Of a stretch of DNA of 64,000 nucleotides, positions 1 through 64,000 are shown in pieces (within the stretch, counting starts at the first letter, position 1; every line of letters begins with the position of its first letter). Source of the stretch: Chitinophagales bacterium. Its GTDB lineage: Bacteria; Bacteroidota; Bacteroidia; Chitinophagales; Saprospiraceae. The translations under genes were made by a program, and so were the position numbers. The notes beneath the pieces were generated by a model. The model was not told the DNA's origin, did no database searches, and saw nothing but the letters and a program-made list of their open reading frames with translations. Location: the NCBI GenBank assembly GCA_013298955.1, contig JAAFJT010000003.1, forward strand, positions 62,001-126,000, written 5' to 3'.

Positions 1-3
1 AAT

Positions 4-1920
4 TTAATACGCTCTCATATTTTTATTTTCCATATAATTGATAAACGCTTTATTCACGACTGCATTCCCACCCGCAGTTGGGTAATTGCCTGAAAAATAC
101 CAATCGCCTGAATGATTTGGACAAGCTATATGTAAATTTTCAATCGTTTGATAAATCACTTCAATCGTTGGTGCAATATCTGGTGGCGTAACAATTTGAG
201 TAATTTTCCGACTTACTTCTTCATATTTAAATAAACTATAAAGTCTAACTAATTCATTTACAATCTTTTCTTTGGGCAATGATTCTTGCGCTTTGCATTT
301 TTCATAAGTTGCCCAAAGCTCGTGTTCCATATTATTTTCTTTCAATAATTCGACTAAAGCATTGAAAGCCACGAAATCACCTAATTTCGACATATCAATT
401 CCATAACAATCGGGATAGCGAATTTGCGGCGCAGACGAAATCAAAAGAATTTTTTTCGGACGCAATCTGGACACGATTTTAATAATGCTATTGCGCAAAG
501 TCGTCCCGCGCACAATCGAATCGTCCAGTAAAACCAGTGTATCCACTTCATTTTGCACAATCCCATAGGTCACATCATACACATAGGAAACCATTTCGCC
601 CCGAGATGCATCATTTGTAATAAAAGTGCGCAATTTTTCATCTTTGACCACAATCTTTTCAATACGCGGTATTGTTGCAAGGATTTTATCCAACTTTTCG
701 GGCGTTACCTCCTTGCCCAAAGCCAAGATTTGCTCCTTTTTTTGTTGGCTCAATGCTTTTTGCAAACCTTCTGCTAAACCAAAAAAAGCGGTTTCAGCAG
801 TATTGGGAATGGAGCTAAAAACCGTGTTTTCAAAATCATAATCAATTGATTTTAAAACCGTTGGCACTAATAATTCACCTAATTTTTTGCGTTCATTATA
901 AATATCTCTATCCGTTCCCCGCGAAAAATAGATGCGCTCAAAAGAGCAAGCTGTTCTTGGCGCAACGATTGGCTGCATATCTTGATTGAGTAGCAAAGGC
1001 ACTTCTGAAATCCGACCATCTTTTTTGACAATCAAGGCATGACCGGGAGCTAATTCTTCAATTTTAGAAAAATGCACATTGAATGCCGTCTGAATCGCAG
1101 GGCGTTCGGACGCAATCACCACCACTTCATCATCGATATATTTGAAGGCAGGTCGAATCCCATTCGGGTCGCGCACTACAAACGCATCGCCATGACCAAT
1201 CAAACCTGCCAAAACGTATCCACCATCCAATTTGCGAGTTGCCCGCCGCAAAATCCGTTGCACATCTAAATTATGGGTAATCAAATCCGTCAATTTTTGA
1301 TGGGAATAGCGTTCCGTTTTGTAATAATTGAACAATCGTTGAACTTCATCGTCCAAAAAATGCCCAATTCTTTCCATTAAAGTGACGGTATCCGATTTTT
1401 CTTTGGGATGTTGCCCTAATTCAACAACCAAATGACGAAACAATTCATCGGTATTCGTCATATTAAAATTGCCTGCTAAAACCAAATTACGACTAATCCA
1501 ATTGTTCTGACGCAAAAAAGGATGCACTTGTTCAATCGTATTTCCACCATGCGTCCCATAACGCAAATGCCCCATCAACAACTCGCCCATATAGGGATGA
1601 TTGTCTTTAAGTTGTTGACAATCAGCCAATTGTGAAGGTGTCATATCCTTAAAATTGCTGAAAACTTGCTCAAAAACGTCTTTGATGGATTGTACCGCAT
1701 TGCTCCGTTTGCGGCTGATATAGCGTGAGCCGGGCAGTGGGTCGAGTTTAATAGTCACGATACCTGCGCCATCTTGTCCGCGATTGCGCTGTTTTTGCAT
1801 CAAGAGGTGCAGTTTGTTCAAACCGTAGAAAGTAGAGCCGTATTTTTCTTGGTAATACTCCAATGGCTTTAACAGGCGAATGAGTGCAATACCGCACTCG
1901 TGTTTGATTGAGTCACTCAT
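4..1920 (-). CDS. purF: Amidophosphoribosyltransferase-like class II glutamine amidotransferase
   Basis: Likely catalyses, or is a paralogue of the enzyme for, the first step of purine synthesis: transfer of glutamine amide nitrogen to PRPP in the cytosol. The N-terminus reads MSDSIKHECGIALIRL, so Cys9 would become the catalytic N-terminal nucleophile after removal of a short propeptide, as in Bacillus-type PurF. A glutaminase domain covers about residues 9-290 (RGQDGAG and GHLRYGTHG segments). A phosphoribosyltransferase domain follows with the PRPP loop VLLDDSIVRGTT near residue 465. At 638 residues it is longer than the usual 470-510; long forms of this kind are familiar in Bacteroidota, where a second PurF can coexist. 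The stop codon lies 4 bases from the window edge, so the gene is complete. Whether it is the sole PurF cannot be told from here. Confidence 0.85.
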   Translation of the reverse strand: MSDSIKHECGIALIRLLKPLEYYQEKYGSTFYGLNKLHLLMQKQRNRGQDGAGIVTIKLDPLPGSRYISRKRSNAVQSIKDVFEQVFSNFKDMTPSQLADCQQLKDNHPYMGELLMGHLRYGTHGGNTIEQVHPFLRQNNWISRNLVLAGNFNMTNTDELFRHLVVELGQHPKEKSDTVTLMERIGHFLDDEVQRLFNYYKTERYSHQKLTDLITHNLDVQRILRRATRKLDGGYVLAGLIGHGDAFVVRDPNGIRPAFKYIDDEVVVIASERPAIQTAFNVHFSKIEELAPGHALIVKKDGRISEVPLLLNQDMQPIVAPRTACSFERIYFSRGTDRDIYNERKKLGELLVPTVLKSIDYDFENTVFSSIPNTAETAFFGLAEGLQKALSQQKKEQILALGKEVTPEKLDKILATIPRIEKIVVKDEKLRTFITNDASRGEMVSYVYDVTYGIVQNEVDTLVLLDDSIVRGTTLRNSIIKIVSRLRPKKILLISSAPQIRYPDCYGIDMSKLGDFVAFNALVELLKENNMEHELWATYEKCKAQESLPKEKIVNELVRLYSLFKYEEVSRKITQIVTPPDIAPTIEVIYQTIENLHIACPNHSGDWYFSGNYPTAGGNAVVNKAFINYMENKNMRAY

Positions 1921-1946
1921 GACAGTTGGGTTGCGTAGTTAAGGCA

Positions 1947-1954
1947 CAAAGGTA
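1947..1954 (-). promoter_or_regulatory. Candidate -7 promoter box for the purF-like gene
   Basis: On the minus strand the bases read TACCTTTG, matching the Bacteroidota -7 consensus TAnnTTTG, about 27 bases upstream of the purF-like start. No clear -33 TTG lies at the ideal distance; an A/T-rich stretch is there instead. Confidence 0.45.
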
Positions 1955-2055
1955 GTAGATTTTTTCAAAAAAATCACTTTTTTTAATTTTCAGTTGTCTG
2001 CCAAATCATATTCTGTGAAAGAATTGGAGGCTGCCATATCCAACAATAGGATGAT

Positions 2056-2095
2056 AATCCTCTTTTCAAAAAAGTTTATTTTCAAAAAGAGGATT
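2056..2095 (-). terminator. Hairpin between thioesterase and purF-like genes
   Basis: Arms AATCCTCTTTT and AAAAGAGGATT (2056-2066 and 2085-2095) pair perfectly across an A/T-rich loop of about 18 bases. It lies just past the stop codon of the thioesterase on the minus strand. It is a plausible transcription terminator, although a clean T-run after the stem is weak. Confidence 0.4.
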
Positions 2096-2150
2096 TAGTG
2101 AACCTTAAAAAACAAAGTTTAAAAAAAAACGTTCTTTTTTAAGATTCAAA

Positions 2151-2582
2151 TTAAGAGCGCGTCACCACCGCAGTTGTCAAACGGCTTACACAAATTAATT
2201 TATTTTTTTCATCCCGAATTTCAATATTCCACACTTGCACCGTACGACCGACCCGAAAAGCGCGCACTGTACCAAAAACAAACGTTCCTTCTCGCGCCGA
2301 ACTAAGGTGATTGGCATTGATTTCGATGCCTACGATTTGTTGTTTTTCCCAATCGGCAAGACACATTGCGCCCGCAACACTGCCAAGCGTCTCCGCTAAC
2401 GCCGCAGACGCGCCACCATGTAAAAGGCGAAACGGTTGTACCGTGCGTTTATCCACAGGCATGCGAGCGATGAGAAAATCGCTTCCGATTTCCGTAAATT
2501 CGATGCCTAATGCCTCATTTAAGGTATTGGCAATCATTTTTTTATTCAAAAAATCAAGCGACACTTCTTGTTTCCAAATCAT
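2151..2582 (-). CDS. PaaI/MenI-like hotdog-fold thioesterase
   Basis: A 143-residue single-domain hotdog protein, predicted to hydrolyse an acyl- or aryl-CoA thioester in the cytosol. The signature LLHGGASAALAETLGS (about residues 53-68) has the HGG...E arrangement typical of the YdiI/MenI/EntH branch, where the Glu is the catalytic base. The family includes DHNA-CoA thioesterase of menaquinone synthesis, which would suit a Bacteroidota cell, but no men genes are adjacent, so substrate is left open. Length is normal for the family. The start codon ATG at 2580-2582 is 35 bases from the divergent ATG of the SH3-like gene, so the two share a short promoter region. Confidence 0.8.
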   Translation of the reverse strand: MIWKQEVSLDFLNKKMIANTLNEALGIEFTEIGSDFLIARMPVDKRTVQPFRLLHGGASAALAETLGSVAGAMCLADWEKQQIVGIEINANHLSSAREGTFVFGTVRAFRVGRTVQVWNIEIRDEKNKLICVSRLTTAVVTRS

Positions 2583-2617
2583 AATGAACTAATTTGTATC
2601 TAAAAAAATTAAAAATC

Positions 2618-3943
2618 ATGCGTTCTTTATTCACTATTTTTTCAATATATTGTACCACTTTGAGTTTCGCGCTCACACCTTTTGAAGCGATTCGCAACAG
2701 TCGAGTGGCGGTCAATATCAATCCGATTCGATTTTATACGGATTCGTCCTTTACGAAACCGAGTGAAATGAATTTTCCAGAAGGCGAATTGTTTGAAATT
2801 ATAAGTGAATCGCGCCGTTTGCACGACGATAATAGTCAAAATCAACAGTTTAAATGGTATCGGCTACAAGCCTTGAATGGCAAAAAAGGTTGGGTTTTTG
2901 GCGATAATGTGGCGATTATCCTGCCCGAAACGCAGATTGCAGCTCCATTTAAACCGTATCATCAACAAACAACGCATTTTGATAATGGTTTTGAAAAAGG
3001 TATTATGTGGGCGGCGAGTGTGGAAGGTTTTGACAATTTGTATAAAAATAGACCGCTTTTGAACCCGCCTTACAAGGAATTTTATTGGATGGTGACGAGT
3101 GAACGCGGCAAATCGGTCTCCATTCACTGCGGCGGCATCAATGATCAGGGCAAAAAAGAAACATTGAGCGTTCAATTTTGTAATTTGAATGACAGTCCTT
3201 CTGACGAATTAGTGCTTGAATTGAATAGCCAACAAACGGGTAGTTCGCTTGAACAACGAGACCTTGAAATTTATGCCTTTCAAGGTGGGAGTTTGCAAAA
3301 AATTTTTGAGGAACGATTGACGCTTTTTTTTGACCAAACAGGGGGCAATGAGCCGGCTCCAAGTGCTTACAAATGTGTTGAAATGGAAAGTAGTCCTCAA
3401 AATATGATTCGGATTGCTTATGTAGATTATGTTGATTGTAAGAAATTTACGTTGAAAATGAACGTTGATGTGCAAATCGAAGAAGGCGCGTATCGGGAAC
3501 GCTGTATGGAATATGTGACGAGTAGTTACGTCTGGGATACGAAGATTCAAGCATTTAAAACTTTTTACAAAGAAACGCGAACAGCATTGAATGCCTCCAT
3601 TCGATTGCCGAATAGTGTTTTAAAAATCGCTCCAAGTGAGGAGAGTAAAACGATTCGCAATCTGCCCAATAACGATAAGTTATTGATAATCAAGCATTGT
3701 GAAGACATTGCTTTATTAAACGGAGAAAAGATATGGAATCATTTTTTATATGTAAAACACGCCTCTGGGGATTATGGATATGTTCGAGCGCGAGATATTG
3801 GATTTAAAAATTTGGAACAAGGCGATTTATTGCAACAATATTATCGCACACCACCGCCCTCTAAATCAGAATGGAAACCGACAAATGTACATTTTGTAAA
3901 AGTAAAAAAAATAGAGCGTACTTTTAAAAATGCAGCGAATTAA
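2618..3943 (+). CDS. Secreted protein with two SH3-like segments
   Basis: A 441-residue exported protein of unknown role. I place the start at ATG 2618 because the residues from there (MRSLFTIFSIYCTTLSFA) form a good signal peptide; the open frame also extends upstream to a TTG at 2594. After the signal peptide a bacterial SH3-like segment runs to about residue 100, ending KGWVFGDNVAII, the typical Gly-Trp-Val end of SH3b repeats. A second similar segment is near the C-terminus, ending GDYGYVRARDIGF. The middle has no motif I recognise. SH3b domains often bind cell-wall or other polymers, so a periplasmic or surface role is inferred only. Confidence 0.7.
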   Translation: MRSLFTIFSIYCTTLSFALTPFEAIRNSRVAVNINPIRFYTDSSFTKPSEMNFPEGELFEIISESRRLHDDNSQNQQFKWYRLQALNGKKGWVFGDNVAIILPETQIAAPFKPYHQQTTHFDNGFEKGIMWAASVEGFDNLYKNRPLLNPPYKEFYWMVTSERGKSVSIHCGGINDQGKKETLSVQFCNLNDSPSDELVLELNSQQTGSSLEQRDLEIYAFQGGSLQKIFEERLTLFFDQTGGNEPAPSAYKCVEMESSPQNMIRIAYVDYVDCKKFTLKMNVDVQIEEGAYRERCMEYVTSSYVWDTKIQAFKTFYKETRTALNASIRLPNSVLKIAPSEESKTIRNLPNNDKLLIIKHCEDIALLNGEKIWNHFLYVKHASGDYGYVRARDIGFKNLEQGDLLQQYYRTPPPSKSEWKPTNVHFVKVKKIERTFKNAAN

Positions 3944-3968
3944 AAGATAAATATACTTTGTGAAAAAA

Positions 3969-4083
3969 TTTTGAAGTATGATGCCTATGATTTCAAGGAG
4001 TGGAAGGAGTTTTGGCGTTTTCATTTGCATTATTTAAACACAGACATCCTTCCAATCTTTGAAATCATAAGCATCCTAATTTC
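3969..4083. repeat. Family C imperfect inverted repeat (copy 1)
   Basis: The left part contains GATGCCTATGATTTCAA and the right part TTTGAAATCATAAGCATC, which pair across about 60 bases with further pairing of GGAAGGA and TCCTTCC inside. The same layout recurs at 30739-30870 and 37343-37437. It lies between convergent genes, where it could also serve as a terminator. Confidence 0.65.
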
Positions 4084-4122
4084 TAACGATTCGTTAAAAA
4101 GCAATATTTTATTTTAAAAATA

Positions 4123-4374
4123 CTATTTTGCAGGAGCTGGCGCTTCTGCTGCTTTCGCTGCGGCTCTTCTTGCTTTTTTCTTTGCTTTTTTATTCATTTT
4201 ATGGGTTGCTTTGGGCGCGTCCGCAGGAGCCGCCTGTGCATTCGCAGGAGCCGTTTGTGCCTCCGCAGGAGCTGCTTTTTCCATTTTAGCTTCTTTTTTA
4301 GCATTTGCTGGAGCTTGAGCATTTGCTGCGAAAGAGAAAAGCGCGAAAGCGCACATAGTTAATACTTGCTTCAT
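4123..4374 (-). CDS. Small exported Ala/Lys-rich protein
   Basis: An 83-residue protein with a signal peptide MKQVLTMCAFALFSFAANAQ (probable cleavage after ANA or AQ) followed by a mature part made almost wholly of Ala, Pro, Lys, Glu and Gln. It has alternating PAN/PAE/PAD blocks and a basic cluster (NKKAKKKARRAAAK). It is therefore a short, disordered, highly basic periplasmic or secreted peptide. Similar small Ala/Lys-rich exported proteins are common in Bacteroidota and have no assigned function. The repeat-like codons (GCAGGAGC on the plus strand) suggest growth by slippage. The gene stands alone between the family C repeat and the divergent ferredoxin gene. Confidence 0.6.
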   Translation of the reverse strand: MKQVLTMCAFALFSFAANAQAPANAKKEAKMEKAAPAEAQTAPANAQAAPADAPKATHKMNKKAKKKARRAAAKAAEAPAPAK

Positions 4375-4573
4375 TGATGTGGAATTTTTTTAATTAAAAT
4401 AAATTTAAGATAAAACATACGACAAACTAAACTCCTTCCTCTTAACTTTATTTCATTTACATTGTTAATAGCATGTTAAAGTTAAATTTTGTTTGTAAAT
4501 CGATTGTTTATCAAAATAATATTTTGGCTAATGAAAAATGTCTTTTGAAAACAAGTTGTCGCTTTTTCCTGTT

Positions 4574-4607
4574 TTTGCGTCAATATGCGCAAATAATCGT
4601 ACTTTTG
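4574..4607 (+). promoter_or_regulatory. Promoter of the ferredoxin gene
   Basis: A TTTG at 4574-4577 is followed after 22 bases by TACTTTTG at 4600-4607, matching the Bacteroidota -33/-7 pattern. The ferredoxin ATG is about 52 bases downstream. Confidence 0.6.
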
Positions 4608-4659
4608 CGGCGTTTTAAAAACAACGTTTTATTGTTCATCAATTAATTTTTTTTGAAAT

Positions 4660-5007
4660 ATGGCAATCATGATTACGGACGAGTGCATCAATTGCGGTGC
4701 ATGTGAACCTGAGTGTCCGAATAATGCCATTTACGAAGGCGGCGTACAATGGCGCGTTTCGGATGGCAATACAGTCAAGGGCGGTTACACCTTATCCGAT
4801 GGTACGGTGGTGGCAGCAGATGCGGCAAATGCTCCCGTTTCGGACGATTTTTATTATATTGTGCCTGATAAATGTACGGAATGTGTGGGTTTTCACGAAG
4901 AACCACAATGTGCAGCCGTTTGTCCTGTGGATTGTTGCGTCGCAGACCCTGACCGTAGAGAATCGGAACAGGTGTTATTGGGGCGAAAAGCATCCTTGCA
5001 CTTATAA
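4660..5007 (+). CDS. 2[4Fe-4S] ferredoxin (Allochromatium/YfhL type)
   Basis: A 115-residue soluble electron carrier. The N-terminal cluster motif is [12 protein letters not shown] (CxxCxxCxxxCP). The second motif starts at CTEC near residue 73, then [19 protein letters not shown], which has the longer loop between cysteines seen in the Alvin-type ferredoxins. Bacteroidota ferredoxins of about 115 residues with this middle insert are common. A good promoter lies upstream. The last 41 codons plus stop lie within the first copy of a 127-bp tandem duplication (4885-5138); because the stop TAA (5005-5007) is inside copy 1, the protein should be intact and copy 2 is only trailing sequence. Partner oxidoreductase is not evident in the window. 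Confidence 0.9.
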
Positions 5008-5138
5008 TGTAGTGGGTTTTCACGAAGAACCACAATGTGCAGCCGTTTGTCCTGTGGATTGTTGCGTCGCAGACCCTGACCGTAGAGAATCGGAACAGGT
5101 GTTATTGGGGCGAAAAGCATCCTTGCACTTATAATGTA
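4885..5138 (+). repeat. 127-bp perfect tandem duplication of the ferredoxin gene end
   Basis: Bases 4885-5011 are repeated at 5012-5138 with no difference that I can see. The unit starts at GTGGGTTTTCACGAAG and ends at CACTTATAATGTA. It contains the last part of the ferredoxin reading frame, its stop and 4 bases more. As 127 is not a multiple of 3, copy 2 is out of frame with the real gene. Confidence 0.95.
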
Positions 5139-5155
5139 CTCATATTACGCAGTGT

Positions 5156-5190
5156 TAGGTTTCGGAAACCTTGAAGGTTTCCGAAACCTA
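5156..5190. repeat. 35-bp palindrome related to family B
   Basis: Arms TAGGTTTCGGAAACCTT and AAGGTTTCCGAAACCTA pair perfectly around one central base. It lies just after the ferredoxin duplication and may act as its terminator. It shares the family B layout of outer arm, purine-rich block and GGTTT-type centre, but with different bases. Confidence 0.7.
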
Positions 5191-5261
5191 TTCTCGCTCG
5201 AATTTTGAGTGTGAAAATTGAAAAAAAGAGCGTTTATCTGCCCAATTTGCGTTTTTATTCA

Positions 5262-5376
5262 CAACGGAAAATGGTTTTGGGATACTTTTGTCTGAATGTG
5301 GATTGGGTGGATTTTTATTAAAAAAATCCACCCAATCTACATTCAGACAAAAGTATCCCAAAACCATTTTCTGTTG
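5262..5376. repeat. Family E long hairpin (copy 1)
   Basis: Two arms of about 54 bases (5262-5315 and 5323-5376) pair with only two or three mismatches around a 7-base loop. Key blocks are GTTTTGGGATACTTTTG and GATTGGGTGGATTTTT and their complements. The rest of the gap, 5377-5646, is very A/T rich and holds no gene that I can see, only the upstream region of the porP gene. Confidence 0.85.
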
Positions 5377-5646
5377 AGTATATTTGAATTAGAAATCGGA
5401 TTCCTAATTCAAATAAATGACTTAACAAGAGAATCCTTTTGCTGCAAAGTGAACTTTTTTTTCAGTTTTTTTCTTATAATTTTTTTTTAAATAAATGATT
5501 TTACTATTTTTACAATAAATTTCGTACCCAATATAAATTACACCATATTTATAAGAAAAATTGTTAAAAATAGCAAACAAACTTGCGTTTCCTATAAACA
5601 GGAACGTAAGTTACAGAACTCATTCAAAAAAAAATTAAAAAATGAT

Positions 5647-6660
5647 ATGTCTATGAAATTTAACAGACATTTACTCCTATTTTTCGTTACAACCTTGCTT
5701 TCGCGTACCGAATCGGCGTTGGCGCAGGATGTCCATTTTACCCAATTCAATATGGTGGCTCCGAACACCAATCCTGCACAAACAGGTAGTTTTGATGGCA
5801 CTTATCGGTTGAGCGCACTCTATCGCAGTCAATGGAATCAGATTACGAATGGTTTTCAAACACCGATGGCGGGCGTAGATTTCAATATGAATGGCTTTCG
5901 CAAAGGTGATTGGATTGGCATTGGGGCGCAAGCCTATCAAGACCGTGCTGGAATTGGTATGTTGACGAATACGTTGGCAGGACTTACAGGCGCGTATCAC
6001 ATGGCTTTTGACAAAAAAAGAGCTACAGTCCTTTCTTTTGGGGCGCGGGTGGGTTTTGTACAACGCAGAATTGATGAAACGCGCTTGATTTCGGAAGAAT
6101 ATATTCGCAATAATGGTCGTTCCAACATTGATGTTCTGAGTATCAATGAAGGGGGCAAATCTTATACAGACATTAGTGGCGGGGTTTCCTTAACGAATAC
6201 CTCTAAAAGTGGCATTTTGAATGCAGGAGTGAGCATTGACCATTTAAATGCAGCAGCTTATAATTTGGTTTCGACCATTTCTAAATTGCCGCGTCGCGTC
6301 AATATACATGCACAATATGATGCAAATGTCGGAAAAAAATTAATCGTTTCACCTGGTTTATTGTTCCGCACCATTGCAGGCGTGAATGAAACAACGGTGC
6401 AAGGAACATTAGGTTATAAATTCGACCCCAAACGAAATATTATATTGCGCGGCGGGGCAGGTGCGCGATTGGGCGATGCGATTCAGTTTTTAGCAGGTGC
6501 CGATTGGGGACCCTTTAGAATCGGCGGAGCGTTTGATTTGACCACTTCGGGCGTGCGCAATGGTGGTGTTTATGATGCGTTTGAAGTCGGGTTAAGTTAT
6601 ATAGGCAAGATTTACAAAAAACCGACGGTAAAACCGGTCATTTTGTGTCCAAGATTTTAA
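5647..6660 (+). CDS. PorP/SprF family type IX secretion system membrane protein
   Basis: A 337-residue outer-membrane beta-barrel-type protein. The signal peptide (hydrophobic LLLFFVTTLLS, cleavage near ALAQ) is followed by the hallmark start of the family, DVHFTQFNMVAPNTNPAQTG. Evenly spaced Gly/aromatic strands run to the C-terminus. PorP/SprF proteins are associated with the type IX secretion machine, gliding motility and surface anchoring, and many copies per genome are usual, each often paired with an OmpA/PD40 protein as here. The true start may be ATG 5647 or the in-frame ATG 5653. The next gene is about 100 bases downstream across a family B palindrome, so the pair probably works together. 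Confidence 0.88.
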   Translation: MSMKFNRHLLLFFVTTLLSRTESALAQDVHFTQFNMVAPNTNPAQTGSFDGTYRLSALYRSQWNQITNGFQTPMAGVDFNMNGFRKGDWIGIGAQAYQDRAGIGMLTNTLAGLTGAYHMAFDKKRATVLSFGARVGFVQRRIDETRLISEEYIRNNGRSNIDVLSINEGGKSYTDISGGVSLTNTSKSGILNAGVSIDHLNAAAYNLVSTISKLPRRVNIHAQYDANVGKKLIVSPGLLFRTIAGVNETTVQGTLGYKFDPKRNIILRGGAGARLGDAIQFLAGADWGPFRIGGAFDLTTSGVRNGGVYDAFEVGLSYIGKIYKKPTVKPVILCPRF

Positions 6661-6677
6661 GAATCATAACGTAGAAT

Positions 6678-6710
6678 ACGGTTTGGAGGATTTTAAATCC
6701 TCCAAACCGT
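6678..6710. repeat. Family B palindrome (variant GGAGGATTT)
   Basis: Arms ACGGTTTGGAGGATTT and AAATCCTCCAAACCGT form a perfect 33-base palindrome. Compared with other copies the third G of GGAGGG is A, and the opposite arm carries the matching change, so pairing is kept. It lies between the porP-like gene and its OmpA-type neighbour. Confidence 0.85.
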
Positions 6711-6757
6711 GTATGCGTAATTGTTTAGCACCTAATTTCTTACAACATCTATTTTTT

Positions 6758-9067
6758 ATGACAATGAGACTCCAATCTTCTTTTAAATATATTTTCGCAA
6801 CGACTTTATTCCTTCAAGGAATCGGCGTGCTGGCGCAACCTGTGGGCAGCAGTGATGAAATCATGCTCAAAGTTGCCGAAGAACGCATGGAACAAAAAGA
6901 TTATTACAATGCCTTAGATTGGTATGAAAAATATTACGATAAGACCAAAGATAAAAGTGTCGCGTACCAAATTGGGATGATGCATTACAATTTGCGCGAT
7001 TATGTCAAGGCTGAAACGTGGTTGAATCGGGTACTGACGGCGGGCAAGCGCAAAGGTGGCAATCCGAATGAATATCCTGATGCCGGTTTTCATTATGGTC
7101 GCGTTTTGAAAATGAATGAAAAATATGATGATGCTATTGTTGCATTGGAAGATTTTTTGGCAAAATCAAAAGAAGCGGATAAAATCATTTTAGCCAAAAA
7201 TGAAATTATTGGGGCAAAAATGGCAGCAGGTTTGCGTGAAAACGCGAAATTGTTGGTCGAAAACATGCCTAACAAGATAAATACGCCCAATGCAGAATAT
7301 TCACCAACGTATGATGTAGCAAATAGCGCGTTGTATTTTACGGCTTATCGCAAAACCGAAATCGCGGCTTTTGATGGCAAAGACGATGCATTTGCGAAAG
7401 TGTATCGGGCGTTTAAATCGCCAAGAGGTTGGGCAGAAGCAGAAGTGTTGAGTGATGCGGTCAATCGTCCTTCGACGAATCAAGGGAATGTACACCTTTC
7501 CCCAGATGGTAAAATTTTATTTTTTACACGTACTGCATTGGAAGGCAATACTTTAAGTGATAGTAAAATTTATTATTGCCTCAATAGTGGCGGTAATTGG
7601 AGTCCTGCTAATGAAGTGCAAGGTATCAATGGCAATTATATTGCAAAACAACCTTGTGTCGGTGAATTGTTTGGAAAAGAAGTTTTGTATTTTTCATCTA
7701 ATATGCCCGGAACCAAAGGTGGTTTTGATATTTTCTATGCCACTAAAAAATCAGACGGTGTATATGATACGCCTGTGAATTTAGGCGCGGTGATTAATAC
7801 GGTAGGCAATGAAGAAACGCCTTTTTATACGGCGAGCAAATTGCATTTTAGTTCCAATGGACATCCCGGGATTGGTGGTTATGACGTATTTTCAGCTGAT
7901 TGGAATGGTGCGCAATGGGATGCGCCCAAAAATATGGGCAAAGGTTATAATTCACCTGCGGATGATTTGTATTACACGATGAACAAAGGTGGGCAAGGTT
8001 TTGTAGTGTCTAATCGAGTTGGAACCAAATCTTTGAAAAGCAAAACCTGTTGTGACGATATTTTCTCTTTGCAAATCGAACAAGCAAGGGCTGATTTGAA
8101 AGCCTACGCATTTTCGGGCAGCAAGCGGTTGGACGGGATTACGTTCCAATTGGCGGAAGTGGAAGGCAATGGATTGGGCAAAGTGGATTGGTTTAAAGCA
8201 CCTGATAACGAATTTTTATCAGGTTTGGCTTTGAACAAATCCTATCGCGTCGTTGCTTCCAAAGATGGGTTTGCTTCCGATACGATTTATTTCAATACAG
8301 TCGGTTTGCGGGAGAATATGACCTATGAAAAACGATTGAATTTGGAACAATTAGTTGCCGCAGCACCGCCTGCACCTGTGAAATTAACGTTGAAAGCATT
8401 GGCACAATTGAAAGAAAAGCCTTTGAAAAATGTCACTTATCGTTTAACAGAGAAAGGTGGAAAAACAGAATCTCGTACAGGCGATGAACTTTTTACGCAG
8501 TTAGTTGTTAATAAAACATACGTACTGATTGGCGAAAGAGCCAAATGTATTGCAGATACCATCGAATTTTCAACAAATGGTTTTGATAAATCGATTACAA
8601 TTGAAAAAATGTTGAAATTGCGTCCAATGTTAAAAACTTTAACTAAAACGGACAAAATTAATTTACCCAACATATACTATAAGTTAAGTAAATTTGCAGC
8701 AAATGATATGGATATGGATAATTTCTATTTGGCGCAACAATCTTTGGACTATTTGTACGGTATCATGGCAAAATTTCCAGAAATGCGCATTGAATTATCT
8801 TCTCATACAGACGCGCAAGGAAGTGACGCATCGAACCTAATCTTGTCTCAAAAAAGAGCAGATGGTGCTAAACAATATTTGATTAATAAAGGCGTTGTTT
8901 CAGAACGGATTGTGGCAAAGGGATATGGCGAAACGCAAATTATCAATCATTGTAAAAATGGCGTTAAATGTGCCGATGACGAGCATAAACAAAATCGTCG
9001 TACTGAATTTCGCATTATTTCGGGACCAACAGAGATTGCGGTCGAAGAACAAGTGGAAGATTTTTAG
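6758..9067 (+). CDS. TPR / PD40 / OmpA-family protein (PorE-like layout)
   Basis: A 769-residue envelope protein. The open frame extends upstream to 6683 but that part is read through a palindrome, so ATG 6758 (or 6764) is chosen; it starts a signal peptide ending near GVLAQ. Domains in order are TPR-like helices (about 25-180), WD40-like PD40 beta-propeller repeats (about 200-460, with segments such as SPDGKILFFTR and YFSSNMPGTKGGFDIFYA), two carboxypeptidase-regulatory-like beta domains (about 470-650) and a C-terminal OmpA peptidoglycan-binding domain (ELSSHTDAQGSDASN, then LSQKRADGAKQYLI). This is the usual partner of PorP/SprF proteins; in Porphyromonas the PorE-type protein anchors the T9SS to peptidoglycan. 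A role linking barrel and cell wall is inferred. Confidence 0.87.
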   Translation: MTMRLQSSFKYIFATTLFLQGIGVLAQPVGSSDEIMLKVAEERMEQKDYYNALDWYEKYYDKTKDKSVAYQIGMMHYNLRDYVKAETWLNRVLTAGKRKGGNPNEYPDAGFHYGRVLKMNEKYDDAIVALEDFLAKSKEADKIILAKNEIIGAKMAAGLRENAKLLVENMPNKINTPNAEYSPTYDVANSALYFTAYRKTEIAAFDGKDDAFAKVYRAFKSPRGWAEAEVLSDAVNRPSTNQGNVHLSPDGKILFFTRTALEGNTLSDSKIYYCLNSGGNWSPANEVQGINGNYIAKQPCVGELFGKEVLYFSSNMPGTKGGFDIFYATKKSDGVYDTPVNLGAVINTVGNEETPFYTASKLHFSSNGHPGIGGYDVFSADWNGAQWDAPKNMGKGYNSPADDLYYTMNKGGQGFVVSNRVGTKSLKSKTCCDDIFSLQIEQARADLKAYAFSGSKRLDGITFQLAEVEGNGLGKVDWFKAPDNEFLSGLALNKSYRVVASKDGFASDTIYFNTVGLRENMTYEKRLNLEQLVAAAPPAPVKLTLKALAQLKEKPLKNVTYRLTEKGGKTESRTGDELFTQLVVNKTYVLIGERAKCIADTIEFSTNGFDKSITIEKMLKLRPMLKTLTKTDKINLPNIYYKLSKFAANDMDMDNFYLAQQSLDYLYGIMAKFPEMRIELSSHTDAQGSDASNLILSQKRADGAKQYLINKGVVSERIVAKGYGETQIINHCKNGVKCADDEHKQNRRTEFRIISGPTEIAVEEQVEDF

Positions 9068-9113
9068 TTTTATTAATGTGTAAATGATTTAAAACACCAT
9101 ATATCATTGGCTA

Positions 9114-9148
9114 TGAGCAACATCTGCGGGTGTTGTTCATTTTTTTTT
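9114..9148 (+). terminator. Rho-independent terminator after the OmpA-type gene
   Basis: Stem TGAGCAACA / TGTTGTTCA with an 8-base loop, followed by nine T residues. It ends the porP/OmpA transcription unit. Confidence 0.8.
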
Positions 9149-9221
9149 GCAAAAAAAGACCCAATGATTTTAATGGCTATTTTTTACGGGATTCTTTTCT
9201 GCCTTTTTGCTAAAAAAAAAA

Positions 9222-9229
9222 TAGATTTG
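9222..9229 (+). promoter_or_regulatory. Candidate -7 box for nadB
   Basis: TAGATTTG fits TAnnTTTG and lies 33 bases before the nadB ATG. T-rich sequence with TTTTTG lies about 13 bases further upstream, closer than the ideal -33 spacing. Confidence 0.4.
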
Positions 9230-9262
9230 CGCTTTCTTAACTAAAACCAATTATTTAAAATT

Positions 9263-10858
9263 ATGACAACCGATATTCTGGTTATTGGCGGTGGCATTGC
9301 AGGGTTATCCTTCGCCATCAAAACAGCTCGCAAAAGACCTGATTTAAACATCATCGTTTTGACGAAAACCGTTGAAAATGAAAGCAATACGCGATATGCA
9401 CAAGGCGGTGTGGCGGCAGTTTGGGATTTTGAAAAGGATAATTTTAAAAAACATATTGCAGATACCTTAGATGCGGGCGCAGGACTTTGCGGTAAAAAAG
9501 CCGTTGAAATAGTCGTCAAAGAGGGACCCGAGCGTGTCCGCGAAATCATCGAATGGGGAACGCGGTTTGACAAACAGGGCGCGGCATATGATTTAGGTCG
9601 AGAAGGCGGTCATACCGAAAATAGGATTTTACATTTTAAAGATTTAACAGGTTGGGAAATACAGCGTGCCTTGATTGCGGAAGCTAAAAAGTTTGAAAAT
9701 ATTAAAATTGAAGAACATTATTTCGCAGTTGATATTATTACGCAACATCATTTGGGTTATCATATCAATCGAGTTACGCCTGATATTGAATGTTATGGTT
9801 GTTATGCTTTGAATAAAAAAAATAATCATATCGAAACGTTCTTAGCCAAATTGACAATCATGGCAACGGGCGGCACTGGTCAAGTTTATAAAAACACCAC
9901 CAATCCAAGAATTGCTACTGGGGACGGGATTGCCATGTTTTATCGCGCCAAGGGACGGGTTGAAAACATGGAATTTGTCCAATTTCACCCCACTGCTTTG
10001 TACAATCCTGCTGGGGAGAATCCCGATTTCTTAGTTTCGGAAGCCGTGCGCGGTTTTGGTGGCATTTTGAAGACGAAAGAAGGCGAAGAATTTATGCAGC
10101 GATATGATGAACGCGGTTCTCTTGCGCCGCGTGATATTGTGGCGCGGGCGATTGACAACGAGATGAAAGTGCGCGGTACGGAATGTATGTATTTGGATTG
10201 CAGGCATTTAGATAAGCAAAAATTTTATGAACATTTTCCAACCATCTATGACAAATGCAAAAGTATTGGCATTGACCCGATGGAACAAATGATTCCGGTG
10301 GTTCCAGCCTGTCATTATATGTGCGGCGGGATTCAAACGGATGCTTATGGGCGGACTTCAATTAAAAATATTTATGCTTGTGGTGAGTGCAGTTGTACAG
10401 GGCTGCATGGAGCGAATCGATTGGCTTCCAATTCTTTATTAGAAGCATTGGTTTATGCGCATCGGATTTCGGAGGATGTTTTGAAACGCGCGGATAAGGT
10501 TAAAATCAAGGAAGGCATTCCCAATTGGAATGCGGAAGGAACGACAGACCCCTTAGAATTGGTGTTGATGACGCAGAGTACGAAGGAATTAAAAGAAATT
10601 ATGTCTGGTTATGTTGGCATTGTGCGGTCGAATGTGCGTTTGAAACGGGCATTAGATAGATTATTTATCTTATATCAAGAGACGGAAGATTTGTATCATG
10701 CCACTAAATTGTCTCCACAATTATGCGAATTGCGCAATTTGATAACGATTGCGTATTTGATAACGCGGTCTGCTGCCTTACGGCGAGAAAGTCGCGGATT
10801 GCATTATACAACGGATTATCCAAAAGAATTGCCTTTTTTGGATACGACGATTTTGTAA
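9263..10858 (+). CDS. nadB: L-aspartate oxidase
   Basis: Oxidises L-aspartate to iminoaspartate, the first step of de novo NAD synthesis, using FAD. The N-terminus holds the dinucleotide-binding motif ILVIGGGIAGLSFAI. The substrate-site stretch NTRYAQGGVAAVWD (about residues 43-56) and the motif GLHGANRLASNSLLEALVYA (about 378-397) are diagnostic for NadB rather than succinate dehydrogenase subunit A. At 531 residues it has normal length, including the C-terminal helical domain. nadA and nadC are not next to it. It is a single-gene unit between a terminator and a family B palindrome. Confidence 0.93.
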   Translation: MTTDILVIGGGIAGLSFAIKTARKRPDLNIIVLTKTVENESNTRYAQGGVAAVWDFEKDNFKKHIADTLDAGAGLCGKKAVEIVVKEGPERVREIIEWGTRFDKQGAAYDLGREGGHTENRILHFKDLTGWEIQRALIAEAKKFENIKIEEHYFAVDIITQHHLGYHINRVTPDIECYGCYALNKKNNHIETFLAKLTIMATGGTGQVYKNTTNPRIATGDGIAMFYRAKGRVENMEFVQFHPTALYNPAGENPDFLVSEAVRGFGGILKTKEGEEFMQRYDERGSLAPRDIVARAIDNEMKVRGTECMYLDCRHLDKQKFYEHFPTIYDKCKSIGIDPMEQMIPVVPACHYMCGGIQTDAYGRTSIKNIYACGECSCTGLHGANRLASNSLLEALVYAHRISEDVLKRADKVKIKEGIPNWNAEGTTDPLELVLMTQSTKELKEIMSGYVGIVRSNVRLKRALDRLFILYQETEDLYHATKLSPQLCELRNLITIAYLITRSAALRRESRGLHYTTDYPKELPFLDTTIL

Positions 10859-10907
10859 ATCATGGATACTCTTGGGTGTAAGTGGTTGATGTTAAACAAT
10901 CAATAAC

Positions 10908-10940
10908 AACGTTTGGAGGGTTTGAAACCCTCCAAACGTT
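10908..10940. repeat. Family B palindrome
   Basis: A perfect 33-base palindrome: arm AACGTTTGGAGGGTTT, central G, and the complementary arm. It lies between the convergent ends of nadB and the barrel-protein gene. The palindrome and its flanks, from ACAAC to ATACTA, match the terminal part of the array at 60077-60204. Confidence 0.92.
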
Positions 10941-10965
10941 ATACTATTTTTTTAGCCTATATTTT

Positions 10966-12588
10966 TTAAAATCGTGCTGTTATCCCGCCATAAATATTCA
11001 ATCCATAAGTTGGATAATTGAACCACCGTTCTCTTTTAACATTCAAAAGATTGTTGGCATCTACAAAAGCACCGATATTTTTGGCAAACCAATATTCCGC
11101 GCCCACACTCAAATCGAATAAAGCACCCAATCTATCGGCTTGACCTGCTGCATTTTTGTAATTTACCCCGTTTTGAACAAACAAATTGGCTTTTACAAAG
11201 GCTTTTTCAGGCAACAGCATGTATTTTGCAGCAATATTCCAATCCAATGAAGGCAAACCCCAAGCCCGTTCTTCCTTATTCGGCGAATACGCATTCTGAC
11301 TTAATGTACCTGTAATTTCCAAATCTTTTATCGGACGCGCCGTAATCGTTGCCCGAACATTGAAAATGCCCACCGTATCATAAATCGTTTTAAAGCGTTT
11401 GAACTTATCCGTGCTATCCGCAAGAAATAATGCTAAATTGCGATACGTACTCCAACCCGTCTGAATTTGGTAATCCAAAAACGAAAAAGCTCCTTTCACA
11501 CCCCCAAAATATTCCAATTGTTGCCCTACATTAATCTTGCTGCGCGGGATGACATAAGGATTGTATGTCGCCAAATTGCGATACGTATAACGGATAAAAT
11601 CACCTTTCCAACCTGCATACGCCGAAATGCTCCCCAAATTCACAGACGCTTCCAAATCAGGCATTGGATAAAAATCATCTTTGTAATAACCTAAATTTGC
11701 CCCGACTTTAAATTTGAATAGGTCTGCATGATAGATGAAAAAAGGTTGCAAGCGTAAGGTATTCAAATCCTGCGTTTTACCATTACTCACCGTATCATTG
11801 CTTAAAAATTCGCCTTTCAAGGCAATGCCAATAGGATGTTTTTCTTGAATCCATTTAGTCGCTTTCAAATCCAGTGCAAATTCATTTTCATGGATTCCTT
11901 GAAAATCAGACAAATTATAAAATTTCACATCCGCCCGATAATCAATATCCGCAGCCGTTTTCGCCGCATTATAAACACTCGCACCGATATTAAACAAGTT
12001 GAAATGTTGCCGCGATGCATCACTATTAAACGTATCTTTGGCGTGATTGTAACCATAATACCATTGTGCATCTTGTTTAAAACCCACTTGCCCATCGACT
12101 GCTAAACCATTTTTAGGCGCGAAGAAAGAACCCGAAATATCACCACCTGTTGTTGCAAAACGTTGATTCGCAATGGTTTTGAAATCAGCCGCGTGATGTT
12201 TTAATTTAAGATTTAAATTATATTTTTTAGGCTCGGTCAAGCGATACGCCGCATCGAAATAGGGCGAATTGGGCATCCCATAACCTGCTTTCACATAACC
12301 ATCATATTGCGGCGGTAATGCCTCGACTTTCATCGCAACAGGGCGCAACTTCGGCGGCAAATAATCCAGATTGACGCTGCGATTCGGTACACTATACGTC
12401 TGCGCACGAACACTCGTATCCACCGCAGGCAGGTAAGGCGTAGTCCTCACTTTTTCCGTTTCAATCAACCGCGCATCGAAATTTTTAATCACTTCTTGGC
12501 TTTGGTCTTGAACGCTACCACCTGTCTTCTGACCTTGTGCTGTGATAGCACAAAGACAAATATATAAAATTGAGAAATTTTTGTTCAT
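10966..12588 (-). CDS. Outer-membrane beta-barrel protein (TonB-dependent-receptor-like)
   Basis: About 540 residues. The start ATG at 12588 is preferred over the upstream frame extension to 12618 because it begins a signal peptide (NFSILYICLCAITAQGQ). The mature part starts with a proline-rich linker and then alternates aromatic strands with turns all the way to a C-terminal aromatic end (LNIYGGITARF), as in outer-membrane barrels. No plug domain or TonB box is recognisable, so it is probably a barrel relative of the receptors rather than a full receptor. It lies directly downstream of the 1046-residue TPR gene on the same strand (gap about 95 bases with a family B palindrome). In other Bacteroidota such a pair is often adjacent, which suggests joint work at the outer membrane. 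Confidence 0.65.
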   Translation of the reverse strand: MNKNFSILYICLCAITAQGQKTGGSVQDQSQEVIKNFDARLIETEKVRTTPYLPAVDTSVRAQTYSVPNRSVNLDYLPPKLRPVAMKVEALPPQYDGYVKAGYGMPNSPYFDAAYRLTEPKKYNLNLKLKHHAADFKTIANQRFATTGGDISGSFFAPKNGLAVDGQVGFKQDAQWYYGYNHAKDTFNSDASRQHFNLFNIGASVYNAAKTAADIDYRADVKFYNLSDFQGIHENEFALDLKATKWIQEKHPIGIALKGEFLSNDTVSNGKTQDLNTLRLQPFFIYHADLFKFKVGANLGYYKDDFYPMPDLEASVNLGSISAYAGWKGDFIRYTYRNLATYNPYVIPRSKINVGQQLEYFGGVKGAFSFLDYQIQTGWSTYRNLALFLADSTDKFKRFKTIYDTVGIFNVRATITARPIKDLEITGTLSQNAYSPNKEERAWGLPSLDWNIAAKYMLLPEKAFVKANLFVQNGVNYKNAAGQADRLGALFDLSVGAEYWFAKNIGAFVDANNLLNVKRERWFNYPTYGLNIYGGITARF

Positions 12589-12631
12589 TTTAATTAAATT
12601 TATCTTAATGATTATCAACCCTTTTCACCAA

Positions 12632-12662
12632 CCCTTTGGAGGGTTTTAAACCCTCCAAAGGG
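12632..12662. repeat. Family B palindrome (CCCTTTGG arms)
   Basis: Arms CCCTTTGGAGGG and CCCTCCAAAGGG around TTTTAAA. The outer bases differ from the copies with AACGTTTGG, and both arms differ in step. An ATGATTATCAA precedes it (12608-12618). It lies inside the TPR/barrel transcription unit. Confidence 0.88.
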
Positions 12663-12683
12663 TGTTGTCGTTCCTTTTTTAGC

Positions 12684-15600
12684 TTATTTTCCATTATCTA
12701 ACTCGATGATACCATTATTTTTATTCGGGTCAATCCGCGATTTTTTCTTTTCTTTTTCTTCTAATAATTTTAATTTAGCCCGCGCTTCCGAAACAACACT
12801 TTTCATGTGTGCATCGGAATCATCTTTAAAATTATCAATCACGGCTTCCAATGCCGCCCGTGCATTAAACAAATCGTTTTTATCAGCATATATATCTGAT
12901 TGTAAAACAACGCATTTTGCAGACCAGTATTGAGAAGTACTGTTTTGACTCGCTCTATCGCATCTATCCAAAGCGGCATCGAAATTGCGTTGTGCATAAT
13001 CAATCGACGCAACTAAAAATTCTGCTTCTGCCGTTTGTTCGTCAGGTTTCAACGTTGCAATCGCTTTCAATAAGGCTGTTTTGGAATTAGCATAATCTTT
13101 TCTATCAAATGCAATTTTGCCCAAATACAAACTCGCAATCGCTGCTTGTTCTTTCGTTGCACGCGGATTATTAGCGACTTTTGTTGCCATATCATACACC
13201 GCATCCGTCCGATTGATGCGGTAAGCGGAACGCATTGCACCCAATTGAGCTTCAAATTTTTGTTCTTCGGTCGTAGCCGCTTTTTCTAAACGGTCATATA
13301 ATTCGTAGGCTTTTGCAAAATTTTTACCACCATTGTAAGCAATCAAAGCCGCTTTGCCCAATGCTTTTAAATAATATTTGCTCCCTGTACCGCGATTTGC
13401 CACCGTTTCGTAGTCGGTAAACGCCGCATCATATTGTTTTAAAATGGCATAAGATTCGCCCCTATCGTAATAGGCTTGTAACGCATTGACACCACTCGGA
13501 AAACGCGTCAAATAGGTGGTAAAACTCGACACAGCGCGGTCATAATTGCCTTGTTCATACTGCGTTTCGGCAGATTTAAATAACAAATTATCTTGCTGCA
13601 TTCCATCCACCGTCATACCCGGAACCGTTTTCAAAAAGGTAAAATAATCATCAGGACGATTCAAATCGTGTACATAAATGTCTTCCAAACGCTCCAAAGC
13701 CGCTTTTGCATCCACCGCATTCGGCTGATGTTGAAAAACTTGTTTGTAATAACTTGCCGCTTGTTCTTGATTGCCCTGATTGCTCGCAATCAAACCCAAA
13801 CGCATCAACGCAGGCACTGCCAAATCGGTTTTGCCCTTATAATCATTCAATAATCGGTTCAATGCCCGTGTCGCATTATCCAATTGATTCATTTCTTGAT
13901 ACGTCGCGCCCGCTTCTAACAACGCCGCAGGTGCAAACTCCGAATTAGGATATTGGTCTGCAATTTTATCCAAAGCGAGCAATTTCTCCACTTTATTATT
14001 CCGCAAACCTTGAATAATCCCTTTTTGATACAACGCGTAAATATAACCTGCGTATTGATTCGTCACGGCTTCATCATAATATTTCAACGCTTCATCATAT
14101 TTATTGCGTTTAAACATACAGTCGCCTGCCCGCAAAATGGCATCTCCTAAAACATTTTGTTTAATATCATCGCCATAAATCGTTGCTTTATCGCGTTTGA
14201 TACCCGAAACGGCTTCTTTGAAATAATCCAAAGCCGATTGATAATTTTTTTGTTTCAAATAATTATAACCTTGAATATAATTACCCAAATTCATCGAAGC
14301 ATCTTCTGGCAACGTGCGCAATCCTTTCCCCAAAGTCAAAAATTGACTCATGTAACGTTGGCTTGTCGCATAATCTTTTTGAGTATTCGCAATATCGCCC
14401 AACCAAAAATTGGCAATCGCTTTAGCTTCCGTACTCATGGATTCGGACAAAGAGCGTTCAAAATAACTTTTCGCATCCGCAGGTTTGTTATCCTGCATCA
14501 ACTGAATCCCGCGATACAACAAGGCTTTTTGATAGGCTTCCCGAATTTTAGCAGTTTTATTTTGAATCCCGTTAATGGTTTTAATCGCGCCTTCATAATC
14601 CCGCGTTTGCAACAATAAATCGCCCAATAAATTTTGCGCATCCGTATAATAACGACTGCCCGCAGGAATCCCTTCCAAACCATTCACCGCATCTTGAATA
14701 TATTTTAATTCATAACTCAATTTGGCATAATTGAACAAGGCATCTTCCTGAACCGCCGCATCAAAATTCATCCGAGAGGCAGTCGCAAACGCATTCCGCG
14801 CCGCGCCCCTATCGCCCGTCCGCAAATAGCAATCGCCCAACATGACCAAAGCATTTTGCCCCATTTTATTGGCAGTTCGGTTGAGATTTTCCAAATTTTT
14901 ACCTGCCTCGACGTATTTTCCAACCCGATATTGGGCAAAACCCAATTGATAAAAATCTTCTTCCCGCATTTTATTATTGCCTTCTCCACCGACTTCCAAA
15001 TATTTCACAGCATTTGGATAATCTTTTTTCTCAAAATACGCTTGCCCAATCAATTGATTCAATTCCCGACCCGTGCGCAATTTAGGGTCTTGCGCGGCGC
15101 GAGTGCCATACGTGATGACTTTATCGTAATCATGTTGTGCAAAATAAATCTGCGTCAGATAGTAAGGAATGTATTGCGCATAGGTTTTGCTTTTTTCGAC
15201 GCGTTGGAAACTCTTGATGGCTTCATCAAATTTATTTTCAAAAAAAGCCGTCATCCCGTAATAATAATTGGCAGGATAGAAATATTCCCCATCTTTCTCC
15301 TTCACCTGCTCAAAACAAGCCTTTGCTTTTGGGAATTGTTTGCGTACAAAATACGCATATCCTTTTTTGAAATAGGCTTCTGTACGCAAATCGCCCGATA
15401 TTTCAGAATCATTCAGCATTTCAAAAAAACGCAACGCTTTATCAAATTCTTGAGCATTGTAATAATAATTGCCCATTTCGACAATCGCCTGTTTTGCTAA
15501 TGGGTCAGGCGAATAATTGCGAATATAATCCGCAATCAATTGTTCGGCATTGGGTTGACCTGTTCGGACGGCTGATTTTGCCAAATATAATTCGGCGCGA

Positions 15601-15824
15601 CCGCGTAATAACTTACTTTCTGGCTCTACAGCAGGGCGTAATTGGTCTAAGGAAACTTGAAACTCGCGCTGTGCGGCTCCGTAAATCCCTTTTTCAAAAA
15701 AATCTAATCCGCGTTTATACGCCAGATTTGCCTCTGTAAAAACGGTCGTTTGCTGTGCGCCGACCGAACCGCCGTATAACAGCAGGCAAAGACTCGTGGA
15801 ACGAATGAATTTCAATTGCATCAT
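12684..15824 (-). CDS. Large periplasmic tetratricopeptide-repeat protein
   Basis: A 1046-residue exported protein. The signal peptide is MMQLKFIRSTSLCLLLYGGS with cleavage near VGAQ. The rest is almost entirely TPR units of about 34-37 residues, visible as repeated A.Y..G...Y..G.Y..A...F patterns (for example NYYYNAQEFDKALRFFEML and YEQGNYDRAVSSFTTYL). A charged, Lys-rich tail ends the protein. TPR solenoids bind other proteins, so this is probably a periplasmic scaffold for envelope or secretion complexes. The downstream barrel protein on the same strand is its likely partner. The divergent XdhC gene starts about 270 bases away. The precise role is not known to me. Confidence 0.8.
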   Translation of the reverse strand: MMQLKFIRSTSLCLLLYGGSVGAQQTTVFTEANLAYKRGLDFFEKGIYGAAQREFQVSLDQLRPAVEPESKLLRGRAELYLAKSAVRTGQPNAEQLIADYIRNYSPDPLAKQAIVEMGNYYYNAQEFDKALRFFEMLNDSEISGDLRTEAYFKKGYAYFVRKQFPKAKACFEQVKEKDGEYFYPANYYYGMTAFFENKFDEAIKSFQRVEKSKTYAQYIPYYLTQIYFAQHDYDKVITYGTRAAQDPKLRTGRELNQLIGQAYFEKKDYPNAVKYLEVGGEGNNKMREEDFYQLGFAQYRVGKYVEAGKNLENLNRTANKMGQNALVMLGDCYLRTGDRGAARNAFATASRMNFDAAVQEDALFNYAKLSYELKYIQDAVNGLEGIPAGSRYYTDAQNLLGDLLLQTRDYEGAIKTINGIQNKTAKIREAYQKALLYRGIQLMQDNKPADAKSYFERSLSESMSTEAKAIANFWLGDIANTQKDYATSQRYMSQFLTLGKGLRTLPEDASMNLGNYIQGYNYLKQKNYQSALDYFKEAVSGIKRDKATIYGDDIKQNVLGDAILRAGDCMFKRNKYDEALKYYDEAVTNQYAGYIYALYQKGIIQGLRNNKVEKLLALDKIADQYPNSEFAPAALLEAGATYQEMNQLDNATRALNRLLNDYKGKTDLAVPALMRLGLIASNQGNQEQAASYYKQVFQHQPNAVDAKAALERLEDIYVHDLNRPDDYFTFLKTVPGMTVDGMQQDNLLFKSAETQYEQGNYDRAVSSFTTYLTRFPSGVNALQAYYDRGESYAILKQYDAAFTDYETVANRGTGSKYYLKALGKAALIAYNGGKNFAKAYELYDRLEKAATTEEQKFEAQLGAMRSAYRINRTDAVYDMATKVANNPRATKEQAAIASLYLGKIAFDRKDYANSKTALLKAIATLKPDEQTAEAEFLVASIDYAQRNFDAALDRCDRASQNSTSQYWSAKCVVLQSDIYADKNDLFNARAALEAVIDNFKDDSDAHMKSVVSEARAKLKLLEEKEKKKSRIDPNKNNGIIELDNGK

Positions 15825-16041
15825 TTTTGAAATGAGTTAGCTATGGATGGTTTTGCGATTGTACAATTAAGACCGTTGTTTAGAACGCTGTTTGTTGAAA
15901 AAAACGTTCAATTTTGCTCTTTTTGACAATTTCTTAACAAAAAAAAATTGCATTTGAAGTCAAAAGCAGTGCAAATCTATTCTATTATTTGTAAAAAATA
16001 CAAAAATGCTCGTTTTCTAATGGACTTTTCTGTTTTTAAAC

Positions 16042-16049
16042 TACCTTTG
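16042..16049 (+). promoter_or_regulatory. Candidate -7 box for the XdhC gene
   Basis: TACCTTTG lies 43 bases upstream of ATG 16092 and within the longer open frame that begins at TTG 15948. This position supports the shorter gene start. Confidence 0.45.
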
Positions 16050-16091
16050 TTTCAAAATCAGGCGCAATCAAAGTTGACCTTTAAACGAAGA

Positions 16092-17111
16092 ATGAAAGAA
16101 ATATTTCCATTATTAAAACAAAAAGTCATTGATAATCAATGCTTTGCATTAGCCACCGTAACGGCAACTTGGGGTGCTTCGCCCCGTCCTGCGGGTTCGG
16201 TGATGGCGATTTTTGCGGATAAGACGATAGCAGGTTCGGTTTCGGGCGGCTGCATCGAAGGCGAAGTGATGCGATTGGGTTTAGAAGTCCTCCAAACAGG
16301 GCAACCCATTCAAAAAACATTTGGGATTTCGGATGATGATGCTTGGACGGTTGGGCTGAGTTGTGGCGGAAAAGTGTCGATTTGGATTGAAAAATTTATA
16401 GCTTTTGAAGATAAAAATCATTGGAATCAACTTTCAGATGCCCTTGAAAACGATAAAAGTGTGGTTTTGATAACGCATTTGGTAACGGGAAAGCATCAAA
16501 TTTGGTTTCCAGACGCGGAAAATCGGGTTTTGCAAGCAAGCGATAAGCAATTAGAGCAAGTTCTAACGCAAAAATATCATTCTAATCAAACAGGTATTGC
16601 AACTGCAAGTAGCGGCGAAACCGTTTTTATACGCGTTTTTCCAAAGAAACCGCGTTTATTTATCGTCGGTGCGGCGCATATTACAGTGGATTTAGTGCGT
16701 TTTGCGAAAGATTTTGATTTTAAAACAATTGTCATAGATCCGCGCGGTATTTTCACCAAGCGAACTCGTTTTGAAATCGCACCTGACGAATTATTAGAAG
16801 CCTGGCCTGCAGAAGTTTTGGCAGATATGGTGTTGGACAGGCATGATTACGCGGTCATTCTCTCGCATGACCCCAAAATTGATGACCAAGCTCTTGAACT
16901 TTTTTTAAATAGTGATATTAAATATATTGGTGCATTGGGCAGCAGCAAAACGCACCAAAAACGAGTCGCAAGGCTTACTGAAATGGGTTTTGATGCAACT
17001 CAAATTGCGCGAATCCATTCACCGATTGGTTTATCGATTTCGGCGCGGACAGCACAAGAGATTGCACTCAGTATCATTGCGCAATTGATTCAAATTAAAA
17101 ATGTACTCTAA
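16092..17111 (+). CDS. XdhC/CoxI family molybdenum-enzyme accessory protein
   Basis: About 339 residues from ATG 16092 (MKEIFPLLKQKVI). The N-terminal XdhC domain holds ATVTATWGASPRPAGSVMAI and GSVSGGCIEGEV, with the cysteine that in XdhC/PaoD/CoxI proteins helps deliver sulfurated molybdenum cofactor. The C-terminal Rossmann domain holds RLFIVGAAHITVDLVRFA and ends with GALGSSKTHQKR and HSPIGLSI, all family signatures. These proteins mature xanthine dehydrogenase or CO-dehydrogenase-type enzymes. No such enzyme is in the window, but a MOSC protein follows, so a molybdenum-linked neighbourhood is inferred. The gap between them holds a duplicated family A hairpin. Confidence 0.85.
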   Translation: MKEIFPLLKQKVIDNQCFALATVTATWGASPRPAGSVMAIFADKTIAGSVSGGCIEGEVMRLGLEVLQTGQPIQKTFGISDDDAWTVGLSCGGKVSIWIEKFIAFEDKNHWNQLSDALENDKSVVLITHLVTGKHQIWFPDAENRVLQASDKQLEQVLTQKYHSNQTGIATASSGETVFIRVFPKKPRLFIVGAAHITVDLVRFAKDFDFKTIVIDPRGIFTKRTRFEIAPDELLEAWPAEVLADMVLDRHDYAVILSHDPKIDDQALELFLNSDIKYIGALGSSKTHQKRVARLTEMGFDATQIARIHSPIGLSISARTAQEIALSIIAQLIQIKNVL

Positions 17112-17119
17112 AATATAAT

Positions 17120-17309
17120 TGTAACACAGATGACGCGGATTTTGCAGATTTTCGCGGATTTTTTTAATCCATGAAAAAAATCCGCGAAAATCTGCAAAAT
17201 CCGCGTCATCCGCGTTCCAATGGTACCACAAGCGGATTTTTTTAATCCATGAAAAAAATCCGCGAAAATCTGCAAAATCCGCGTCATCCGCGTTCCAATG
17301 GTACCACAA
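17120..17309. repeat. Family A hairpin with a 78-bp tandem duplication of one side
   Basis: Left arm ACACAGATGACGCGGATTTT... pairs with the right arm ending CGCGTCATCCGCGTTCCAA. The segment 17154-17231, made of the loop and right arm, is repeated identically at 17232-17309. The result is one left arm and two right arms. Spurious open frames cross it. Confidence 0.92.
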
Positions 17310-17337
17310 TTTGACAAATCATAAATTTTAAAATAAT

Positions 17338-18198
17338 ATGTTACTCGTAACGCAAATTAATATTTATCCTGTAAAATCGTTCGATGGTTATAGCACCACT
17401 TCCGCAGTGGTTGAACAGCGCGGACTTCAATACGATAGGCGTTGGATGTTAGTGAATGCAGACGGCGTATTTTTGACGCAGCGCAACCATCCACAAATGG
17501 CACTTTTTCGAGCTCTTATCATTGATAATCAATTAGTTATCGAAGATAAAATTTCTAATCAAACTTTATTAAAAGTAGGCATTGATGAAAAAACAGGCGA
17601 GCGCAAAATGGTGGAGATTTGGGATGACCATTGTGAAGCCGCGCTTGTTTCCAAAAAGGCAGACCAAATTTTGAGTACTGCATTAGGCATTGATTGTCAA
17701 TTAGTTACAATGCCCGATGAGACAGAACGGCGTGTAGAAGCATCGTTTAATACGGGAAATGATATGGTCAGTTTTGCAGATGCTTATCCGATTTTAATTG
17801 TTGGGGAAGCATCTTTGGATGATTTAAAAAATAGATATAATGATGATAATCAATCCAAAATCAGCATGCGCCGTTTTCGAGGCAATATCATTTTTTCGGG
17901 CGGACAACCACATGAAGAAGATAATTGGTCAAATTTTCGGATTAATGAACTCCATTTTATGGGTGTCAAACCTTGTGCGCGTTGTATTATGACGACAATT
18001 GACCCTGATACGGGTGTTGTTGCGGCAGACAAAGAGCCATTAGCCATGCTATCGACGTATAGAAAGCGGAATCGCAAAATTTATTTTGGTCAAAACGTTA
18101 TTTGGAATTATAAACGTTGGCTTTGGGCGATGGAAGCGACGATTCAAGTCGGTGATGTGCTTGTGGATGATTCCAAAAGGAACAACCCATCTTTTTAG
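17338..18198 (+). CDS. MOSC-domain protein (YcbX/mARC-like)
   Basis: 286 residues. An N-terminal MOSC_N beta-barrel (INIYPVKSFDGYSTTSAVVE) is followed by the MOSC domain with the conserved KPCARCIMTTIDPDTG near residue 212, whose cysteine binds the molybdenum cofactor in the YcbX/mARC family. Members reduce N-hydroxylated compounds or S-oxides. E. coli YcbX carries a C-terminal 2Fe-2S domain; this protein is too short for one and would need a separate electron donor. Placement 3' of XdhC fits a molybdenum theme. ATG 17338 is 28 bases past the duplicated hairpin. Confidence 0.85.
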   Translation: MLLVTQINIYPVKSFDGYSTTSAVVEQRGLQYDRRWMLVNADGVFLTQRNHPQMALFRALIIDNQLVIEDKISNQTLLKVGIDEKTGERKMVEIWDDHCEAALVSKKADQILSTALGIDCQLVTMPDETERRVEASFNTGNDMVSFADAYPILIVGEASLDDLKNRYNDDNQSKISMRRFRGNIIFSGGQPHEEDNWSNFRINELHFMGVKPCARCIMTTIDPDTGVVAADKEPLAMLSTYRKRNRKIYFGQNVIWNYKRWLWAMEATIQVGDVLVDDSKRNNPSF

Positions 18199-18208
18199 AT
18201 TTTTATTT

Positions 18209-18216
18209 TACCTTTG
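18209..18216 (+). promoter_or_regulatory. Candidate -7 box upstream of the DoxX-like gene
   Basis: TACCTTTG, preceded by T-rich sequence, 118 bases before ATG 18335. A leader of about 110 bases would result. Confidence 0.35.
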
Positions 18217-18334
18217 CATCCTATTTGGATTTAAAACCGTCTTTGAATGAACTATTTTTGGAAATGAACAGCTCTATTTTAACAATATCGTAAAACAAGC
18301 AAAAATCTATTTTAAACCAACTTAAATAGAATAT

Positions 18335-19825
18335 ATGACAATTTATACTTTATTATTGACTTTTGGCGCAATTGCCGCCGCTTTAACCTGGATAACGGTT
18401 CGTGCAGGCGCACACCGCAGCGTATTCATGAGTTTTTTGCAATATTTTGTAGGTGTGTGGTTCGTCTTTTCGGGCGTAGTGAAAGCGATTGACCCGATAG
18501 GAACGGCTTTCAAAATGAAAGATTATTTTGGAGCTTTCGAGGAAACGGCAAAAGGTTGTGCCTTGAAACCGATAGCAGGTTTATTTCCAATGATGTCGGA
18601 ATATGCATTATTTTTCTCTATATTAATGATTGTGGCTGAAATTGTTATCGGCATTATGCTTATTCTGGGGTCGAAACCCAAAACGGCTGCTTGGTTATTT
18701 TTCCTCATTATTATCTTTTTCACGGCATTGACAGGATTCACGTATTTGACCGGTTTTGTGCCAAGAGATGCCAACTTTTTTGATGGGAAAATGTGGGGCA
18801 ATTTCAAAGAAACCAATATGCGCGTCACTGATTGCGGTTGTTTTGGTGATTTTTTGAAATTACATCCTAAAATTTCGTTTTTCAAAGATTTGGGTTTAAT
18901 GATTCCTGCTTTGTTGTTCTTATTTTTTATCAACAAATCAGCTCATAATTTGTTTCCAGTTCGCTTTCGCAACATTTTAGTTGGCACGAGTTTGTTGGTT
19001 TCGACGATTTTTTGCATTCAAAATGCGTTTTGGGATGAACCTTGTGTTGATTTTCGCCCTTTTACGATTGGCACAGACTTGAAAGCCAAAAAAGCAGCTG
19101 AAACCAAAGCGCAAAATGAGGTCAAAATCCTGAGTGCGAATTTGTACAATGTGGTTACGAAAGAGCATAAAAATGTGCCTTATCAGCAATATATGGATGG
19201 TTTTACGGCGGGCATCTATCCTGCGGACACGTTTAAAGTGGAAGATTGGGTGAAAACCGAAGCGTCGATTCCGCGCACGAAAGTAAGCGATTTCAACATT
19301 TATGATAACAAAGGCGATAATGAGTTGACAGAGGATATTTTAAATGAAAAAAATTACTTATTTTTGGTGGTTGCCTATCATTTGGAGAGCAAATCGGTGA
19401 AAAAAACGATTACCGTGCCTGATACGACTTGGAAAGTGGATTCTATCCGAGTTGGAGACAAGATTGAATTGAAAAAAACGATGTTAAAAGCAGGTCAAAA
19501 AGAAGAAACGTTTTACGCATACTCGTTTCCTAAAAAACAACGCGATTTATTCACTGCCAAGTTAAATCCATTATTGGAAGCGGCTGAAAAATCGGGTTAC
19601 AAAACAGGTGCCTTAGTGCATGCGGGCGACCGCGAAATTGAAGATTTCAGGCATGATGTACAAGCAGGTTATCCGTTTTACACGGGCGATGAGAAATTAT
19701 TAGAAACCATGATTCGTTCTAATCCGGGCGTTTTTTTGTTGAAAGAAGGACGAATTGTTCAAAAATGGCATATCAATCAATTGCCGACTTTCGAGGAAAT
19801 GAAAGCGAGTGGGCTTTTTAAATAA
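18335..19825 (+). CDS. DoxX-like membrane protein with thioredoxin-like tail (BT_3928-type)
   Basis: A 496-residue inner-membrane protein. The first 230 residues carry about five membrane segments in a DoxX-like arrangement; FSGVVKAIDPIGTAFKM (about residues 45-61) matches the DoxX start. A Cys-containing loop (RVTDCGCFGDFLKL) follows the third segment. The C-terminal 250 residues are soluble; they end with NPGVFLLKEGRIVQKWHINQ, reminiscent of the last strands of thioredoxin folds, and lack a clear CxxC site. This two-part protein is widespread in Bacteroidota and, from memory, named after BT_3928. A redox or quinone-linked role is a guess. Confidence 0.75.
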   Translation: MTIYTLLLTFGAIAAALTWITVRAGAHRSVFMSFLQYFVGVWFVFSGVVKAIDPIGTAFKMKDYFGAFEETAKGCALKPIAGLFPMMSEYALFFSILMIVAEIVIGIMLILGSKPKTAAWLFFLIIIFFTALTGFTYLTGFVPRDANFFDGKMWGNFKETNMRVTDCGCFGDFLKLHPKISFFKDLGLMIPALLFLFFINKSAHNLFPVRFRNILVGTSLLVSTIFCIQNAFWDEPCVDFRPFTIGTDLKAKKAAETKAQNEVKILSANLYNVVTKEHKNVPYQQYMDGFTAGIYPADTFKVEDWVKTEASIPRTKVSDFNIYDNKGDNELTEDILNEKNYLFLVVAYHLESKSVKKTITVPDTTWKVDSIRVGDKIELKKTMLKAGQKEETFYAYSFPKKQRDLFTAKLNPLLEAAEKSGYKTGALVHAGDREIEDFRHDVQAGYPFYTGDEKLLETMIRSNPGVFLLKEGRIVQKWHINQLPTFEEMKASGLFK

Positions 19826-19847
19826 GGGCGTTAAGGTACACAATCGG

Positions 19848-20026
19848 GTACAATTGGAACGCGGATAACGCGGATAGGGCGAATTTTCGCGGATTTTTTA
19901 TTTTTTATACAAAATAATAGTCCATTTTTTTATTTTTTATACAAAATAATAGTCCATTTAAATTATATAAAATAAAAAATCCGTGCAAATTCGCCCTATC
20001 CGCGTCATCCGCGCTCCAATTGTATC
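19848..20026. repeat. Family A hairpin (copy 2) with 32-bp tandem repeat in the loop
   Basis: The left arm begins CAATTGGAACGCGGATAA and the right arm ends CATCCGCGCTCCAATTG. The loop contains an A/T-rich 32-base unit (TATTTTTTATACAAAATAA core) present twice, about 19900-19963. It ends 20 bases before the HMG-CoA lyase start. Confidence 0.9.
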
Positions 20027-20046
20027 CGATTTTAAAAACATTACAA

Positions 20047-20916
20047 ATGATACAACTTGTTGAATGTCCGCGAGATGCTATGCAAGGTTTGAAAACGTTT
20101 ATTCCAACAGAAACCAAAATAAATTATATTAATCTTTTATTAAAAGTCGGATTTCATACCCTTGATTTTGGCAGTTTTGTGTCTCCAAAAGCGATTCCTC
20201 AAATGCGAGACACCGTAGAAGTATTGGAAAAATTAGATTTAAGCAAAACAAAAACCCGTTTATTAGCCATTGTAGCCAATGAACGCGGGGCAGCCGAAGC
20301 CGCAACCCATGCCCAAATTCAATATTTGGGTTATCCTTTTTCCATCTCCGAAACGTTTCAAATTAGAAATACCAATGCTACGATTGTTGAATCTTTAGAA
20401 CGGGTTAAGGCAATTCAAGAACTTTGCGTTAAAAACAACAAACAATTGGTTTTATATATTTCGATGGGTTTTGGCAATCCGTATGGAGATATTTGGAATG
20501 CAGAAGTGGTTTTAAAATGGGTACATGAATTATCGAAAGAAGGCATTACGATTTTTTCGCTTTCAGATACAATTGGCGTTTCTAATCCGACGACAATTGC
20601 GTATTTATTCCGTCATTTGATAAAAGCGTATCCAAATTTGGAGTTTGGGGCGCATTTACACACCGAACCCCATAATTGGCGTGAGAAAATGGAAGCGGCG
20701 TATTTAAATGGTTGCAACCGATTTGATGCTGCGATGCGGGGTTTTGGCGGTTGCCCGATGGCGAAAGATGACCTCACAGGCAATATGGCAACGGAAAATG
20801 TTGTTCATTTTTTTAAAGAAATGGAAGCCTTAGAAGGCAAATCTTTATTAAAATTAAATCAAAAAGCGTTTTTGAAAAGTTGGGAATCGTCCCATTTCGT
20901 TTTTCAACAGCATTAA
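20047..20916 (+). CDS. Hydroxymethylglutaryl-CoA lyase
   Basis: 289 residues from ATG 20047 (MIQLVECPRDAMQGL); the frame extends to a TTG inside the hairpin, which is not used. It splits HMG-CoA to acetyl-CoA and acetoacetate, a step of leucine breakdown. The TIM-barrel motifs include LVECPRDAMQG (metal and substrate loop), GFHTLDFGSFVSPKAIPQM, SLSDTIGVSNP, GAHLHTEPHNW with the metal-binding HLH, and GFGGCPMAKDDLTGN, whose Cys is the flexible-loop catalytic residue of the family. The GNAT gene starts 11 bases after the stop, so the two are probably co-transcribed. Confidence 0.9.
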   Translation: MIQLVECPRDAMQGLKTFIPTETKINYINLLLKVGFHTLDFGSFVSPKAIPQMRDTVEVLEKLDLSKTKTRLLAIVANERGAAEAATHAQIQYLGYPFSISETFQIRNTNATIVESLERVKAIQELCVKNNKQLVLYISMGFGNPYGDIWNAEVVLKWVHELSKEGITIFSLSDTIGVSNPTTIAYLFRHLIKAYPNLEFGAHLHTEPHNWREKMEAAYLNGCNRFDAAMRGFGGCPMAKDDLTGNMATENVVHFFKEMEALEGKSLLKLNQKAFLKSWESSHFVFQQH

Positions 20917-20927
20917 AATCTGGAATC

Positions 20928-21365
20928 ATGCAAATTATCCCAATAGAATATGGCACGCCCGAATATGATGAAGCGGTGCGCCTTCGATATGATGTATTGC
21001 GCCGTCCGTTAGGCTTGGAATTTTCGGTCGAATTTTTGGCAACAGAATATGCTGACTTTCATCTCGGCTGTTATGATAACCGTGCTTATTTAATCGGTGT
21101 TTTGATTTTGACCCCTGATGTAAATGGTATATATATGAAAATGCGGCAGGTGGCGGTCGATAGCCATGTGCAGCGACAAGGTGTTGGAAAACAATTAGTT
21201 GCGTATAGTGAAGTATTTGCCAAATCAAAAGGTTTTGAAAAAATAGTGCTGCACGCCCGCGAGACAGCAGTGCCATTTTATGAAAAATTGAATTATACGA
21301 TATTCGGAGCACCTTTTGAAGAAGTGGGGATTCCACATCGGAGTATGGAGAAAATGATTATTTGA
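20928..21365 (+). CDS. GNAT family N-acetyltransferase
   Basis: 145 residues from ATG 20928; the upstream extension overlaps the end of the HMG-CoA lyase gene and is unlikely. The acetyl-CoA binding motif A is clear: MRQVAVDSHVQRQGVGKQLV (V-x-x-x-Q/R-x-x-G-x-G). It is followed by VLHARETAVPFYEKLNY, the typical last helix and strand (motif B). The sequence resembles the ElaA/YjcF type with RYDVLRRPLGL near the N-terminus. The substrate is unknown. The gene ends an apparent two-gene unit closed by the strong hairpin at 21486. Confidence 0.85.
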   Translation: MQIIPIEYGTPEYDEAVRLRYDVLRRPLGLEFSVEFLATEYADFHLGCYDNRAYLIGVLILTPDVNGIYMKMRQVAVDSHVQRQGVGKQLVAYSEVFAKSKGFEKIVLHARETAVPFYEKLNYTIFGAPFEEVGIPHRSMEKMII

Positions 21366-21485
21366 ATCAGGAATTAGAAAAAATAAGAATTAAGGACACA
21401 TTTGCTGGATTTTTTGCAAAAGTTATGCAAATATTTTAATATTCTTTGCAAAAAGAAGATTTTATACATAACATATCATGGTTTC

Positions 21486-21523
21486 AAAAAAAAAAGACGT
21501 TGTTGCCAACGTCTTTTTTTTTT
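21486..21523. terminator. Bidirectional terminator between GNAT and infB
   Basis: The stem GACGTTG / CAACGTC around TTGC is flanked by ten A on the left and ten T on the right, so it can end transcription from both sides. The two convergent genes finish at 21365 and 21541. Confidence 0.88.
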
Positions 21524-21540
21524 GCTTTTTATATACTATT

Positions 21541-24500
21541 TTACATCATTTTTTGTTTGACCTCAATGATTTCATACGCTTCTATCACATCTCCGATTTG
21601 AATATCGTTGTAATTATCAATCATCAAACCGCACTCAAAACCGAATTTGACTTCTTTCATATCATCTTTGTACCGCTTGAGCGATGCCAATTGACCTATT
21701 GCACCCTCTTTCATCGGGAATACAACAATGCCTTGACGAATCACGCGAATCAATGAATTACGCATAATCTTGCCTTCGGTTACATAAGCACCTGCAATGG
21801 TTCCGACTTTACTGATTTTGAAAATCTCACGGACTTCAACTTGTCCCATCATTTTCTCCTCTTTGGTCGGCTCTAACATACCTTCAATCGCCGAACGGAT
21901 TTCATCAATCGCTTCGTAGATGATAGAGTACATTTTGATTTCCACGCCATCGCGCTCTGCCAATTTCCGCGCCATCGGGGAAGGACGGACTTGGAAACCA
22001 ACGATAATCGCATCCGATGCAGACGCTAACAAAACATCCGATTCGGTAATCGGACCCACTGCTTTGTGAATCACTTTTACTTGAACGGTTGTCTGCGATT
22101 GTTTCAACAACGAATCCGATAACGCTTCCACCGAACCATCAAAGTCACCTTTGACAATCAAATTCAACTCTTTGAAATTGCCGAGTGCCAAACGACGACC
22201 AATTTCGTCCAAACTGATGCGTTTTGCAGACCGTGTGGATTGTTCGCGAATGATTTGCGCTCGTTTCGTAGCAATTTCACGGGCATCCGACTCACTTGGT
22301 AAGATTTTAAATTTCTCACCCGCTTGTGGCGCACCGCTTAATCCTAAAACCAAAACAGGTGTTGATGGCCCTGCTGTTTTTAAACGCTTGCCGCGTTCAT
22401 TGAACATCGCTTTCACTTTGCCCGAATGTTCACCTGCAACCATTGCATCCCCAATCTTCAACGTACCCCTTTGAACCAACATTTTGGTTACATAACCGCG
22501 TCCTTTATCCAAAGACGCTTCAATGACAGTTCCAATCGCTGCTCGATTTGGGTTCGCTTTCAAATCCAAAATCTCCGCTTCTAATAAAATTTTCTCTAAC
22601 AACGAATCTACATTCGTACCTTTCTTAGCCGAAATATCTTGTGATTGGAATTTACCACCCCAATCTTCCACCAAAATATTCATTTCAGACAATCGGCGTT
22701 TGATATTTTCAGGATTTGCGCCCGGTTTATCAATCTTGTTGATGGCAAAAACCATCGGAACACCCGCCGCTTGTGCGTGACTAATCGCTTCTTTCGTTTG
22801 AGGCATAATATCATCATCCGCAGAAATGATAATTACCGCCACATCCGTCACTTTCGCACCACGCGCCCGCATCGCTGTAAACGCTTCGTGACCGGGTGTA
22901 TCTAAGAAGGTAATTTTTTTATCATCTTTCGTCACCACTTCATAAGCCCCAATGTGTTGCGTGATACCACCCGCTTCGCCTTGAGCCACTTTTGCACTTC
23001 TGATGTAATCTAACAACGATGTTTTACCATGATCCACATGTCCCATCACCGTTACAACAGGTGCGCGGTCTTCCAAATCTGCCGGGTCATCGACTTCTTC
23101 CACCAATGCATCCGTGATTTGCTCCTCAGCAGACACAAATTCGACTTCATGTCCAAATTCAGCCGCCACAATCTCAATCACATCCGCTTCCAAACGCTGA
23201 TTGATGGAAACCATGATGCCCAAGCCCATACAAGTCGTAATGACCTGCGGCGCGGAAACATTCATCAAACTTGCCAAATCCGCAACCGAGATGAACTCCG
23301 CTACTTGCAATTTTTCGATTTCCTTATCATCACGGCGTTGTTGTTCTCTCTCCCGACGGATTTCGCGTTTATCACGGCGAATCTTTTGACCTTTATTCTT
23401 GGAAACAACAGACAAACGTGCCATCGTCTCTTTGATTTTATCGTCAATATGCTTTTGCGTGATTTCTTTTGGAGCATCATCGCGACGTGGAGGGAAATTA
23501 GCACCACCAGTACCGCCTCTGTTATTATTGTTATTAGTACCTGAATTATGATTCGTGCCAGTACCTGTATTATTCGACGGACGATTTTGGTAACCACCAC
23601 CACCTTGTGCATTGCGATTTTGATAACCGCCCCCACCTTGTTGATTATTGCCACCTTGTCCGCCGCCTTGTGTGCGATTTTGGCTCGAATTATTATTCGT
23701 ATTATTCGTACCTTGACCTTGATTGCGATTATCACCACCACCGCCTTGACGATTTTGATAATTGCCGCCACCTTGACCGCGATTTTGCGAATTATTATTA
23801 TTCGTACCTTGTCCGCCTATACCGCGATTTTGCGAATTATTATTATTCGTACCTTGACCTTGGTTGCGATTATCGCCGCCTTGACCTTGATTGCGATTTT
23901 CACCGCTACCTTGATTGCGATTTTCACCACTACCTTGATTGCGGTTTTCACCGCCGCCTTGATTGCGGTTTTCACCACCACCTTGTATATTGCGATTATC
24001 GCCGCCTTGACCTTGATTGCGGTTTTCGCCACCTTGACCTTGAATATTCACCCCATCCGCCGAAACTTTACGACGCTTGCGTCTGCGCTTCCGCGCTTCT
24101 TCACTCGGCTGCCCCGTTTGTTGCGCCGTCGTCATTTGTGGGATGATAATGACTTTATCCTTATCCGCGTCTGTACCTGTTTGAGGTTGATTTGGCGGAC
24201 GGTTATCATTGTTGCGATTGCGGTCTCTATTTCTATCTCTATCACGGCGGTCACCGCCTTGATTACGGTCACCACCAACTTGATTGCGGTCACCACCAAC
24301 TTGATTGCGGTCACCACCAACTTGATTACGGTCACCACCAACTTGATTGCGATTTTCGCCATTAACAGATGGGTTATTTTGACCACCTGTTGTATTTTGT
24401 CCTTGATTCGTACCAGTTCCTTGATTCGTACCCTGTCCAATCCCTTGATTCATACCTTGTCCTTGTCCACCCCGTCTGTCACGGTCGCGTCTATCTCGTC

Positions 24501-25500
24501 TGCGACCATTTCTTTCACGGTTTTCAGAAGGCGAAATTTGCGTCAAATCAATCTTGCCTTTGATTTGCAAACCCTTCAATTGTGGGATGTCCGCACGCAC
24601 CAATTCTGGCTCAATGCGTTCTTCAACGACTTTTTCTGGCACAACAGGCTCTACTTTAACAGGCGGCAGCGCGACAGGCGGAGTCTCCGCCTTGACTTCA
24701 GGTCGATTGCGGTTATCCCCATTACGGTTATCGCGGTCTCGATTCCGATTTCTATCGCGGTCTCTATCATTTCGGTCGTTTCTATCGCCCCTGTTATAGT
24801 TATCATTCCGACGGTCGTTATTACGGTCTCCGTTTTCATTAGAACGGTCATTCGGACGGTCTTGACGGTCATTCGGACGGTCGTTTGGACGGTCATTTCT
24901 ATCATTCCGTTCATTGCGCTCCTCTTTTTTAGGGGCGGGTGGCGGCGGTGGCGGCACCTCCTTTTTGCGCGGTGTAAGGTCAATCTTACCGATGACACGC
25001 AAACCAGGGAGTTGTCTCAAATCTGGTATTTTTCTATCTTTTTCCTTGTCCGACCCATTCGGAACGACAGGTGGAATCGCGACTTTTTTCTCCTCGACGC
25101 TCACAGGCGGCGTAGGCAAGGCAATGGGCGCGACAGGCGGTGCAACGACCGAACCATTCTGATTGGTTGGGTTGGCTTCCGCATTTTTGGTAGGCATTTG
25201 AGTAACTAGCAAAGATTCTTTTTTTGGTGGCAAGTGCGACAAATCCTTTTTAGGCAAATGTTGCCCATTATTTTGGTGGTGATGGCGATGCCTATCACGC
25301 TCTCCGATGGAGATTTGCTCTGCTTTTTTCTTTTCAGAAAGCGAATCTTGGAATTTTTTCGTCAATTCCACATACATCGGGTCTGTGACCTTTGCAATCG
25401 GGCGATTATCGATTTGATACCCTTTGCTGGTCAAAAAATCAGCGATGCTGTCCTTGCTGACGTTAAATTCTTTTGCTACCTCAATTAATTTTTTTTCCAT
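21541..25500 (-). CDS. infB: Translation initiation factor IF-2, with giant low-complexity N-terminus
   Basis: 1319 residues. It is the GTPase that brings initiator tRNA to the 30S subunit. An IF2_N-like segment opens the protein ([19 protein letters not shown]). Residues about 180-700 are Pro/Lys-rich and then Arg/Asp/Asn/Gly/Gln-rich low complexity (NDR, NQGGG and NQVGGDR repeats). A second IF2_N segment is at about 735-800. The G domain has GHVDHGKT at 820-827, DTPGHEAF and NKID; domains II, III and IV follow to the C-terminus ([18 protein letters not shown]). The N-terminal part before the G domain is about twice that of E. coli IF-2. It stands apart from rimP and nusA, which are about 36 kb away, although these normally form one operon. 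Confidence 0.97.
24249..24350 (-). repeat. 21-bp in-frame tandem repeats in infB
   Basis: About five near-identical 21-base units (plus-strand core GGTCACCACCAACTTGATT) encode repeated NQVGGDR heptapeptides. Units differ at single positions, mostly T versus G in GATTRCGG. Their whole-codon length suggests expansion by slippage without loss of frame. Related but looser NQGGGENR and NQGQGGDNR repeats fill 23580-24040. Confidence 0.88.
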
Positions 25501-26007
25501 TCAATGGTTTTAAAACAGTGCCTGATAGATTCGGGCGGCAAGCTCCAAAATCTACCAGCAGTTTTCTTGCGGCAGGCAAAAGACAACGCGGATACAGCAA
25601 TAGTCCTGATTATGTTACCATGATTGCGTTGCTTTTTTAAAAGGATTAAACAATATTCTGTGCATCTTTTGCCTGTTTTGTTAAAATTTTTTAATAAAAA
25701 ACCAGATTTGATAAGCCGTCCTGCCATTTTGAATGGTTGGGTTTTAACGCCACATCATTCAGAACCACAAAACCTCTGATTTTCGAGTCTGTTTAAGTAT
25801 TGAAATTTTTTATATGTTTAAAAAAATCTAAACACCATAAAAAGGGTTATTCACTACGTCTTAGACTGAAAATTTCCGCAAAGTTACGTCTAATTATTTT
25901 AGGATGGATGTATTATTTTCAATAAAAGGATTATTATGCCAACTTTTTTTATAAAAAGAAGATTTTGTAAGATATTTGCCTACTTTTATCCAATTTTTTA
26001 AAGCAAC
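25501..26007. other. Divergent intergenic region between infB and the O-antigen-ligase-like gene
   Basis: 507 bases with no convincing gene. A short minus-strand frame at 25485-25727 overlaps infB and has no recognisable content. A minus-strand TAACTTTG (25879-25886) fits the -7 consensus and would give infB a leader of nearly 380 bases. The right half is very A/T rich. None of the large palindrome families is present. Confidence 0.5.
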
Positions 26008-27372
26008 ATGATTTTTAATACCAACATGAAATCCACTTTTTCCTTAGAAAAATTATTATATGCGTTATTTGCTGCATACCTAATTGCCATTCCTTCCAAT
26101 GCGTTTTTAAATTTGCCTCATTTAGGAGACAAATTGCAATTGCCTGAAATTTTATTTTTGTTTATCAGCATCGTTTTTGGGGCGTATTTTGGCTTTTCCA
26201 AAACCATTCATGAACTCAAAAATTGGCATTTCACCGCTATTGATAAAGGCATCCTTGCTTTTTGCGCGGCAGTGTGTTGTTCGTGTTTGGTGCATTGCAC
26301 GCGTGCATCCATCCTTGAAATGATTGGTTTAGGCTATTTGATGACCTTTTACCTAATGATGAGGCTGTTTTTTCAAAATACACCTTATAATATCCTTGAT
26401 TTTACGACGCGCTTTTTTGTTATTTCGGGGTTTATCACGGCGGTTATTGGATTAGGGGGTTGGTTTATGGCAACTTTTATGCATATTGAAACGCTTACGG
26501 CGCGACTTTACATCAATTATCCTTATTTGGGAGACGTGTATAGAGTGTTTGCTTTTACGAGTCATCCTGTGATGTTAGCGAGTTTTATGGGCGTTTGTCT
26601 CCTTGTTTTGGGCATTAAAAGTCGGATGAATCCTAAAAATCTTTCCCATTTTGAATGGATTGCGTTTAGCTGCATGAGTATGGTAGAAATATTGACGTTT
26701 ACCAAATCCATTGTTGCGTTAAGCGCGTGTTTTTTGTGGTTAATTGATTCATTTTTTTATAAAAATCATCGATGGATTCCCAAAATTATAACCGTTAGTG
26801 TGGCGATGATTTTAATTTTTTTTGTGTTTATGACGCATTTTATTGTCATGGATACAACAAAATACGATGCTTTGCCCTTAGAAAAAAGGCATTTTTATCA
26901 TCGTTCCGAAGCAATACCTTATGTCAAAATAGGCAATATTTATCTCATTCGCACGACTTATACGCTTTTAAAACAAAATGCTTTTAAAGCCTTTTTACAA
27001 CATCCTATCACAGGACTTGGTGGTGGTAATTTTGAATCTTTTTGTGGTGAGCAAAAAGCTAAAGGCTTGTATCCCAATTATTTAGAAACATTTGACCCAC
27101 ATTCCAGTTATATGGGTGCGTTATCCGAATTGGGATTATTGGGTTTTACGGCATTGATGTATTTGGTGTTTGGCATTTTTACGACCTTTCGACAAGTTAA
27201 GAAAAATAGTTTGCTATCTGAACAATGGTTTATACTTGGTTTGGGCAGTGTTTTAATTTTTATGGCGAGCGAAGCAATGGTTACAGATATTATGAATTTT
27301 AGGCATTATTGGGTCTTTTTTGCTGTTTTATCAATCATGGATACAAAATGCAAGTTTACTAAGCCGCTTTAG
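26008..27372 (+). CDS. O-antigen ligase / polymerase family membrane protein (WaaL/Wzy-like)
   Basis: A 454-residue polytopic inner-membrane protein with about ten to twelve hydrophobic segments. The large periplasmic loop before the last segments contains HPITGLGGGNF and then DPHSSYMGALSELGLLGF, the H(P)xxGxGxGxF ... PHxxYL..hxExGhhG pattern of the Wzy_C/WaaL superfamily. Such proteins join O-antigen to lipid A-core or polymerise O units. Whether this one is ligase or polymerase cannot be decided. lpxB, next but separated by a family A hairpin, agrees with an LPS role. The start could be ATG 26008 or the in-frame ATG six codons later. Confidence 0.8.
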   Translation: MIFNTNMKSTFSLEKLLYALFAAYLIAIPSNAFLNLPHLGDKLQLPEILFLFISIVFGAYFGFSKTIHELKNWHFTAIDKGILAFCAAVCCSCLVHCTRASILEMIGLGYLMTFYLMMRLFFQNTPYNILDFTTRFFVISGFITAVIGLGGWFMATFMHIETLTARLYINYPYLGDVYRVFAFTSHPVMLASFMGVCLLVLGIKSRMNPKNLSHFEWIAFSCMSMVEILTFTKSIVALSACFLWLIDSFFYKNHRWIPKIITVSVAMILIFFVFMTHFIVMDTTKYDALPLEKRHFYHRSEAIPYVKIGNIYLIRTTYTLLKQNAFKAFLQHPITGLGGGNFESFCGEQKAKGLYPNYLETFDPHSSYMGALSELGLLGFTALMYLVFGIFTTFRQVKKNSLLSEQWFILGLGSVLIFMASEAMVTDIMNFRHYWVFFAVLSIMDTKCKFTKPL

Positions 27373-27539
27373 CTTTGAAAAGCCCATACAATTGGAACGC
27401 GGATGACACGGATTGGGCGGATTTGCACGGATTTTTTTTCGATTAAATTAAAATAAAATTTTGTATAAAATAAAAAATCTGTGCAAATCCGCCCAATCCG
27501 CGTTATCTGTGTTCCAATAGTATCGGCATTTTTCAAAGC
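27372..27539. repeat. Family A hairpin (copy 3) nested in an outer inverted repeat
   Basis: The inner family A arms run ATACAATTGGAACGCGGATG ... CGCGTTATCTGTGTTCCAAT. Outside them GCTTTGAAAA (27372-27381) pairs with TTTTCAAAGC (27530-27539). Arm variant GATTTGCACGG is matched by CCGTGCAAATC. The loop is A/T rich. Confidence 0.88.
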
Positions 27540-27587
27540 ACAAATTGCTGAAAGTTACAATTCAAAAACATAAATAATTGATAATCA

Positions 27588-28706
27588 ATGAAATATTATT
27601 TAATTGCAGGGGAAGCCTCTGGGGATATGCATGGTTCAAATCTCATCAAAGCGTTGCATCAGTTGGATGCGCAGGCGGAAATGCGTTGTTGGGGCGGTGA
27701 GTTAATGGAAGCAGCAGGCGCGGATTTGGTCAAACATTATAAAGATTTGGCATTCATGGGTTTTGTGGAAGTGGTCAAAAATTGGAGAACGATTTTTAAA
27801 AATATTCAATTTTGTAAACAAAATATTGCCAATTTCAAACCTGACGCGCTGATTTTAATTGACTATCCCGGTTTTAATTTGCGAATTGCGGCTTGGGCAA
27901 AAACGCAAAACATTCCTGTATTTTACTATATTTCTCCACAGATTTGGGCTTGGCATACGTCAAGGGTTCATAAAATCAAACAAATCGTGGATAAAATGTT
28001 GGTCATTTTACCTTTTGAAAAAGATTTTTATCAAAAATATGATTATCAAGTCGATTTTGTGGGACATCCGTTGTTGGATATGATTGCGCAAACCTCAAAA
28101 ACACCCGATTGGTCAACAAAAAAAGGTTTAAATGATAAACAAATTGTAGCTTTGCTCCCCGGTAGCCGAAAACAAGAAATTTTGGCTGTTTTGCCGCAAA
28201 TGTTGAGTGTCGTAAATGATTTTCCCAACTATCAATTTGTCATCGCGGGCGCGCCTTCGCAACCTATCTCTTTGTATCACAATGTTTTAACCCAAAATGG
28301 GATTGATTTGGGGGTTGTTAAAATCATTCCGAATGAAACCTATCGATTATTGCAACACGCCGCCGCCGCACTCGTTACATCAGGTACAGCCACTTTGGAA
28401 ACAGCGTTGTTCGATGTGCCACAAGTGGTTTGCTATAAAGGCGGAGCAATTTCGTTTGCGATTGCCAAGCGATTGGTTAAACTAAAATATATTTCTTTGG
28501 TTAACCTCATTATGGATAAAGAAATTGTTAAAGAATTGATTCAAAAGGATTTAAATTATCAACATTTGCGTCATGCGTTAACGACTATTTTACAAAACCC
28601 TCAACTTATTCGACAAGAATATGTTACGCTTAGGCAACGGCTCGGTAATGCAGGCGCATCAGAACGGGCAGCAAAATTAATCGTTGATTGGTTCAAAAAA
28701 CCGTAA
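27588..28706 (+). CDS. lpxB: Lipid-A-disaccharide synthase
   Basis: 372 residues. It condenses UDP-2,3-diacylglucosamine with lipid X to form the lipid A disaccharide at the inner face of the inner membrane. The sequence starts MKYYLIAGEASGDMHGSNLI, the LpxB N-terminal signature (GExSGDxhG). It continues with DYPGFNLRIAAWAK, ISPQIWAWHTSRVHKI, DFVGHPLLD, LLPGSRKQEI and TSGTATLETALFDVPQVV, all core LpxB/GT19 motifs. Length is normal. TTGATAATCAA overlaps the start codon. Confidence 0.96.
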   Translation: MKYYLIAGEASGDMHGSNLIKALHQLDAQAEMRCWGGELMEAAGADLVKHYKDLAFMGFVEVVKNWRTIFKNIQFCKQNIANFKPDALILIDYPGFNLRIAAWAKTQNIPVFYYISPQIWAWHTSRVHKIKQIVDKMLVILPFEKDFYQKYDYQVDFVGHPLLDMIAQTSKTPDWSTKKGLNDKQIVALLPGSRKQEILAVLPQMLSVVNDFPNYQFVIAGAPSQPISLYHNVLTQNGIDLGVVKIIPNETYRLLQHAAAALVTSGTATLETALFDVPQVVCYKGGAISFAIAKRLVKLKYISLVNLIMDKEIVKELIQKDLNYQHLRHALTTILQNPQLIRQEYVTLRQRLGNAGASERAAKLIVDWFKKP

Positions 28707-28927
28707 AATCGCTGTAAAAATGCAGTGACTTTTGCACCTTATTAAGGTCTATAAACCGAGAAGATTTTACAAAAATCTAATTTTTGGCACAATCTTTTAG
28801 CGATTTCAATTGAAATTTATTTGAAACAAATTTATAATATATTTATTTTAAATTTTGATTTATAAATAAATAACCTTTTTTTATTTTTTATATAACTCGT
28901 TTTAATTAACAAAATTTTTCATAAGCA

Positions 28928-29149
28928 ATGTACTGGACGCTTGAATTGGCTTCTTATTTGGAAGACGCTCCATGGCCCGCTACCCGAGACGAATTAATAG
29001 ATTTTGCAATTCGTTCTGGGTCTCCATTGGAAGTTATTGAGAATTTGCAAATGTTAGATGACGAAACAGAAATGTTTGAAGGCATTGAAGACATCTGGCC
29101 TGACTATCCGAGAAAAGATGATTTCTTTTTCAACGAAGATGAGTATTAA
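28928..29149 (+). CDS. DUF2795-type small acidic protein
   Basis: 73 residues, very acidic at the C-terminus (ends FFFNEDEY). It begins MYWTLELASYLEDAPWPATR and continues DELIDFAIRSGSPLEVIENL, which fits the DUF2795 pattern (L...L.gapwPatk.eLi.yA...g.p..v...L) found as a short protein in nearly all Bacteroidota. Function is unknown; the shape is that of a small helical protein, probably cytosolic. A T-run terminator hairpin follows at 29284. Confidence 0.75.
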   Translation: MYWTLELASYLEDAPWPATRDELIDFAIRSGSPLEVIENLQMLDDETEMFEGIEDIWPDYPRKDDFFFNEDEY

Positions 29150-29283
29150 AAATTTTCAATGACAGATTATGATGAATGAAAATTCCATTTGAAATAATTA
29201 TTTTTTAAATACCTAAGTGGTTAACTATCAATTCTCAACTCATAATTCTGGTTCACAAAACGTCATCCAACAATCAAGTCAAC

Positions 29284-29326
29284 GAGTCGCTTCGCATTCA
29301 TTTTCGGAGCGACTCCTTTTTTTTTC
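29284..29326 (+). terminator. Rho-independent terminator before the Mpl-like gene
   Basis: Arms GAGTCGCTTCG (29284-29294) and CGGAGCGACTC (29305-29315) pair with one mismatch around a 10-base loop and are followed by about ten T. It closes the unit with the DUF2795 gene and shows that the Mpl-like gene starts after it, not at the upstream ATG-less extension from 29217. Confidence 0.82.
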
Positions 29327-29372
29327 TGATTTTTATGTTTTACTTTGCCCCAACATTATCCATTCATTTTTT

Positions 29373-30728
29373 ATGAAAATACATTTAATTGCAACGGGTG
29401 GAAGTGCCATGCACAATTTGGCATTGGCATTACACTTAAACGGGCATCAGGTAACAGGGTCTGATGATGAAATTTATAATCCTGCCGCAGAGCGATTGGC
29501 GAAATATGGCTTATTACCTGCTGCTTTTGGGTGGTTTCCAGCCAAAATTACTGCCGATTTGGACATGGTGATTCTCGGGATGCACGCCCGAAAAGATAAT
29601 CCCGAACTCGCTCGCGCTCAGGAGTTGGGTTTGAAAATCCACTCCTACCCTTCTTTCATGTACGAACATGCAAAAGCTAAAAAAAGGGTCGTCATTGCAG
29701 GCAGTCATGGCAAAACGACGACGACGAGTATGATTTTGCACGTATTAAAACATTGCAAACTGGATTTTGACTACCTCGTAGGAGCGATGTTAGAAGGTTT
29801 TGAAACGATGGTGCGCCTCTCAGACGCGCCGATTATCGTCATTGAAGGCGATGAATATTTGTCTTCGCCCATTGATTTACAACCCAAAATTGCCCATTAT
29901 AAACCGCATATTGCCATCATTACGGGCATTGCTTGGGATCATATCAACGTGTTTCCAACCTTAGATAGTTACACCAATGCGTTCCGAAATTTCATTCAAA
30001 CCATTGATAATCAAGGACATTTATATTATTATGGCGATGATAAAGCGTTGGTTGATTTAGTAAAATCAATGCCTGTACCTGCACATACGGCTCCATACAA
30101 AGCCTTTGATTCCATCATCAAAAAAGGAAAAACGTATATAAAAAATCATTCAGACTTAGTGCCGCTTGAAGTATTTGGTGGTCATAATTTGTCCAATCTG
30201 AATGCGGCGTATCACGTTTGTAAAGCGTTGGAAATTTCGGATATTGATTTTTTCACCGCGATTCAAGATTTCAAAGGAGCTGCAAAACGATTACAAACGT
30301 TGGCAACCACTTCGTCATCCCATGCTTTTTTAGATTTTGCACACGCGCCTTCCAAAGTTGCAGCCACTGTTGCAGCTATGAAAGCGCAGTATAAACGACG
30401 TAAATTATTGGCTTGTTTAGAGTTACATACGTTTAGTTCTTTGAATAAAGCCTTTTTGCCCATGTATGCAGAAGCGATGAATCCCGCCGATGAAGCCATC
30501 GTTTTTTTCAATGAACATACGTTTAAAATGAAAAAAATGCCACCTTTGAGTGCGGAGGAAGTAAAAGCCTTTTTCAAACATCCTAATTTGCAGGTTTTCA
30601 CGGATAATCAAGCATTCGTAGCTTATTTGGAAAAACAATCTTTTAAAAGCAGGAATCTTCTATTAATGACTTCTGGCACTTTTAATGGATTGAATTTGAA
30701 AGATTTAGCCCTTAAATTGCTAAAATGA
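29373..30728 (+). CDS. mpl: Mpl-like muropeptide ligase (MurC superfamily)
   Basis: 451 residues from ATG 29373 (MKIHLIATGGSAMHNLALAL); the frame extends 52 codons up through a terminator hairpin and is rejected there. It has the Mur ligase layout: Rossmann N-domain, ATP loop GSHGKTTTTSMI, central motif IVIEGDEYLSSPIDL and GIAWDHINVF, and a C-terminal domain with LDFAHAPSKVAATV and LELHTFSSLNKAF. The pattern EGDEY and the overall length match the Mpl branch, which reattaches the murein tripeptide to UDP-MurNAc during cell-wall recycling. Bacteroidota often carry this protein named peptidoglycan synthetase, and true substrate has not been checked for this branch. Confidence 0.8.
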   Translation: MKIHLIATGGSAMHNLALALHLNGHQVTGSDDEIYNPAAERLAKYGLLPAAFGWFPAKITADLDMVILGMHARKDNPELARAQELGLKIHSYPSFMYEHAKAKKRVVIAGSHGKTTTTSMILHVLKHCKLDFDYLVGAMLEGFETMVRLSDAPIIVIEGDEYLSSPIDLQPKIAHYKPHIAIITGIAWDHINVFPTLDSYTNAFRNFIQTIDNQGHLYYYGDDKALVDLVKSMPVPAHTAPYKAFDSIIKKGKTYIKNHSDLVPLEVFGGHNLSNLNAAYHVCKALEISDIDFFTAIQDFKGAAKRLQTLATTSSSHAFLDFAHAPSKVAATVAAMKAQYKRRKLLACLELHTFSSLNKAFLPMYAEAMNPADEAIVFFNEHTFKMKKMPPLSAEEVKAFFKHPNLQVFTDNQAFVAYLEKQSFKSRNLLLMTSGTFNGLNLKDLALKLLK

Positions 30729-30738
30729 TAGTAGTTTG

Positions 30739-30870
30739 CGCTTTGGAAAATTTTTGAAATAGGATACGCATGATTTCAAAGATTGGAAGGATGCTTTCGG
30801 TTGAAGAATGCAATGAGCACTCCCAAAATCCTTGTAATCCTAAACATCTTATTTCAAAAATTTCCAAACG
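30739..30870. repeat. Family C imperfect inverted repeat (copy 2)
   Basis: Outer arms CGCTTTGGAAAATTTTTGAA and the right side TTCAAAAATTTCCAAACG pair nearly fully. Inside are GGAAGGAT and ATCCTTGTAATCC-type blocks. It has the same order of blocks as 3969-4083 and 37343-37437. It follows the Mpl-like gene by about ten bases. Confidence 0.78.
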
Positions 30871-30998
30871 AAAATTGCTGATTGAATCACTCCATTTTGT
30901 CAAAAAAAAGTCATTTTTAACTTGTTTTTTTGGTAAAATACAACATATGTGTTACATTTACACTTGTATTTTTTAATTTTTTAATATTATATTTTGAC

Positions 30999-32708
30999 AT
31001 GAAGAAAATTTACTTCTTATTATTGGCTTTGTTTGCTGGGAAAGCAATATCGGCACAAACTGTCGCCACCTTGAAAATAGACGCACCCGCAAGTATCGCA
31101 GGTTTTATGGAAAGCACGAATGCTTTTGCGAACAATTGGTCTGGATCCATTGGGCTTGGACGCTGCGTCACAGGGCGTTTAGTCTTGGTTACAGATGGTC
31201 AAATGCCTGATTCAATTGGCAATCGGGGTTGCAATCCGTTGACAAATGCGGCGGCGGTGAATGGTAATATTGCTTTGATACGACGCGGCGATTGTTTTTT
31301 TAGCCAAAAAGCGTTACTTGCACAACGGGCAGGCGCGAAAGCCGTTGTGATTTTCAATAGAAATGCAGGGGAAGGCGTTATTAATATGGGTGCAGGCGAC
31401 TCTTCTGCGTTTGTAACCATTCCTGTTTTTTTCATTAGTTTTGAAAACGGCATGCGCATTACGAGTGCCATGGCACAAGGGGCGGTGAATGTTTCGATGT
31501 GTAATCCTGCCTTTTTTGATGCAACAGGTGCTTATGCCTATGCCACACCTCAAAAAGAGGCAAAAGGATTGGATTCTATCTCCGTTTTGCTTGGCAATGG
31601 CGGTAATACAACCTCTGGCAAAGTTCGATTGAATGTGACAATTGAAAATCCATTGGGTGCTATAACGGTTTTGCGCGATTCGATTGACAGCATTCCCTCA
31701 GGCAGAACTTATGGGTTTCGTTTCGACCGTTATAATTTTGCAAATCCTGCACCGCTTGGTAAATACAAAATGGTATTTACCAATACGTTGACAACCGATA
31801 CGATACGCAGAGAGTTTTCGGTGAGCGACTATATGTTTGCTATTGATAATGGCAACAAACCTATTGATGGCACAGCAATTGATTCTCAACGTTTTATAGA
31901 TGGTAGTTTGCGTTTTGATATTGGTTCTGTGTATTACACAGGGACGAATACAGACAAATGTACGCATGCGGCTTTTGCCTTGCACAATCGGAATCGCTTT
32001 TCGCCCTTAGATACTTTTTCGTTGCAATTATTTAAATTAGATGCAACCAGTTTGGCTAAATTGCAAGCACAGACATTGACGTATGACGATATTGTGCCTA
32101 TTGCTAAAAAAGGTTATCGGATTAAGGGCAATGAACCGAATGATTCTCTTTTAGTGGCAGCTTGGAATACGCCTGTGACTTTGGATGATAATTCGATGTA
32201 TCTGTTTATGGTTCGGTATGATGGACTTGCATCAACGCAACCGACTGGAAATGTGCCAAGTTACAGCTATTCGGGTACAACAAATTATAACAATTCATAT
32301 GTAAATAACTTATCTACGATTGTCTATTCATTTAGTGGCGCAAATCATGTGTTTTTCTCTGGTGGCTGGGCAGGCAACAATAATAATGTAGCACGTTTAT
32401 ACATGCAAGGTTCGCGGGTAGGCGTTGACCGCAGCACGCCGTCTTTGAGTTATGAGCAAGTTAAATTGTTCCCCAATCCGACATCACAAGATGTGGTTCA
32501 AGTGGAGTTGAATTTAAAAAATACAGCCGATGTATTGAATTTGACCATTACTGATTTGTTAGGCAATGTTTTACGTAGAGAACAATTCAATAATGTTCAA
32601 AATGGAACGTTCCCAATCAATGTATCTGGTTTGGCAAATGGAACGTATTTTTTGACCGTTGTTGGAAAAGAAGGTTTTAGAACGGTACATTTTGAAGTAT
32701 TAAAATAA
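30999..32708 (+). CDS. Secreted PA-domain protein with C-terminal type IX sorting domain
   Basis: 569 residues from ATG 30999, which begins a good signal peptide (MKKIYFLLLALFAGKAISAQ). A protease-associated (PA) domain covers about 50-170: GNIALIRRGDCFFSQKALLA, AGAKAVVIFN, then IPVFFISFENGMRI. No catalytic domain is seen; the middle 300 residues look like beta-sandwich material with cysteine-poor sequence. The last 75 residues (LFPNPTSQDVVQVELN ... GTYFLTVVGKEG) form a type A T9SS sorting domain, so the protein should be exported by T9SS and attached to or released from the cell surface. Function beyond this is unknown. Confidence 0.85.
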   Translation: MKKIYFLLLALFAGKAISAQTVATLKIDAPASIAGFMESTNAFANNWSGSIGLGRCVTGRLVLVTDGQMPDSIGNRGCNPLTNAAAVNGNIALIRRGDCFFSQKALLAQRAGAKAVVIFNRNAGEGVINMGAGDSSAFVTIPVFFISFENGMRITSAMAQGAVNVSMCNPAFFDATGAYAYATPQKEAKGLDSISVLLGNGGNTTSGKVRLNVTIENPLGAITVLRDSIDSIPSGRTYGFRFDRYNFANPAPLGKYKMVFTNTLTTDTIRREFSVSDYMFAIDNGNKPIDGTAIDSQRFIDGSLRFDIGSVYYTGTNTDKCTHAAFALHNRNRFSPLDTFSLQLFKLDATSLAKLQAQTLTYDDIVPIAKKGYRIKGNEPNDSLLVAAWNTPVTLDDNSMYLFMVRYDGLASTQPTGNVPSYSYSGTTNYNNSYVNNLSTIVYSFSGANHVFFSGGWAGNNNNVARLYMQGSRVGVDRSTPSLSYEQVKLFPNPTSQDVVQVELNLKNTADVLNLTITDLLGNVLRREQFNNVQNGTFPINVSGLANGTYFLTVVGKEGFRTVHFEVLK

Positions 32709-32715
32709 TAAATCG

Positions 32716-32806
32716 TTGATTATCAACCGTTATCAACCGTTATCAACCGTTTGGAGGGTTTGAAACCCTCCAAACGGTGTACAGTTTTAAACCCTCCAAA
32801 CGGTGT
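32716..32806. repeat. Family B palindrome with 10-bp repeats and an extra half copy
   Basis: TTGATTATCAA (32716-32726) leads into a TATCAACCGT decamer present three times (32721-32750). Then come the palindrome 32746-32778 with arms ACCGTTTGGAGGGTTT and complement, and a second right arm AAACCCTCCAAACGGTGT ending at 32806. The left side therefore shows short repeats and the right side a duplicated arm. Confidence 0.9.
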
Positions 32807-32849
32807 AAAAAATAGGAATAAAAATGTAACGTTTTTATTCCTATTTTTT
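32807..32849. terminator. Strong bidirectional terminator after the T9SS cargo gene
   Basis: An 18-base stem, AAAAAATAGGAATAAAAA / TTTTTATTCCTATTTTTT, with a 7-base loop. It lies just before the next gene at 32870. Confidence 0.75.
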
Positions 32850-32869
32850 AAAAAATAAATTGAATAATT

Positions 32870-33514
32870 ATGAAACATTTTATTTTATTATCAATTGTAT
32901 TTGTTTGTAAACAAATTAGTTTTGCACAAATGCCTACCAGAAGAATTGACGCTGCTCAAATACCTGTCAAAATAGTTGCGCCCAACCACACATTAAGCAA
33001 ATGCAAGGTAAAAGTTTGGGAAGGGCGAAAAGCCGAATATAAAGCGGAAAAAATAGCGTTAGCGTCCTTCACCCAAAAAGAGTTTAACAGTCCTGATGTT
33101 GAATTATATGAACGTATTATAAAGGAACACGAGGAATGGGCAATGCGATATGATGGTGTTTGGTGTAAAACAGGTAAAATGCTAAAAGATACGATTCATG
33201 TTTATAGTGTCAAGGATACGATTGCCTATCGAAAATTTCAGGTGATATACCATGCTTCGCAAGAAAAAATACTTGAAAAAGGCAAAGAAAAAACGGTTAA
33301 AGGCATTTGTGAAGACAAAATCACAGACCAACTGATTGCAGGTTTAAATCAAAAATTATTAGAAGAGAAAATATTAACTGAATTGCCTGACCTCAATATT
33401 CCAAATTGGCCTTACGTGTATTATGTTGCGATTAAGCAATATCAAGTAAAATATGGACTTGCTGTCGGCTTATTGACTCAAGAAACAGTGAAACATATGA
33501 AATTGAGCTACTAA
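32870..33514 (+). CDS. Small secreted protein with a C-terminal peptidoglycan-binding-like segment
   Basis: 214 residues with a signal peptide MKHFILLSIVFVCKQISFAQ. The mature part has two cysteines near its centre (GVWCKTGKM) and one near EDK, and alternating Lys/Glu stretches. The last 28 residues, YVAIKQYQVKYGLAVGLLTQETVKHMKL, resemble the helix-loop-helix of PG_binding_1 domains (A...FQ...GL..dG..g..T...L), which bind peptidoglycan. That resemblance is by eye and short, so it is a hypothesis. The start is 20 bases past a strong terminator, so the gene needs its own promoter, which I could not locate. Confidence 0.6.
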   Translation: MKHFILLSIVFVCKQISFAQMPTRRIDAAQIPVKIVAPNHTLSKCKVKVWEGRKAEYKAEKIALASFTQKEFNSPDVELYERIIKEHEEWAMRYDGVWCKTGKMLKDTIHVYSVKDTIAYRKFQVIYHASQEKILEKGKEKTVKGICEDKITDQLIAGLNQKLLEEKILTELPDLNIPNWPYVYYVAIKQYQVKYGLAVGLLTQETVKHMKLSY

Positions 33515-33694
33515 CTCATGTTGCGCAGCCCTATTTTAAAAGGCAAATCTAATTTCGTTTTTGGAGCGATTATGTTTCGGATACCTTGAAAGTCTTGGAA
33601 ACATACCCTTTTTACAAAACAATATTTTGTCCTCAAAAAGCACTGCTTAACAGGAGTTACTCATTGATTTGTGTAATATTACAGGAATATCTCC

Positions 33695-33742
33695 TTAGAT
33701 AAAAAAGGTGCAACTTGAAAAATTGCGCCTTTTTTATCTAAA
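33695..33742. terminator. Bidirectional terminator upstream of atpB
   Basis: Long stem (about 18 pairs including one G/T) with A-run on the left and T-run on the right, loop of about nine bases. Confidence 0.75.
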
Positions 33743-33931
33743 ATTTATTCAAAAATAAATTTCAAAAATAAACTATTTTGCCAATTCAAACACGGTAACG
33801 GCTATTTTTTAACATACAAAATTTGTTTTATGCCAATTCATACCTTTAAAAGAAGCATATTTTTATTTTCAAATCTGTTTTTTTCAAGATAAAAAAATGC
33901 TTTTAAACTTTTTTAATTGAGGTGCATTGAC

Positions 33932-33939
33932 TACCTTTG
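33932..33939 (+). promoter_or_regulatory. Candidate -7 box of the atp operon
   Basis: TACCTTTG fits TAnnTTTG and is 34 bases from the atpB ATG. A TTG is upstream but closer than the ideal spacing. Confidence 0.45.
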
Positions 33940-33973
33940 CCCGCGAATTTAGAAAACATATAAAAAGCTATAT

Positions 33974-35215
33974 ATGATAAAGCAATGGTTCGTTTATATT
34001 TCCATCTATTTAGGGATGTCATTCGGTGTTTTGAAGGCTCAAAACGCTCACGGTAACGCGCCTGAAAATCACGGCAATCAACCAACTCATCAAGCTCAGG
34101 GAGAACACGCTACCGAAAATCATGGCGCATCTGCCAAGAAATTCGACCTTAATGAATTGATTCTCAACCATATCGGTAATACTAATGAATTTCATTTGTG
34201 GGGCGATTTGTCGATTCCACTCCCTTGTATTTTGTACTCGAAAGAAGATGGATTGAATACTTTTTTGTCATCTGAATGGCATCATGGACATAAAGCGTAC
34301 AATCGTTATGTGTCAGACCATGGCGCAGTTCGGCGGATTAAAGATGCGTCTTTCCCATCAGGCAGTGTTGCATTGGAAGGTCATGGTGAACATTTTATCG
34401 AACATCAGCAAGCAAATGGCGAAGAAGTGGGTTCGATTACGCATCAAGGTAAAAAGTATGAATTGGAAAAACCATCAGGTTTGTTAGCGGGTACATCTTT
34501 TTATGATTTTTCGATTACGAAGAATGTGTTTACGATGTTATTGGCGGCATTATTATTGTTTTTCATATTTCGTTATGTCGCAGGTCGTTACAAAACGCAT
34601 CCCAATCAAGCACCTACGGGTATTCAAAATTTGATGGAAGTATTGGTGATGTTCATTGTCAATGAAGTTGCAAAACCAATGTTAGGTGATAGATATTTGA
34701 AATTTTTACCTTATTTATTGACGATATTCTTTTTTATCTTAACTTGTAATGTATTGGGTTTGATTCCTGTATTTCCCGGTGGGGCGAATGTCACTGGCAA
34801 TATTGCAACCACAGCAGCTTTGGCATTGATAGCGTTTATCGTAGTGAATGTCAATGGAAAAGCAGATTATTGGAAACACATTTTCTGGATGCCGGGTGTA
34901 CCCGTTTTAATGAAAATCTTCCTTGCACCGATTGAATTAATCGGCGTTTTCACAAAACCATTCTCTTTGATGATACGGCTTTTCGCCAATATTACGGCGG
35001 GTCACATCATCATTTTGGCATTGGTCGGATTGATTTTCGTCTTCGGACAAGCAGGACAAAGTATCGGAGGTTCGATTGGGGGCGCGGCGATTAGTGTTCC
35101 GTTTACGTTGTTTTTGAGTATTATTGAATTATTAGTAGCGTTTTTGCAAGCGTTCATTTTCACGATTTTGACCGCATCTTATATAGGCGCTGCAACAGAA
35201 GAGCATCATCATTAA
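33974..35215 (+). CDS. atpB: ATP synthase F0 subunit a
   Basis: 413 residues. It forms the half-channels for protons beside the c-ring. A signal-peptide-like start (WFVYISIYLGMSFGVLKAQ) is followed by a His/Gly/Asn-rich stretch and about 150 soluble residues before the first main membrane helix, a long N-terminus that is typical for Bacteroidota. The C-terminal half has the essential helix IELIGVFTKPFSLMIRLFANI with the conserved Arg and the ANITAGH motif. It is the first gene of the F0F1 cluster, with atpE about 90 bases behind, across a perfect palindrome. No atpI-like gene is upstream. Confidence 0.95.
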   Translation: MIKQWFVYISIYLGMSFGVLKAQNAHGNAPENHGNQPTHQAQGEHATENHGASAKKFDLNELILNHIGNTNEFHLWGDLSIPLPCILYSKEDGLNTFLSSEWHHGHKAYNRYVSDHGAVRRIKDASFPSGSVALEGHGEHFIEHQQANGEEVGSITHQGKKYELEKPSGLLAGTSFYDFSITKNVFTMLLAALLLFFIFRYVAGRYKTHPNQAPTGIQNLMEVLVMFIVNEVAKPMLGDRYLKFLPYLLTIFFFILTCNVLGLIPVFPGGANVTGNIATTAALALIAFIVVNVNGKADYWKHIFWMPGVPVLMKIFLAPIELIGVFTKPFSLMIRLFANITAGHIIILALVGLIFVFGQAGQSIGGSIGGAAISVPFTLFLSIIELLVAFLQAFIFTILTASYIGAATEEHHH

Positions 35216-35220
35216 AAAAC

Positions 35221-35272
35221 TTAGATTCTTTGGATTGATTGGATTATAATCCAATCAATCCAAAGAATCTAA
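35221..35272. repeat. Family E palindrome (copy 2) between atpB and atpE
   Basis: A 52-base perfect palindrome. Left arm TTAGATTCTTTGGATTGATT and following bases to the TATA centre, then the complement. It lies 6 bases after the atpB stop and 36 before atpE. Confidence 0.92.
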
Positions 35273-35295
35273 GTTAATATTTTTTCATTTTATAA

Positions 35296-35508
<213 letters not shown>

Positions 35509-35614
35509 TTGTTGACTCAGTTGCACAACACGGTATTGCCCGAATTGCTGACGGTTGGTCAGCATTCGGGTAACAAATTGAAAAGTAAAAAATAGTCTAA
35601 AATATTGATTATCA

Positions 35615-35647
35615 AACTTTTGGAGGGTTTCAAACCCTCCAAAAGTT
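35615..35647. repeat. Family B palindrome between atpE and atpF
   Basis: Arms AACTTTTGGAGGGTTT and AAACCCTCCAAAAGTT with a C centre form a perfect 33-base palindrome. It is preceded by TTGATTATCAA (35605-35615). Outer bases differ from the other copies in both arms at once. Confidence 0.9.
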
Positions 35648-35691
35648 ACGAATCGTTTCTTTTTTAAAATATAAAAATCGCACCATAATTT

Positions 35692-36204
35692 ATGATTTTT
35701 TTAGCAGAATTTTCCGTTATTAAACCTGATTTTGGTTTATTTTTCTGGACTTTATTGATATTCTTGTTATTATTGTCCTTGTTAGCGAAATTTGCGTTCC
35801 GTCCAATCGTCGAAGCGTTGACCGAACGCGAAAAAACAATTGCCGATTCCTTGGCGCAAGCAGACAATGCGCGTTCCGAAATGGCGAATTTGAAAGCGCA
35901 AAATGAGGCATTATTGGCGCAAGCGAGAGAAGAACGCACTCAAATTTTGAAAGAAGCGAAAGAAATGGGTGATGGAATCGTGGCGGATGCGAAAGTACGC
36001 GCACAAGATGAAGCGCGTAAAATCACGCAAGCAGCTATGGCTGAGATTGAAAACCAAAAAAGAGCTGCCGCAACAACTTTGAAAAATCAATCCGGTGCTT
36101 TGGCATTGGACATCGCGGGTAAAATTTTGCGTAGAGAATTGGCAGGCAATCCCGAACAACAACGGTATGTCAATTCGATTACCAAAGAAATTAATTTGAA
36201 TTAA
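35692..36204 (+). CDS. atpF: ATP synthase F0 subunit b
   Basis: 170 residues. One N-terminal membrane helix (FGLFFWTLLIFLLLLSLLAKFA) and a long amphipathic coiled coil rich in Ala, Glu, Lys and Arg (ALTEREKTIADSLAQADNAR ...) that forms the peripheral stalk. Length and layout are normal. The gene sits between two family B palindromes within the operon. Confidence 0.93.
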   Translation: MIFLAEFSVIKPDFGLFFWTLLIFLLLLSLLAKFAFRPIVEALTEREKTIADSLAQADNARSEMANLKAQNEALLAQAREERTQILKEAKEMGDGIVADAKVRAQDEARKITQAAMAEIENQKRAAATTLKNQSGALALDIAGKILRRELAGNPEQQRYVNSITKEINLN

Positions 36205-36228
36205 AAAACGAAGTTTCCTACAATCGCA

Positions 36229-36261
36229 ACCGTTTGGAGGGTTTTAAACCCTCCAAACGGT
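36229..36261. repeat. Family B palindrome between atpF and atpH
   Basis: Arms ACCGTTTGGAGGGTTT and AAACCCTCCAAACGGT with central T form a 33-base palindrome. It lies 25 bases after the atpF stop and 31 before the atpH start. Confidence 0.92.
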
Positions 36262-36292
36262 GTGTATCCGAAACTGATAACCATATATTACC

Positions 36293-36853
36293 ATGTCGGT
36301 CAGCAGAATCGCGGCGCGTTACGCCAAATCATTAATCGACCTTGCCATCGAGCGCGGACAATTGGGCATGGTCATCCGAGACATAAAATCACTCAGTAGT
36401 GCAGTTAAAAATCGGGATTTGTACTTGATGTTCAAAAGCCCGATTATCCTGCCTGATAAGAAAAAGCAAATCACGGATACGTTGTTTGGCGACCGTTTTA
36501 GCACGCTAACCATGGCTTTTTTGCGCATTTGTATCACGAAAGGACGCGAAAGTTTGTTGCCTGAAATCGCGGAAGAAGCGATGGCAATGCACAAACAAAT
36601 GCAAAGTTTGACGACGATTAAAATCACGACTGCCACTCCACTTACGGAACAAGGAATTGAGGATATTCGCCGCAAATTTGAATTGAGTGGTTCAACAGGC
36701 AAAACGGTGGACGTGCAAACAGCAGTCAATCCCGATTTAATTGGTGGTTTTGTTGTAGAATTTGGTGACAAATTGTATGATGCAAGTGTTGCGCACCAAT
36801 TGGACAATTTGAGAAAGACGTTCATGGACGGTTCTTATGATAAAAAACTCTAA
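36293..36853 (+). CDS. atpH: ATP synthase F1 subunit delta
   Basis: 186 residues of the OSCP/delta family, which joins the F1 head to the b stalk. It begins MSVSRIAARYAKSLIDLAIE, the family N-terminal signature (ARYAkaL...A). It ends with VNPDLIGGFVVEFGDKLYDASVAHQLDNL, the conserved C-terminal beta-strand and helix. Length is normal. The stop overlaps the possible first codons of the next gene. Confidence 0.93.
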   Translation: MSVSRIAARYAKSLIDLAIERGQLGMVIRDIKSLSSAVKNRDLYLMFKSPIILPDKKKQITDTLFGDRFSTLTMAFLRICITKGRESLLPEIAEEAMAMHKQMQSLTTIKITTATPLTEQGIEDIRRKFELSGSTGKTVDVQTAVNPDLIGGFVVEFGDKLYDASVAHQLDNLRKTFMDGSYDKKL

Positions 36854-36866
36854 TTCAACGATTCGC

Positions 36867-37337
36867 ATGAAAATCACTTTTCGAGACTTTTTATATCAGA
36901 TTACGGTCAAACCGATTGAGTTATCAGCAGGCAGCTACCGCTATTTAATCGTTTTAGAAAGTTTTGAATCCAAATACGAAATATTATGTCGTTTTTTGGA
37001 AAGTTTCATTGCAGAAACGGATATTCAGGATACGGTTTTAAATATTCAATTATTTTTGCGCCATCTTTCCAATTATCAAAAAGGCGATGGCACACAATCG
37101 GATTTAGATAGGTTATTATTGTACGAATTGGGCGGTTTACAAGAAGGTTTTTTGGGTGAAATTTCAGACCGAAATGGCGATACACCCGTGAAAATCTATT
37201 ACGATATGCAGTACAAACGCACCTTTTTAGCGTTTACGGACAATACAGATGTGCGTTTCAAGATAGATTTGAATAATTTATTACAATTATTGGAAGATTG
37301 GCGTATGATTTTAAAGCGGTTAAATTTTTTAACCTAA
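36867..37337 (+). CDS. Unknown protein inserted between atpH and atpA
   Basis: 156 residues from ATG 36867 (MKITFRDFLYQITV); an upstream in-frame ATG at 36837 overlaps atpH by 17 bases and would give 166. No family is recognised. The sequence starts with a beta-rich segment (YRYLIVLESFESKYEILCRFLESF), has an acidic helical middle (DLDRLLLYELGGLQEGFL), and ends with DWRMILKRLNFLT. No signal peptide or membrane helix is seen, so a cytosolic protein is likely. It follows atpH with almost no gap and is followed by a family C repeat and atpA, so it should be on the atp transcript. Normal F0F1 clusters have atpA directly after atpH. Function unknown. Confidence 0.7.
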   Translation: MKITFRDFLYQITVKPIELSAGSYRYLIVLESFESKYEILCRFLESFIAETDIQDTVLNIQLFLRHLSNYQKGDGTQSDLDRLLLYELGGLQEGFLGEISDRNGDTPVKIYYDMQYKRTFLAFTDNTDVRFKIDLNNLLQLLEDWRMILKRLNFLT

Positions 37338-37342
37338 TAACG

Positions 37343-37437
37343 TTTTGAATTAGGATTTGTAGGATTTTAAAGATTATGAAAGATTGTAAAGATTCATACC
37401 AATAATCCTTACAATCCGATACATCCTAATTCAAAAA
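37343..37437. repeat. Family C imperfect inverted repeat (copy 3) before atpA
   Basis: The left side starts TTTTGAATTAGGATTTG and the right side ends CATCCTAATTCAAAA, pairing at the ends. Inside lie AGGATTTTAAAGATT and AATCCTTACAATCC blocks. It is the same pattern as 30739-30870. Confidence 0.8.
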
Positions 37438-37486
37438 TGAACTATCAATAATATTTTTTTCATATTCATAATATAATAATTATCAA

Positions 37487-39073
37487 ATGGTTGATGTCAA
37501 ACCAGACGAAATATCAGCGATACTGAAACAACAACTGAGCGGATTCAGCACCGCCGCCGAGTTGGAGCAAGTTGGAACGGTATTGCAAGTGGGCGACGGA
37601 ATCGCTCGTATATATGGCTTGAATTCGGTTCAAGCGGGAGAATTGGTCGAGTTTGAAACTGGCACCCAAGCAATTGCTTTGAACTTGGAAGAAGACAACG
37701 TAGGTGTGGTGTTACTCGGCACGTCGGAAGGTATCCGCGAAGGTGCGAAAGCGCGTCGTACTGGTCGCATTGCCTCTATCCAAGTGGGCGAAGGGATGAT
37801 TGGGCGCGTCGTGAATCCGCTTGGAGAACCGATTGACGGCAAAGGTCCGATTGGTGGCGTGAAATATGAGATGCCTTTGGAGCGCAAAGCACCGGGTGTA
37901 TTGTTCCGTCAACCCGTGAACGAACCGTTACAAACGGGTATCAAGGCGATTGATGCGATGATTCCGATTGGACGTGGACAACGCGAGTTGATTATCGGCG
38001 ACCGTCAAACGGGTAAAACGGCGATTGCATTGGATACGATTATCAATCAAAAGGAGTTTTATCAACGCGGTGAGCCTGTTTTTTGTATTTACGTAGCGTC
38101 TGGTCAAAAGGCTTCGACGGTTGCGCAAGTGGCAAAAGTATTGGAAGAAAATGGAGCGATGGATTATACGGTGATTGTTGCGTCGTCTGCGGCGGAACCT
38201 GCACCCATGCAGTTTTATGCACCGTTTGCGGGTGCGGCGATTGGCGAGTTTTTCCGCGATACAGGTCGTCCTGCGTTGATTGTTTATGATGATTTGAGTA
38301 AACAAGCGGTTGCTTATCGGGAAGTTTCGTTGTTGTTGCGTCGTCCGCCAGGTCGTGAGGCGTATCCGGGAGACGTATTTTATTTGCACTCTCGTTTGTT
38401 AGAACGTGCGGCGAAAGTTATCAATAATGATGCTTTGGCGCAAAATATGAATGATTTACCAGAATCCTTGAAGCGTTCTGGCAAAGTAAAAGGGGGTGGT
38501 TCTTTGACGGCATTGCCGATTATTGAAACCCAAGCGGGGGACGTTTCGGCGTATATCCCGACCAATGTGATTTCGATTACGGATGGACAAATCTTTTTGG
38601 AATCGAATTTGTTCAATGCGGGGGTACGCCCAGCGATTAACGTTGGTATTTCGGTCAGCCGTGTGGGTGGTAACGCTCAAATCAAGTCGATGAAAAAAGT
38701 GGCTGGTACGTTGAAACTCGACCAAGCACAATTCCGTGAGTTGGAAGCGTTTGCAAAATTTGGTTCTGATTTGGATGCGGCGACAAAATCTGTTTTAGAC
38801 AAAGGCGCGAGAAACGTAGAATTGTTGAAACAACCTCAATTCGCTCCTGTTGCCGTTGAAAAACAAGTGGCAGGTATGTTTTTGGGAACAAACAATTTGT
38901 TGCGTAATGTGCCTGTTAACCAAGTGGGTGCATTTGAACAAGCCTTTTACTTACAATTGGAACGCAAACACAAATCAGTCTTGGAAAATTTCCGCAAAGG
39001 GAAATTGGAAGAAGCGGATTTGAAAATCGTAAGAGCATTGGCGGCAGAATTGTCTGCTCAATTCAAAAAATAA
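37487..39073 (+). CDS. atpA: ATP synthase F1 subunit alpha
   Basis: 528 residues; non-catalytic nucleotide-binding subunit. Walker A is [15 protein letters not shown] near residue 170. Other markers are the opening [54 protein letters not shown] and the C-terminal helical domain. Length is as expected. It follows the unknown gene and repeat and precedes atpG by about 130 bases with a family A element between. Confidence 0.97.
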
Positions 39074-39086
39074 CAAATATTTTATA

Positions 39087-39184
39087 ATTGGAACGCGAAT
39101 GACCCGAATTTTGCTTTGTCATTCCGTAGGAATCTTGTTTCCTACGGAATGACAAAGCAAAATTCGGGTCATCCGTGTTCCAAT
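39087..39184. repeat. Family A ends with a different inner palindrome, between atpA and atpG
   Basis: The outer ends ATTGGAACGCGAATGAC and the right CATCCGTGTTCCAAT match family A. The inside, however, is CCGAATTTTGCTTTGTC and ATTCCGTAGGAAT with a full complement instead of the usual GGGCGGATTTTCACGG core. The 98 bases form one near-perfect hairpin with a five-base loop. Confidence 0.93.
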
Positions 39185-39201
39185 CTCTATAAAGTTTTAA
39201 T

Positions 39202-40092
39202 ATGGCAAATCTTAAAGAAGTACGGGATAGGATTGCATCGGTCATCAGTACGCAGCAGATTACCAAAGCGATGAAAGTGGTTTCGGCGGCAAAACTCCGC
39301 AAGGCACAACAGGCAATCGTGCAAATGCGTCCTTATGCCGACAAGTTAAATGCCATGTCTGTCAACATTTTGTCGAATCTCGATGGAGATGGAGACACGG
39401 CTTTTGGCGTACAACGTCCGATTGAAAATGCTTGCATGGTGGTAGTAACTTCCAATCGGGGACTTTGCGGTGGTTTCAATACGAATATTATCAAGGCTGC
39501 GGTCAATACCATTCAAACGGAATATGCAGCTGCGCGGGCGGCGGGCAAATTGACGATTGTGTGTATTGGCAAAAAAGGCAATGATTTTTTCCGTAAAAAC
39601 TATACAGATTGTAAATTGGTCAGTGATTATGTAGAAATTTTCAATAATTTGACTTTTGACAATGTATCGGTGGTAGCGAAAACGTTGACCGAAGATTTTA
39701 GTGCGAAAAAATATGATCATATCAGTGTTGCATACAGCCGTTTTAAAAATGCTGCGGTGCAATTTGCAGAAAGTGAGCAATTTTTACCCGTTAAAAAATT
39801 GGAAAAACAAACAGGCGCACCCAAAACAAAAGCTGATTATGGTTTTGAACCCGACCAAGCCTCTTTGTTACAAACGTTGATTCCGACGATTTTGCAAACG
39901 CAATTTTACAAATTTTTGTTGGATACACACGCGTCTGAACATGGCGCAAGGATGACGGCAATGGACAAAGCGACTGAAAATGCCAATGAATTGTTGAAAA
40001 ATTTGAAAATCAATTACAATAAAGCACGCCAAGAAGCAATTACGAAAGAACTTTCGGAAATTGTGGGCGGTGTGGCTGCATTAGGCGGATAG
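39202..40092 (+). CDS. atpG: ATP synthase F1 subunit gamma
   Basis: 296 residues; central rotor shaft. The N-terminal coiled helix MANLKEVRDRIASVISTQQI contains the typical KAMKVVSAAKLRKAQ. The middle has VVTSNRGLCGGFNTNI, and the C-terminal helix ends SEHGARMTAMDKATENA and NKARQEAITKELSEIVGG, the family signature. It is the last atp gene here. atpD and atpC, the beta and epsilon genes, are elsewhere, which is common in Bacteroidota. Confidence 0.96.
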   Translation: MANLKEVRDRIASVISTQQITKAMKVVSAAKLRKAQQAIVQMRPYADKLNAMSVNILSNLDGDGDTAFGVQRPIENACMVVVTSNRGLCGGFNTNIIKAAVNTIQTEYAAARAAGKLTIVCIGKKGNDFFRKNYTDCKLVSDYVEIFNNLTFDNVSVVAKTLTEDFSAKKYDHISVAYSRFKNAAVQFAESEQFLPVKKLEKQTGAPKTKADYGFEPDQASLLQTLIPTILQTQFYKFLLDTHASEHGARMTAMDKATENANELLKNLKINYNKARQEAITKELSEIVGGVAALGG

Positions 40093-40130
40093 AAAAAAGT
40101 CGCAGATTTATGTTAAATCTGCGACTTTTT
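40093..40130. terminator. Terminator of the atp operon
   Basis: A 17-base stem (AAAAAGTCGCAGATTTA / TAAATCTGCGACTTTTT) with a 3-base loop and T-run starts at the atpG stop codon. Confidence 0.88.
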
Positions 40131-40143
40131 ACGATTACTTTGG

Positions 40144-40151
40144 TAACTTTG
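40144..40151 (+). promoter_or_regulatory. Candidate -7 box of the AbiEii-like pair
   Basis: TAACTTTG lies 20 bases before ATG 40172, so the transcript would start close to the start codon. T-rich DNA of the terminator lies upstream in place of a clear -33 box. Confidence 0.45.
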
Positions 40152-40171
40152 TACCAAAACGAATCAAAATA

Positions 40172-40459
40172 ATGGTAGAAAAAATTAAACTTTTTATTCA
40201 AAAAAGACGTGATTTATTTTGGTCTGTCAGCGACAGCAAAATAATGGATATTTCACCTGCGCTTTTAGTTGAAACGATACTCAACTATGGGAATGCTCAT
40301 GACGTGCGCACCTTGTTTAGTGTGTTAGGCTTGGAACAAACCGCTCGAATCTTCTATGAACATACTGAAAATAAGTTGCGCACGAATTATTTGCCTGTTG
40401 TGAAAAATTATTTTACCCTCTATTTCAATCGGCATGTACGACAATATTCTATTACCTAA
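40172..40459 (+). CDS. Small partner of AbiEii-like protein, candidate antitoxin (DUF6922-like)
   Basis: 95 residues, mostly helical. The stretch LFWSVSDSKIMDISPALLVE followed by TILNYGNAHDVRTLFSVLG fits the FWD..d.....iie.vLnyG...d...l...yG pattern of a small protein (I believe DUF6922) that commonly precedes AbiEii-type nucleotidyltransferases in Bacteroidota. The next gene starts inside its 3' end, overlapping by 26 bases in another frame, so translation is probably coupled. By analogy with AbiEi/AbiEii type IV toxin-antitoxin pairs it may be the antitoxin. That role is inferred from position, not shown. Confidence 0.65.
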   Translation: MVEKIKLFIQKRRDLFWSVSDSKIMDISPALLVETILNYGNAHDVRTLFSVLGLEQTARIFYEHTENKLRTNYLPVVKNYFTLYFNRHVRQYSIT

Positions 40460-41045
40460 TCAAAAAAAATTGCTTCCTTTTATTGAAAGTTTTCACCGAG
40501 AATACTACTTGGTGGGCGGCACAGCAATTGCTTTACAAATTGGACATCGAGAATCTATTGATTTTGACATGTTTAAAAAAAACAATGTCAATATCTCCAA
40601 AATAGCTTTAAGAATAAAGAGTTATAATTTAGATTATAAGCTCATCTATAAAGATGCTAACAGTTTCCACTTGATTATTGATGGCGTAAAGATTACTTTT
40701 TTTCAATATCCTTTTGATATTCCAACAAAGGTTCGTTTTGGTAAATTACAAATGCCCAATTTATTACATCTGGCGGCTATGAAAGCCTATGCGATAGGAA
40801 GGAGAGCAAAATGGAAAGATTATGTTGACTTATATTTTATTTTGAATCAACATTTTTCTATTGAGGAGATTTGCGATGCATCTGAAGCCATTTTTGGAAG
40901 TTTATTTTCTACCAAATTGTTTAAGCAACAACTTTGCTATTTTGATGATATTGATTATCAAGAGGAGGTTGCTTATTGTCAAACGCCCATCGCAGACGAT
41001 GTTATTAAAAACTATTTGATTAATATAGCAACTCAATCTATGTGA
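40434..41045 (+). CDS. AbiEii/AbiGii-like nucleotidyltransferase (toxin candidate)
   Basis: 203 residues. The nucleotidyltransferase core is YLVGGTAIALQIGHRESIDF, followed by DMF, giving the GG-T-A...hR.S.DxD arrangement of the AbiEii/DUF1814 family. A later Lys/Asp helix, AAMKAYAIGRRAKWKDYVDL, is the second conserved motif (K...l..R...KD..Dl). Members are toxins or phage-defence effectors in type IV systems such as AbiE; others may be housekeeping enzymes. It is coupled to the small gene before it. The pair lies as an isolated unit straight after the atp terminator, with its own -7 box. Confidence 0.82.
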   Translation: MYDNILLPNQKKLLPFIESFHREYYLVGGTAIALQIGHRESIDFDMFKKNNVNISKIALRIKSYNLDYKLIYKDANSFHLIIDGVKITFFQYPFDIPTKVRFGKLQMPNLLHLAAMKAYAIGRRAKWKDYVDLYFILNQHFSIEEICDASEAIFGSLFSTKLFKQQLCYFDDIDYQEEVAYCQTPIADDVIKNYLINIATQSM

Positions 41046-41124
41046 GGTGAGAATCGTCCTCTTAAATCATCTTGCAAAACCGTTTTGATAGAAACAAGGT
41101 TGAATCGTAAATTCAAGAATACAC

Positions 41125-41154
41125 TTGTTTCAGAACAAAAAAAATTTACTTTTG
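41125..41154 (+). promoter_or_regulatory. Promoter of the small membrane-protein gene
   Basis: TTG at 41125-41127, a spacer of 19 bases and TACTTTTG at 41147-41154 form an almost ideal Bacteroidota promoter. ATG 41181 lies 26 bases on, which fixes the start of that gene and excludes the longer frame from 41085. Confidence 0.7.
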
Positions 41155-41180
41155 CACCAACAAAAGCATTCTATCACATC

Positions 41181-41480
41181 ATGTTAAGAAAAAATAATTT
41201 ATATATCGGATTGGGATTAGGCATTTTATTACCACTTATCAGTTATGCAGTCTTGCTGACCGTTTTTGAACAATTGGATGCCTTGCATTGGACAAGTCAA
41301 CAAGGACTATCCTTCAAATTCCGTACACGAACCTTGAGTATGATTGCCATTTGTTGCAATTTGATACCTGTTCAAATTTATCAACGCTTGCGGGCAAACG
41401 AAATCGTGCGCGGATTGGCAATCATTACCGTCGTGTTGGCGATGATTTGGTTATTTACGTTTGGAAAAGATATAATCTAA
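41181..41480 (+). CDS. Small three-helix membrane protein of unknown function
   Basis: 99 residues from ATG 41181. Three hydrophobic segments are visible: GLGLGILLPLISYAVLLTVF, then LSMIAICCNLIPVQIY, then GLAIITVVLAMIWLFTF. The loop between the first two contains basic and aromatic residues (FKFRTRT). Small membrane proteins of this layout are common in Bacteroidota next to the arginyltransferase-like gene that follows 45 bases downstream, so the two may be one unit. No functional call is possible. Confidence 0.65.
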   Translation: MLRKNNLYIGLGLGILLPLISYAVLLTVFEQLDALHWTSQQGLSFKFRTRTLSMIAICCNLIPVQIYQRLRANEIVRGLAIITVVLAMIWLFTFGKDII

Positions 41481-41525
41481 TTATAAATTATAAACCCTTG
41501 ATTCAAAACAAATTAGTTACAATCC

Positions 41526-42248
41526 ATGAATGAATTATTGAACATTCCCGATTATTATGACCAAGTTCGCTACGAAGATGTGCCTTTCGTCCGCGAAGCG
41601 CATCGACAATCGTTAGATGTTTTTTTGGAAGAAGGTTGGATGTTATATGGCAATTATTACTATCTGCGCAGTATCCGCGATTGGACGAAACCGAGATGTG
41701 GATTGATTCCGTTACGCATTCGGTTGGAAGGTTTTACGTTTTCTAAAAGTCAAAAAAAATGTTTTAAAAAACATGTCGATTTAAAAACAGTGGTTCAACC
41801 GATTCAAGTCAGTACGATTAAATCTCAATTGTTTGATGCCCATAAAGCCAAATTTGCGGAAGGTAGTAATGACACCGATATTCATTATTTTTTAAATGCG
41901 TTAGCGCATAAAATACCTTCGGAAGGATTGGAAATCAATGTTTTCGATGCAGAAAAATTGATTGCTTGTGGTTTTTTTCATCTCGGCGAGGTGGCAGTGA
42001 ATGCGACTTATGGCATTCATGATACGACTTATACCGATAGGAGTTTGGGCGCGTACACGTTGTTGTGTGAGATTGATTATGCGCTAAAACAACATAAAAA
42101 GTTTTATTATTTGGGTTGGATGTTGAGTATTCCATCCGTTTTTGATTATAAAAAGCGGTTTAATAATTTGGAATATTATGATTGGGAACAATTAAAATGG
42201 TGTGAACTCTCTCGCCTAACAACCGATACACGGATTAAAAATAGTTGA
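41526..42248 (+). CDS. Arginyl-tRNA-protein transferase-like (ATE/Bpt C-terminal fold)
   Basis: 240 residues. Matches to the ATE family are the stretch CGLIPLRIRLEGFTFSKSQK (compare cysteine, P-L-R and S-K-S-Q-K/R of ATE1/Bpt) and the second half with ACGFFHLGEVAVNATYGIHD, RSLGAYTLLCEIDYALKQHK and FYYLGWMLSIPS. This is the GNAT-like fold that moves an amino acid from tRNA to protein N-termini. The N-terminal Zn/cluster cysteine region of eukaryotic ATE1 is largely missing, and total length equals bacterial Bpt. A role in an N-degron-like degradation pathway is possible but unproved. Confidence 0.7.
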   Translation: MNELLNIPDYYDQVRYEDVPFVREAHRQSLDVFLEEGWMLYGNYYYLRSIRDWTKPRCGLIPLRIRLEGFTFSKSQKKCFKKHVDLKTVVQPIQVSTIKSQLFDAHKAKFAEGSNDTDIHYFLNALAHKIPSEGLEINVFDAEKLIACGFFHLGEVAVNATYGIHDTTYTDRSLGAYTLLCEIDYALKQHKKFYYLGWMLSIPSVFDYKKRFNNLEYYDWEQLKWCELSRLTTDTRIKNS

Positions 42249-42256
42249 AAGCGGAT

Positions 42257-42356
42257 AAATTGGAACGCGGATGACGCTGATTGGGCGGATTTACACGGAT
42301 TTTTTATGAAAAAATCCGTGTAAATCCGCCTAATCAGCGTCATCCGCGTTCCAATT
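42257..42356. repeat. Family A hairpin (copy 5)
   Basis: Arms AAATTGGAACGCGGATGACG ... and the complement close a 100-base hairpin with a loop of five bases. The core variant GATTTACACGG is matched by CCGTGTAAATC. It lies between two convergent genes. Confidence 0.94.
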
Positions 42357-42367
42357 TAGTATCATTT

Positions 42368-43441
42368 TTAGTTTGAAACAGATAAAGTAGTCGGTGTTTC
42401 CACTTTTTTATTTAAAAAATTCATTAAAATAATCGAAATAACACCTACAATTATATTATAAAATATTTGTATTGAAAAAAATACGATGTTTGCAAAGGAG
42501 AATCCATCATTCCCACTCACACCGTGTAACATTAAAGCAGAAGTTGCCAATACATGATAGGTTCCCATGCCGCCGGGAGATGGTATTACAATGCCAAATG
42601 TACCAAACACAAAAACGGTTAATGCCGCGATTGCGGGCAAATGTGCCGTAGGCGCGAATGAATAGAAACATAAGTAAGTCATCATGTAATACATAAACCA
42701 AATCAATAAACTGTGGAAAATAAACCAACCTAATCGTTCTACTTTGCGCACGGTTTTCAAGCCTTCTCCGAATTTTTCAACCAAATGCCATATCTTTTGC
42801 ACCCAACGAATGGCTAATATATTCGCCCAAAATTTCCAAACGATTCCTGCTAATAATCCACAAAACGCCATGAATCCCCAAAACAAAGGATGTCCAAATA
42901 GGCGAAATTTGCCATTTCCAGACCCTAAATGTTTATCTAACCAGCCCCATAAAAGGTCATATTCTATTAAAAAAGCAAAACATACGATAAATAGTAAGGT
43001 TATCATGTCTAATAATCGGTCGATGACAACCGTTCCCATGACTTTGGTGGTGGACATTTTTTCAACCCGCGCCAAAGAACCTGCCCGCACCACTTCGCCC
43101 GCCCGAGACATCCATAAATTAGTTAAATAACTAATATTTACTGCAAAAAAAGCATTATACCATTTGGGTTCGTGTCCCAAAGGGCGCATTAACATATTCC
43201 ATCGAATCGCACGACTCAAATTACTAATTGTAAATGCCAAAAGTGCCATGCCTACCCAAAATAAATTAACCGTTTTGAAGTCTGCAATCAATTTTTGGAT
43301 GAGTGGATAAGCCGATTTGCCTTCCAAACGCAATTGTTCTTGAAAAGCGCGGTCTTGCGTATTGTAAAAATACAGCAAAATGCAACCGCCAATGCTTAGA
43401 AATAATAAAAATTGTAGTACCGTTTTGATATTACTTTTCAT
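42368..43441 (-). CDS. Flippase-like / LPG-synthase transmembrane-domain protein
   Basis: 357 residues with about eight membrane segments, of the UPF0104/YbhN family that matches the membrane half of lysylphosphatidylglycerol synthase. Family markers include SNLSRAIRWNMLMRPLGHEP, SYLTNLWMSRAGEVVRAGSL, MGTVVIDRLLDM and the late PSPGGMGTYHVLA. No aminoacyltransferase domain is attached. Members are thought to move or modify lipids in the inner membrane; the exact substrate here is unknown. It follows panC on the same strand, as in many Bacteroidota, across a family E repeat. Confidence 0.83.
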   Translation of the reverse strand: MKSNIKTVLQFLLFLSIGGCILLYFYNTQDRAFQEQLRLEGKSAYPLIQKLIADFKTVNLFWVGMALLAFTISNLSRAIRWNMLMRPLGHEPKWYNAFFAVNISYLTNLWMSRAGEVVRAGSLARVEKMSTTKVMGTVVIDRLLDMITLLFIVCFAFLIEYDLLWGWLDKHLGSGNGKFRLFGHPLFWGFMAFCGLLAGIVWKFWANILAIRWVQKIWHLVEKFGEGLKTVRKVERLGWFIFHSLLIWFMYYMMTYLCFYSFAPTAHLPAIAALTVFVFGTFGIVIPSPGGMGTYHVLATSALMLHGVSGNDGFSFANIVFFSIQIFYNIIVGVISIILMNFLNKKVETPTTLSVSN

Positions 43442-43466
43442 GCGAAGTTTTTATTTTGTTTTGATA

Positions 43467-43541
43467 TAGATTGATTGGATTCGTTGGATTTAGTGGATTT
43501 TTTTGAAAAAATCTACTAAATCCAACGAATCCAATTAATTC
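43467..43541. repeat. Family E hairpin (copy 3)
   Basis: The arms TTGATTGGATTCGTTGGATT... and AATCCAACGAATCCAATTAA pair with few mismatches around TTTTTG. It lies between panC and the flippase-like gene. Confidence 0.85.
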
Positions 43542-43575
43542 ACATTCAAACATTTAATATTTTAAAATCCAAAAC

Positions 43576-44481
43576 TTAGGGAATTTGTCGATACGATTCA
43601 CCTGTTTCCGCAGAAACATCTTGTTCCATAATTTGTTTTAAAATCAAATTATCAATCAATCGAACCCCGCCAACCCAAACAGCCGTTACCGCGACTGCAA
43701 AATCCGTTTCGCCCAACAACCGAAGCGGCATCAAAGTATGTCCATCCACAATTTCAAAATATTCAACATCGAAACCCTTGATTTCTTTCAATTTCTGCAT
43801 CGTCCGCCGTTGAATCTCGTTTGGCGAATATTCTTCAGTCATATCAAGTGCTTCCGTCAAAATTTGGTGGATTTTCGGAGCCGCCGCCCGCGCTGCTGCA
43901 TCCAAACGGACATTTCGACTACTCATTGCCAACCCATCTTTCTCGCGTTTCGTCTCGCACATCACCAATTCCGTCCCAGAACGCATCTGCGATAACAAAC
44001 TCCGCACAATCGTCAATTGTTGAAAATCTTTTTGACCCATATATAAACGATTGGGATTCACGATTTCCAAGAGCCGATAGACCACTTGCGCCATCCCGTT
44101 GAAATGTCCCGGTCGAAAAACGCCTTCCAATACTTTATCCAATCGCCCAAATTGAATCGGCAAATTTTGCTGCATCCCTTTCGGATAAATTTCGGCAACA
44201 GAAGGCAAAAACAAGATTTCACAACCCGCTTCGACCAACCTTTCAATATCATGTTCGACCGTTCTCGGATACTTTTCGAGGTCTGAAGGGTCATTAAACT
44301 GAGTCGGATTGACAAAAATACTGCAAACCGTCACTTGATTTTCGGTTTTGGAACGCGTAATCAAAACCGTATGCCCCGAATGCAAGGCTCCCATCGTCGG
44401 TGCAAAACCAATCTCTACGCCTTTCTGACGCAATACATTCAAGTATTGCTGAATATCTTGGACTCGTTTGAATAATAACAT
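43576..44481 (-). CDS. panC: Pantothenate synthetase
   Basis: 301 residues from ATG 44481 (MLLFKRVQDI); a GTG 15 bases upstream is less likely. It joins pantoate and beta-alanine with ATP. The ATP-binding motif is APTMGALHSGH, followed by SIFVNPTQFNDPSDLEKYPR, GHFNGMAQVVYRLLEIVNP, MGQKDFQQLTIV and AMSSRNVRL, all PanC landmarks. The tail after residue 280 is slightly longer than average. panD is absent from the window. Confidence 0.95.
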   Translation of the reverse strand: MLLFKRVQDIQQYLNVLRQKGVEIGFAPTMGALHSGHTVLITRSKTENQVTVCSIFVNPTQFNDPSDLEKYPRTVEHDIERLVEAGCEILFLPSVAEIYPKGMQQNLPIQFGRLDKVLEGVFRPGHFNGMAQVVYRLLEIVNPNRLYMGQKDFQQLTIVRSLLSQMRSGTELVMCETKREKDGLAMSSRNVRLDAAARAAAPKIHQILTEALDMTEEYSPNEIQRRTMQKLKEIKGFDVEYFEIVDGHTLMPLRLLGETDFAVAVTAVWVGGVRLIDNLILKQIMEQDVSAETGESYRQIP

Positions 44482-44584
44482 TTTTAGATTTGACACACCC
44501 TAAATTTACAAAATCTTTCCCAAGATGTAAATCTGGCTTGTTTTTAATTGATTTTGAAACGCTGATTTATTTAATAGAAATGCA

Positions 44585-44592
44585 CAAAGATA
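44585..44592 (-). promoter_or_regulatory. Candidate -7 box for panC
   Basis: The minus strand reads TATCTTTG, fitting TAnnTTTG, about 100 bases before the panC ATG. Confidence 0.4.
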
Positions 44593-44665
44593 TTCGTTTT
44601 TCAGAAAACTTCATTTTTTGATACGACTATTGCGTTAAAATTATACAGATTTCGCAAAAAAGTTG

Positions 44666-44903
44666 TAACTTTGCAGCAAGTCCATGACAAAAATGTTTGT
44701 CAAAAGACGCGACACAGGTTTTCATACTAACGATGTATGACAGAATGAAAAGCGTTGTCAGGAGTTTCAAAAACCTCCCCAAGCGCGTATCTAAACTTCA
44801 TACGAAGGAACAGTTTTTAAATAGCTAAAAATATCATCATTTATAAAATAATGATATTCAAAATTTTAAACTGAACCAGAACCTTTTTAAAAACAAGAGA
44901 TTC
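44666..44903 (+). promoter_or_regulatory. Promoter and structured leader of the GT5-like gene
   Basis: TAACTTTG at 44666-44673 is a good -7 box, without a clear -33 partner. The leader after it is about 225 bases. It holds nested complementary blocks: GACAC...GTTGTC, TTTTCAT...ATGAAAA and CATAC...GTATG, all inside about 44711-44761, then GGAG...CTCC. No known riboswitch consensus is recognised. Together with the panC side, the whole 44482-44903 gap is free of genes. Confidence 0.45.
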
Positions 44904-45728
44904 ATGGCAAAAAAGAAAGTGCTGTTAATAGCGCAGGAAATCGATCCATACACAGCGTTATCGGAAATCGCCGAAACCGCTAATAAACTTCCGTTGTATC
45001 TCAATGAGCATGGCTGTGAGATTCGCATCTTAATGCCGCGCTTCGGAACGGTGAATGAGCGTCGTCATAGATTGCACGAAGTGGTGCGCCTGTCGGGGAT
45101 GAATATTATTGTGAATGATGACGATTATCCGTTGATTATCAAGGTGGCTTCTTTGCCGGGTTCACGGATTCAAGTCTATTTTTTGGACAATGACGAGTTT
45201 TTTAGACGCAAATCAGTTTTTGAAGACTCCGAAGGACAACCTTTTGATGACAACCTTGATAGAGCCGTCTTTTTCTGCAAAGGTGCCATTGAAACGGTGA
45301 AAAAATTTGGTTGGTCACCAGATATTGTGCATTGTCATGGGTGGATGACGGGTTTAATTCCGTTGTATTTGCGCACCGCGTATAAAAATGACCCCCTTTT
45401 CCAGCCATCAAAGATTATTTATTCGTTATATGATACGTTGAATCAAGTGTTTCCTGTGCAAGAATTTACAGAAAAGGCTTCTATCAACAATTTGACGGCG
45501 GAAGATATGATTGCTTTTTTACATGAAGGGGAAGTTTCGATTCATAAAGGGGCGGCTGTTTTTTCAGATGGACTTATCAAAGGCAGCGAATTGATTTCAG
45601 AATCCGTTTTAAAGACGATTGAAAATACGGGCAAACCTGTTTTAGAATATTTCAACCATGCTGAAATGGGTAAATCTTATATCGATTTTTATAATGCGAT
45701 TGAAACAGAAAGTTTAGTGGGTCATTAG
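44904..45728 (+). CDS. Half-length GT5 glycogen/starch-synthase-like protein
   Basis: 274 residues that match only the N-terminal GT-B half of glycogen synthase: MAKKKVLLIAQEIDPYTALS (like the start VLFVaaEv.P), LPRFGTVNERRHR-type loop (LMPRFG), and WSPDIVHCHGWMTGLIPLYL, the WxPDhvHxHDW site. The C-terminal ADP-glucose-binding half with its EExxxR motif is missing, so normal synthase activity is doubtful. Short proteins of this kind lie next to panC, DUF4270 and glmS in many Bacteroidota, which argues that this is a conserved protein and not a recent break. It may have become a regulatory or binding protein. The long leader upstream is unusual. Confidence 0.8.
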   Translation: MAKKKVLLIAQEIDPYTALSEIAETANKLPLYLNEHGCEIRILMPRFGTVNERRHRLHEVVRLSGMNIIVNDDDYPLIIKVASLPGSRIQVYFLDNDEFFRRKSVFEDSEGQPFDDNLDRAVFFCKGAIETVKKFGWSPDIVHCHGWMTGLIPLYLRTAYKNDPLFQPSKIIYSLYDTLNQVFPVQEFTEKASINNLTAEDMIAFLHEGEVSIHKGAAVFSDGLIKGSELISESVLKTIENTGKPVLEYFNHAEMGKSYIDFYNAIETESLVGH

Positions 45729-45747
45729 GGCATGAAACCGTAAATAA

Positions 45748-45978
45748 TTAGGGAAAAAGACCTTCCAAATGAAACAGAAAGGTTAAAAAAAACATTTTTT
45801 TAACCTTTCTGTTTCATCTAAGTAGTCGTAACGAAATAAGCTATCATAATGTAAATAGTTGATAATCAATATATTAACGTCGGCGAGGTTGCAACCTCGC
45901 CGACGTTGGCGATGTTCTTTTTGATAGCTTATTACAGCGCGACTACTTATTCCATTCTGGCGGCGGAAATTTTCTCTA
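45748..45978. repeat. Family F element (copy 1) containing a family G element
   Basis: The left end is TTAGGGAAAAAGACCTTCCA (45748-45767) and the right end is CATTCTGGCGGCGGAAATTT to TCTCTA (45953-45978). Between them lie a 49-base palindrome with arms ATGAAACAGAAAGGTTAAAA (45769-45817) and the whole G element 45819-45949. The ends match those at 47683-47783 and, inverted, at 60911-61032. The element fills most of the gap between the GT5-like and DUF4270 genes. Confidence 0.8.
45819..45949. repeat. Family G nested inverted repeat (copy 1)
   Basis: Outer ends TAAGTAGTCG / CGACTACTTA, then AATAAGCTATCA / TGATAGCTTATT, then TTGATAATCAA, then an inner perfect palindrome with arm AACGTCGGCGAGGTTG (45876-45907). 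Three shells of symmetry share one centre. Confidence 0.85.
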
Positions 45979-46225
45979 CTTATACGAGTATCGTTAAAAA
46001 CATGCACTTGCGTCATGTCTTAACTGGATACAAGTTCTTTTTTGTGGTGTCTCAATCGAACAAATGAATTATATTAAAAAATAAAATCAATGAAATGACA
46101 TTTATCCAAAACAATGTCATTTACATCTATTTTTTAATATTTTATGAATTGATTATCAAACCGTTGAAACCTAACTTGGGAAGGTTTCTAACCCGAAAAG
46201 TTATTTATTTCTTCACAAATTTGTA

Positions 46226-47563
46226 ATGAAAAACAACCTTATTACTGCGGTCGTTGTGGGCTTGCTGACGACGCTCGGCACTTACTCCTGCATCAAATCT
46301 ACGCCTGTTGGCTCAGAACTTTTTGACAACGATAAATTAAATGTGCAGTTTACAGACACCGTAACGATTCGCTGCCTCACGGAGAAAACGGATTCTATTG
46401 CAGCGTATATCCCGAATGCTGCCTCTTCGACGCTTTTTTGTGGCAACACCATCGACCCGACTTTTGGCAAACAGGAATTGATGATGTTTACGCAGGTTGT
46501 AAATGCGGTTACGCCTGGGAGCATGGTTGGCGCATTATATGATTCGGCAGTATTAGTTTTGCCATATGACCTTAGTTTGATGCGGATTGACTCCTCTGAA
46601 ACCATTCAATTAGATGTGCATCAATTGACACAAAAAATGGATTCAGCGCAAGTTATATATTCTAATAAAAAATATACCTATAATGCTGTTCCGATTGGTA
46701 CGCAATCGTTTCGCCCCCGTTTGTCTGATTCGTTGACCAATCGGGCAGACACTTTGAAATCGGCTTATGTAGCGATTCGATTGAATGACCAATTTGCGCG
46801 ACAATTAGTGGATACAACTCAGTATCCATTGTCACCAACTAACCTTTTTAAAGATATTTTCAAAGGGTTATGTATTAAAGCAAATGGCACTACGAAATCG
46901 GTTTTAGCTTTTAATACGGCTTCACCTTATGCGCGATTGCATGTTTATTATCGTCGTGATACCAGTAAATTGCGCTTGGATTTTATGTTAAATGAGGCTT
47001 CTTCCCCTTCTGGTACCAAAATTACGCGTTATACGTATATCAATCAAGATTATACCAATGCACCGATTGCGCCTTTTGTTAAAAATCAGCAAAAAAGTGA
47101 TAGTTTAGTGTTTTTACAAGGTTTAGCGGGTTCAAATGTGCAGATTGAAATCCCATATGCGCGTAATTTAGGTAAGATTGCAGTCAATAAAGCAGAATTG
47201 GAATTTACCATTAATGATAAAGATGGGTATAAATATCCTGCATTAGAGCAATTAGCTTTATATCAAATCAAAGCTGGTGCAGCGTTGGATTTCATTACGG
47301 ATTTCAATACCGCCAGTACAAATACAACGATACAAGGTTATTTTCCTTATTTTGGCGGTACACCACAAGTGCTTAGTGGCTCTTATGTTTATAGGATGAA
47401 CGTCACCGATTATTTGCAACAAATTATTGCGGGTAAGCAAGGTTCGATTATGACTATGACGGCTTATAACAAAACGGCTCGGCTGAATCGAGCTATTTTG
47501 TATGGCGCGGGCATCGCCGGAGCGCGGCGAGCAAAATTGCGCTTGACTTACACCGTTTTATAA
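46226..47563 (+). CDS. DUF4270 family lipoprotein
   Basis: 445 residues. A lipoprotein signal peptide ends at Cys22 (LTTLGTYSC). The mature part starts with TPVGSELFDNDKLNVQFTDT, the DUF4270 opening, and has long beta-rich stretches; a conserved site ALYDSAVLVLPYD is near residue 105. DUF4270 proteins are Bacteroidota outer-membrane lipoproteins of unknown function, often placed between the GT5-like gene and glmS as here. The ATG follows a gap filled with nested palindromes. A decayed GAAACCT / AGGTTTC hairpin lies about 40 bases upstream. Confidence 0.82.
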   Translation: MKNNLITAVVVGLLTTLGTYSCIKSTPVGSELFDNDKLNVQFTDTVTIRCLTEKTDSIAAYIPNAASSTLFCGNTIDPTFGKQELMMFTQVVNAVTPGSMVGALYDSAVLVLPYDLSLMRIDSSETIQLDVHQLTQKMDSAQVIYSNKKYTYNAVPIGTQSFRPRLSDSLTNRADTLKSAYVAIRLNDQFARQLVDTTQYPLSPTNLFKDIFKGLCIKANGTTKSVLAFNTASPYARLHVYYRRDTSKLRLDFMLNEASSPSGTKITRYTYINQDYTNAPIAPFVKNQQKSDSLVFLQGLAGSNVQIEIPYARNLGKIAVNKAELEFTINDKDGYKYPALEQLALYQIKAGAALDFITDFNTASTNTTIQGYFPYFGGTPQVLSGSYVYRMNVTDYLQQIIAGKQGSIMTMTAYNKTARLNRAILYGAGIAGARRAKLRLTYTVL

Positions 47564-47680
47564 GTAGTTGAAATCAATTAAAAGCGAATGAACGTGCGTC
47601 AAGTTTCAAACTTGACGCACGTTCATTCGCTGATTTTCAATGATTTACATTTTGATAGTTTATTTTAGTTGAACTACTTA
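47561..47680. repeat. Family G nested inverted repeat (copy 2)
   Basis: Outer ends TAAGTAGTT / AACTACTTA (the left end overlaps the stop codon of the DUF4270 gene), right flank TTTTGATAGTTTATTTTAG as in copy 1, and an inner 47-base palindrome with arm GCGAATGAACGTGCGTCAAG (47584-47630). The inner palindrome has no likeness to that of copy 1. Confidence 0.83.
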
Positions 47681-47682
47681 AA

Positions 47683-47783
47683 TAGGGAAAACACTTTCCA
47701 AAGGAAGTAATTTTTAAAAAAATCATTATTTTAAACAATTACGCCATTTATCCTAACTCTGGCGGTATAACTTTTCCCTTCTA
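47683..47783. repeat. Family F element (copy 2)
   Basis: Left end TAGGGAAAACACTTTCCA and right end CTAACTCTGGCGGTATAA to TTCCCTTCTA. The inside is A/T rich with little symmetry. It directly follows family G copy 2, so F and G are side by side here whereas G lies within F at 45748. With G it accounts for most of the DUF4270-glmS gap. Confidence 0.7.
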
Positions 47784-47875
47784 AATAAGTCAAAATAAAC
47801 GCTTTCACTATGGCGCAACAAATATATTTTTTATCCCGTTAATCATTTGTTATAAAATAAAAATTCTGAAAAACT

Positions 47876-49717
47876 ATGTGTGGAATTGTTGCTTATATTG
47901 GGAAAAGACAAGCCTATCCTATCCTTATCAAAGGATTACAGCGATTGGAGTATCGCGGTTATGATAGTGCGGGGGTTGCATTGTTGAATGGCGCGATGCA
48001 CGTTTATAAAAAAAAGGGTAAAGTGCAAGAGTTAATCAATTTTGCCAAAACACAAGATTGTGAAGGAACGCTTGGCATGGGACATACGCGGTGGGCAACA
48101 CACGGAAAGCCTGATGATATTAATGCGCATCCGCATACGTCTGGCGATGGCAGATTGACCTTGATTCACAATGGTATTATTGAAAATTATGCTACGTTAA
48201 AAACGGCATTAATGCGTTTGGGGCATACTTTTACGAGTCAAACCGATACTGAAGTTTTAGTCCATTTGATTGAAGAGTTGCAACGCCGCGAACATTTGCC
48301 GATTGAAGAGGCGGTTCGAGTTGCTTTGACGAAAGTGGTTGGAGCTTATGCGATTGTGGTTATGGATAAAACCGAACCCAATAAATTGGTAGCAGCACGG
48401 AAAGCGAGTCCATTGGTTTTGGGGATTGGACAAGATGAGTTCTTTTTCGCATCTGATGCATCTCCAATCGTCGAATATACAAAAAAAGTGGTCTATTTGG
48501 AAGATGAGCAAATTGCGGTAGCACATCGAAATGGCGCGTATGAGCTTCGCAATATTTTTAAAAACCAAATTGAAGAACCATTTGTTCAACAATTGAATTT
48601 AACGATTGAAGCCTTAGAGAAAGGTGGTTATGACTCTTTCATGTTGAAAGAAATCCATGAACAGCCCAAAACCATTGGTGATTGCATGCGCGGTCGCTTG
48701 AATGCGGAGGAAGGTTGGATTAAATTGGGCGGTTTGGAAGAGTATGAGCAACGGATTGGCAATGCACAACGATTTATCATTGCGGCGTGTGGCACTTCTT
48801 GGCATGCGGGTTTGGTTGCTGAATATTTGTTTGAGGAGTTGGCGCGGATTCCTGTGGAGGTCGAATATGCTTCTGAATTGCGTTATCGCAACCCAATTAT
48901 CACCGATAAAGATGTTGTCATTGCCATTTCGCAGTCAGGCGAGACGGCGGACACATTAGCGGCACTCGAATTGGCGAAAAGTCAGGGTGCATTGATATAT
49001 GGTATCGTGAATGTAGTCGGTTCTTCGATTGCGCGGTTGACGCATGCGGGTTCATACATACATGCGGGTCCCGAAATTGGCGTTGCTTCCACGAAAGCCT
49101 TTACTGGTCAAGTGACTTTATTGACGATGATGGCATTGAGTCTCGGTTATAAACGCGGCAAAATTTCTAAAACGCAGTATCATAAATTATTGACCGAAAT
49201 GGAAAATTTGCCGTCTAAGATGGAGCAAGTTTTGAAAGTCAATGAACAAGTCAAATATATTGCTTCTGAAATCAAAGATGCACCCAATGCTTTATATTTG
49301 GGACGCGGCTATAATTTCCCTGTGGCGTTGGAAGGCGCGTTAAAGTTGAAAGAAATCTCCTATATCCATGCAGAAGGCTATCCTGCTGCGGAGATGAAGC
49401 ACGGTCCGATTGCGTTAATTGACGAAAATATGCCTGTTGTTGTGATTTGTAACAACAAAAGTGCTTATGAAAAGATTGTCAGCAATATCCAAGAAGTCAA
49501 AGCTCGGAAAGGAATCGTGATTGCAGTAGTGACAGAAGGCGATACGATTATTAAGGAATTAGCGGATTATATTATCGAAATTCCTGATACAGAGGAGCCT
49601 TTCGCGCCCTTATTGTCTGTGATTCCATTGCAATTATTGTCTTATCATATTGCGGTAATGCGCAATTGCAACGTTGACCAACCGCGCAATTTGGCAAAAT
49701 CGGTTACTGTAGAATAG
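47876..49717 (+). CDS. glmS: Glutamine-fructose-6-phosphate aminotransferase (isomerizing)
   Basis: 613 residues. It makes glucosamine-6-phosphate for peptidoglycan and LPS. Cys2 (MCGIVAYIG) is the glutaminase nucleophile; RGYDSAG and GMGHTRWATHGKPDDINAHP follow. Two SIS domains form the isomerase half, with ISQSGETADTLAAL and STKAFTGQVTLL, and the end NVDQPRNLAKSVTVE is the invariant C-terminus. No GlmS ribozyme is expected in this phylum and none was seen upstream. Confidence 0.97.
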   Translation: MCGIVAYIGKRQAYPILIKGLQRLEYRGYDSAGVALLNGAMHVYKKKGKVQELINFAKTQDCEGTLGMGHTRWATHGKPDDINAHPHTSGDGRLTLIHNGIIENYATLKTALMRLGHTFTSQTDTEVLVHLIEELQRREHLPIEEAVRVALTKVVGAYAIVVMDKTEPNKLVAARKASPLVLGIGQDEFFFASDASPIVEYTKKVVYLEDEQIAVAHRNGAYELRNIFKNQIEEPFVQQLNLTIEALEKGGYDSFMLKEIHEQPKTIGDCMRGRLNAEEGWIKLGGLEEYEQRIGNAQRFIIAACGTSWHAGLVAEYLFEELARIPVEVEYASELRYRNPIITDKDVVIAISQSGETADTLAALELAKSQGALIYGIVNVVGSSIARLTHAGSYIHAGPEIGVASTKAFTGQVTLLTMMALSLGYKRGKISKTQYHKLLTEMENLPSKMEQVLKVNEQVKYIASEIKDAPNALYLGRGYNFPVALEGALKLKEISYIHAEGYPAAEMKHGPIALIDENMPVVVICNNKSAYEKIVSNIQEVKARKGIVIAVVTEGDTIIKELADYIIEIPDTEEPFAPLLSVIPLQLLSYHIAVMRNCNVDQPRNLAKSVTVE

Positions 49718-49850
49718 ATTGGAACACGGATGACGCAGATTGGGCGGATTTTCACGGATTTTTTATTTTGAATAAAATGATAAATTCCTATAAAATATAA
49801 AACAAAAAATCCGTGAAAATCCGCCCAATCAGCGTCATCCGCGTTCCAAT
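49718..49850. repeat. Family A hairpin (copy 6)
   Basis: It starts immediately after the glmS stop. Arms ATTGGAACACGGATGACG... and ...CGTCATCCGCGTTCCAAT; core GGGCGGATTTTCACGG is matched by CCGTGAAAATCCGCCC. The A/T-rich loop is about 45 bases. Confidence 0.92.
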
Positions 49851-49976
49851 TGTATCGCAATTTTCCAAAATGAAAACTGCTTTGTAAATCGTATTTGATT
49901 TTAATGAAATCATAAATAATTTATAATCAATTATTTATAATTTTATTAAAATATTACAATTAAAAAAATTGAAAAT

Positions 49977-50744
49977 TTGAAACCCGTTAATGGTCTTTTT
50001 GACCTCCAATATAATACAGGATTGGAGGAATTAATTATGCCCGAATATGGGCGCAATGTGCAGCAATTAGTTCGTCATGCGCAAACGATTAAGGATCATC
50101 AATATCGACAAGCTTTTTGTGAACATATTGTGGATTTAATCCAACAATTATATCCTCAAAGTAAGAATATTGACGATTATAGAGAAAAATTATGGAAACA
50201 TTTGTTCCATATCGCCAAATATAATTTGGAAGCCTACACGCCGAGTGGTGAAGTGCCGCGTCCCGAAGATGCACGCAAAAGACCAGAACGTGTCCCTTAC
50301 CCGTTGCAAGATACCCGTTTTCGGCATTATGGCAATAATGTTCAAGTCTTGATTCGCCGCGCCCTTGATATGGAACCGGGTCAGATTAAGGACGGTTTTG
50401 TTCAAGCGATTGGCGCGTATATGAAATTGGCTTACAAAACTTGGAACAAAGAACACTATGTCAGCGATGAAATCATTAAAAATGATTTAGCGATTTTATC
50501 CGAAAACAAATTAAGCCTTGAAGACGCGAGTACCATTGATAATCTGGCAAATGCCAATAAAAGTCGCGGCAATAGTGCCAATAAAAACATGGGTATAAAC
50601 GACGGTCGGCGCAATAACAGTCAGAATCGCACCACTAACAATAGTGCAAATAAAAACAGACCGAGCAACCCGAATCAAAGTATGAGTAAAAATCAGAATC
50701 CGAATAATAAAAATAGTAGCAATAATAATAATCGAAAGAAATAA
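49977..50744 (+). CDS. DUF4290 domain protein with Asn-rich tail
   Basis: Up to 255 residues. The conserved DUF4290 opening includes LQYNTGLEELIMPEYGRNVQ; as its first part lies upstream of the only early ATG (50037), a non-ATG start such as TTG 49977 is probable. Helices follow to about residue 180 (KTWNKEHYVSDEIIKNDLAI). The last 75 residues are a low-complexity Asn/Ser/Lys tail (ANKNMGINDGRRNNSQNR). Function unknown; a Bacteroidota-specific cytosolic helical protein. glmS lies before it and the ribosomal THX gene after it. Confidence 0.75.
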   Translation: MKPVNGLFDLQYNTGLEELIMPEYGRNVQQLVRHAQTIKDHQYRQAFCEHIVDLIQQLYPQSKNIDDYREKLWKHLFHIAKYNLEAYTPSGEVPRPEDARKRPERVPYPLQDTRFRHYGNNVQVLIRRALDMEPGQIKDGFVQAIGAYMKLAYKTWNKEHYVSDEIIKNDLAILSENKLSLEDASTIDNLANANKSRGNSANKNMGINDGRRNNSQNRTTNNSANKNRPSNPNQSMSKNQNPNNKNSSNNNNRKK

Positions 50745-50768
50745 AAATCGATTATGGTCACAAAAGTT

Positions 50769-50797
50769 TTGTTTTTGATGAAATTGCAATACCTTTG
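50769..50797 (+). promoter_or_regulatory. Promoter of the THX ribosomal-protein gene
   Basis: TTG at 50769-50771, spacer 18, TACCTTTG at 50790-50797. The THX start codon is 44 bases on. Confidence 0.6.
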
Positions 50798-50841
50798 CAG
50801 CCGCAAAAAATGATTTTTTCAATCAAAAAAATTCCAAATCA

Positions 50842-50970
50842 ATGGGTAAAGGCGATAAAAGAACAAAAAGAGGCAAGATTTTTCAAGGCTCTCATGGCAA
50901 CAGCCGTCCGAAAGCTATCAAAATGACAAATGCCCCTAAATCGACCGCAACAGAAGCAAAATCTGCATAG
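50842..50970 (+). CDS. 30S ribosomal protein THX
   Basis: 42 residues, easily overlooked because of its size. The start is MGKGDKRTKRGKIFQGSHGN and then SRPKAIK; this is the Thx/bTHX family, a small basic protein in the head of the 30S subunit known from Thermus and present in Bacteroidota. The GKGDKRTKRGKI and GSHGNSRP blocks are the core of the family. The C-terminal TEAKSA tail is variable. A strong promoter precedes it. Confidence 0.9.
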   Translation: MGKGDKRTKRGKIFQGSHGNSRPKAIKMTNAPKSTATEAKSA

Positions 50971-51049
50971 TCGAGTATCGTTTGCAGCGAATGAGGTATT
51001 TGCTGCAAACGATTATTTATAAAACATTGATTTATAAATACTTATAAAA

Positions 51050-51730
51050 TTATTCTTTTTTGACGTAATAACGGATTAACTCTTTTCCGTACGCATTTAA
51101 ATCCCGATAATCGCCAAAACCGACTTCTTTCACCTTGCCAATCCCCGATGTGTACCAAGTATGTCCGTAACGGACTTTGCCACCTTGTTGATAATTAGGG
51201 TAAAAACTAAACGTTGATTTCAAATCTATCGTCTGCAAATGCCCTACTGTCGTATGCATTGCAGCATCCCTATCGGTATAGACATAAGTTTTGATGGCTA
51301 TAATCCGACCATACGAGCTGTAATCTCGAATCGTATCGCGGCGTAAGGTATCTGTTAGATTTTTAGGCCAGGCATACAAATTACCACGTTCATCTACGAT
51401 ATGGTTGGCAGAATCGCGCAAAAAGGCTTGATAAATATTCGTAATCTGACGATTAACCGCGTTTTTATACTCAAAAGTGCGTGTAATTTTATACGTTTGC
51501 CCTCGAATGGTCGTATCCTTGACAACAACGGTGCTGTCATAACGTTCTTGTGGGGCTGCTTTGCCGTCAGGCGGGAGTACAAAATGTTGATAAACCCAAT
51601 AATTGCCTGTGACATTTTGGAAAATATCAACGGGATTATCTGGATTGGCTTGTTCATGGCAACTGCATACGCAAAACGCGCTTGCCAAAAGCAGCGTGAA
51701 CAAACGGAATAGGGGGCTGTTGTACTTCAT
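51050..51730 (-). CDS. Probable lipoprotein of unknown function
   Basis: 226 residues from ATG 51730 (the longer frame to 51772 is not needed). Export signal: FRLFTLLLASAFCVCSC with three cysteines at the end, one of which probably is the lipidated residue. The mature part has repeated Tyr/Thr/Val beta stretches (YDSTVVVKDTTIRGQTYKIT) and ends HTWYTSGIGKVKEVGFGDYR plus a short tail. It resembles the many beta-rich envelope lipoproteins of this phylum; no family is recognised. A minus-strand -7 box lies 60 bases upstream. Confidence 0.65.
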   Translation of the reverse strand: MKYNSPLFRLFTLLLASAFCVCSCHEQANPDNPVDIFQNVTGNYWVYQHFVLPPDGKAAPQERYDSTVVVKDTTIRGQTYKITRTFEYKNAVNRQITNIYQAFLRDSANHIVDERGNLYAWPKNLTDTLRRDTIRDYSSYGRIIAIKTYVYTDRDAAMHTTVGHLQTIDLKSTFSFYPNYQQGGKVRYGHTWYTSGIGKVKEVGFGDYRDLNAYGKELIRYYVKKE

Positions 51731-51789
51731 AGTTGTTTGTAACAAAAATTTGTTGTTAAGAAAAGTTTTCAAGTACGATTTTCAAGACA

Positions 51790-51797
51790 CAAAAGTA
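51790..51797 (-). promoter_or_regulatory. Candidate -7 box for the lipoprotein gene
   Basis: Minus strand TACTTTTG, with T-rich DNA upstream at the -33 position. Confidence 0.45.
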
Positions 51798-51941
51798 ATT
51801 ATTCTTTTGAAAAAAAAAACGTTTTTTGCTTTGGCATGCTTTTTTGACAAAAAAATGACAATTATAGGCATGATTCATACTCAATAAATGCTAATAGCTT
51901 GTGTATCGTTTTAAATGCTACACAAGGTATCGAATAAAACA

Positions 51942-52736
51942 ATGAAAAAAAATAAAAAATCTTTAATTTGGTCGTTCAAACAGGCTGATTCGGATAAAAT
52001 CTCTTACCTGATTGGTACGATGCACATCCGCGATGCACGGGCATTTAAATATCAAAACCTGTTTTTTGAAAAAATAATATCGTGTGATGCGTTTGCAACG
52101 GAATTTAATTTGGATGAAGCCGCTTATCATTTGGCACAATCTTCTTTTATGTTGCCTAATGGTGTGACCTTGAAAAGTTTATTCACAGAAAAATGGTATG
52201 AACGCGTTACCGAATTATTTCAAAAAAAAGTAGGTACGGATTTGTTGCCTTATGATGCGTTGCGACCGATTTTATTAGTGAATCTTTTGACGGAATCGAT
52301 TTTATTAAAAGACGCGCCGCAATCTTTAGATGAAACTTTATGGCAATTTGCCAAAGAAAATGCTAAAAAAATGCTCGGCATCGAAACCATTCAAGAACAA
52401 ATGTCGATTTTGCAAAATATGGACATTGATGACCAAATCAAACAAGTCAAAGATATTACGCGTAATTTTGGGCGTTTTCGGAAAAAATTATTGCAAATGA
52501 CGGCTTTGTATGAGTCGGCAGATATTGAAGCATTATATGACGCGGCAAAACGGTCTGTCAAAGGCAATCGAAAGTTGTTAATTTATGACCGAAATGAGCG
52601 CATGGCGCGCGAAATTGAACAAATTCATGCTCAACAAAGCATTTGCGTAGCGGTTGGCGCAGGTCATTTGGCAGGCAAAAAAGGCATTTTAAGGTTTTTG
52701 AAATTAAAAGGTTTTGATATACAACCAATTCATTAA
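51942..52736 (+). CDS. TraB/GumN family protein
   Basis: 264 residues from ATG 51942 (another in-frame ATG is nine codons upstream). The family GxxH motifs are SYLIGTMHIRDARAF near the N-terminus and VAVGAGHLAGKKGI near the C-terminus; a Glu (ATEFNLDE) follows the first. These residues form the metal-site of the TIKI/TraB protease-like fold. Most bacterial members are of unknown function and many are exported, but no signal peptide is visible here, so this one may be cytosolic. The end of the gene is 40 bases from a family A hairpin. Confidence 0.8.
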   Translation: MKKNKKSLIWSFKQADSDKISYLIGTMHIRDARAFKYQNLFFEKIISCDAFATEFNLDEAAYHLAQSSFMLPNGVTLKSLFTEKWYERVTELFQKKVGTDLLPYDALRPILLVNLLTESILLKDAPQSLDETLWQFAKENAKKMLGIETIQEQMSILQNMDIDDQIKQVKDITRNFGRFRKKLLQMTALYESADIEALYDAAKRSVKGNRKLLIYDRNERMAREIEQIHAQQSICVAVGAGHLAGKKGILRFLKLKGFDIQPIH

Positions 52737-52777
52737 AAATATACATATACACAGCAATTTCCGCTTTGGAAAAGTCG

Positions 52778-52946
52778 ATACAATTGGAACGCGGATGACA
52801 CAGATTGGGCGGATTTTCACGGATTTTTTCGATTAAATTGAAATTTTATTTTCAAAAAAGATAAAAAATAAAATAAAATTTTGTACAAAAATAAAAAAAT
52901 CCGTGAAAATTCGCTCAATCTGTGTCATCCGCGTTCCAATTGTACC
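52778..52946. repeat. Family A hairpin (copy 7)
   Basis: Arms ATACAATTGGAACGCGGATG... and ...CATCCGCGTTCCAATTGTA. The loop (about 75 bases) is A/T rich and contains AAAATTTTGTACAAAA, shared with copy 3. The right arm has small mismatches (ATTCGCTC). Confidence 0.9.
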
Positions 52947-52991
52947 CCAAAACGATTGTACGTGAAGTATATCCAAAAAATCCACATTAAA

Positions 52992-54065
52992 ATGATGACT
53001 TTTGAAACGTTACATCAACAAACAGATGCTATTTTATTAAAATGTATAAGTGGCAGTAATGCTTATGGTTTAGCTTTGCCGCATTCGGATATCGACCTCA
53101 AAGGCGTTTTCATATCGCCTTTAAACGAATATTATGGTTTGACTTATACCGAACAAGTGGCAAATCCATCGAATGATGAAGTTTATTATGAATTAGGTCG
53201 TTTTTTCGATTTATTATTGAAAAACAATCCTAATATTTTGGAATTATTGGCATCACCCGCAGATTGCATCCAATTCAAACACCCCATTTTAAAAAAAATC
53301 AAACCTGAATTGTTTTTATCGCGCAAGTGCAGCCAAACTTTTGCCCGATTTGCGTTTGCCCAAATCAAAAAAGCACGCGGTTTGAATAAAAAGATTGTCA
53401 ATCCAATGAGCGAACAACGCAAATATGTTACAGATTTTTGTTATGTAACGCATGGCATGGGTTCGATGCCGCTAAATCGCTTTTTAGAAGAACGTGGTTG
53501 GCAGCAAACGGATTGTGGTTTGGCAGTAGTGGAGCATTTTAAAGATACTTATGTGTTATTTCACAAATCACAACTATCTGATAATCAATATTTTAAAGGC
53601 GTTTGTTCGGGCGCGGATGCCAATGATGTGGTGTTAAGTTCGATTCCAAAAGGGATTCCCCCTTTGTGCCATTTGAATTTTAACAAAGATGGTTATTCCA
53701 AATATTGCAAAGATTGGTTGTCGTATTGGTCTTGGGTCGAAAATCGGAATGAAGCGCGGTATCAAAATACGATTCAACATGAAAAAAATTACGATGCTAA
53801 GAATATGATGCACGTTTTTCGATTGTTAAATATGGCGGAGGAGATTGCGAAAGAAGGTAAAATTCAAGTTAGAAGACCTGAACGCGATTTTTTATTAAAA
53901 ATTCGGATTGGTGCATTTGAATATGAAGATTTAGTCGAAAAAGCGACCGAACAAGCCCAAAAAATATATGAATTATTTGAAAAATCAGACTTGCCAGACA
54001 GTCCTGATGAGGTAAAAGCGGGTCATTTATTAGTAGAGTTGCGCAAAAAGTATTACAATGTTTAG
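52992..54065 (+). CDS. Predicted nucleotidyltransferase (COG3541-like)
   Basis: 357 residues from ATG 52992 or the next ATG; the frame upstream is inside the hairpin. The catalytic start is CISGSNAYGLALPHSDIDLK, then GVF: the GS....G....SDxDhxG pattern of DNA-polymerase-beta-type nucleotidyltransferases. Further conserved parts are QIKKARGLNKKI and FRLLNMAEEIAKEGKIQVRR, which fit the stand-alone family of large predicted nucleotidyltransferases seen in phages and bacteria. The substrate is not known; RNA repair or modification has been suggested for relatives. A family B palindrome follows immediately at the stop codon. Confidence 0.75.
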   Translation: MMTFETLHQQTDAILLKCISGSNAYGLALPHSDIDLKGVFISPLNEYYGLTYTEQVANPSNDEVYYELGRFFDLLLKNNPNILELLASPADCIQFKHPILKKIKPELFLSRKCSQTFARFAFAQIKKARGLNKKIVNPMSEQRKYVTDFCYVTHGMGSMPLNRFLEERGWQQTDCGLAVVEHFKDTYVLFHKSQLSDNQYFKGVCSGADANDVVLSSIPKGIPPLCHLNFNKDGYSKYCKDWLSYWSWVENRNEARYQNTIQHEKNYDAKNMMHVFRLLNMAEEIAKEGKIQVRRPERDFLLKIRIGAFEYEDLVEKATEQAQKIYELFEKSDLPDSPDEVKAGHLLVELRKKYYNV

Positions 54066-54098
54066 AACCTTTGGAGGGTTTAAAACCCTCCAAAGGTT
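54066..54098. repeat. Family B palindrome
   Basis: Arms AACCTTTGGAGGGTTT and AAACCCTCCAAAGGTT with a central A. It starts one base past the stop codon TAG. Confidence 0.92.
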
Positions 54099-54145
54099 TA
54101 ATAATCAATATTTTATAAAAATTAAAACAAATACTTATAATAACT

Positions 54146-54312
54146 ATACTTTGCGTCGGGTGGTTTTGGATACTATTGGAACGCGGATTGGGCGGATTTG
54201 CACGGATTTTTTTTGAAATTCAGTGCCAATTCAGGAAAAAATCCGTGAAAATTCGCCCAATCCGCGTTATCCGTGTTCCCATTGGATCGCAAAAACACCC
54301 GACGCAAAGTAT
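54146..54312. repeat. Family A hairpin (copy 8) inside an outer inverted repeat
   Basis: Outer arms ATACTTTGCGTCGGGTG (54146-54162) and CACCCGACGCAAAGTAT (54296-54312) pair perfectly. Between them is a family A element (ATTGGAACGCGGATTGGG ... CGTGTTCCCATTGG). TAGGGAAAG, as in family F ends, follows at 54315. Confidence 0.9.
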
Positions 54313-54335
54313 ATTAGGGAAAGTAATCTCCAAGT

Positions 54336-54974
54336 TTAGGCTTTCAATAATTCGCGTCCATAATTCCCACCACAACATAGAAGTAAATCCAATATGCTTA
54401 AATGGGGTATAAATCCAACCGTATCTTCAAAAATTTGTGGATACTTCGGCTGAAATAAGGGCGTAACTTGTGGATGCACTTTATTTCTAAAATCCAGATA
54501 CGTTACATCATCTATTTTCAAGATGTCATCAAACGGTATAAAATATTGTGTAGTCGTTTTTAAACTTATTTTATGCTGTAATTTTAACATTTTTAAACAA
54601 TTTTCAAGAATCATCTCATTATAATCCCATAAAAAAGTAGTTTTTTGAACATAAAAAGTTTCAATAACATCTGCATAATGTTCCCAATACGGCGCATTAC
54701 TGTATGCAGAACGAATCGTCCACCAATGTTGTTTTTGCCAATTTTGGTCATACGCAATCCGCGTTGAACGAATCGGTTGTTGTTGATTTTTGCCCTTTTG
54801 CAAAGGAATGGATAAACGAAAGGAACCAGATGCCGTTGCAATTTCACATCGATTGCGATAGCTGCCTTTCTGATAATGCTCTTGTGCATCCAAATACGCG
54901 CCGCCATATTCCAATAATAATTGGAAATAAGCTATTGGAGGCAAATATTGTAAGGATAAAATTGGATAAGTCAT
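54336..54974 (-). CDS. WbqC family protein
   Basis: 212 residues. The family opening is LQYLPPIAYFQLLLEYGGAY (compare QPxYhPxxxYF..h). RCEIATASGSFRLSIPLQKG and WQKQHWWTIRSAYSNAPYWE, with HYADVIETFY, are the further conserved blocks. WbqC-like proteins occur near O-antigen and capsule genes and are of uncertain enzymatic function; in Bacteroidota the gene also occurs alone. It ends within 25 bases of a composite repeat. Confidence 0.85.
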   Translation of the reverse strand: MTYPILSLQYLPPIAYFQLLLEYGGAYLDAQEHYQKGSYRNRCEIATASGSFRLSIPLQKGKNQQQPIRSTRIAYDQNWQKQHWWTIRSAYSNAPYWEHYADVIETFYVQKTTFLWDYNEMILENCLKMLKLQHKISLKTTTQYFIPFDDILKIDDVTYLDFRNKVHPQVTPLFQPKYPQIFEDTVGFIPHLSILDLLLCCGGNYGRELLKA

Positions 54975-54993
54975 TCTATTGTTCTAATAATAG

Positions 54994-55026
54994 AACGTTG
55001 GCAAGATTTGAAACCTTGCCAACGTT
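54994..55026. repeat. Palindrome related to family B (TGGCAAG arms)
   Basis: Arms AACGTTGGCAAGATTT and AAACCTTGCCAACGTT pair with a single mismatch. It keeps the outer AACGTTKG and central TTTGAAA of family B but has GCAAG in place of GAGGG, changed in both arms. Confidence 0.82.
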
Positions 55027-55073
55027 GCGATATGATAAAGACAAATAACCAAAAACAAGCTGAAAAGTTCAAT

Positions 55074-56153
55074 TTAAAACCGCTTTTGAACACTCACACT
55101 GCCCCAAAACATAGATTTTCCACTTTTAAACTCTGGCGTTCGCACATGATACGTATAAGTCAAACCCCAACTGGAATAACTCAGCGCGTAGGTTAACGCC
55201 ACATCGCCCACCAAACGGGTGATATTATCCACTTGAATATACTGCCTGCGCCGCGCCTGATTTAAAGAAATGCCTCCTTGCAACATCGCATTATCTCCAA
55301 TAAAATATATATTAGGTTGAATAGCAAGTGAGTATTGAAATTTAGGATTGGAAGGAACATCCATAAAAGGCAATCCAGCCTGCCGCATGCGATGAAAATG
55401 ACCTACTTTTAAGCGAAATCCAATGCCGCCATTATTACTAATTGTCCCTGCATTCAAATCAGCAATCGCAATCGCTTCCATACTATTTCCATAATCAAAT
55501 AATGGATATTCATAATTCAAACGAACATTCAACGCAATATCATTTGGAATCTGATTTTCCCAACCTTTTGGCATCTGTTTCCCACCGACTTGATGCGCAG
55601 TGTTTTGCAATTCCGCTTGCAAAGCAGCAGGTCCAATAACACCCAATTGATATTCGGTCGTCAATTGCGCACCTGTGGTAGGCTGTTTGGAAATACAAGT
55701 CATGCCCAGAGTCATCAAACCGCCATAGGGATGTTCCTGATTATTGCGGTCGCGCTGCGCCTGCACCGTATCGGGCGAATACATCGCCATCCGAAAACTA
55801 CTCCCATAATAATTGTCTGCATCGGGTGCGACTTGAAAAAAAAGAGTATTCCAAAAACGATTTTTCAAACCATTTTTAGCAAAAAAATATTGAATAAAAA
55901 TGCCTTGTGTGTAATACCTATCGGTACTTTGTTGCAGCACCCAAGCATCATTATCGTCTTGAATGTGCCAAAACTTAATTTTTTGGGCAATTGGTGTAGG
56001 ACTTTCTGCATCGACGATTGTTTGAGTTAAAAAATAAGGTTTCTTAATTTCGGTAAATGCCAATATATTATTGGGCATTTTACATTCCATTTGGGCTTTC
56101 GTAATGGAGACGAAGCCTGTTAGTACTAAAATTAAAAAAATTGAGCGTGTCAT
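55074..56153 (-). CDS. LpxR-like lipid A deacylase family protein (DUF2219)
   Basis: 359 residues, an outer-membrane beta barrel. The signal peptide is MTRSIFLILVLTGFVSITKAQ. The family motifs are QDDNDAWVLQQSTDRYYTQG (compare N-D ... D-R-Y-Y-T-N-G of LpxR), EHPYGGLMTLGMTC (position of the usual RPYAG) and a C-terminal barrel ending VSVQKRF with a terminal Phe. Salmonella LpxR removes the 3'-acyloxyacyl chain of lipid A. The Arg-Pro-Tyr site reads His-Pro-Tyr here, so activity should be tested before it is assumed. Confidence 0.83.
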   Translation of the reverse strand: MTRSIFLILVLTGFVSITKAQMECKMPNNILAFTEIKKPYFLTQTIVDAESPTPIAQKIKFWHIQDDNDAWVLQQSTDRYYTQGIFIQYFFAKNGLKNRFWNTLFFQVAPDADNYYGSSFRMAMYSPDTVQAQRDRNNQEHPYGGLMTLGMTCISKQPTTGAQLTTEYQLGVIGPAALQAELQNTAHQVGGKQMPKGWENQIPNDIALNVRLNYEYPLFDYGNSMEAIAIADLNAGTISNNGGIGFRLKVGHFHRMRQAGLPFMDVPSNPKFQYSLAIQPNIYFIGDNAMLQGGISLNQARRRQYIQVDNITRLVGDVALTYALSYSSWGLTYTYHVRTPEFKSGKSMFWGSVSVQKRF

Positions 56154-56208
56154 GTTTGAAAAAGAATGCGTTTGTTCTAAAAAATTTGGTTTGTTTTAAT
56201 TCAGACTA

Positions 56209-56216
56209 CAAAGATA
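56209..56216 (-). promoter_or_regulatory. Candidate -7 box for the LpxR-like gene
   Basis: Minus strand TATCTTTG, 55 bases upstream of the start codon. Confidence 0.42.
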
Positions 56217-56332
56217 AATCAAGCATATTGAAATTTAAAATAAAATTAATTTTTAATGTAAAAATAAGTTAAATAAGTTATAAGTTATTTAGGAGAATCA
56301 CTTATATTAAAAACATACTAATCTTCCTAAAA

Positions 56333-56382
56333 TTTCAAACCCTATTTATTGCCTATACGAGGGCAATAAATAGGGTTTGAAA
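56333..56382 (-). terminator. Strong hairpin downstream of leuA
   Basis: The stem TTTCAAACCCTATTTATTGCC / GGCAATAAATAGGGTTTGAAA is perfect for over 20 pairs with a loop of eight bases. It lies 25 bases after the leuA stop. There is no T-run, so it may be a repeat that doubles as an RNA-stabilising or termination hairpin; AAACCC/GGGTTTGAAA recalls family B. Confidence 0.6.
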
Positions 56383-56405
56383 GCTCGACCAAGTTGTTTT
56401 CGACC

Positions 56406-57563
56406 TTAAATATGCGAGTGCATATCCCCGATAATCATCCGTAAATCTGCTTCCCGCACTTCTTTTTGGCGGTCTGCCACTTCGATAAATCTTCTATATA
56501 ACTCATCAATATTCCCATTCGGTTCAAAACCAATCTGTTGCAAACGGAATTTCAATGCCGCCCGACCACTTCTTGCAGTCAATACGATTTTGGATTCTGA
56601 AACACCTACCTCCACCGGGTCGATAATTTCATAAGTTTCCCGATGTTTGATGAAACCGTCTTGATGAATGCCCGATGAGTGCGCAAACGCATTCGCACCC
56701 ACAATCGCCTTATTCGGCTGCACCATCATGCGCATCCGCGTTGAGACCAATTGACTCAATGGAAACAATTGTTGCGTTACAATATCCGTTTCAAAACCCA
56801 TGTAAGCATGTTGTTTTAAAACCATAACCACTTCTTCTAAGGAAGTATTGCCCGCCCGTTCACCAATTCCATTAATGGTACATTCGACTTGACGCACTCC
56901 ATTTTGAATGCCCGCAATCGAATTTGCAGTTGCAAGCCCCAAATCATTATGACAATGTGCCGATAAAATCGCTTTATCAATGTTGGGAACATTTTCCATT
57001 AAAAATTTAATTTTGTTACCATACTGCTCTGGCAAACAATATCCTGTTGTATCAGGAATATTAACAACGGTTGCACCTGCCTTGATAACGGCTTCGACCA
57101 CTTTTGCCAAATATTCGTTATCAGTCCGCCCTGCATCTTCTGCATAAAACTCAACATCCTCTACATATCGTTTCGCATATTTGACGGCGCGAATCGCCCG
57201 TTCAATAATTTCTTCTCTTGTTGAATTAAATTTGAATTTTATATGAGAATCACTTGTTCCCAAGCCTGTATGAATACGCGGTCTTTTAGCATGCCGAATA
57301 GCGTTACCTGCCGAATCAATATCCGCTTCGACGGCGCGGGATAAAGCACAAACCGTTGCATATTTTACCGCTTTACAAACTGCCTCTACCGAACGAAAAT
57401 CGCCAGGACTCGAAATCGGAAAACCTGCCTCAATCACATCTACGCCCAACTCGTCCAAAGCCAACGCAATTTCTACTTTTTCAGGCGTATTAAGTTTGCA
57501 ACCGGGTACTTGTTCTCCGTCGCGTAAAGTTGTGTCGAAAATATAAATTTTTTTGTCTGACAT
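56406..57563 (-). CDS. leuA: 2-Isopropylmalate synthase, short form
   Basis: 385 residues. It condenses 2-oxoisovalerate with acetyl-CoA, the first step of leucine synthesis. The TIM-barrel motif [17 protein letters not shown] opens the protein; [20 protein letters not shown] carries the metal-binding HxH and [20 protein letters not shown] is the second signature. [19 protein letters not shown] marks the subdomain. The sequence ends about 120 residues earlier than the 510-residue enzymes; the C-terminal LeuA dimer domain that senses leucine is missing. Short forms are familiar in this phylum. leuBCD are not beside it. Confidence 0.9.
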
Positions 57564-57701
57564 GATGGATTGAATATCAATTCAAAATTTTGTTAATGAT
57601 TCTATTTTTGGAATTTTTATTTTTAGGATAACAACAATTCCGATTAAAATACTGTTTTCATAAAACACGATTTAAATAGGCTGTATTATCCAAAATATAT
57701 T

Positions 57702-57709
57702 TACTTTTG
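57702..57709 (+). promoter_or_regulatory. Candidate -7 box for the gene at 57838
   Basis: TACTTTTG on the plus strand. A minus-strand TACATTTG (57717-57724) sits almost on top of it and could serve leuA, so the two divergent genes may share overlapping promoters. Confidence 0.4.
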
Positions 57710-57837
57710 ATGAACACAAATGTATTATAAAGGTTTACTTTATAGCGACTATTTTTGTGCGGATATACAACTTTCAAAGGTCATTTTAGCAAACATAACT
57801 ATTTGAAAATCAAATTTTTATCTAAAAATAGATTACG

Positions 57838-59418
57838 ATGGCAACCCCACAAACGGATCATTTATTCCGCCTTATTAAGACCTTGACCAAAGCCGAAAAA
57901 CGCAATTTTCGCCTCTATGTGACGCGAAATCAGAGTCAAAGTAATGAAGATTTAAAATTTATCCAACTCTTTGATGTATTGGATAAGCAAAAAGAGTATC
58001 AAGAAGAATCGATTTTAAAAAAAGCTCCTGACCTCAAAAAAGAACAATTGAGCAACCTAAAAGCGCATTTGTATAAACAATTATTATCAAGCCTGCGCTT
58101 ATTGCACAAACAAAATAATGCTGATATTGAGGTTAGAGAATATTTAGATTATGCTAAAATATTGTACAACAAAGGTTTATATATTCAAAGTTTACGCATT
58201 TTAGATAAAGCCAAAGGAATTGCACAACCCTTGCATCAATATTTTTTGATGTTAGAAATTGTTGAATTTGAAAAACAAATTGAATCGCGCCATATCACCC
58301 GCAGTGGCGAGAATCGTGCGTTGATTCTCGCTGATGAGGCGACTCTATTGGTGCAACGCATTCAAAATATTAGCTTTATGAGCAATTTAGCCTTGCGAAT
58401 GTATGGTTTTTATTTAGAATTTGGTCATGTGCGGCATCAAGAAGATTTAACGCGCATTGATACCTTTTTTCAAGCGAATCAACCCACTTTTCATGAGTCA
58501 GAGATGCGTTTTTTTGAATTAGTGTATTGGTATCAATCGTTGGCTTGGTACGGCTATATTCAACAAGATTTGTTAAAATTTTATCGATATTGTTATAAAT
58601 GGGTGGAATTATTTGAGCGCGAACCGAGTATGAAATGTTATGATACCTCTCTTTACTTGAAAGGGATTCACAATTTGTTAATATCACAATTTGTGACTTT
58701 AAATTACAATGGTTTTTGTAAAATATTGAATAGTACCGAATTATATGTTCTAAAACACAATGATACTTTTGATGAAAATACGCGAGCTACTGCTTTCCAC
58801 CATTTATATACAGCTAAAATTAACAAACATTTTATGGAAGGCACGTTTACAGAAGGTTGTAAATTAGTACCCGAAATTGAAACCAAATTAGTAGAATTTT
58901 CAGAACAATTAGACCATCATCGCATTTTAGTTTTTTATTATAAAATCGCTTCTTTGTATTTTGGAAGCGGCAATTCGGATAAAGCGATTGACTATTTGAA
59001 CAAAGTAATTCAATTCAAAGCAGGTAATTTGCGAACCGATATTCAATGTTTTGCGCGCTTGTTGCATTTGATAGCACATTTTGAACAAAAACATTATAGT
59101 TTATTAGAATATTTGATTAAATCGGTTTATCGGTTTATTTTGAAAAATCAAGATTTAAGTGGGATTATGGCAGAAATTTTAAAATTTTTACGCCAATCGC
59201 TCTATTTAACGCCACGAGAAGTGCGTCCTGCATTCACCAAATTAAAAACCGAATTAGAAAAATTAGCCGTACATCCTTTTGAGCAACGGTCTTTTTTGTA
59301 CTTAGACATTTTGTCTTGGTTGGAAAGTAAGATTGATAACAAACCTGTTCAAGCCGTGATTCGCGCCAAATTTTTGCAAAGACAAGCTAAAAAACTGCAT
59401 ACATCAGCGCATCATTGA
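57838..59418 (+). CDS. Helical, TPR-like cytosolic protein of unknown function
   Basis: 526 residues without signal peptide or membrane segment. The N-terminal 90 residues (LIKTLTKAEKRNFRLYVTRN, then QLFDVLDKQKEYQEESIL) form a conserved start seen in a family of Bacteroidota proteins without a name. The rest is helical, with TPR-like pairs (AKILYNKGLYIQSLRILDKA and KIASLYFGSGNSDKAIDYLN) spaced through the chain. The whole looks like an alpha-solenoid that binds partners, probably cytosolic. No enzymatic motif is visible. It stands alone between divergent leuA and the Bcp gene. Confidence 0.6.
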   Translation: MATPQTDHLFRLIKTLTKAEKRNFRLYVTRNQSQSNEDLKFIQLFDVLDKQKEYQEESILKKAPDLKKEQLSNLKAHLYKQLLSSLRLLHKQNNADIEVREYLDYAKILYNKGLYIQSLRILDKAKGIAQPLHQYFLMLEIVEFEKQIESRHITRSGENRALILADEATLLVQRIQNISFMSNLALRMYGFYLEFGHVRHQEDLTRIDTFFQANQPTFHESEMRFFELVYWYQSLAWYGYIQQDLLKFYRYCYKWVELFEREPSMKCYDTSLYLKGIHNLLISQFVTLNYNGFCKILNSTELYVLKHNDTFDENTRATAFHHLYTAKINKHFMEGTFTEGCKLVPEIETKLVEFSEQLDHHRILVFYYKIASLYFGSGNSDKAIDYLNKVIQFKAGNLRTDIQCFARLLHLIAHFEQKHYSLLEYLIKSVYRFILKNQDLSGIMAEILKFLRQSLYLTPREVRPAFTKLKTELEKLAVHPFEQRSFLYLDILSWLESKIDNKPVQAVIRAKFLQRQAKKLHTSAHH

Positions 59419-59499
59419 TGTAATTGAAACTATTTTGACAAATAAATGTTCAGCAACTGATACTGACATTTACATTTATACAAATTCAAGGAGAAAAGC

Positions 59500-60024
59500 A
59501 TGAATAGTGGTATTAAAAAAAGTATTTATTCATTTTTAATCGCTGGCACAAGTCAGCACTCAGCAGATATGACCTCTTTAAAAGTGGGCGACCGCGCTCC
59601 TCAATTTGAGACCGTGCTGCATGACGGCACTCAAATCCAATTATCGGATTATGCAGGCAAAAAATTAATATTATTTTTTTATCCTGCGGATGACACGCCC
59701 GGATGTACTGCCGCCGCGTGTAGTTTGCGCGATGCGTATTCAGAATTGAGTGAAAAAGGGTATCAGATGTTGGGTGTAAGTCCTGATTCTGAAAAATCGC
59801 ACGATAAATTTATTAAAAAATTCGCGTTTCCATTCCCACTTTTCCCTGATGTGGACCAAACGGTGATGAAAGCGTATGGTGTTTGGGGTCCGCGTAAGTG
59901 GATGGGCAGGGAGTTTGACGGCGTGCATCGCACGACTTTTGTGATTAATGAGCAAGGAACTATTGAACAAATATTCACAAAAGTAGATACGAAAAATCAT
60001 GCCCGCCAAATTTTAGATGCTTAA
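59500..60024 (+). CDS. bcp: Bcp/PrxQ-type peroxiredoxin
   Basis: 174 residues, or 151 from the inner ATG 59569 where the usual Bcp N-terminus (MTSLKVGDRAPQF) begins. It reduces peroxides with thiols. The site is DDTPGCTAAACSLRDAY: the peroxidatic Cys with a second Cys five residues on, as in the atypical 2-Cys Bcp type. VSPDSEKSHDKFIKKFAFPF and the late GVHRTTFVINEQG are family segments. A strong AAGGAG seven bases before ATG 59500 favours the longer start, which is unusual as this phylum seldom uses such sites. The 23 extra residues form a weakly hydrophobic leader of unknown use. Confidence 0.88.
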   Translation: MNSGIKKSIYSFLIAGTSQHSADMTSLKVGDRAPQFETVLHDGTQIQLSDYAGKKLILFFYPADDTPGCTAAACSLRDAYSELSEKGYQMLGVSPDSEKSHDKFIKKFAFPFPLFPDVDQTVMKAYGVWGPRKWMGREFDGVHRTTFVINEQGTIEQIFTKVDTKNHARQILDA

Positions 60025-60076
60025 TCAAGATTTATGGGATTTTTAAGATTCAATTAAGTCGTTAAATTTAAAGAAT

Positions 60077-60204
60077 CGACCACAACGTTTGGAGGGTTCG
60101 ACCACAACGTTTGGAGGGTTCGACCACAACGTTTGGAGGGTTTGACCACAACGTTTGGAGGGTTCGACCACAACGTTTGGAGGGTTTGAAACCCTCCAAA
60201 CGTT
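60077..60204. repeat. Array of five 22-bp family B left arms closed by one right arm
   Basis: The unit CGACCACAACGTTTGGAGGG plus TT occurs five times head to tail (60077-60186; the fourth unit has T as first base) and is followed by TGAAACCCTCCAAACGTT. Only the last arm completes the palindrome (60172-60204). There are no spacers. Confidence 0.95.
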
Positions 60205-60219
60205 ATACTACCTTGAAAA

Positions 60220-60870
60220 TCAATCTTTTAGTACTTGGTATTTTCGAGTCCACTTTATGATTAATGGAACCAAGATAATCGTTGGTAAAATCCAAGGGAC
60301 GAAAGAAAAAGCATTTGGAGCGTTCAAGACCAAAAAAGCACTCAATGACGCAATATAAGCACCCGTCATTCTTTGCAAATGATAAATCAACCAGTAATTT
60401 TTGGTAGTAATGATTCCGTTATAAGTTTTATAATCTTGAATCACAAAGGTAATCCCTCTCCAAGCAAAAAGCAAAATGATGATGCCAAAATAATTTTTGT
60501 CCAATAAATTTTGCGCAGCCATTACTAAAAATAAAATACTTGCCAAACTCATAAAAAGCATTAAAAACCAGTCCATCCATGTTGGTTTTTGTCCATTGGA
60601 AAGGTTTTTCAAAAATAAATAACGCCAACCTGTGCCTGCTAAATAAATCGTGAAAACACCAACAGCGAATAAAAAGTCGTTTCGGTGCATCATCGCTAAG
60701 GCTAAAGACGAAATACCAGAACCTAACATGTTAATTGCAAACACTTTTCCGATGCGTTGATGGTTTTTATCGCCTTTTTTGGCAATCATAATGTAACTAC
60801 CTGCAAGCAGCCCTAAGGTGCCACCTATTACATGTATGATTAATAGAATATTAAAAAGGTTCATATTCAT
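60220..60870 (-). CDS. DUF2306 membrane protein
   Basis: 216 residues with about six or seven membrane segments. The start LLIIHVIGGTLGLLAGSYIM followed by KKGDKNHQRIGKVFAINML fits DUF2306 (H...G..AL..G.....k.G...Hr..G....). Conserved His residues in helix starts suggest metal or haem ligands as in other small cytochrome-like membrane families, but that is not known. It is on the same strand downstream of nusA, in the place where infB would be expected; a family F element lies between. Confidence 0.75.
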   Translation of the reverse strand: MNMNLFNILLIIHVIGGTLGLLAGSYIMIAKKGDKNHQRIGKVFAINMLGSGISSLALAMMHRNDFLFAVGVFTIYLAGTGWRYLFLKNLSNGQKPTWMDWFLMLFMSLASILFLVMAAQNLLDKNYFGIIILLFAWRGITFVIQDYKTYNGIITTKNYWLIYHLQRMTGAYIASLSAFLVLNAPNAFSFVPWILPTIILVPLIIKWTRKYQVLKD

Positions 60871-60910
60871 AATTTCAGGTGTTCGTTTATTTTGAATGAG
60901 GAATAAAGCT

Positions 60911-61032
60911 CTAAAAAATTACGCCGCCAGAATGGGGGTAGAAGGCGCAAAAATTTTGAAAAAATGATTTTTTTTGCAAAAAAAATCATTTTTTCAAAAT
61001 TTTTGCGCCCTCTGGAAGTGCTTTTTTCCCTA
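60911..61032. repeat. Family F element (copy 3, inverted)
   Basis: Ends: CTAAAAAATTACGCCGCCAG and AATGG on the left and CTGGAAGTGCTTTTTTCCCT A on the right, the reverse complements of the copy 1 ends. The inside is a 66-base palindrome (60944-61009) with arm GGCGCAAAAATTTTGAAAAA. The inner palindrome differs from that in copy 1. Confidence 0.8.
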
Positions 61033-61060
61033 CTTATTTCGGGCTTGTTGCACAAATCCT

Positions 61061-62296
61061 TTAATTTTCCTCAAATTCTGATTTCAAAATGCGCAATAAT
61101 TCCTCTGCGGTTTCTTCTTCCAACTCGGTGCGGCGCACTAACTCCTTGACACTCAATGCTAAAACATCTCGCGCCGTATCGCAACCAATGCCTTTCAACT
61201 CTTTGATAATCCATGGTTCGATTTCATCTTTAAATTCTTCCAAATCCACATCATCAATTTCCACTTCATTTTCGCGGAATACTTCAATTTCATAACCCGT
61301 CAATCTGCCCGCCAATTTGATATTCGTTCCACCTTTGCCAATCGCCAAAGAAACTTGGTCGGGTTTGAGCGAAACCGATGCCGTTTTGCCATCCGCCTTG
61401 ATGTCCACACCCACGATTTTGGCAGGAGTCAATGCCCGTTGAATGTACAATTGCAAATTTGTCGTATAATTGATAATGTCAATATTCTCATTCCGCAACT
61501 CGCGCACAATCCCGTGAATCCGCGAACCTTTCATCCCGACACACGCGCCCACAGGGTCGATACGGTCGTCATAACTTTCCACAGCCACTTTTGCTCGTTC
61601 ACCCGGCATGCGGACGATATTTTTAATCGTAATGATGCCGTCTTCAATTTCGGGTACTTCGCGGCTCAACAACCTTTCCAGGAAAACTTCATCTGTCCGC
61701 GACATGATAATCGCAGGAGAACTGTTGCGCATCTCCACTTTTTTGATAATACCGCGCACTGATTCGCCTTTTTTGTAAAAATCGCCTTTAATCATCTCAC
61801 TGCGCGGCAAAATGACCTCATTTTGAGTCGCATCATCAATGACAAGCAATTCTTTTTTCATAATCTGGCTAATTTCGCCCGTAATCAATTCGCCGATACG
61901 CTCTTGATATTTTTTATAAATATCATCTTTTTCCAAATCCATAATCCGCGAAATCAACGTTTGACGCGCCGCTTGAATCGCCCGACGACCAAATTCTTCC
62001 AAATGCAATTGCTCATAACATTGGTCACCCATATTATAATCTGGGTCAATACCTTGCGCTTCTGTGACAGCGATTTGAGCACGCTCATCGGTGACTTCAC
62101 CATCTTGCACCACTTCGCGCACCCGCCAAAGCTCTAAATCGCCTCTAACGACATTGACAATTACGTCAAAATTATCATCAGAACCATACTTTTTTTTGAT
62201 GAGGGTGCGACAAACATCTTCCAAAACCCTCAATAAAGTGGGTTTATCTATATTTTTGCCCGCTTTAAAGTCGGTAAACGAATCAATTAAGTTCAT
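61061..62296 (-). CDS. nusA: Transcription termination/antitermination factor NusA
   Basis: 411 residues. NusA binds RNA polymerase and nascent RNA. An N-terminal RNAP-binding domain (about 1-125, with the opening NLIDSFTDFKAGKNIDKPTL) is followed by an S1 domain (GEISQIMKKELLVIDDATQN), two KH domains (DPVGACVGMKGSRIHGIVRE and VSLAIGKGGTNIKLAGRLTG) and a short C-terminal helix-hairpin segment. It lacks the long acidic repeats of gamma-proteobacterial NusA, as usual in this phylum. It lies after rimP with a 175-base gap filled with an ACATAGG-rich repeat. Confidence 0.96.
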   Translation of the reverse strand: MNLIDSFTDFKAGKNIDKPTLLRVLEDVCRTLIKKKYGSDDNFDVIVNVVRGDLELWRVREVVQDGEVTDERAQIAVTEAQGIDPDYNMGDQCYEQLHLEEFGRRAIQAARQTLISRIMDLEKDDIYKKYQERIGELITGEISQIMKKELLVIDDATQNEVILPRSEMIKGDFYKKGESVRGIIKKVEMRNSSPAIIMSRTDEVFLERLLSREVPEIEDGIITIKNIVRMPGERAKVAVESYDDRIDPVGACVGMKGSRIHGIVRELRNENIDIINYTTNLQLYIQRALTPAKIVGVDIKADGKTASVSLKPDQVSLAIGKGGTNIKLAGRLTGYEIEVFRENEVEIDDVDLEEFKDEIEPWIIKELKGIGCDTARDVLALSVKELVRRTELEEETAEELLRILKSEFEEN

Positions 62297-62312
62297 AATA
62301 GTAAAAATTTAA

Positions 62313-62470
62313 AATGTTAACACATAGGAAACATAGGAGGACATAGGACACATAGGGCATTTATTGCAACTGCATTTATGTTTTACAACCTATTGATTTT
62401 AAATACCACATAAAAACATTTATAATAAATAATCTATGTGTTCTATGCCTTTCTATTGTGACCTATGTGT
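62313..62470. repeat. Family D: ACATAGG-rich inverted repeat between rimP and nusA
   Basis: The left side has four ACATAGG units (AACACATAGGAAACATAGGA ... GACACATAGGGC). The right side has complementary CTATGTGTTCTATGCC and GACCTATGTGTTT. It also has internal TTTATG/CATAAA pairing. It is only partly symmetric. Confidence 0.7.
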
Positions 62471-62471
62471 T

Positions 62472-62945
62472 TCAAAAGATGAGTTGAACAACTGCTCTCT
62501 GAATCGAATCAAAAGGAATTGTTATATCTATTTTTTCAGTAATATTTTTACGTCCTTCTTTGCGTTTGACCGTTTCTTCCACGACAATTTCCGTTTCGGT
62601 AACGGATTTTAAAAGACCCAGTTTGACAATTGGTTCTGCACCAAATTTAACTTCGATGTTTCTGCCCACATTGCGCGGATATTGTCGCGCCAATTTCAAC
62701 GGGCGTTCTACACCAGGAGAAGAAATCTCTAAAGTATATTCTTCTGTAAGCCAAAGGTTTACGTCCAATTCGTTCTCCAAATAGCGACTCAATTTTTGAC
62801 ATTGCCCCAATTGAATCCCTGTATCGGCATCCATAATAACTTCCAAAAACTTGCCATGAAGATTCACATCAATCAAAAAACACGATTGGAAATCGGGTTC
62901 TAAACATTTTTGTTCGATTAAATCGATGATTTTTTGCTCGACCAT
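62472..62945 (-). CDS. rimP: Ribosome maturation factor RimP
   Basis: 157 residues. It is needed for 30S subunit maturation. The family motif EYTLEISSPGVERPLK (the L.V.SPGl.RpL site) is at about residue 86. The N-terminal domain starts VEQKIIDLIEQKCLE and the C-terminal SH3-like domain follows (GRNIEVKFG). It normally heads the rimP-nusA-infB operon; here nusA follows but infB does not. Confidence 0.95.
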   Translation of the reverse strand: MVEQKIIDLIEQKCLEPDFQSCFLIDVNLHGKFLEVIMDADTGIQLGQCQKLSRYLENELDVNLWLTEEYTLEISSPGVERPLKLARQYPRNVGRNIEVKFGAEPIVKLGLLKSVTETEIVVEETVKRKEGRKNITEKIDITIPFDSIQRAVVQLIF

Positions 62946-62981
62946 ACGTATTAATTCTTTTTTTCAATTTTTTTAAAAACG

Positions 62982-63013
62982 AAAGAGGGATGCGCGTTAC
63001 ACGTCCCTCTTTT
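62982..63013 (-). terminator. Terminator of the sigma/anti-sigma-like pair
   Basis: On the minus strand, GAGGGACGTG / CGCATCCCTC arms (one wobble or mismatch) with a small loop, followed by a T-rich run TTTCGTTTTT. It separates the pair from rimP. Confidence 0.7.
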
Positions 63014-63034
63014 CTTGCCAAACCAATTGTGGCG

Positions 63035-63042
63035 CAAATATA
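63035..63042 (-). promoter_or_regulatory. Candidate -7 box of rimP
   Basis: Minus strand TATATTTG, 90 bases upstream of the rimP ATG. The terminator hairpin lies between, so this promoter would read through it; the assignment is weak. Confidence 0.3.
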
Positions 63043-63094
63043 AACCGTTTTTTTGAAATGTTCTTTTTTATTTCCAAAATTTATTTCGCGTTCC

Positions 63095-63547
63095 TTAGTA
63101 ATTCATTCTTTTATCAGAAACATTCACATCAATTTCAATCGGATAGGGACGTTCTATTGCTGTATTTTGTTTTTTAGATGGTTTCAAATATTCCAAAAGC
63201 AACTTTTGATGCCGCAATTTAAAGGTCGAATCGCTCGAAGTCAAATGATTGACTTTCAACAATTGCAATCTTTTTTGATGTTTTTGTGCCATCAACATCG
63301 CCGTTGTATCCACCAAACGGTCTTGAAAAAGCAGCCAACCGACTATCAAAACCAAGCAAATACAACCACCGCTGACCCAAATTTCTGTTAAACTCGGCTC
63401 TTTACGTTGTTTTTCAAGGATTAAAATCGGTTGTTTTTCAATCATCGGGGGTTTTGGAATCGGAAAATCCGCAGGCAAATGAGCATCCAACAACGGTTGC
63501 AATTGTAACCACCCACTATCTTCTAATGAATTATAATTTGTATTCAT
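63095..63547 (-). CDS. Small single-span membrane protein, candidate anti-sigma factor
   Basis: 150 residues. One membrane helix, IWVSGGCICLVLIVGWLLF (about 57-75), separates an N-terminal part with Pro-rich sequence (ADFPIPKPPMIEKQPILILE) and a basic C-terminal part. The gene starts inside the end of the sigma-factor gene (17-base overlap, 63531-63547), so it is probably translated with it. That position, and the layout of a short cytosolic N-domain, one helix and an outside domain, are those of anti-sigma factors; no zinc-type or other anti-sigma domain is recognisable, so the function is inferred from context. Confidence 0.6.
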   Translation of the reverse strand: MNTNYNSLEDSGWLQLQPLLDAHLPADFPIPKPPMIEKQPILILEKQRKEPSLTEIWVSGGCICLVLIVGWLLFQDRLVDTTAMLMAQKHQKRLQLLKVNHLTSSDSTFKLRHQKLLLEYLKPSKKQNTAIERPYPIEIDVNVSDKRMNY

Positions 63548-64000
63548 TTTGATTTATATTTATAACTGCTTGGTTTGCAGGATTTAGTAAGATTTGTTTC
63601 AAAAAAGAACGCGATTCAGTCAACGTCCTTTCAATAGTTTCATTCGTTAGATTCATAGAACGCGCAATATCTGTTACAGAAATACCTTCCACAATCCGCG
63701 CTTTTACGATTTTTTGTTGACTGGGATGCAGCACTTCCAAGAGTTGAAGCCGCGCTTTCCAATTTAATTGCGCTAAAGATAGTTCCGTACCGCGCATATC
63801 ATGCGTTTCAAAAAAAATAAAATTTAAAATTTGGGTATCATTTTGATACGCTTCACAAAGGCTTTTGTAAATACATTTTTGAATATCTTTTACAGAAACA
63901 CTTTGTGTAATAAATTGATTTTCAATGACTTCTTTAAAAAAAATCATAAAACCGGCATTCACAATTTTCAATCCTTCTTGCAAATCGGGTGTATACGCAG
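63531..64000 (-). CDS. ECF-like RNA polymerase sigma factor (5' end beyond window)
   Basis: The frame stays open to base 64000, so the start is missing; TTG 63983 is merely the first possible start inside the window. The visible 155 residues are a partial region 2 (FMIFFKEVIENQFI, then DIQKCIYKSLCEAYQND) and region 4 with HPSQQKIVKARIVEGISVTD and IARSMNLTNETIERTL, a helix-turn-helix typical of ECF sigma factors (region 4.2). It overlaps the following small membrane protein by 17 bases. The pair would respond to an envelope signal; this is a suggestion from layout. Confidence 0.75.
   Translation of the reverse strand, partial: AYTPDLQEGLKIVNAGFMIFFKEVIENQFITQSVSVKDIQKCIYKSLCEAYQNDTQILNFIFFETHDMRGTELSLAQLNWKARLQLLEVLHPSQQKIVKARIVEGISVTDIARSMNLTNETIERTLTESRSFLKQILLNPANQAVININQNEYKL

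Follow-up and report, generated by a model that had tools for sequence, protein, structure and literature searches.

The locus and the layout of the element

The genome under study is a 4.68-Mb Saprospiraceae draft in 204 contigs (98% complete), and the window, i.e., the whole stretch of 64,000 nucleotides that was analysed, is C128:62001-126000. The closest relatives, compared via the protein of the neighbouring glycogen-synthase-like gene, are Saprospiraceae metagenome assemblies, the best of them at 70% identity. The element at 45819-45949 is flanked by this gene (44904-45728, PF08323) on its left and by a DUF4270 gene (46226-47563) on its right. No ORF of at least 80 aa was found across it, and a search of 45000-47000 against Rfam gave no match. 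The separate hairpin on its left (Table 1) is probably a terminator. It may be noted that the first TAA of the second T element in the window doubles as the stop codon of the DUF4270 gene. In the nearest relative (L093, gap after position 3661), the glycogen-synthase-like gene is followed by another hairpin, TTTGACGCAAGTT..AACTTGCGTCAAA, that resembles the P palindromes of the GTCAAG class described below.

Table 1. Repeat features of the window (positions are those of the window)
Feature	Position	Strand	Remarks
A element, 46-nt arms	27372..27539	.	S-type shell GCTTTGAAAA
Perfect hairpin, 23-bp arms	45769..45817	.	Separate from T; adjoins left edge of T; 3' of glycogen-synthase-like gene
T element, subfamily T1, 131 bp, non-autonomous (MITE-like)	45819..45949	+	Flanking TA included; dispersed copies; TA duplication in family
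Left terminal inverted repeat	45819..45849	+	About 31 nt, imperfect; holds shells 1 and 2 of the original prediction
Small palindrome, TTGATAATCAA region	45859..45870	.	Conserved in T1/T2/T4 (alignments)
Core palindrome AACGTCGGCGAGGTTGCAACCTCGCCGACGTT	45876..45907	.	P module, GGCGAGG class; perfect, 32 bp
Right terminal inverted repeat	45919..45949	-	Same basis as left repeat
T element, subfamily T4	47561..47680	+	Second in window; GTCAAG-class core
A element with D shell ATACTTTGCGTCGGGTG	54146..54312	.	One of about 20 D+A ends in sample

The original prediction had described the element as three concentric inverted repeats, themselves nested in a further (F) element. All the strings that it named were found, far above chance, including the 32-bp palindrome (a perfect one is expected about 1e-5 times per 64 kb) and the outer shells of the two A elements (GCTTTGAAAA/TTTTCAAAGC at 27372-27381/27530-27539; ATACTTTGCGTCGGGTG and its complement at 54146-54162/54296-54312). 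The concentric arrangement itself did not hold. Shell 1 (TAAGTAGTCG/CGACTACTTA) and shell 2 (AATAAGCTATCA, 45835-45846/TGATAGCTTATT, 45922-45933) have one centre, with a coordinate sum of 91768, and form one ungapped inverted repeat (38 nt, 76%), while the core palindrome, with a coordinate sum of 91783, sits 7.5 bp off that centre. When the sister copy C173:7708-7849 was examined, the repeat was found to be unbroken across the segment that divides the two "shells" here (TAAGTAGTCGTAACGAAATAAGCTATC..GATAGCTTATTTCGTTACGACTACTTA). The element consists of two layers, one imperfect terminal inverted repeat and a separate core module. As for the F element, no flanking inverted repeat was found around 45819-45949, just one chance 9-mer. 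The strand folds with -34.3 kcal/mol (DNA), compared to -12.9 in shuffles (z -7.6).

Dispersed copies and subfamilies

Near-full-length copies with unrelated flanks occur elsewhere in the genome at 96, 93, 92, and 89% identity. T ends start with AGTAGTYG, and a genome-wide search with the left-end pattern gave 102 + 94 matches against 10 + 15 for the control, i.e., about 170 T left ends over the control. The sample statistics given below are based on 864 kb (40 stretches of 20 kb each, and the window), in which clean full-length T copies are typically 130 bp long.

Subfamilies with common ends were recognised. T2 has the left half of T1, a GGTCGGCGAGG core and a different right half; T3 and T4 have T ends around a GTTTGGAGGG and a GTGCGTCAAG core, respectively. 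T2, T3 and T4 carry other P classes at the position of the T1 core. One T element (L053:6401-6699) has grown to 299 bp via tandem repeats of a core half, in GTCGGCGAGGTTGCAAC units.

Insertion as a unit at TA

The flanks of T copies were joined with a single TA and searched for in the 864-kb sample. Paralogous empty sites were obtained in this way for two T copies, both of them other members of the family than the copy at 45819-45949. In the first, GTTTA[TA..TA]CAAAATTTTAT corresponds to TTTTATACAAAATTTTAT in the A loops at window 27453-27494 and in L032; the loop of the A element 27372-27539 is, in other words, the empty counterpart of a T insertion in L065. In the second, which lies in another palindromic repeat, AATTAAGGAA[TA..TA]GTAGGAATTT corresponds to AATTAAGGAATAGTAGGAATTT in L044. 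Filled and empty sites differ by exactly the whole element and one duplicated TA, and therefore T inserts as a unit.

It had been proposed to compare orthologous gaps for states with only some of the shells. Relatives retain the order of the glycogen-synthase-like and DUF4270 genes at 76 loci, with gaps of about 0 to 400 bp, and a T end or core was present in none of the 76 gaps. Owing to the evolutionary distance, the comparison demonstrates absence of the element but not intermediate states.

The hairpin core as a module

The sample contains 106 P palindromes, which fall into classes by their stems (58 GGAGGG, 29 GGCGAGG, 12 GTCAAG, and 7 GGCAAG). Both T ends accompany 35 of these, and neither T end accompanies 32. 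In alignments, the small palindrome, as TTGATTATCAA, adjoins many of the stand-alone core palindromes. Conversely, L173 holds a T palindrome that lacks the P core. The right half of T2 differs from that of T1, so that T2 is not a core-less T with an insertion. In other repeats, the S shell GCAATTTCCGCTTTGGAAA surrounds both A and B interiors.

In G001, a genome of the same genus, the GGCGAGG palindrome occurs without T ends, in one instance (about 1510-1542 of L048) in frame within a C-terminal tail for type IX secretion, a Por_Secre_tail sorting domain. The modularity implied by the original prediction is thus borne out, the core being found alone, within other element ends, and alone in the same-genus genome. 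Taken genome-wide, these partial states are better explained by module exchange than by a fixed order of insertion at one locus. The P core would then be a passenger module, swappable between elements by recombination or by movement of its own.

At several places a tandem-amplified half hairpin (a P half or an A arm) stands beside an intact hairpin (window 60056-60190; L083:15077-15618; L070:11623-12028; L063:1-400). This arrangement suggests replication slippage at palindromes.

A elements, composites and loops

Among the 78 paired A elements in the 864 kb, loops range from 2 to 254 bp. T elements or other palindromes are present in the majority of the longest ones. No A arm among the 78 was seen split by an insertion. 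When TA dinucleotides were counted, A arms had 79 in 6281 bp and empty loops 201 in 1962 bp. Since the arms hold few TAs and the loops many, an element that targets TA mostly misses the arms.

The D shell (ACTTTGCGTCGGGTGG) is paired with the A arm in essentially all of its about 20 occurrences in the sample, and no empty shell, i.e., a D-only palindrome, was found among these ends; hence the D+A composite behaves as one unit. We also asked whether A had entered a D palindrome at its central GGATATCC, and set this aside: the flanks fit, but an empty D was not found. At L063:11109-11414, a D+A composite lies at a TA within a T3 element (..CAAGATA[ TACTTTGCG..CGCAAAGTA ]TAGTATAACG, against CAAGATAGTATAACG in the T3 form), from which it follows that composites, once formed, move as units. 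The insert is located between the small palindrome and the core, not at the loop tip.

A palindromic element within the loop of another was observed repeatedly (L057, L065, L082, L075, L091), and one T copy (L071:3770-3891) occupies the 3-nt loop of a hairpin with 24-nt arms. We compared 24 clean T sites with 3000 random intergenic TAs. Of the 24 sites, 3 were located in the loop of a hairpin with a score of 18 or more, against 7.5% of the random TAs (p = 0.27); a looser cut-off gave 6 of 24 against 10%, a mild enrichment (p = 0.03). Insertion into loops is not clearly enriched. Of the proposal that loops are preferred targets, the recurrence of loop insertions stands, but a strong preference is unsupported with TA as the target; a modest one is possible.

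Distribution and search for a transposase

Across 150 genomes of the family, the exact T pattern was limited to the own genome and G002, which belongs to another genus, and the GGAGGG palindrome to the own genome (216 copies); for the A arm, the own genome and G136 were the main carriers. G002 has about 55 elements, usually of 128 bp, that share the TAAGTAGTTG ends; the interior is unrelated and often includes short tandem repeats. It is clear from these results that the unit is mobile, that TA is duplicated, and that common termini enclose different interiors, within the own genome as well as in G002.

In the own genome, Y1_Tnp (PF01797) gave 0 matches with the controls positive, and DDE_3 (PF13358) and DDE_Tnp_1 (PF01609) gave none; a draft assembly of 204 contigs and 98% completeness may have lost collapsed IS copies. 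Near-identical ORF pairs were absent from the 864-kb sample. The IS630s of G001, G002, and G136 have ends that differ from T ends, and a cognate DDE_3 transposase with T-matching ends was found neither among them nor in the own genome. It may be noted that G136 (L222-L230) has about 50 A elements and 15 IS630-type matches, the main IS630 copies ending in TAGTGGTGAATAAATT, unlike the A ends.

In G002, 40 stretches surrounding T-type ends yielded a single candidate for an autonomous partner (L195:1476-2713, in G002:C134). This 1238-bp unit encodes an IS982-like transposase with a weak DDE_Tnp_1_3 match. It was rejected because the transposase has inverted ends of its own (GCGAATCCAGGGCTAAA) inside a MITE with T ends.

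Discussion

The element at 45819-45949 is very probably one copy of a MITE-like non-autonomous element that moves whole into TA sites with a stable P hairpin inside. Its imperfect terminal inverted repeats of about 31 nt, with their AGTAGTYG start, would be recognised in trans by a DDE-type transposase, a view we base on the terminal repeats and the TA duplication. The whole unit would enter mostly intergenic TAs, with duplication of the TA. Nested palindromes would arise when such insertions fall on TAs in older palindromic repeats, of which the AT-rich loops hold TAs and the GC-rich arms mostly do not; the composites would then spread as units.

According to the original prediction, palindromes repeatedly enter the centres of earlier ones, with single-stranded loops as preferred targets. 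Filled A loops, the L071 copy at a hairpin tip, stand-alone cores together with one core-less T palindrome, and the enrichment in loops when the cut-off is looser (p = 0.03) are in its favour, and its general idea is retained to the extent that palindromes do lie in the loops of others and partial states occur genome-wide. For this element, however, the unit moves whole and the two shells are one repeat, and the prediction had named both evolution as a unit and shells that form one hairpin as speaking against it. Moreover, D-only palindromes are absent among about 20 D ends, the D+A insert in the T3 element is away from the loop tip, the T2 right half does not fit a core-less T with an insert, and TA positions account for most of the loop bias. 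Serial nesting is thus unlikely. Selection of the hairpins as transcription terminators or RNA elements, mobility being historical only, would agree with their intergenic location, the strong folding (z -7.6), and the stem-preserving variation among P classes; we consider it quite improbable in view of copies at many unrelated places, the absence of the element from all 76 orthologous gaps, and the lack of an Rfam match at 45000-47000.

The high copy number of these short intergenic palindromes, and the string GTAG at T ends, also recall REP/REPIN-type repeats moved by RAYT, a Y1 tyrosine transposase. This explanation is largely refuted and very hard to sustain. No small REP hairpin follows GTAG, Y1_Tnp has no match in the own genome, and the T family duplicates TA and has true inverted repeats at its termini, neither of which Y1 elements are known to make.

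Returning to the MITE-like reading, T is a new MITE family with a modular hairpin core. What defines a MITE was found, save a parent IS: 131 bp without coding capacity, terminal inverted repeats, dispersed near-identical copies, and TA duplication (in two family members). The TA duplication is compatible with a derivative of IS630/Tc1-mariner, but is not specific to that group. Prokaryotic MITEs such as RUP, NEMIS, ERIC, and Nezha are 70-300 bp long, non-coding and intergenic, with terminal inverted repeats of 15-30 bp (PMC3733652, PMC10969869). T is likewise short, non-coding and intergenic, with inverted-repeat ends and a short target duplication; it differs by a near-central perfect hairpin of exchangeable class, and no parent IS was found. 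A limited search of the literature did not find the T family.

BrickBuilt of Porphyromonas gingivalis is a MITE with a 23-bp minisatellite (PMC4596501). In layout it resembles T, both being MITEs of Bacteroidota whose inverted-repeat ends enclose a repetitive interior, and the G002 relatives of T have short tandem repeats inside; the interior of T is a hairpin core instead of a minisatellite. In the organelle DNA of Volvox carteri, some palindromic repeats sit inserted within others, and the larger composites so formed occur at several sites (PMC2670323). That case concerns organelle genomes, whereas the T family comprises transposon-like units, as judged by TA duplication and terminal repeats. 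IS elements that target REP palindromes were described by Tobes and Pareja (PMC1525189); these and T both land in palindromic repeats, but REP is the specific target there, and TA apparently is here. Rickettsia palindromic elements (named in PMC3733652 and PMC10969869) are in-frame palindromes in protein genes, as is the G001 core in the Por_Secre_tail region, a single case of 33 bp that is likened to them by position. It is conceivable, though rather doubtful, that P hairpins (AAC-stem-GTTTNAAAC-stem-GTT, in several stem classes) are mobile modules that enter the middle of various MITE families and, in frame, even genes, cassettes and transposon ends being shuffled independently.

An apparent nested palindrome has thus become a defined element family with ends, a target and a unit size, and the nested look of palindromes follows a simple rule, namely that TA sites are in loops and not in arms. 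The Saprospiraceae genome harbours an ecosystem of small repeats in hundreds of copies, without matches to three common transposase families. That the hairpin module recurs between ends of different elements, and by itself in a sister species, makes the question of how such hairpins spread a testable one.
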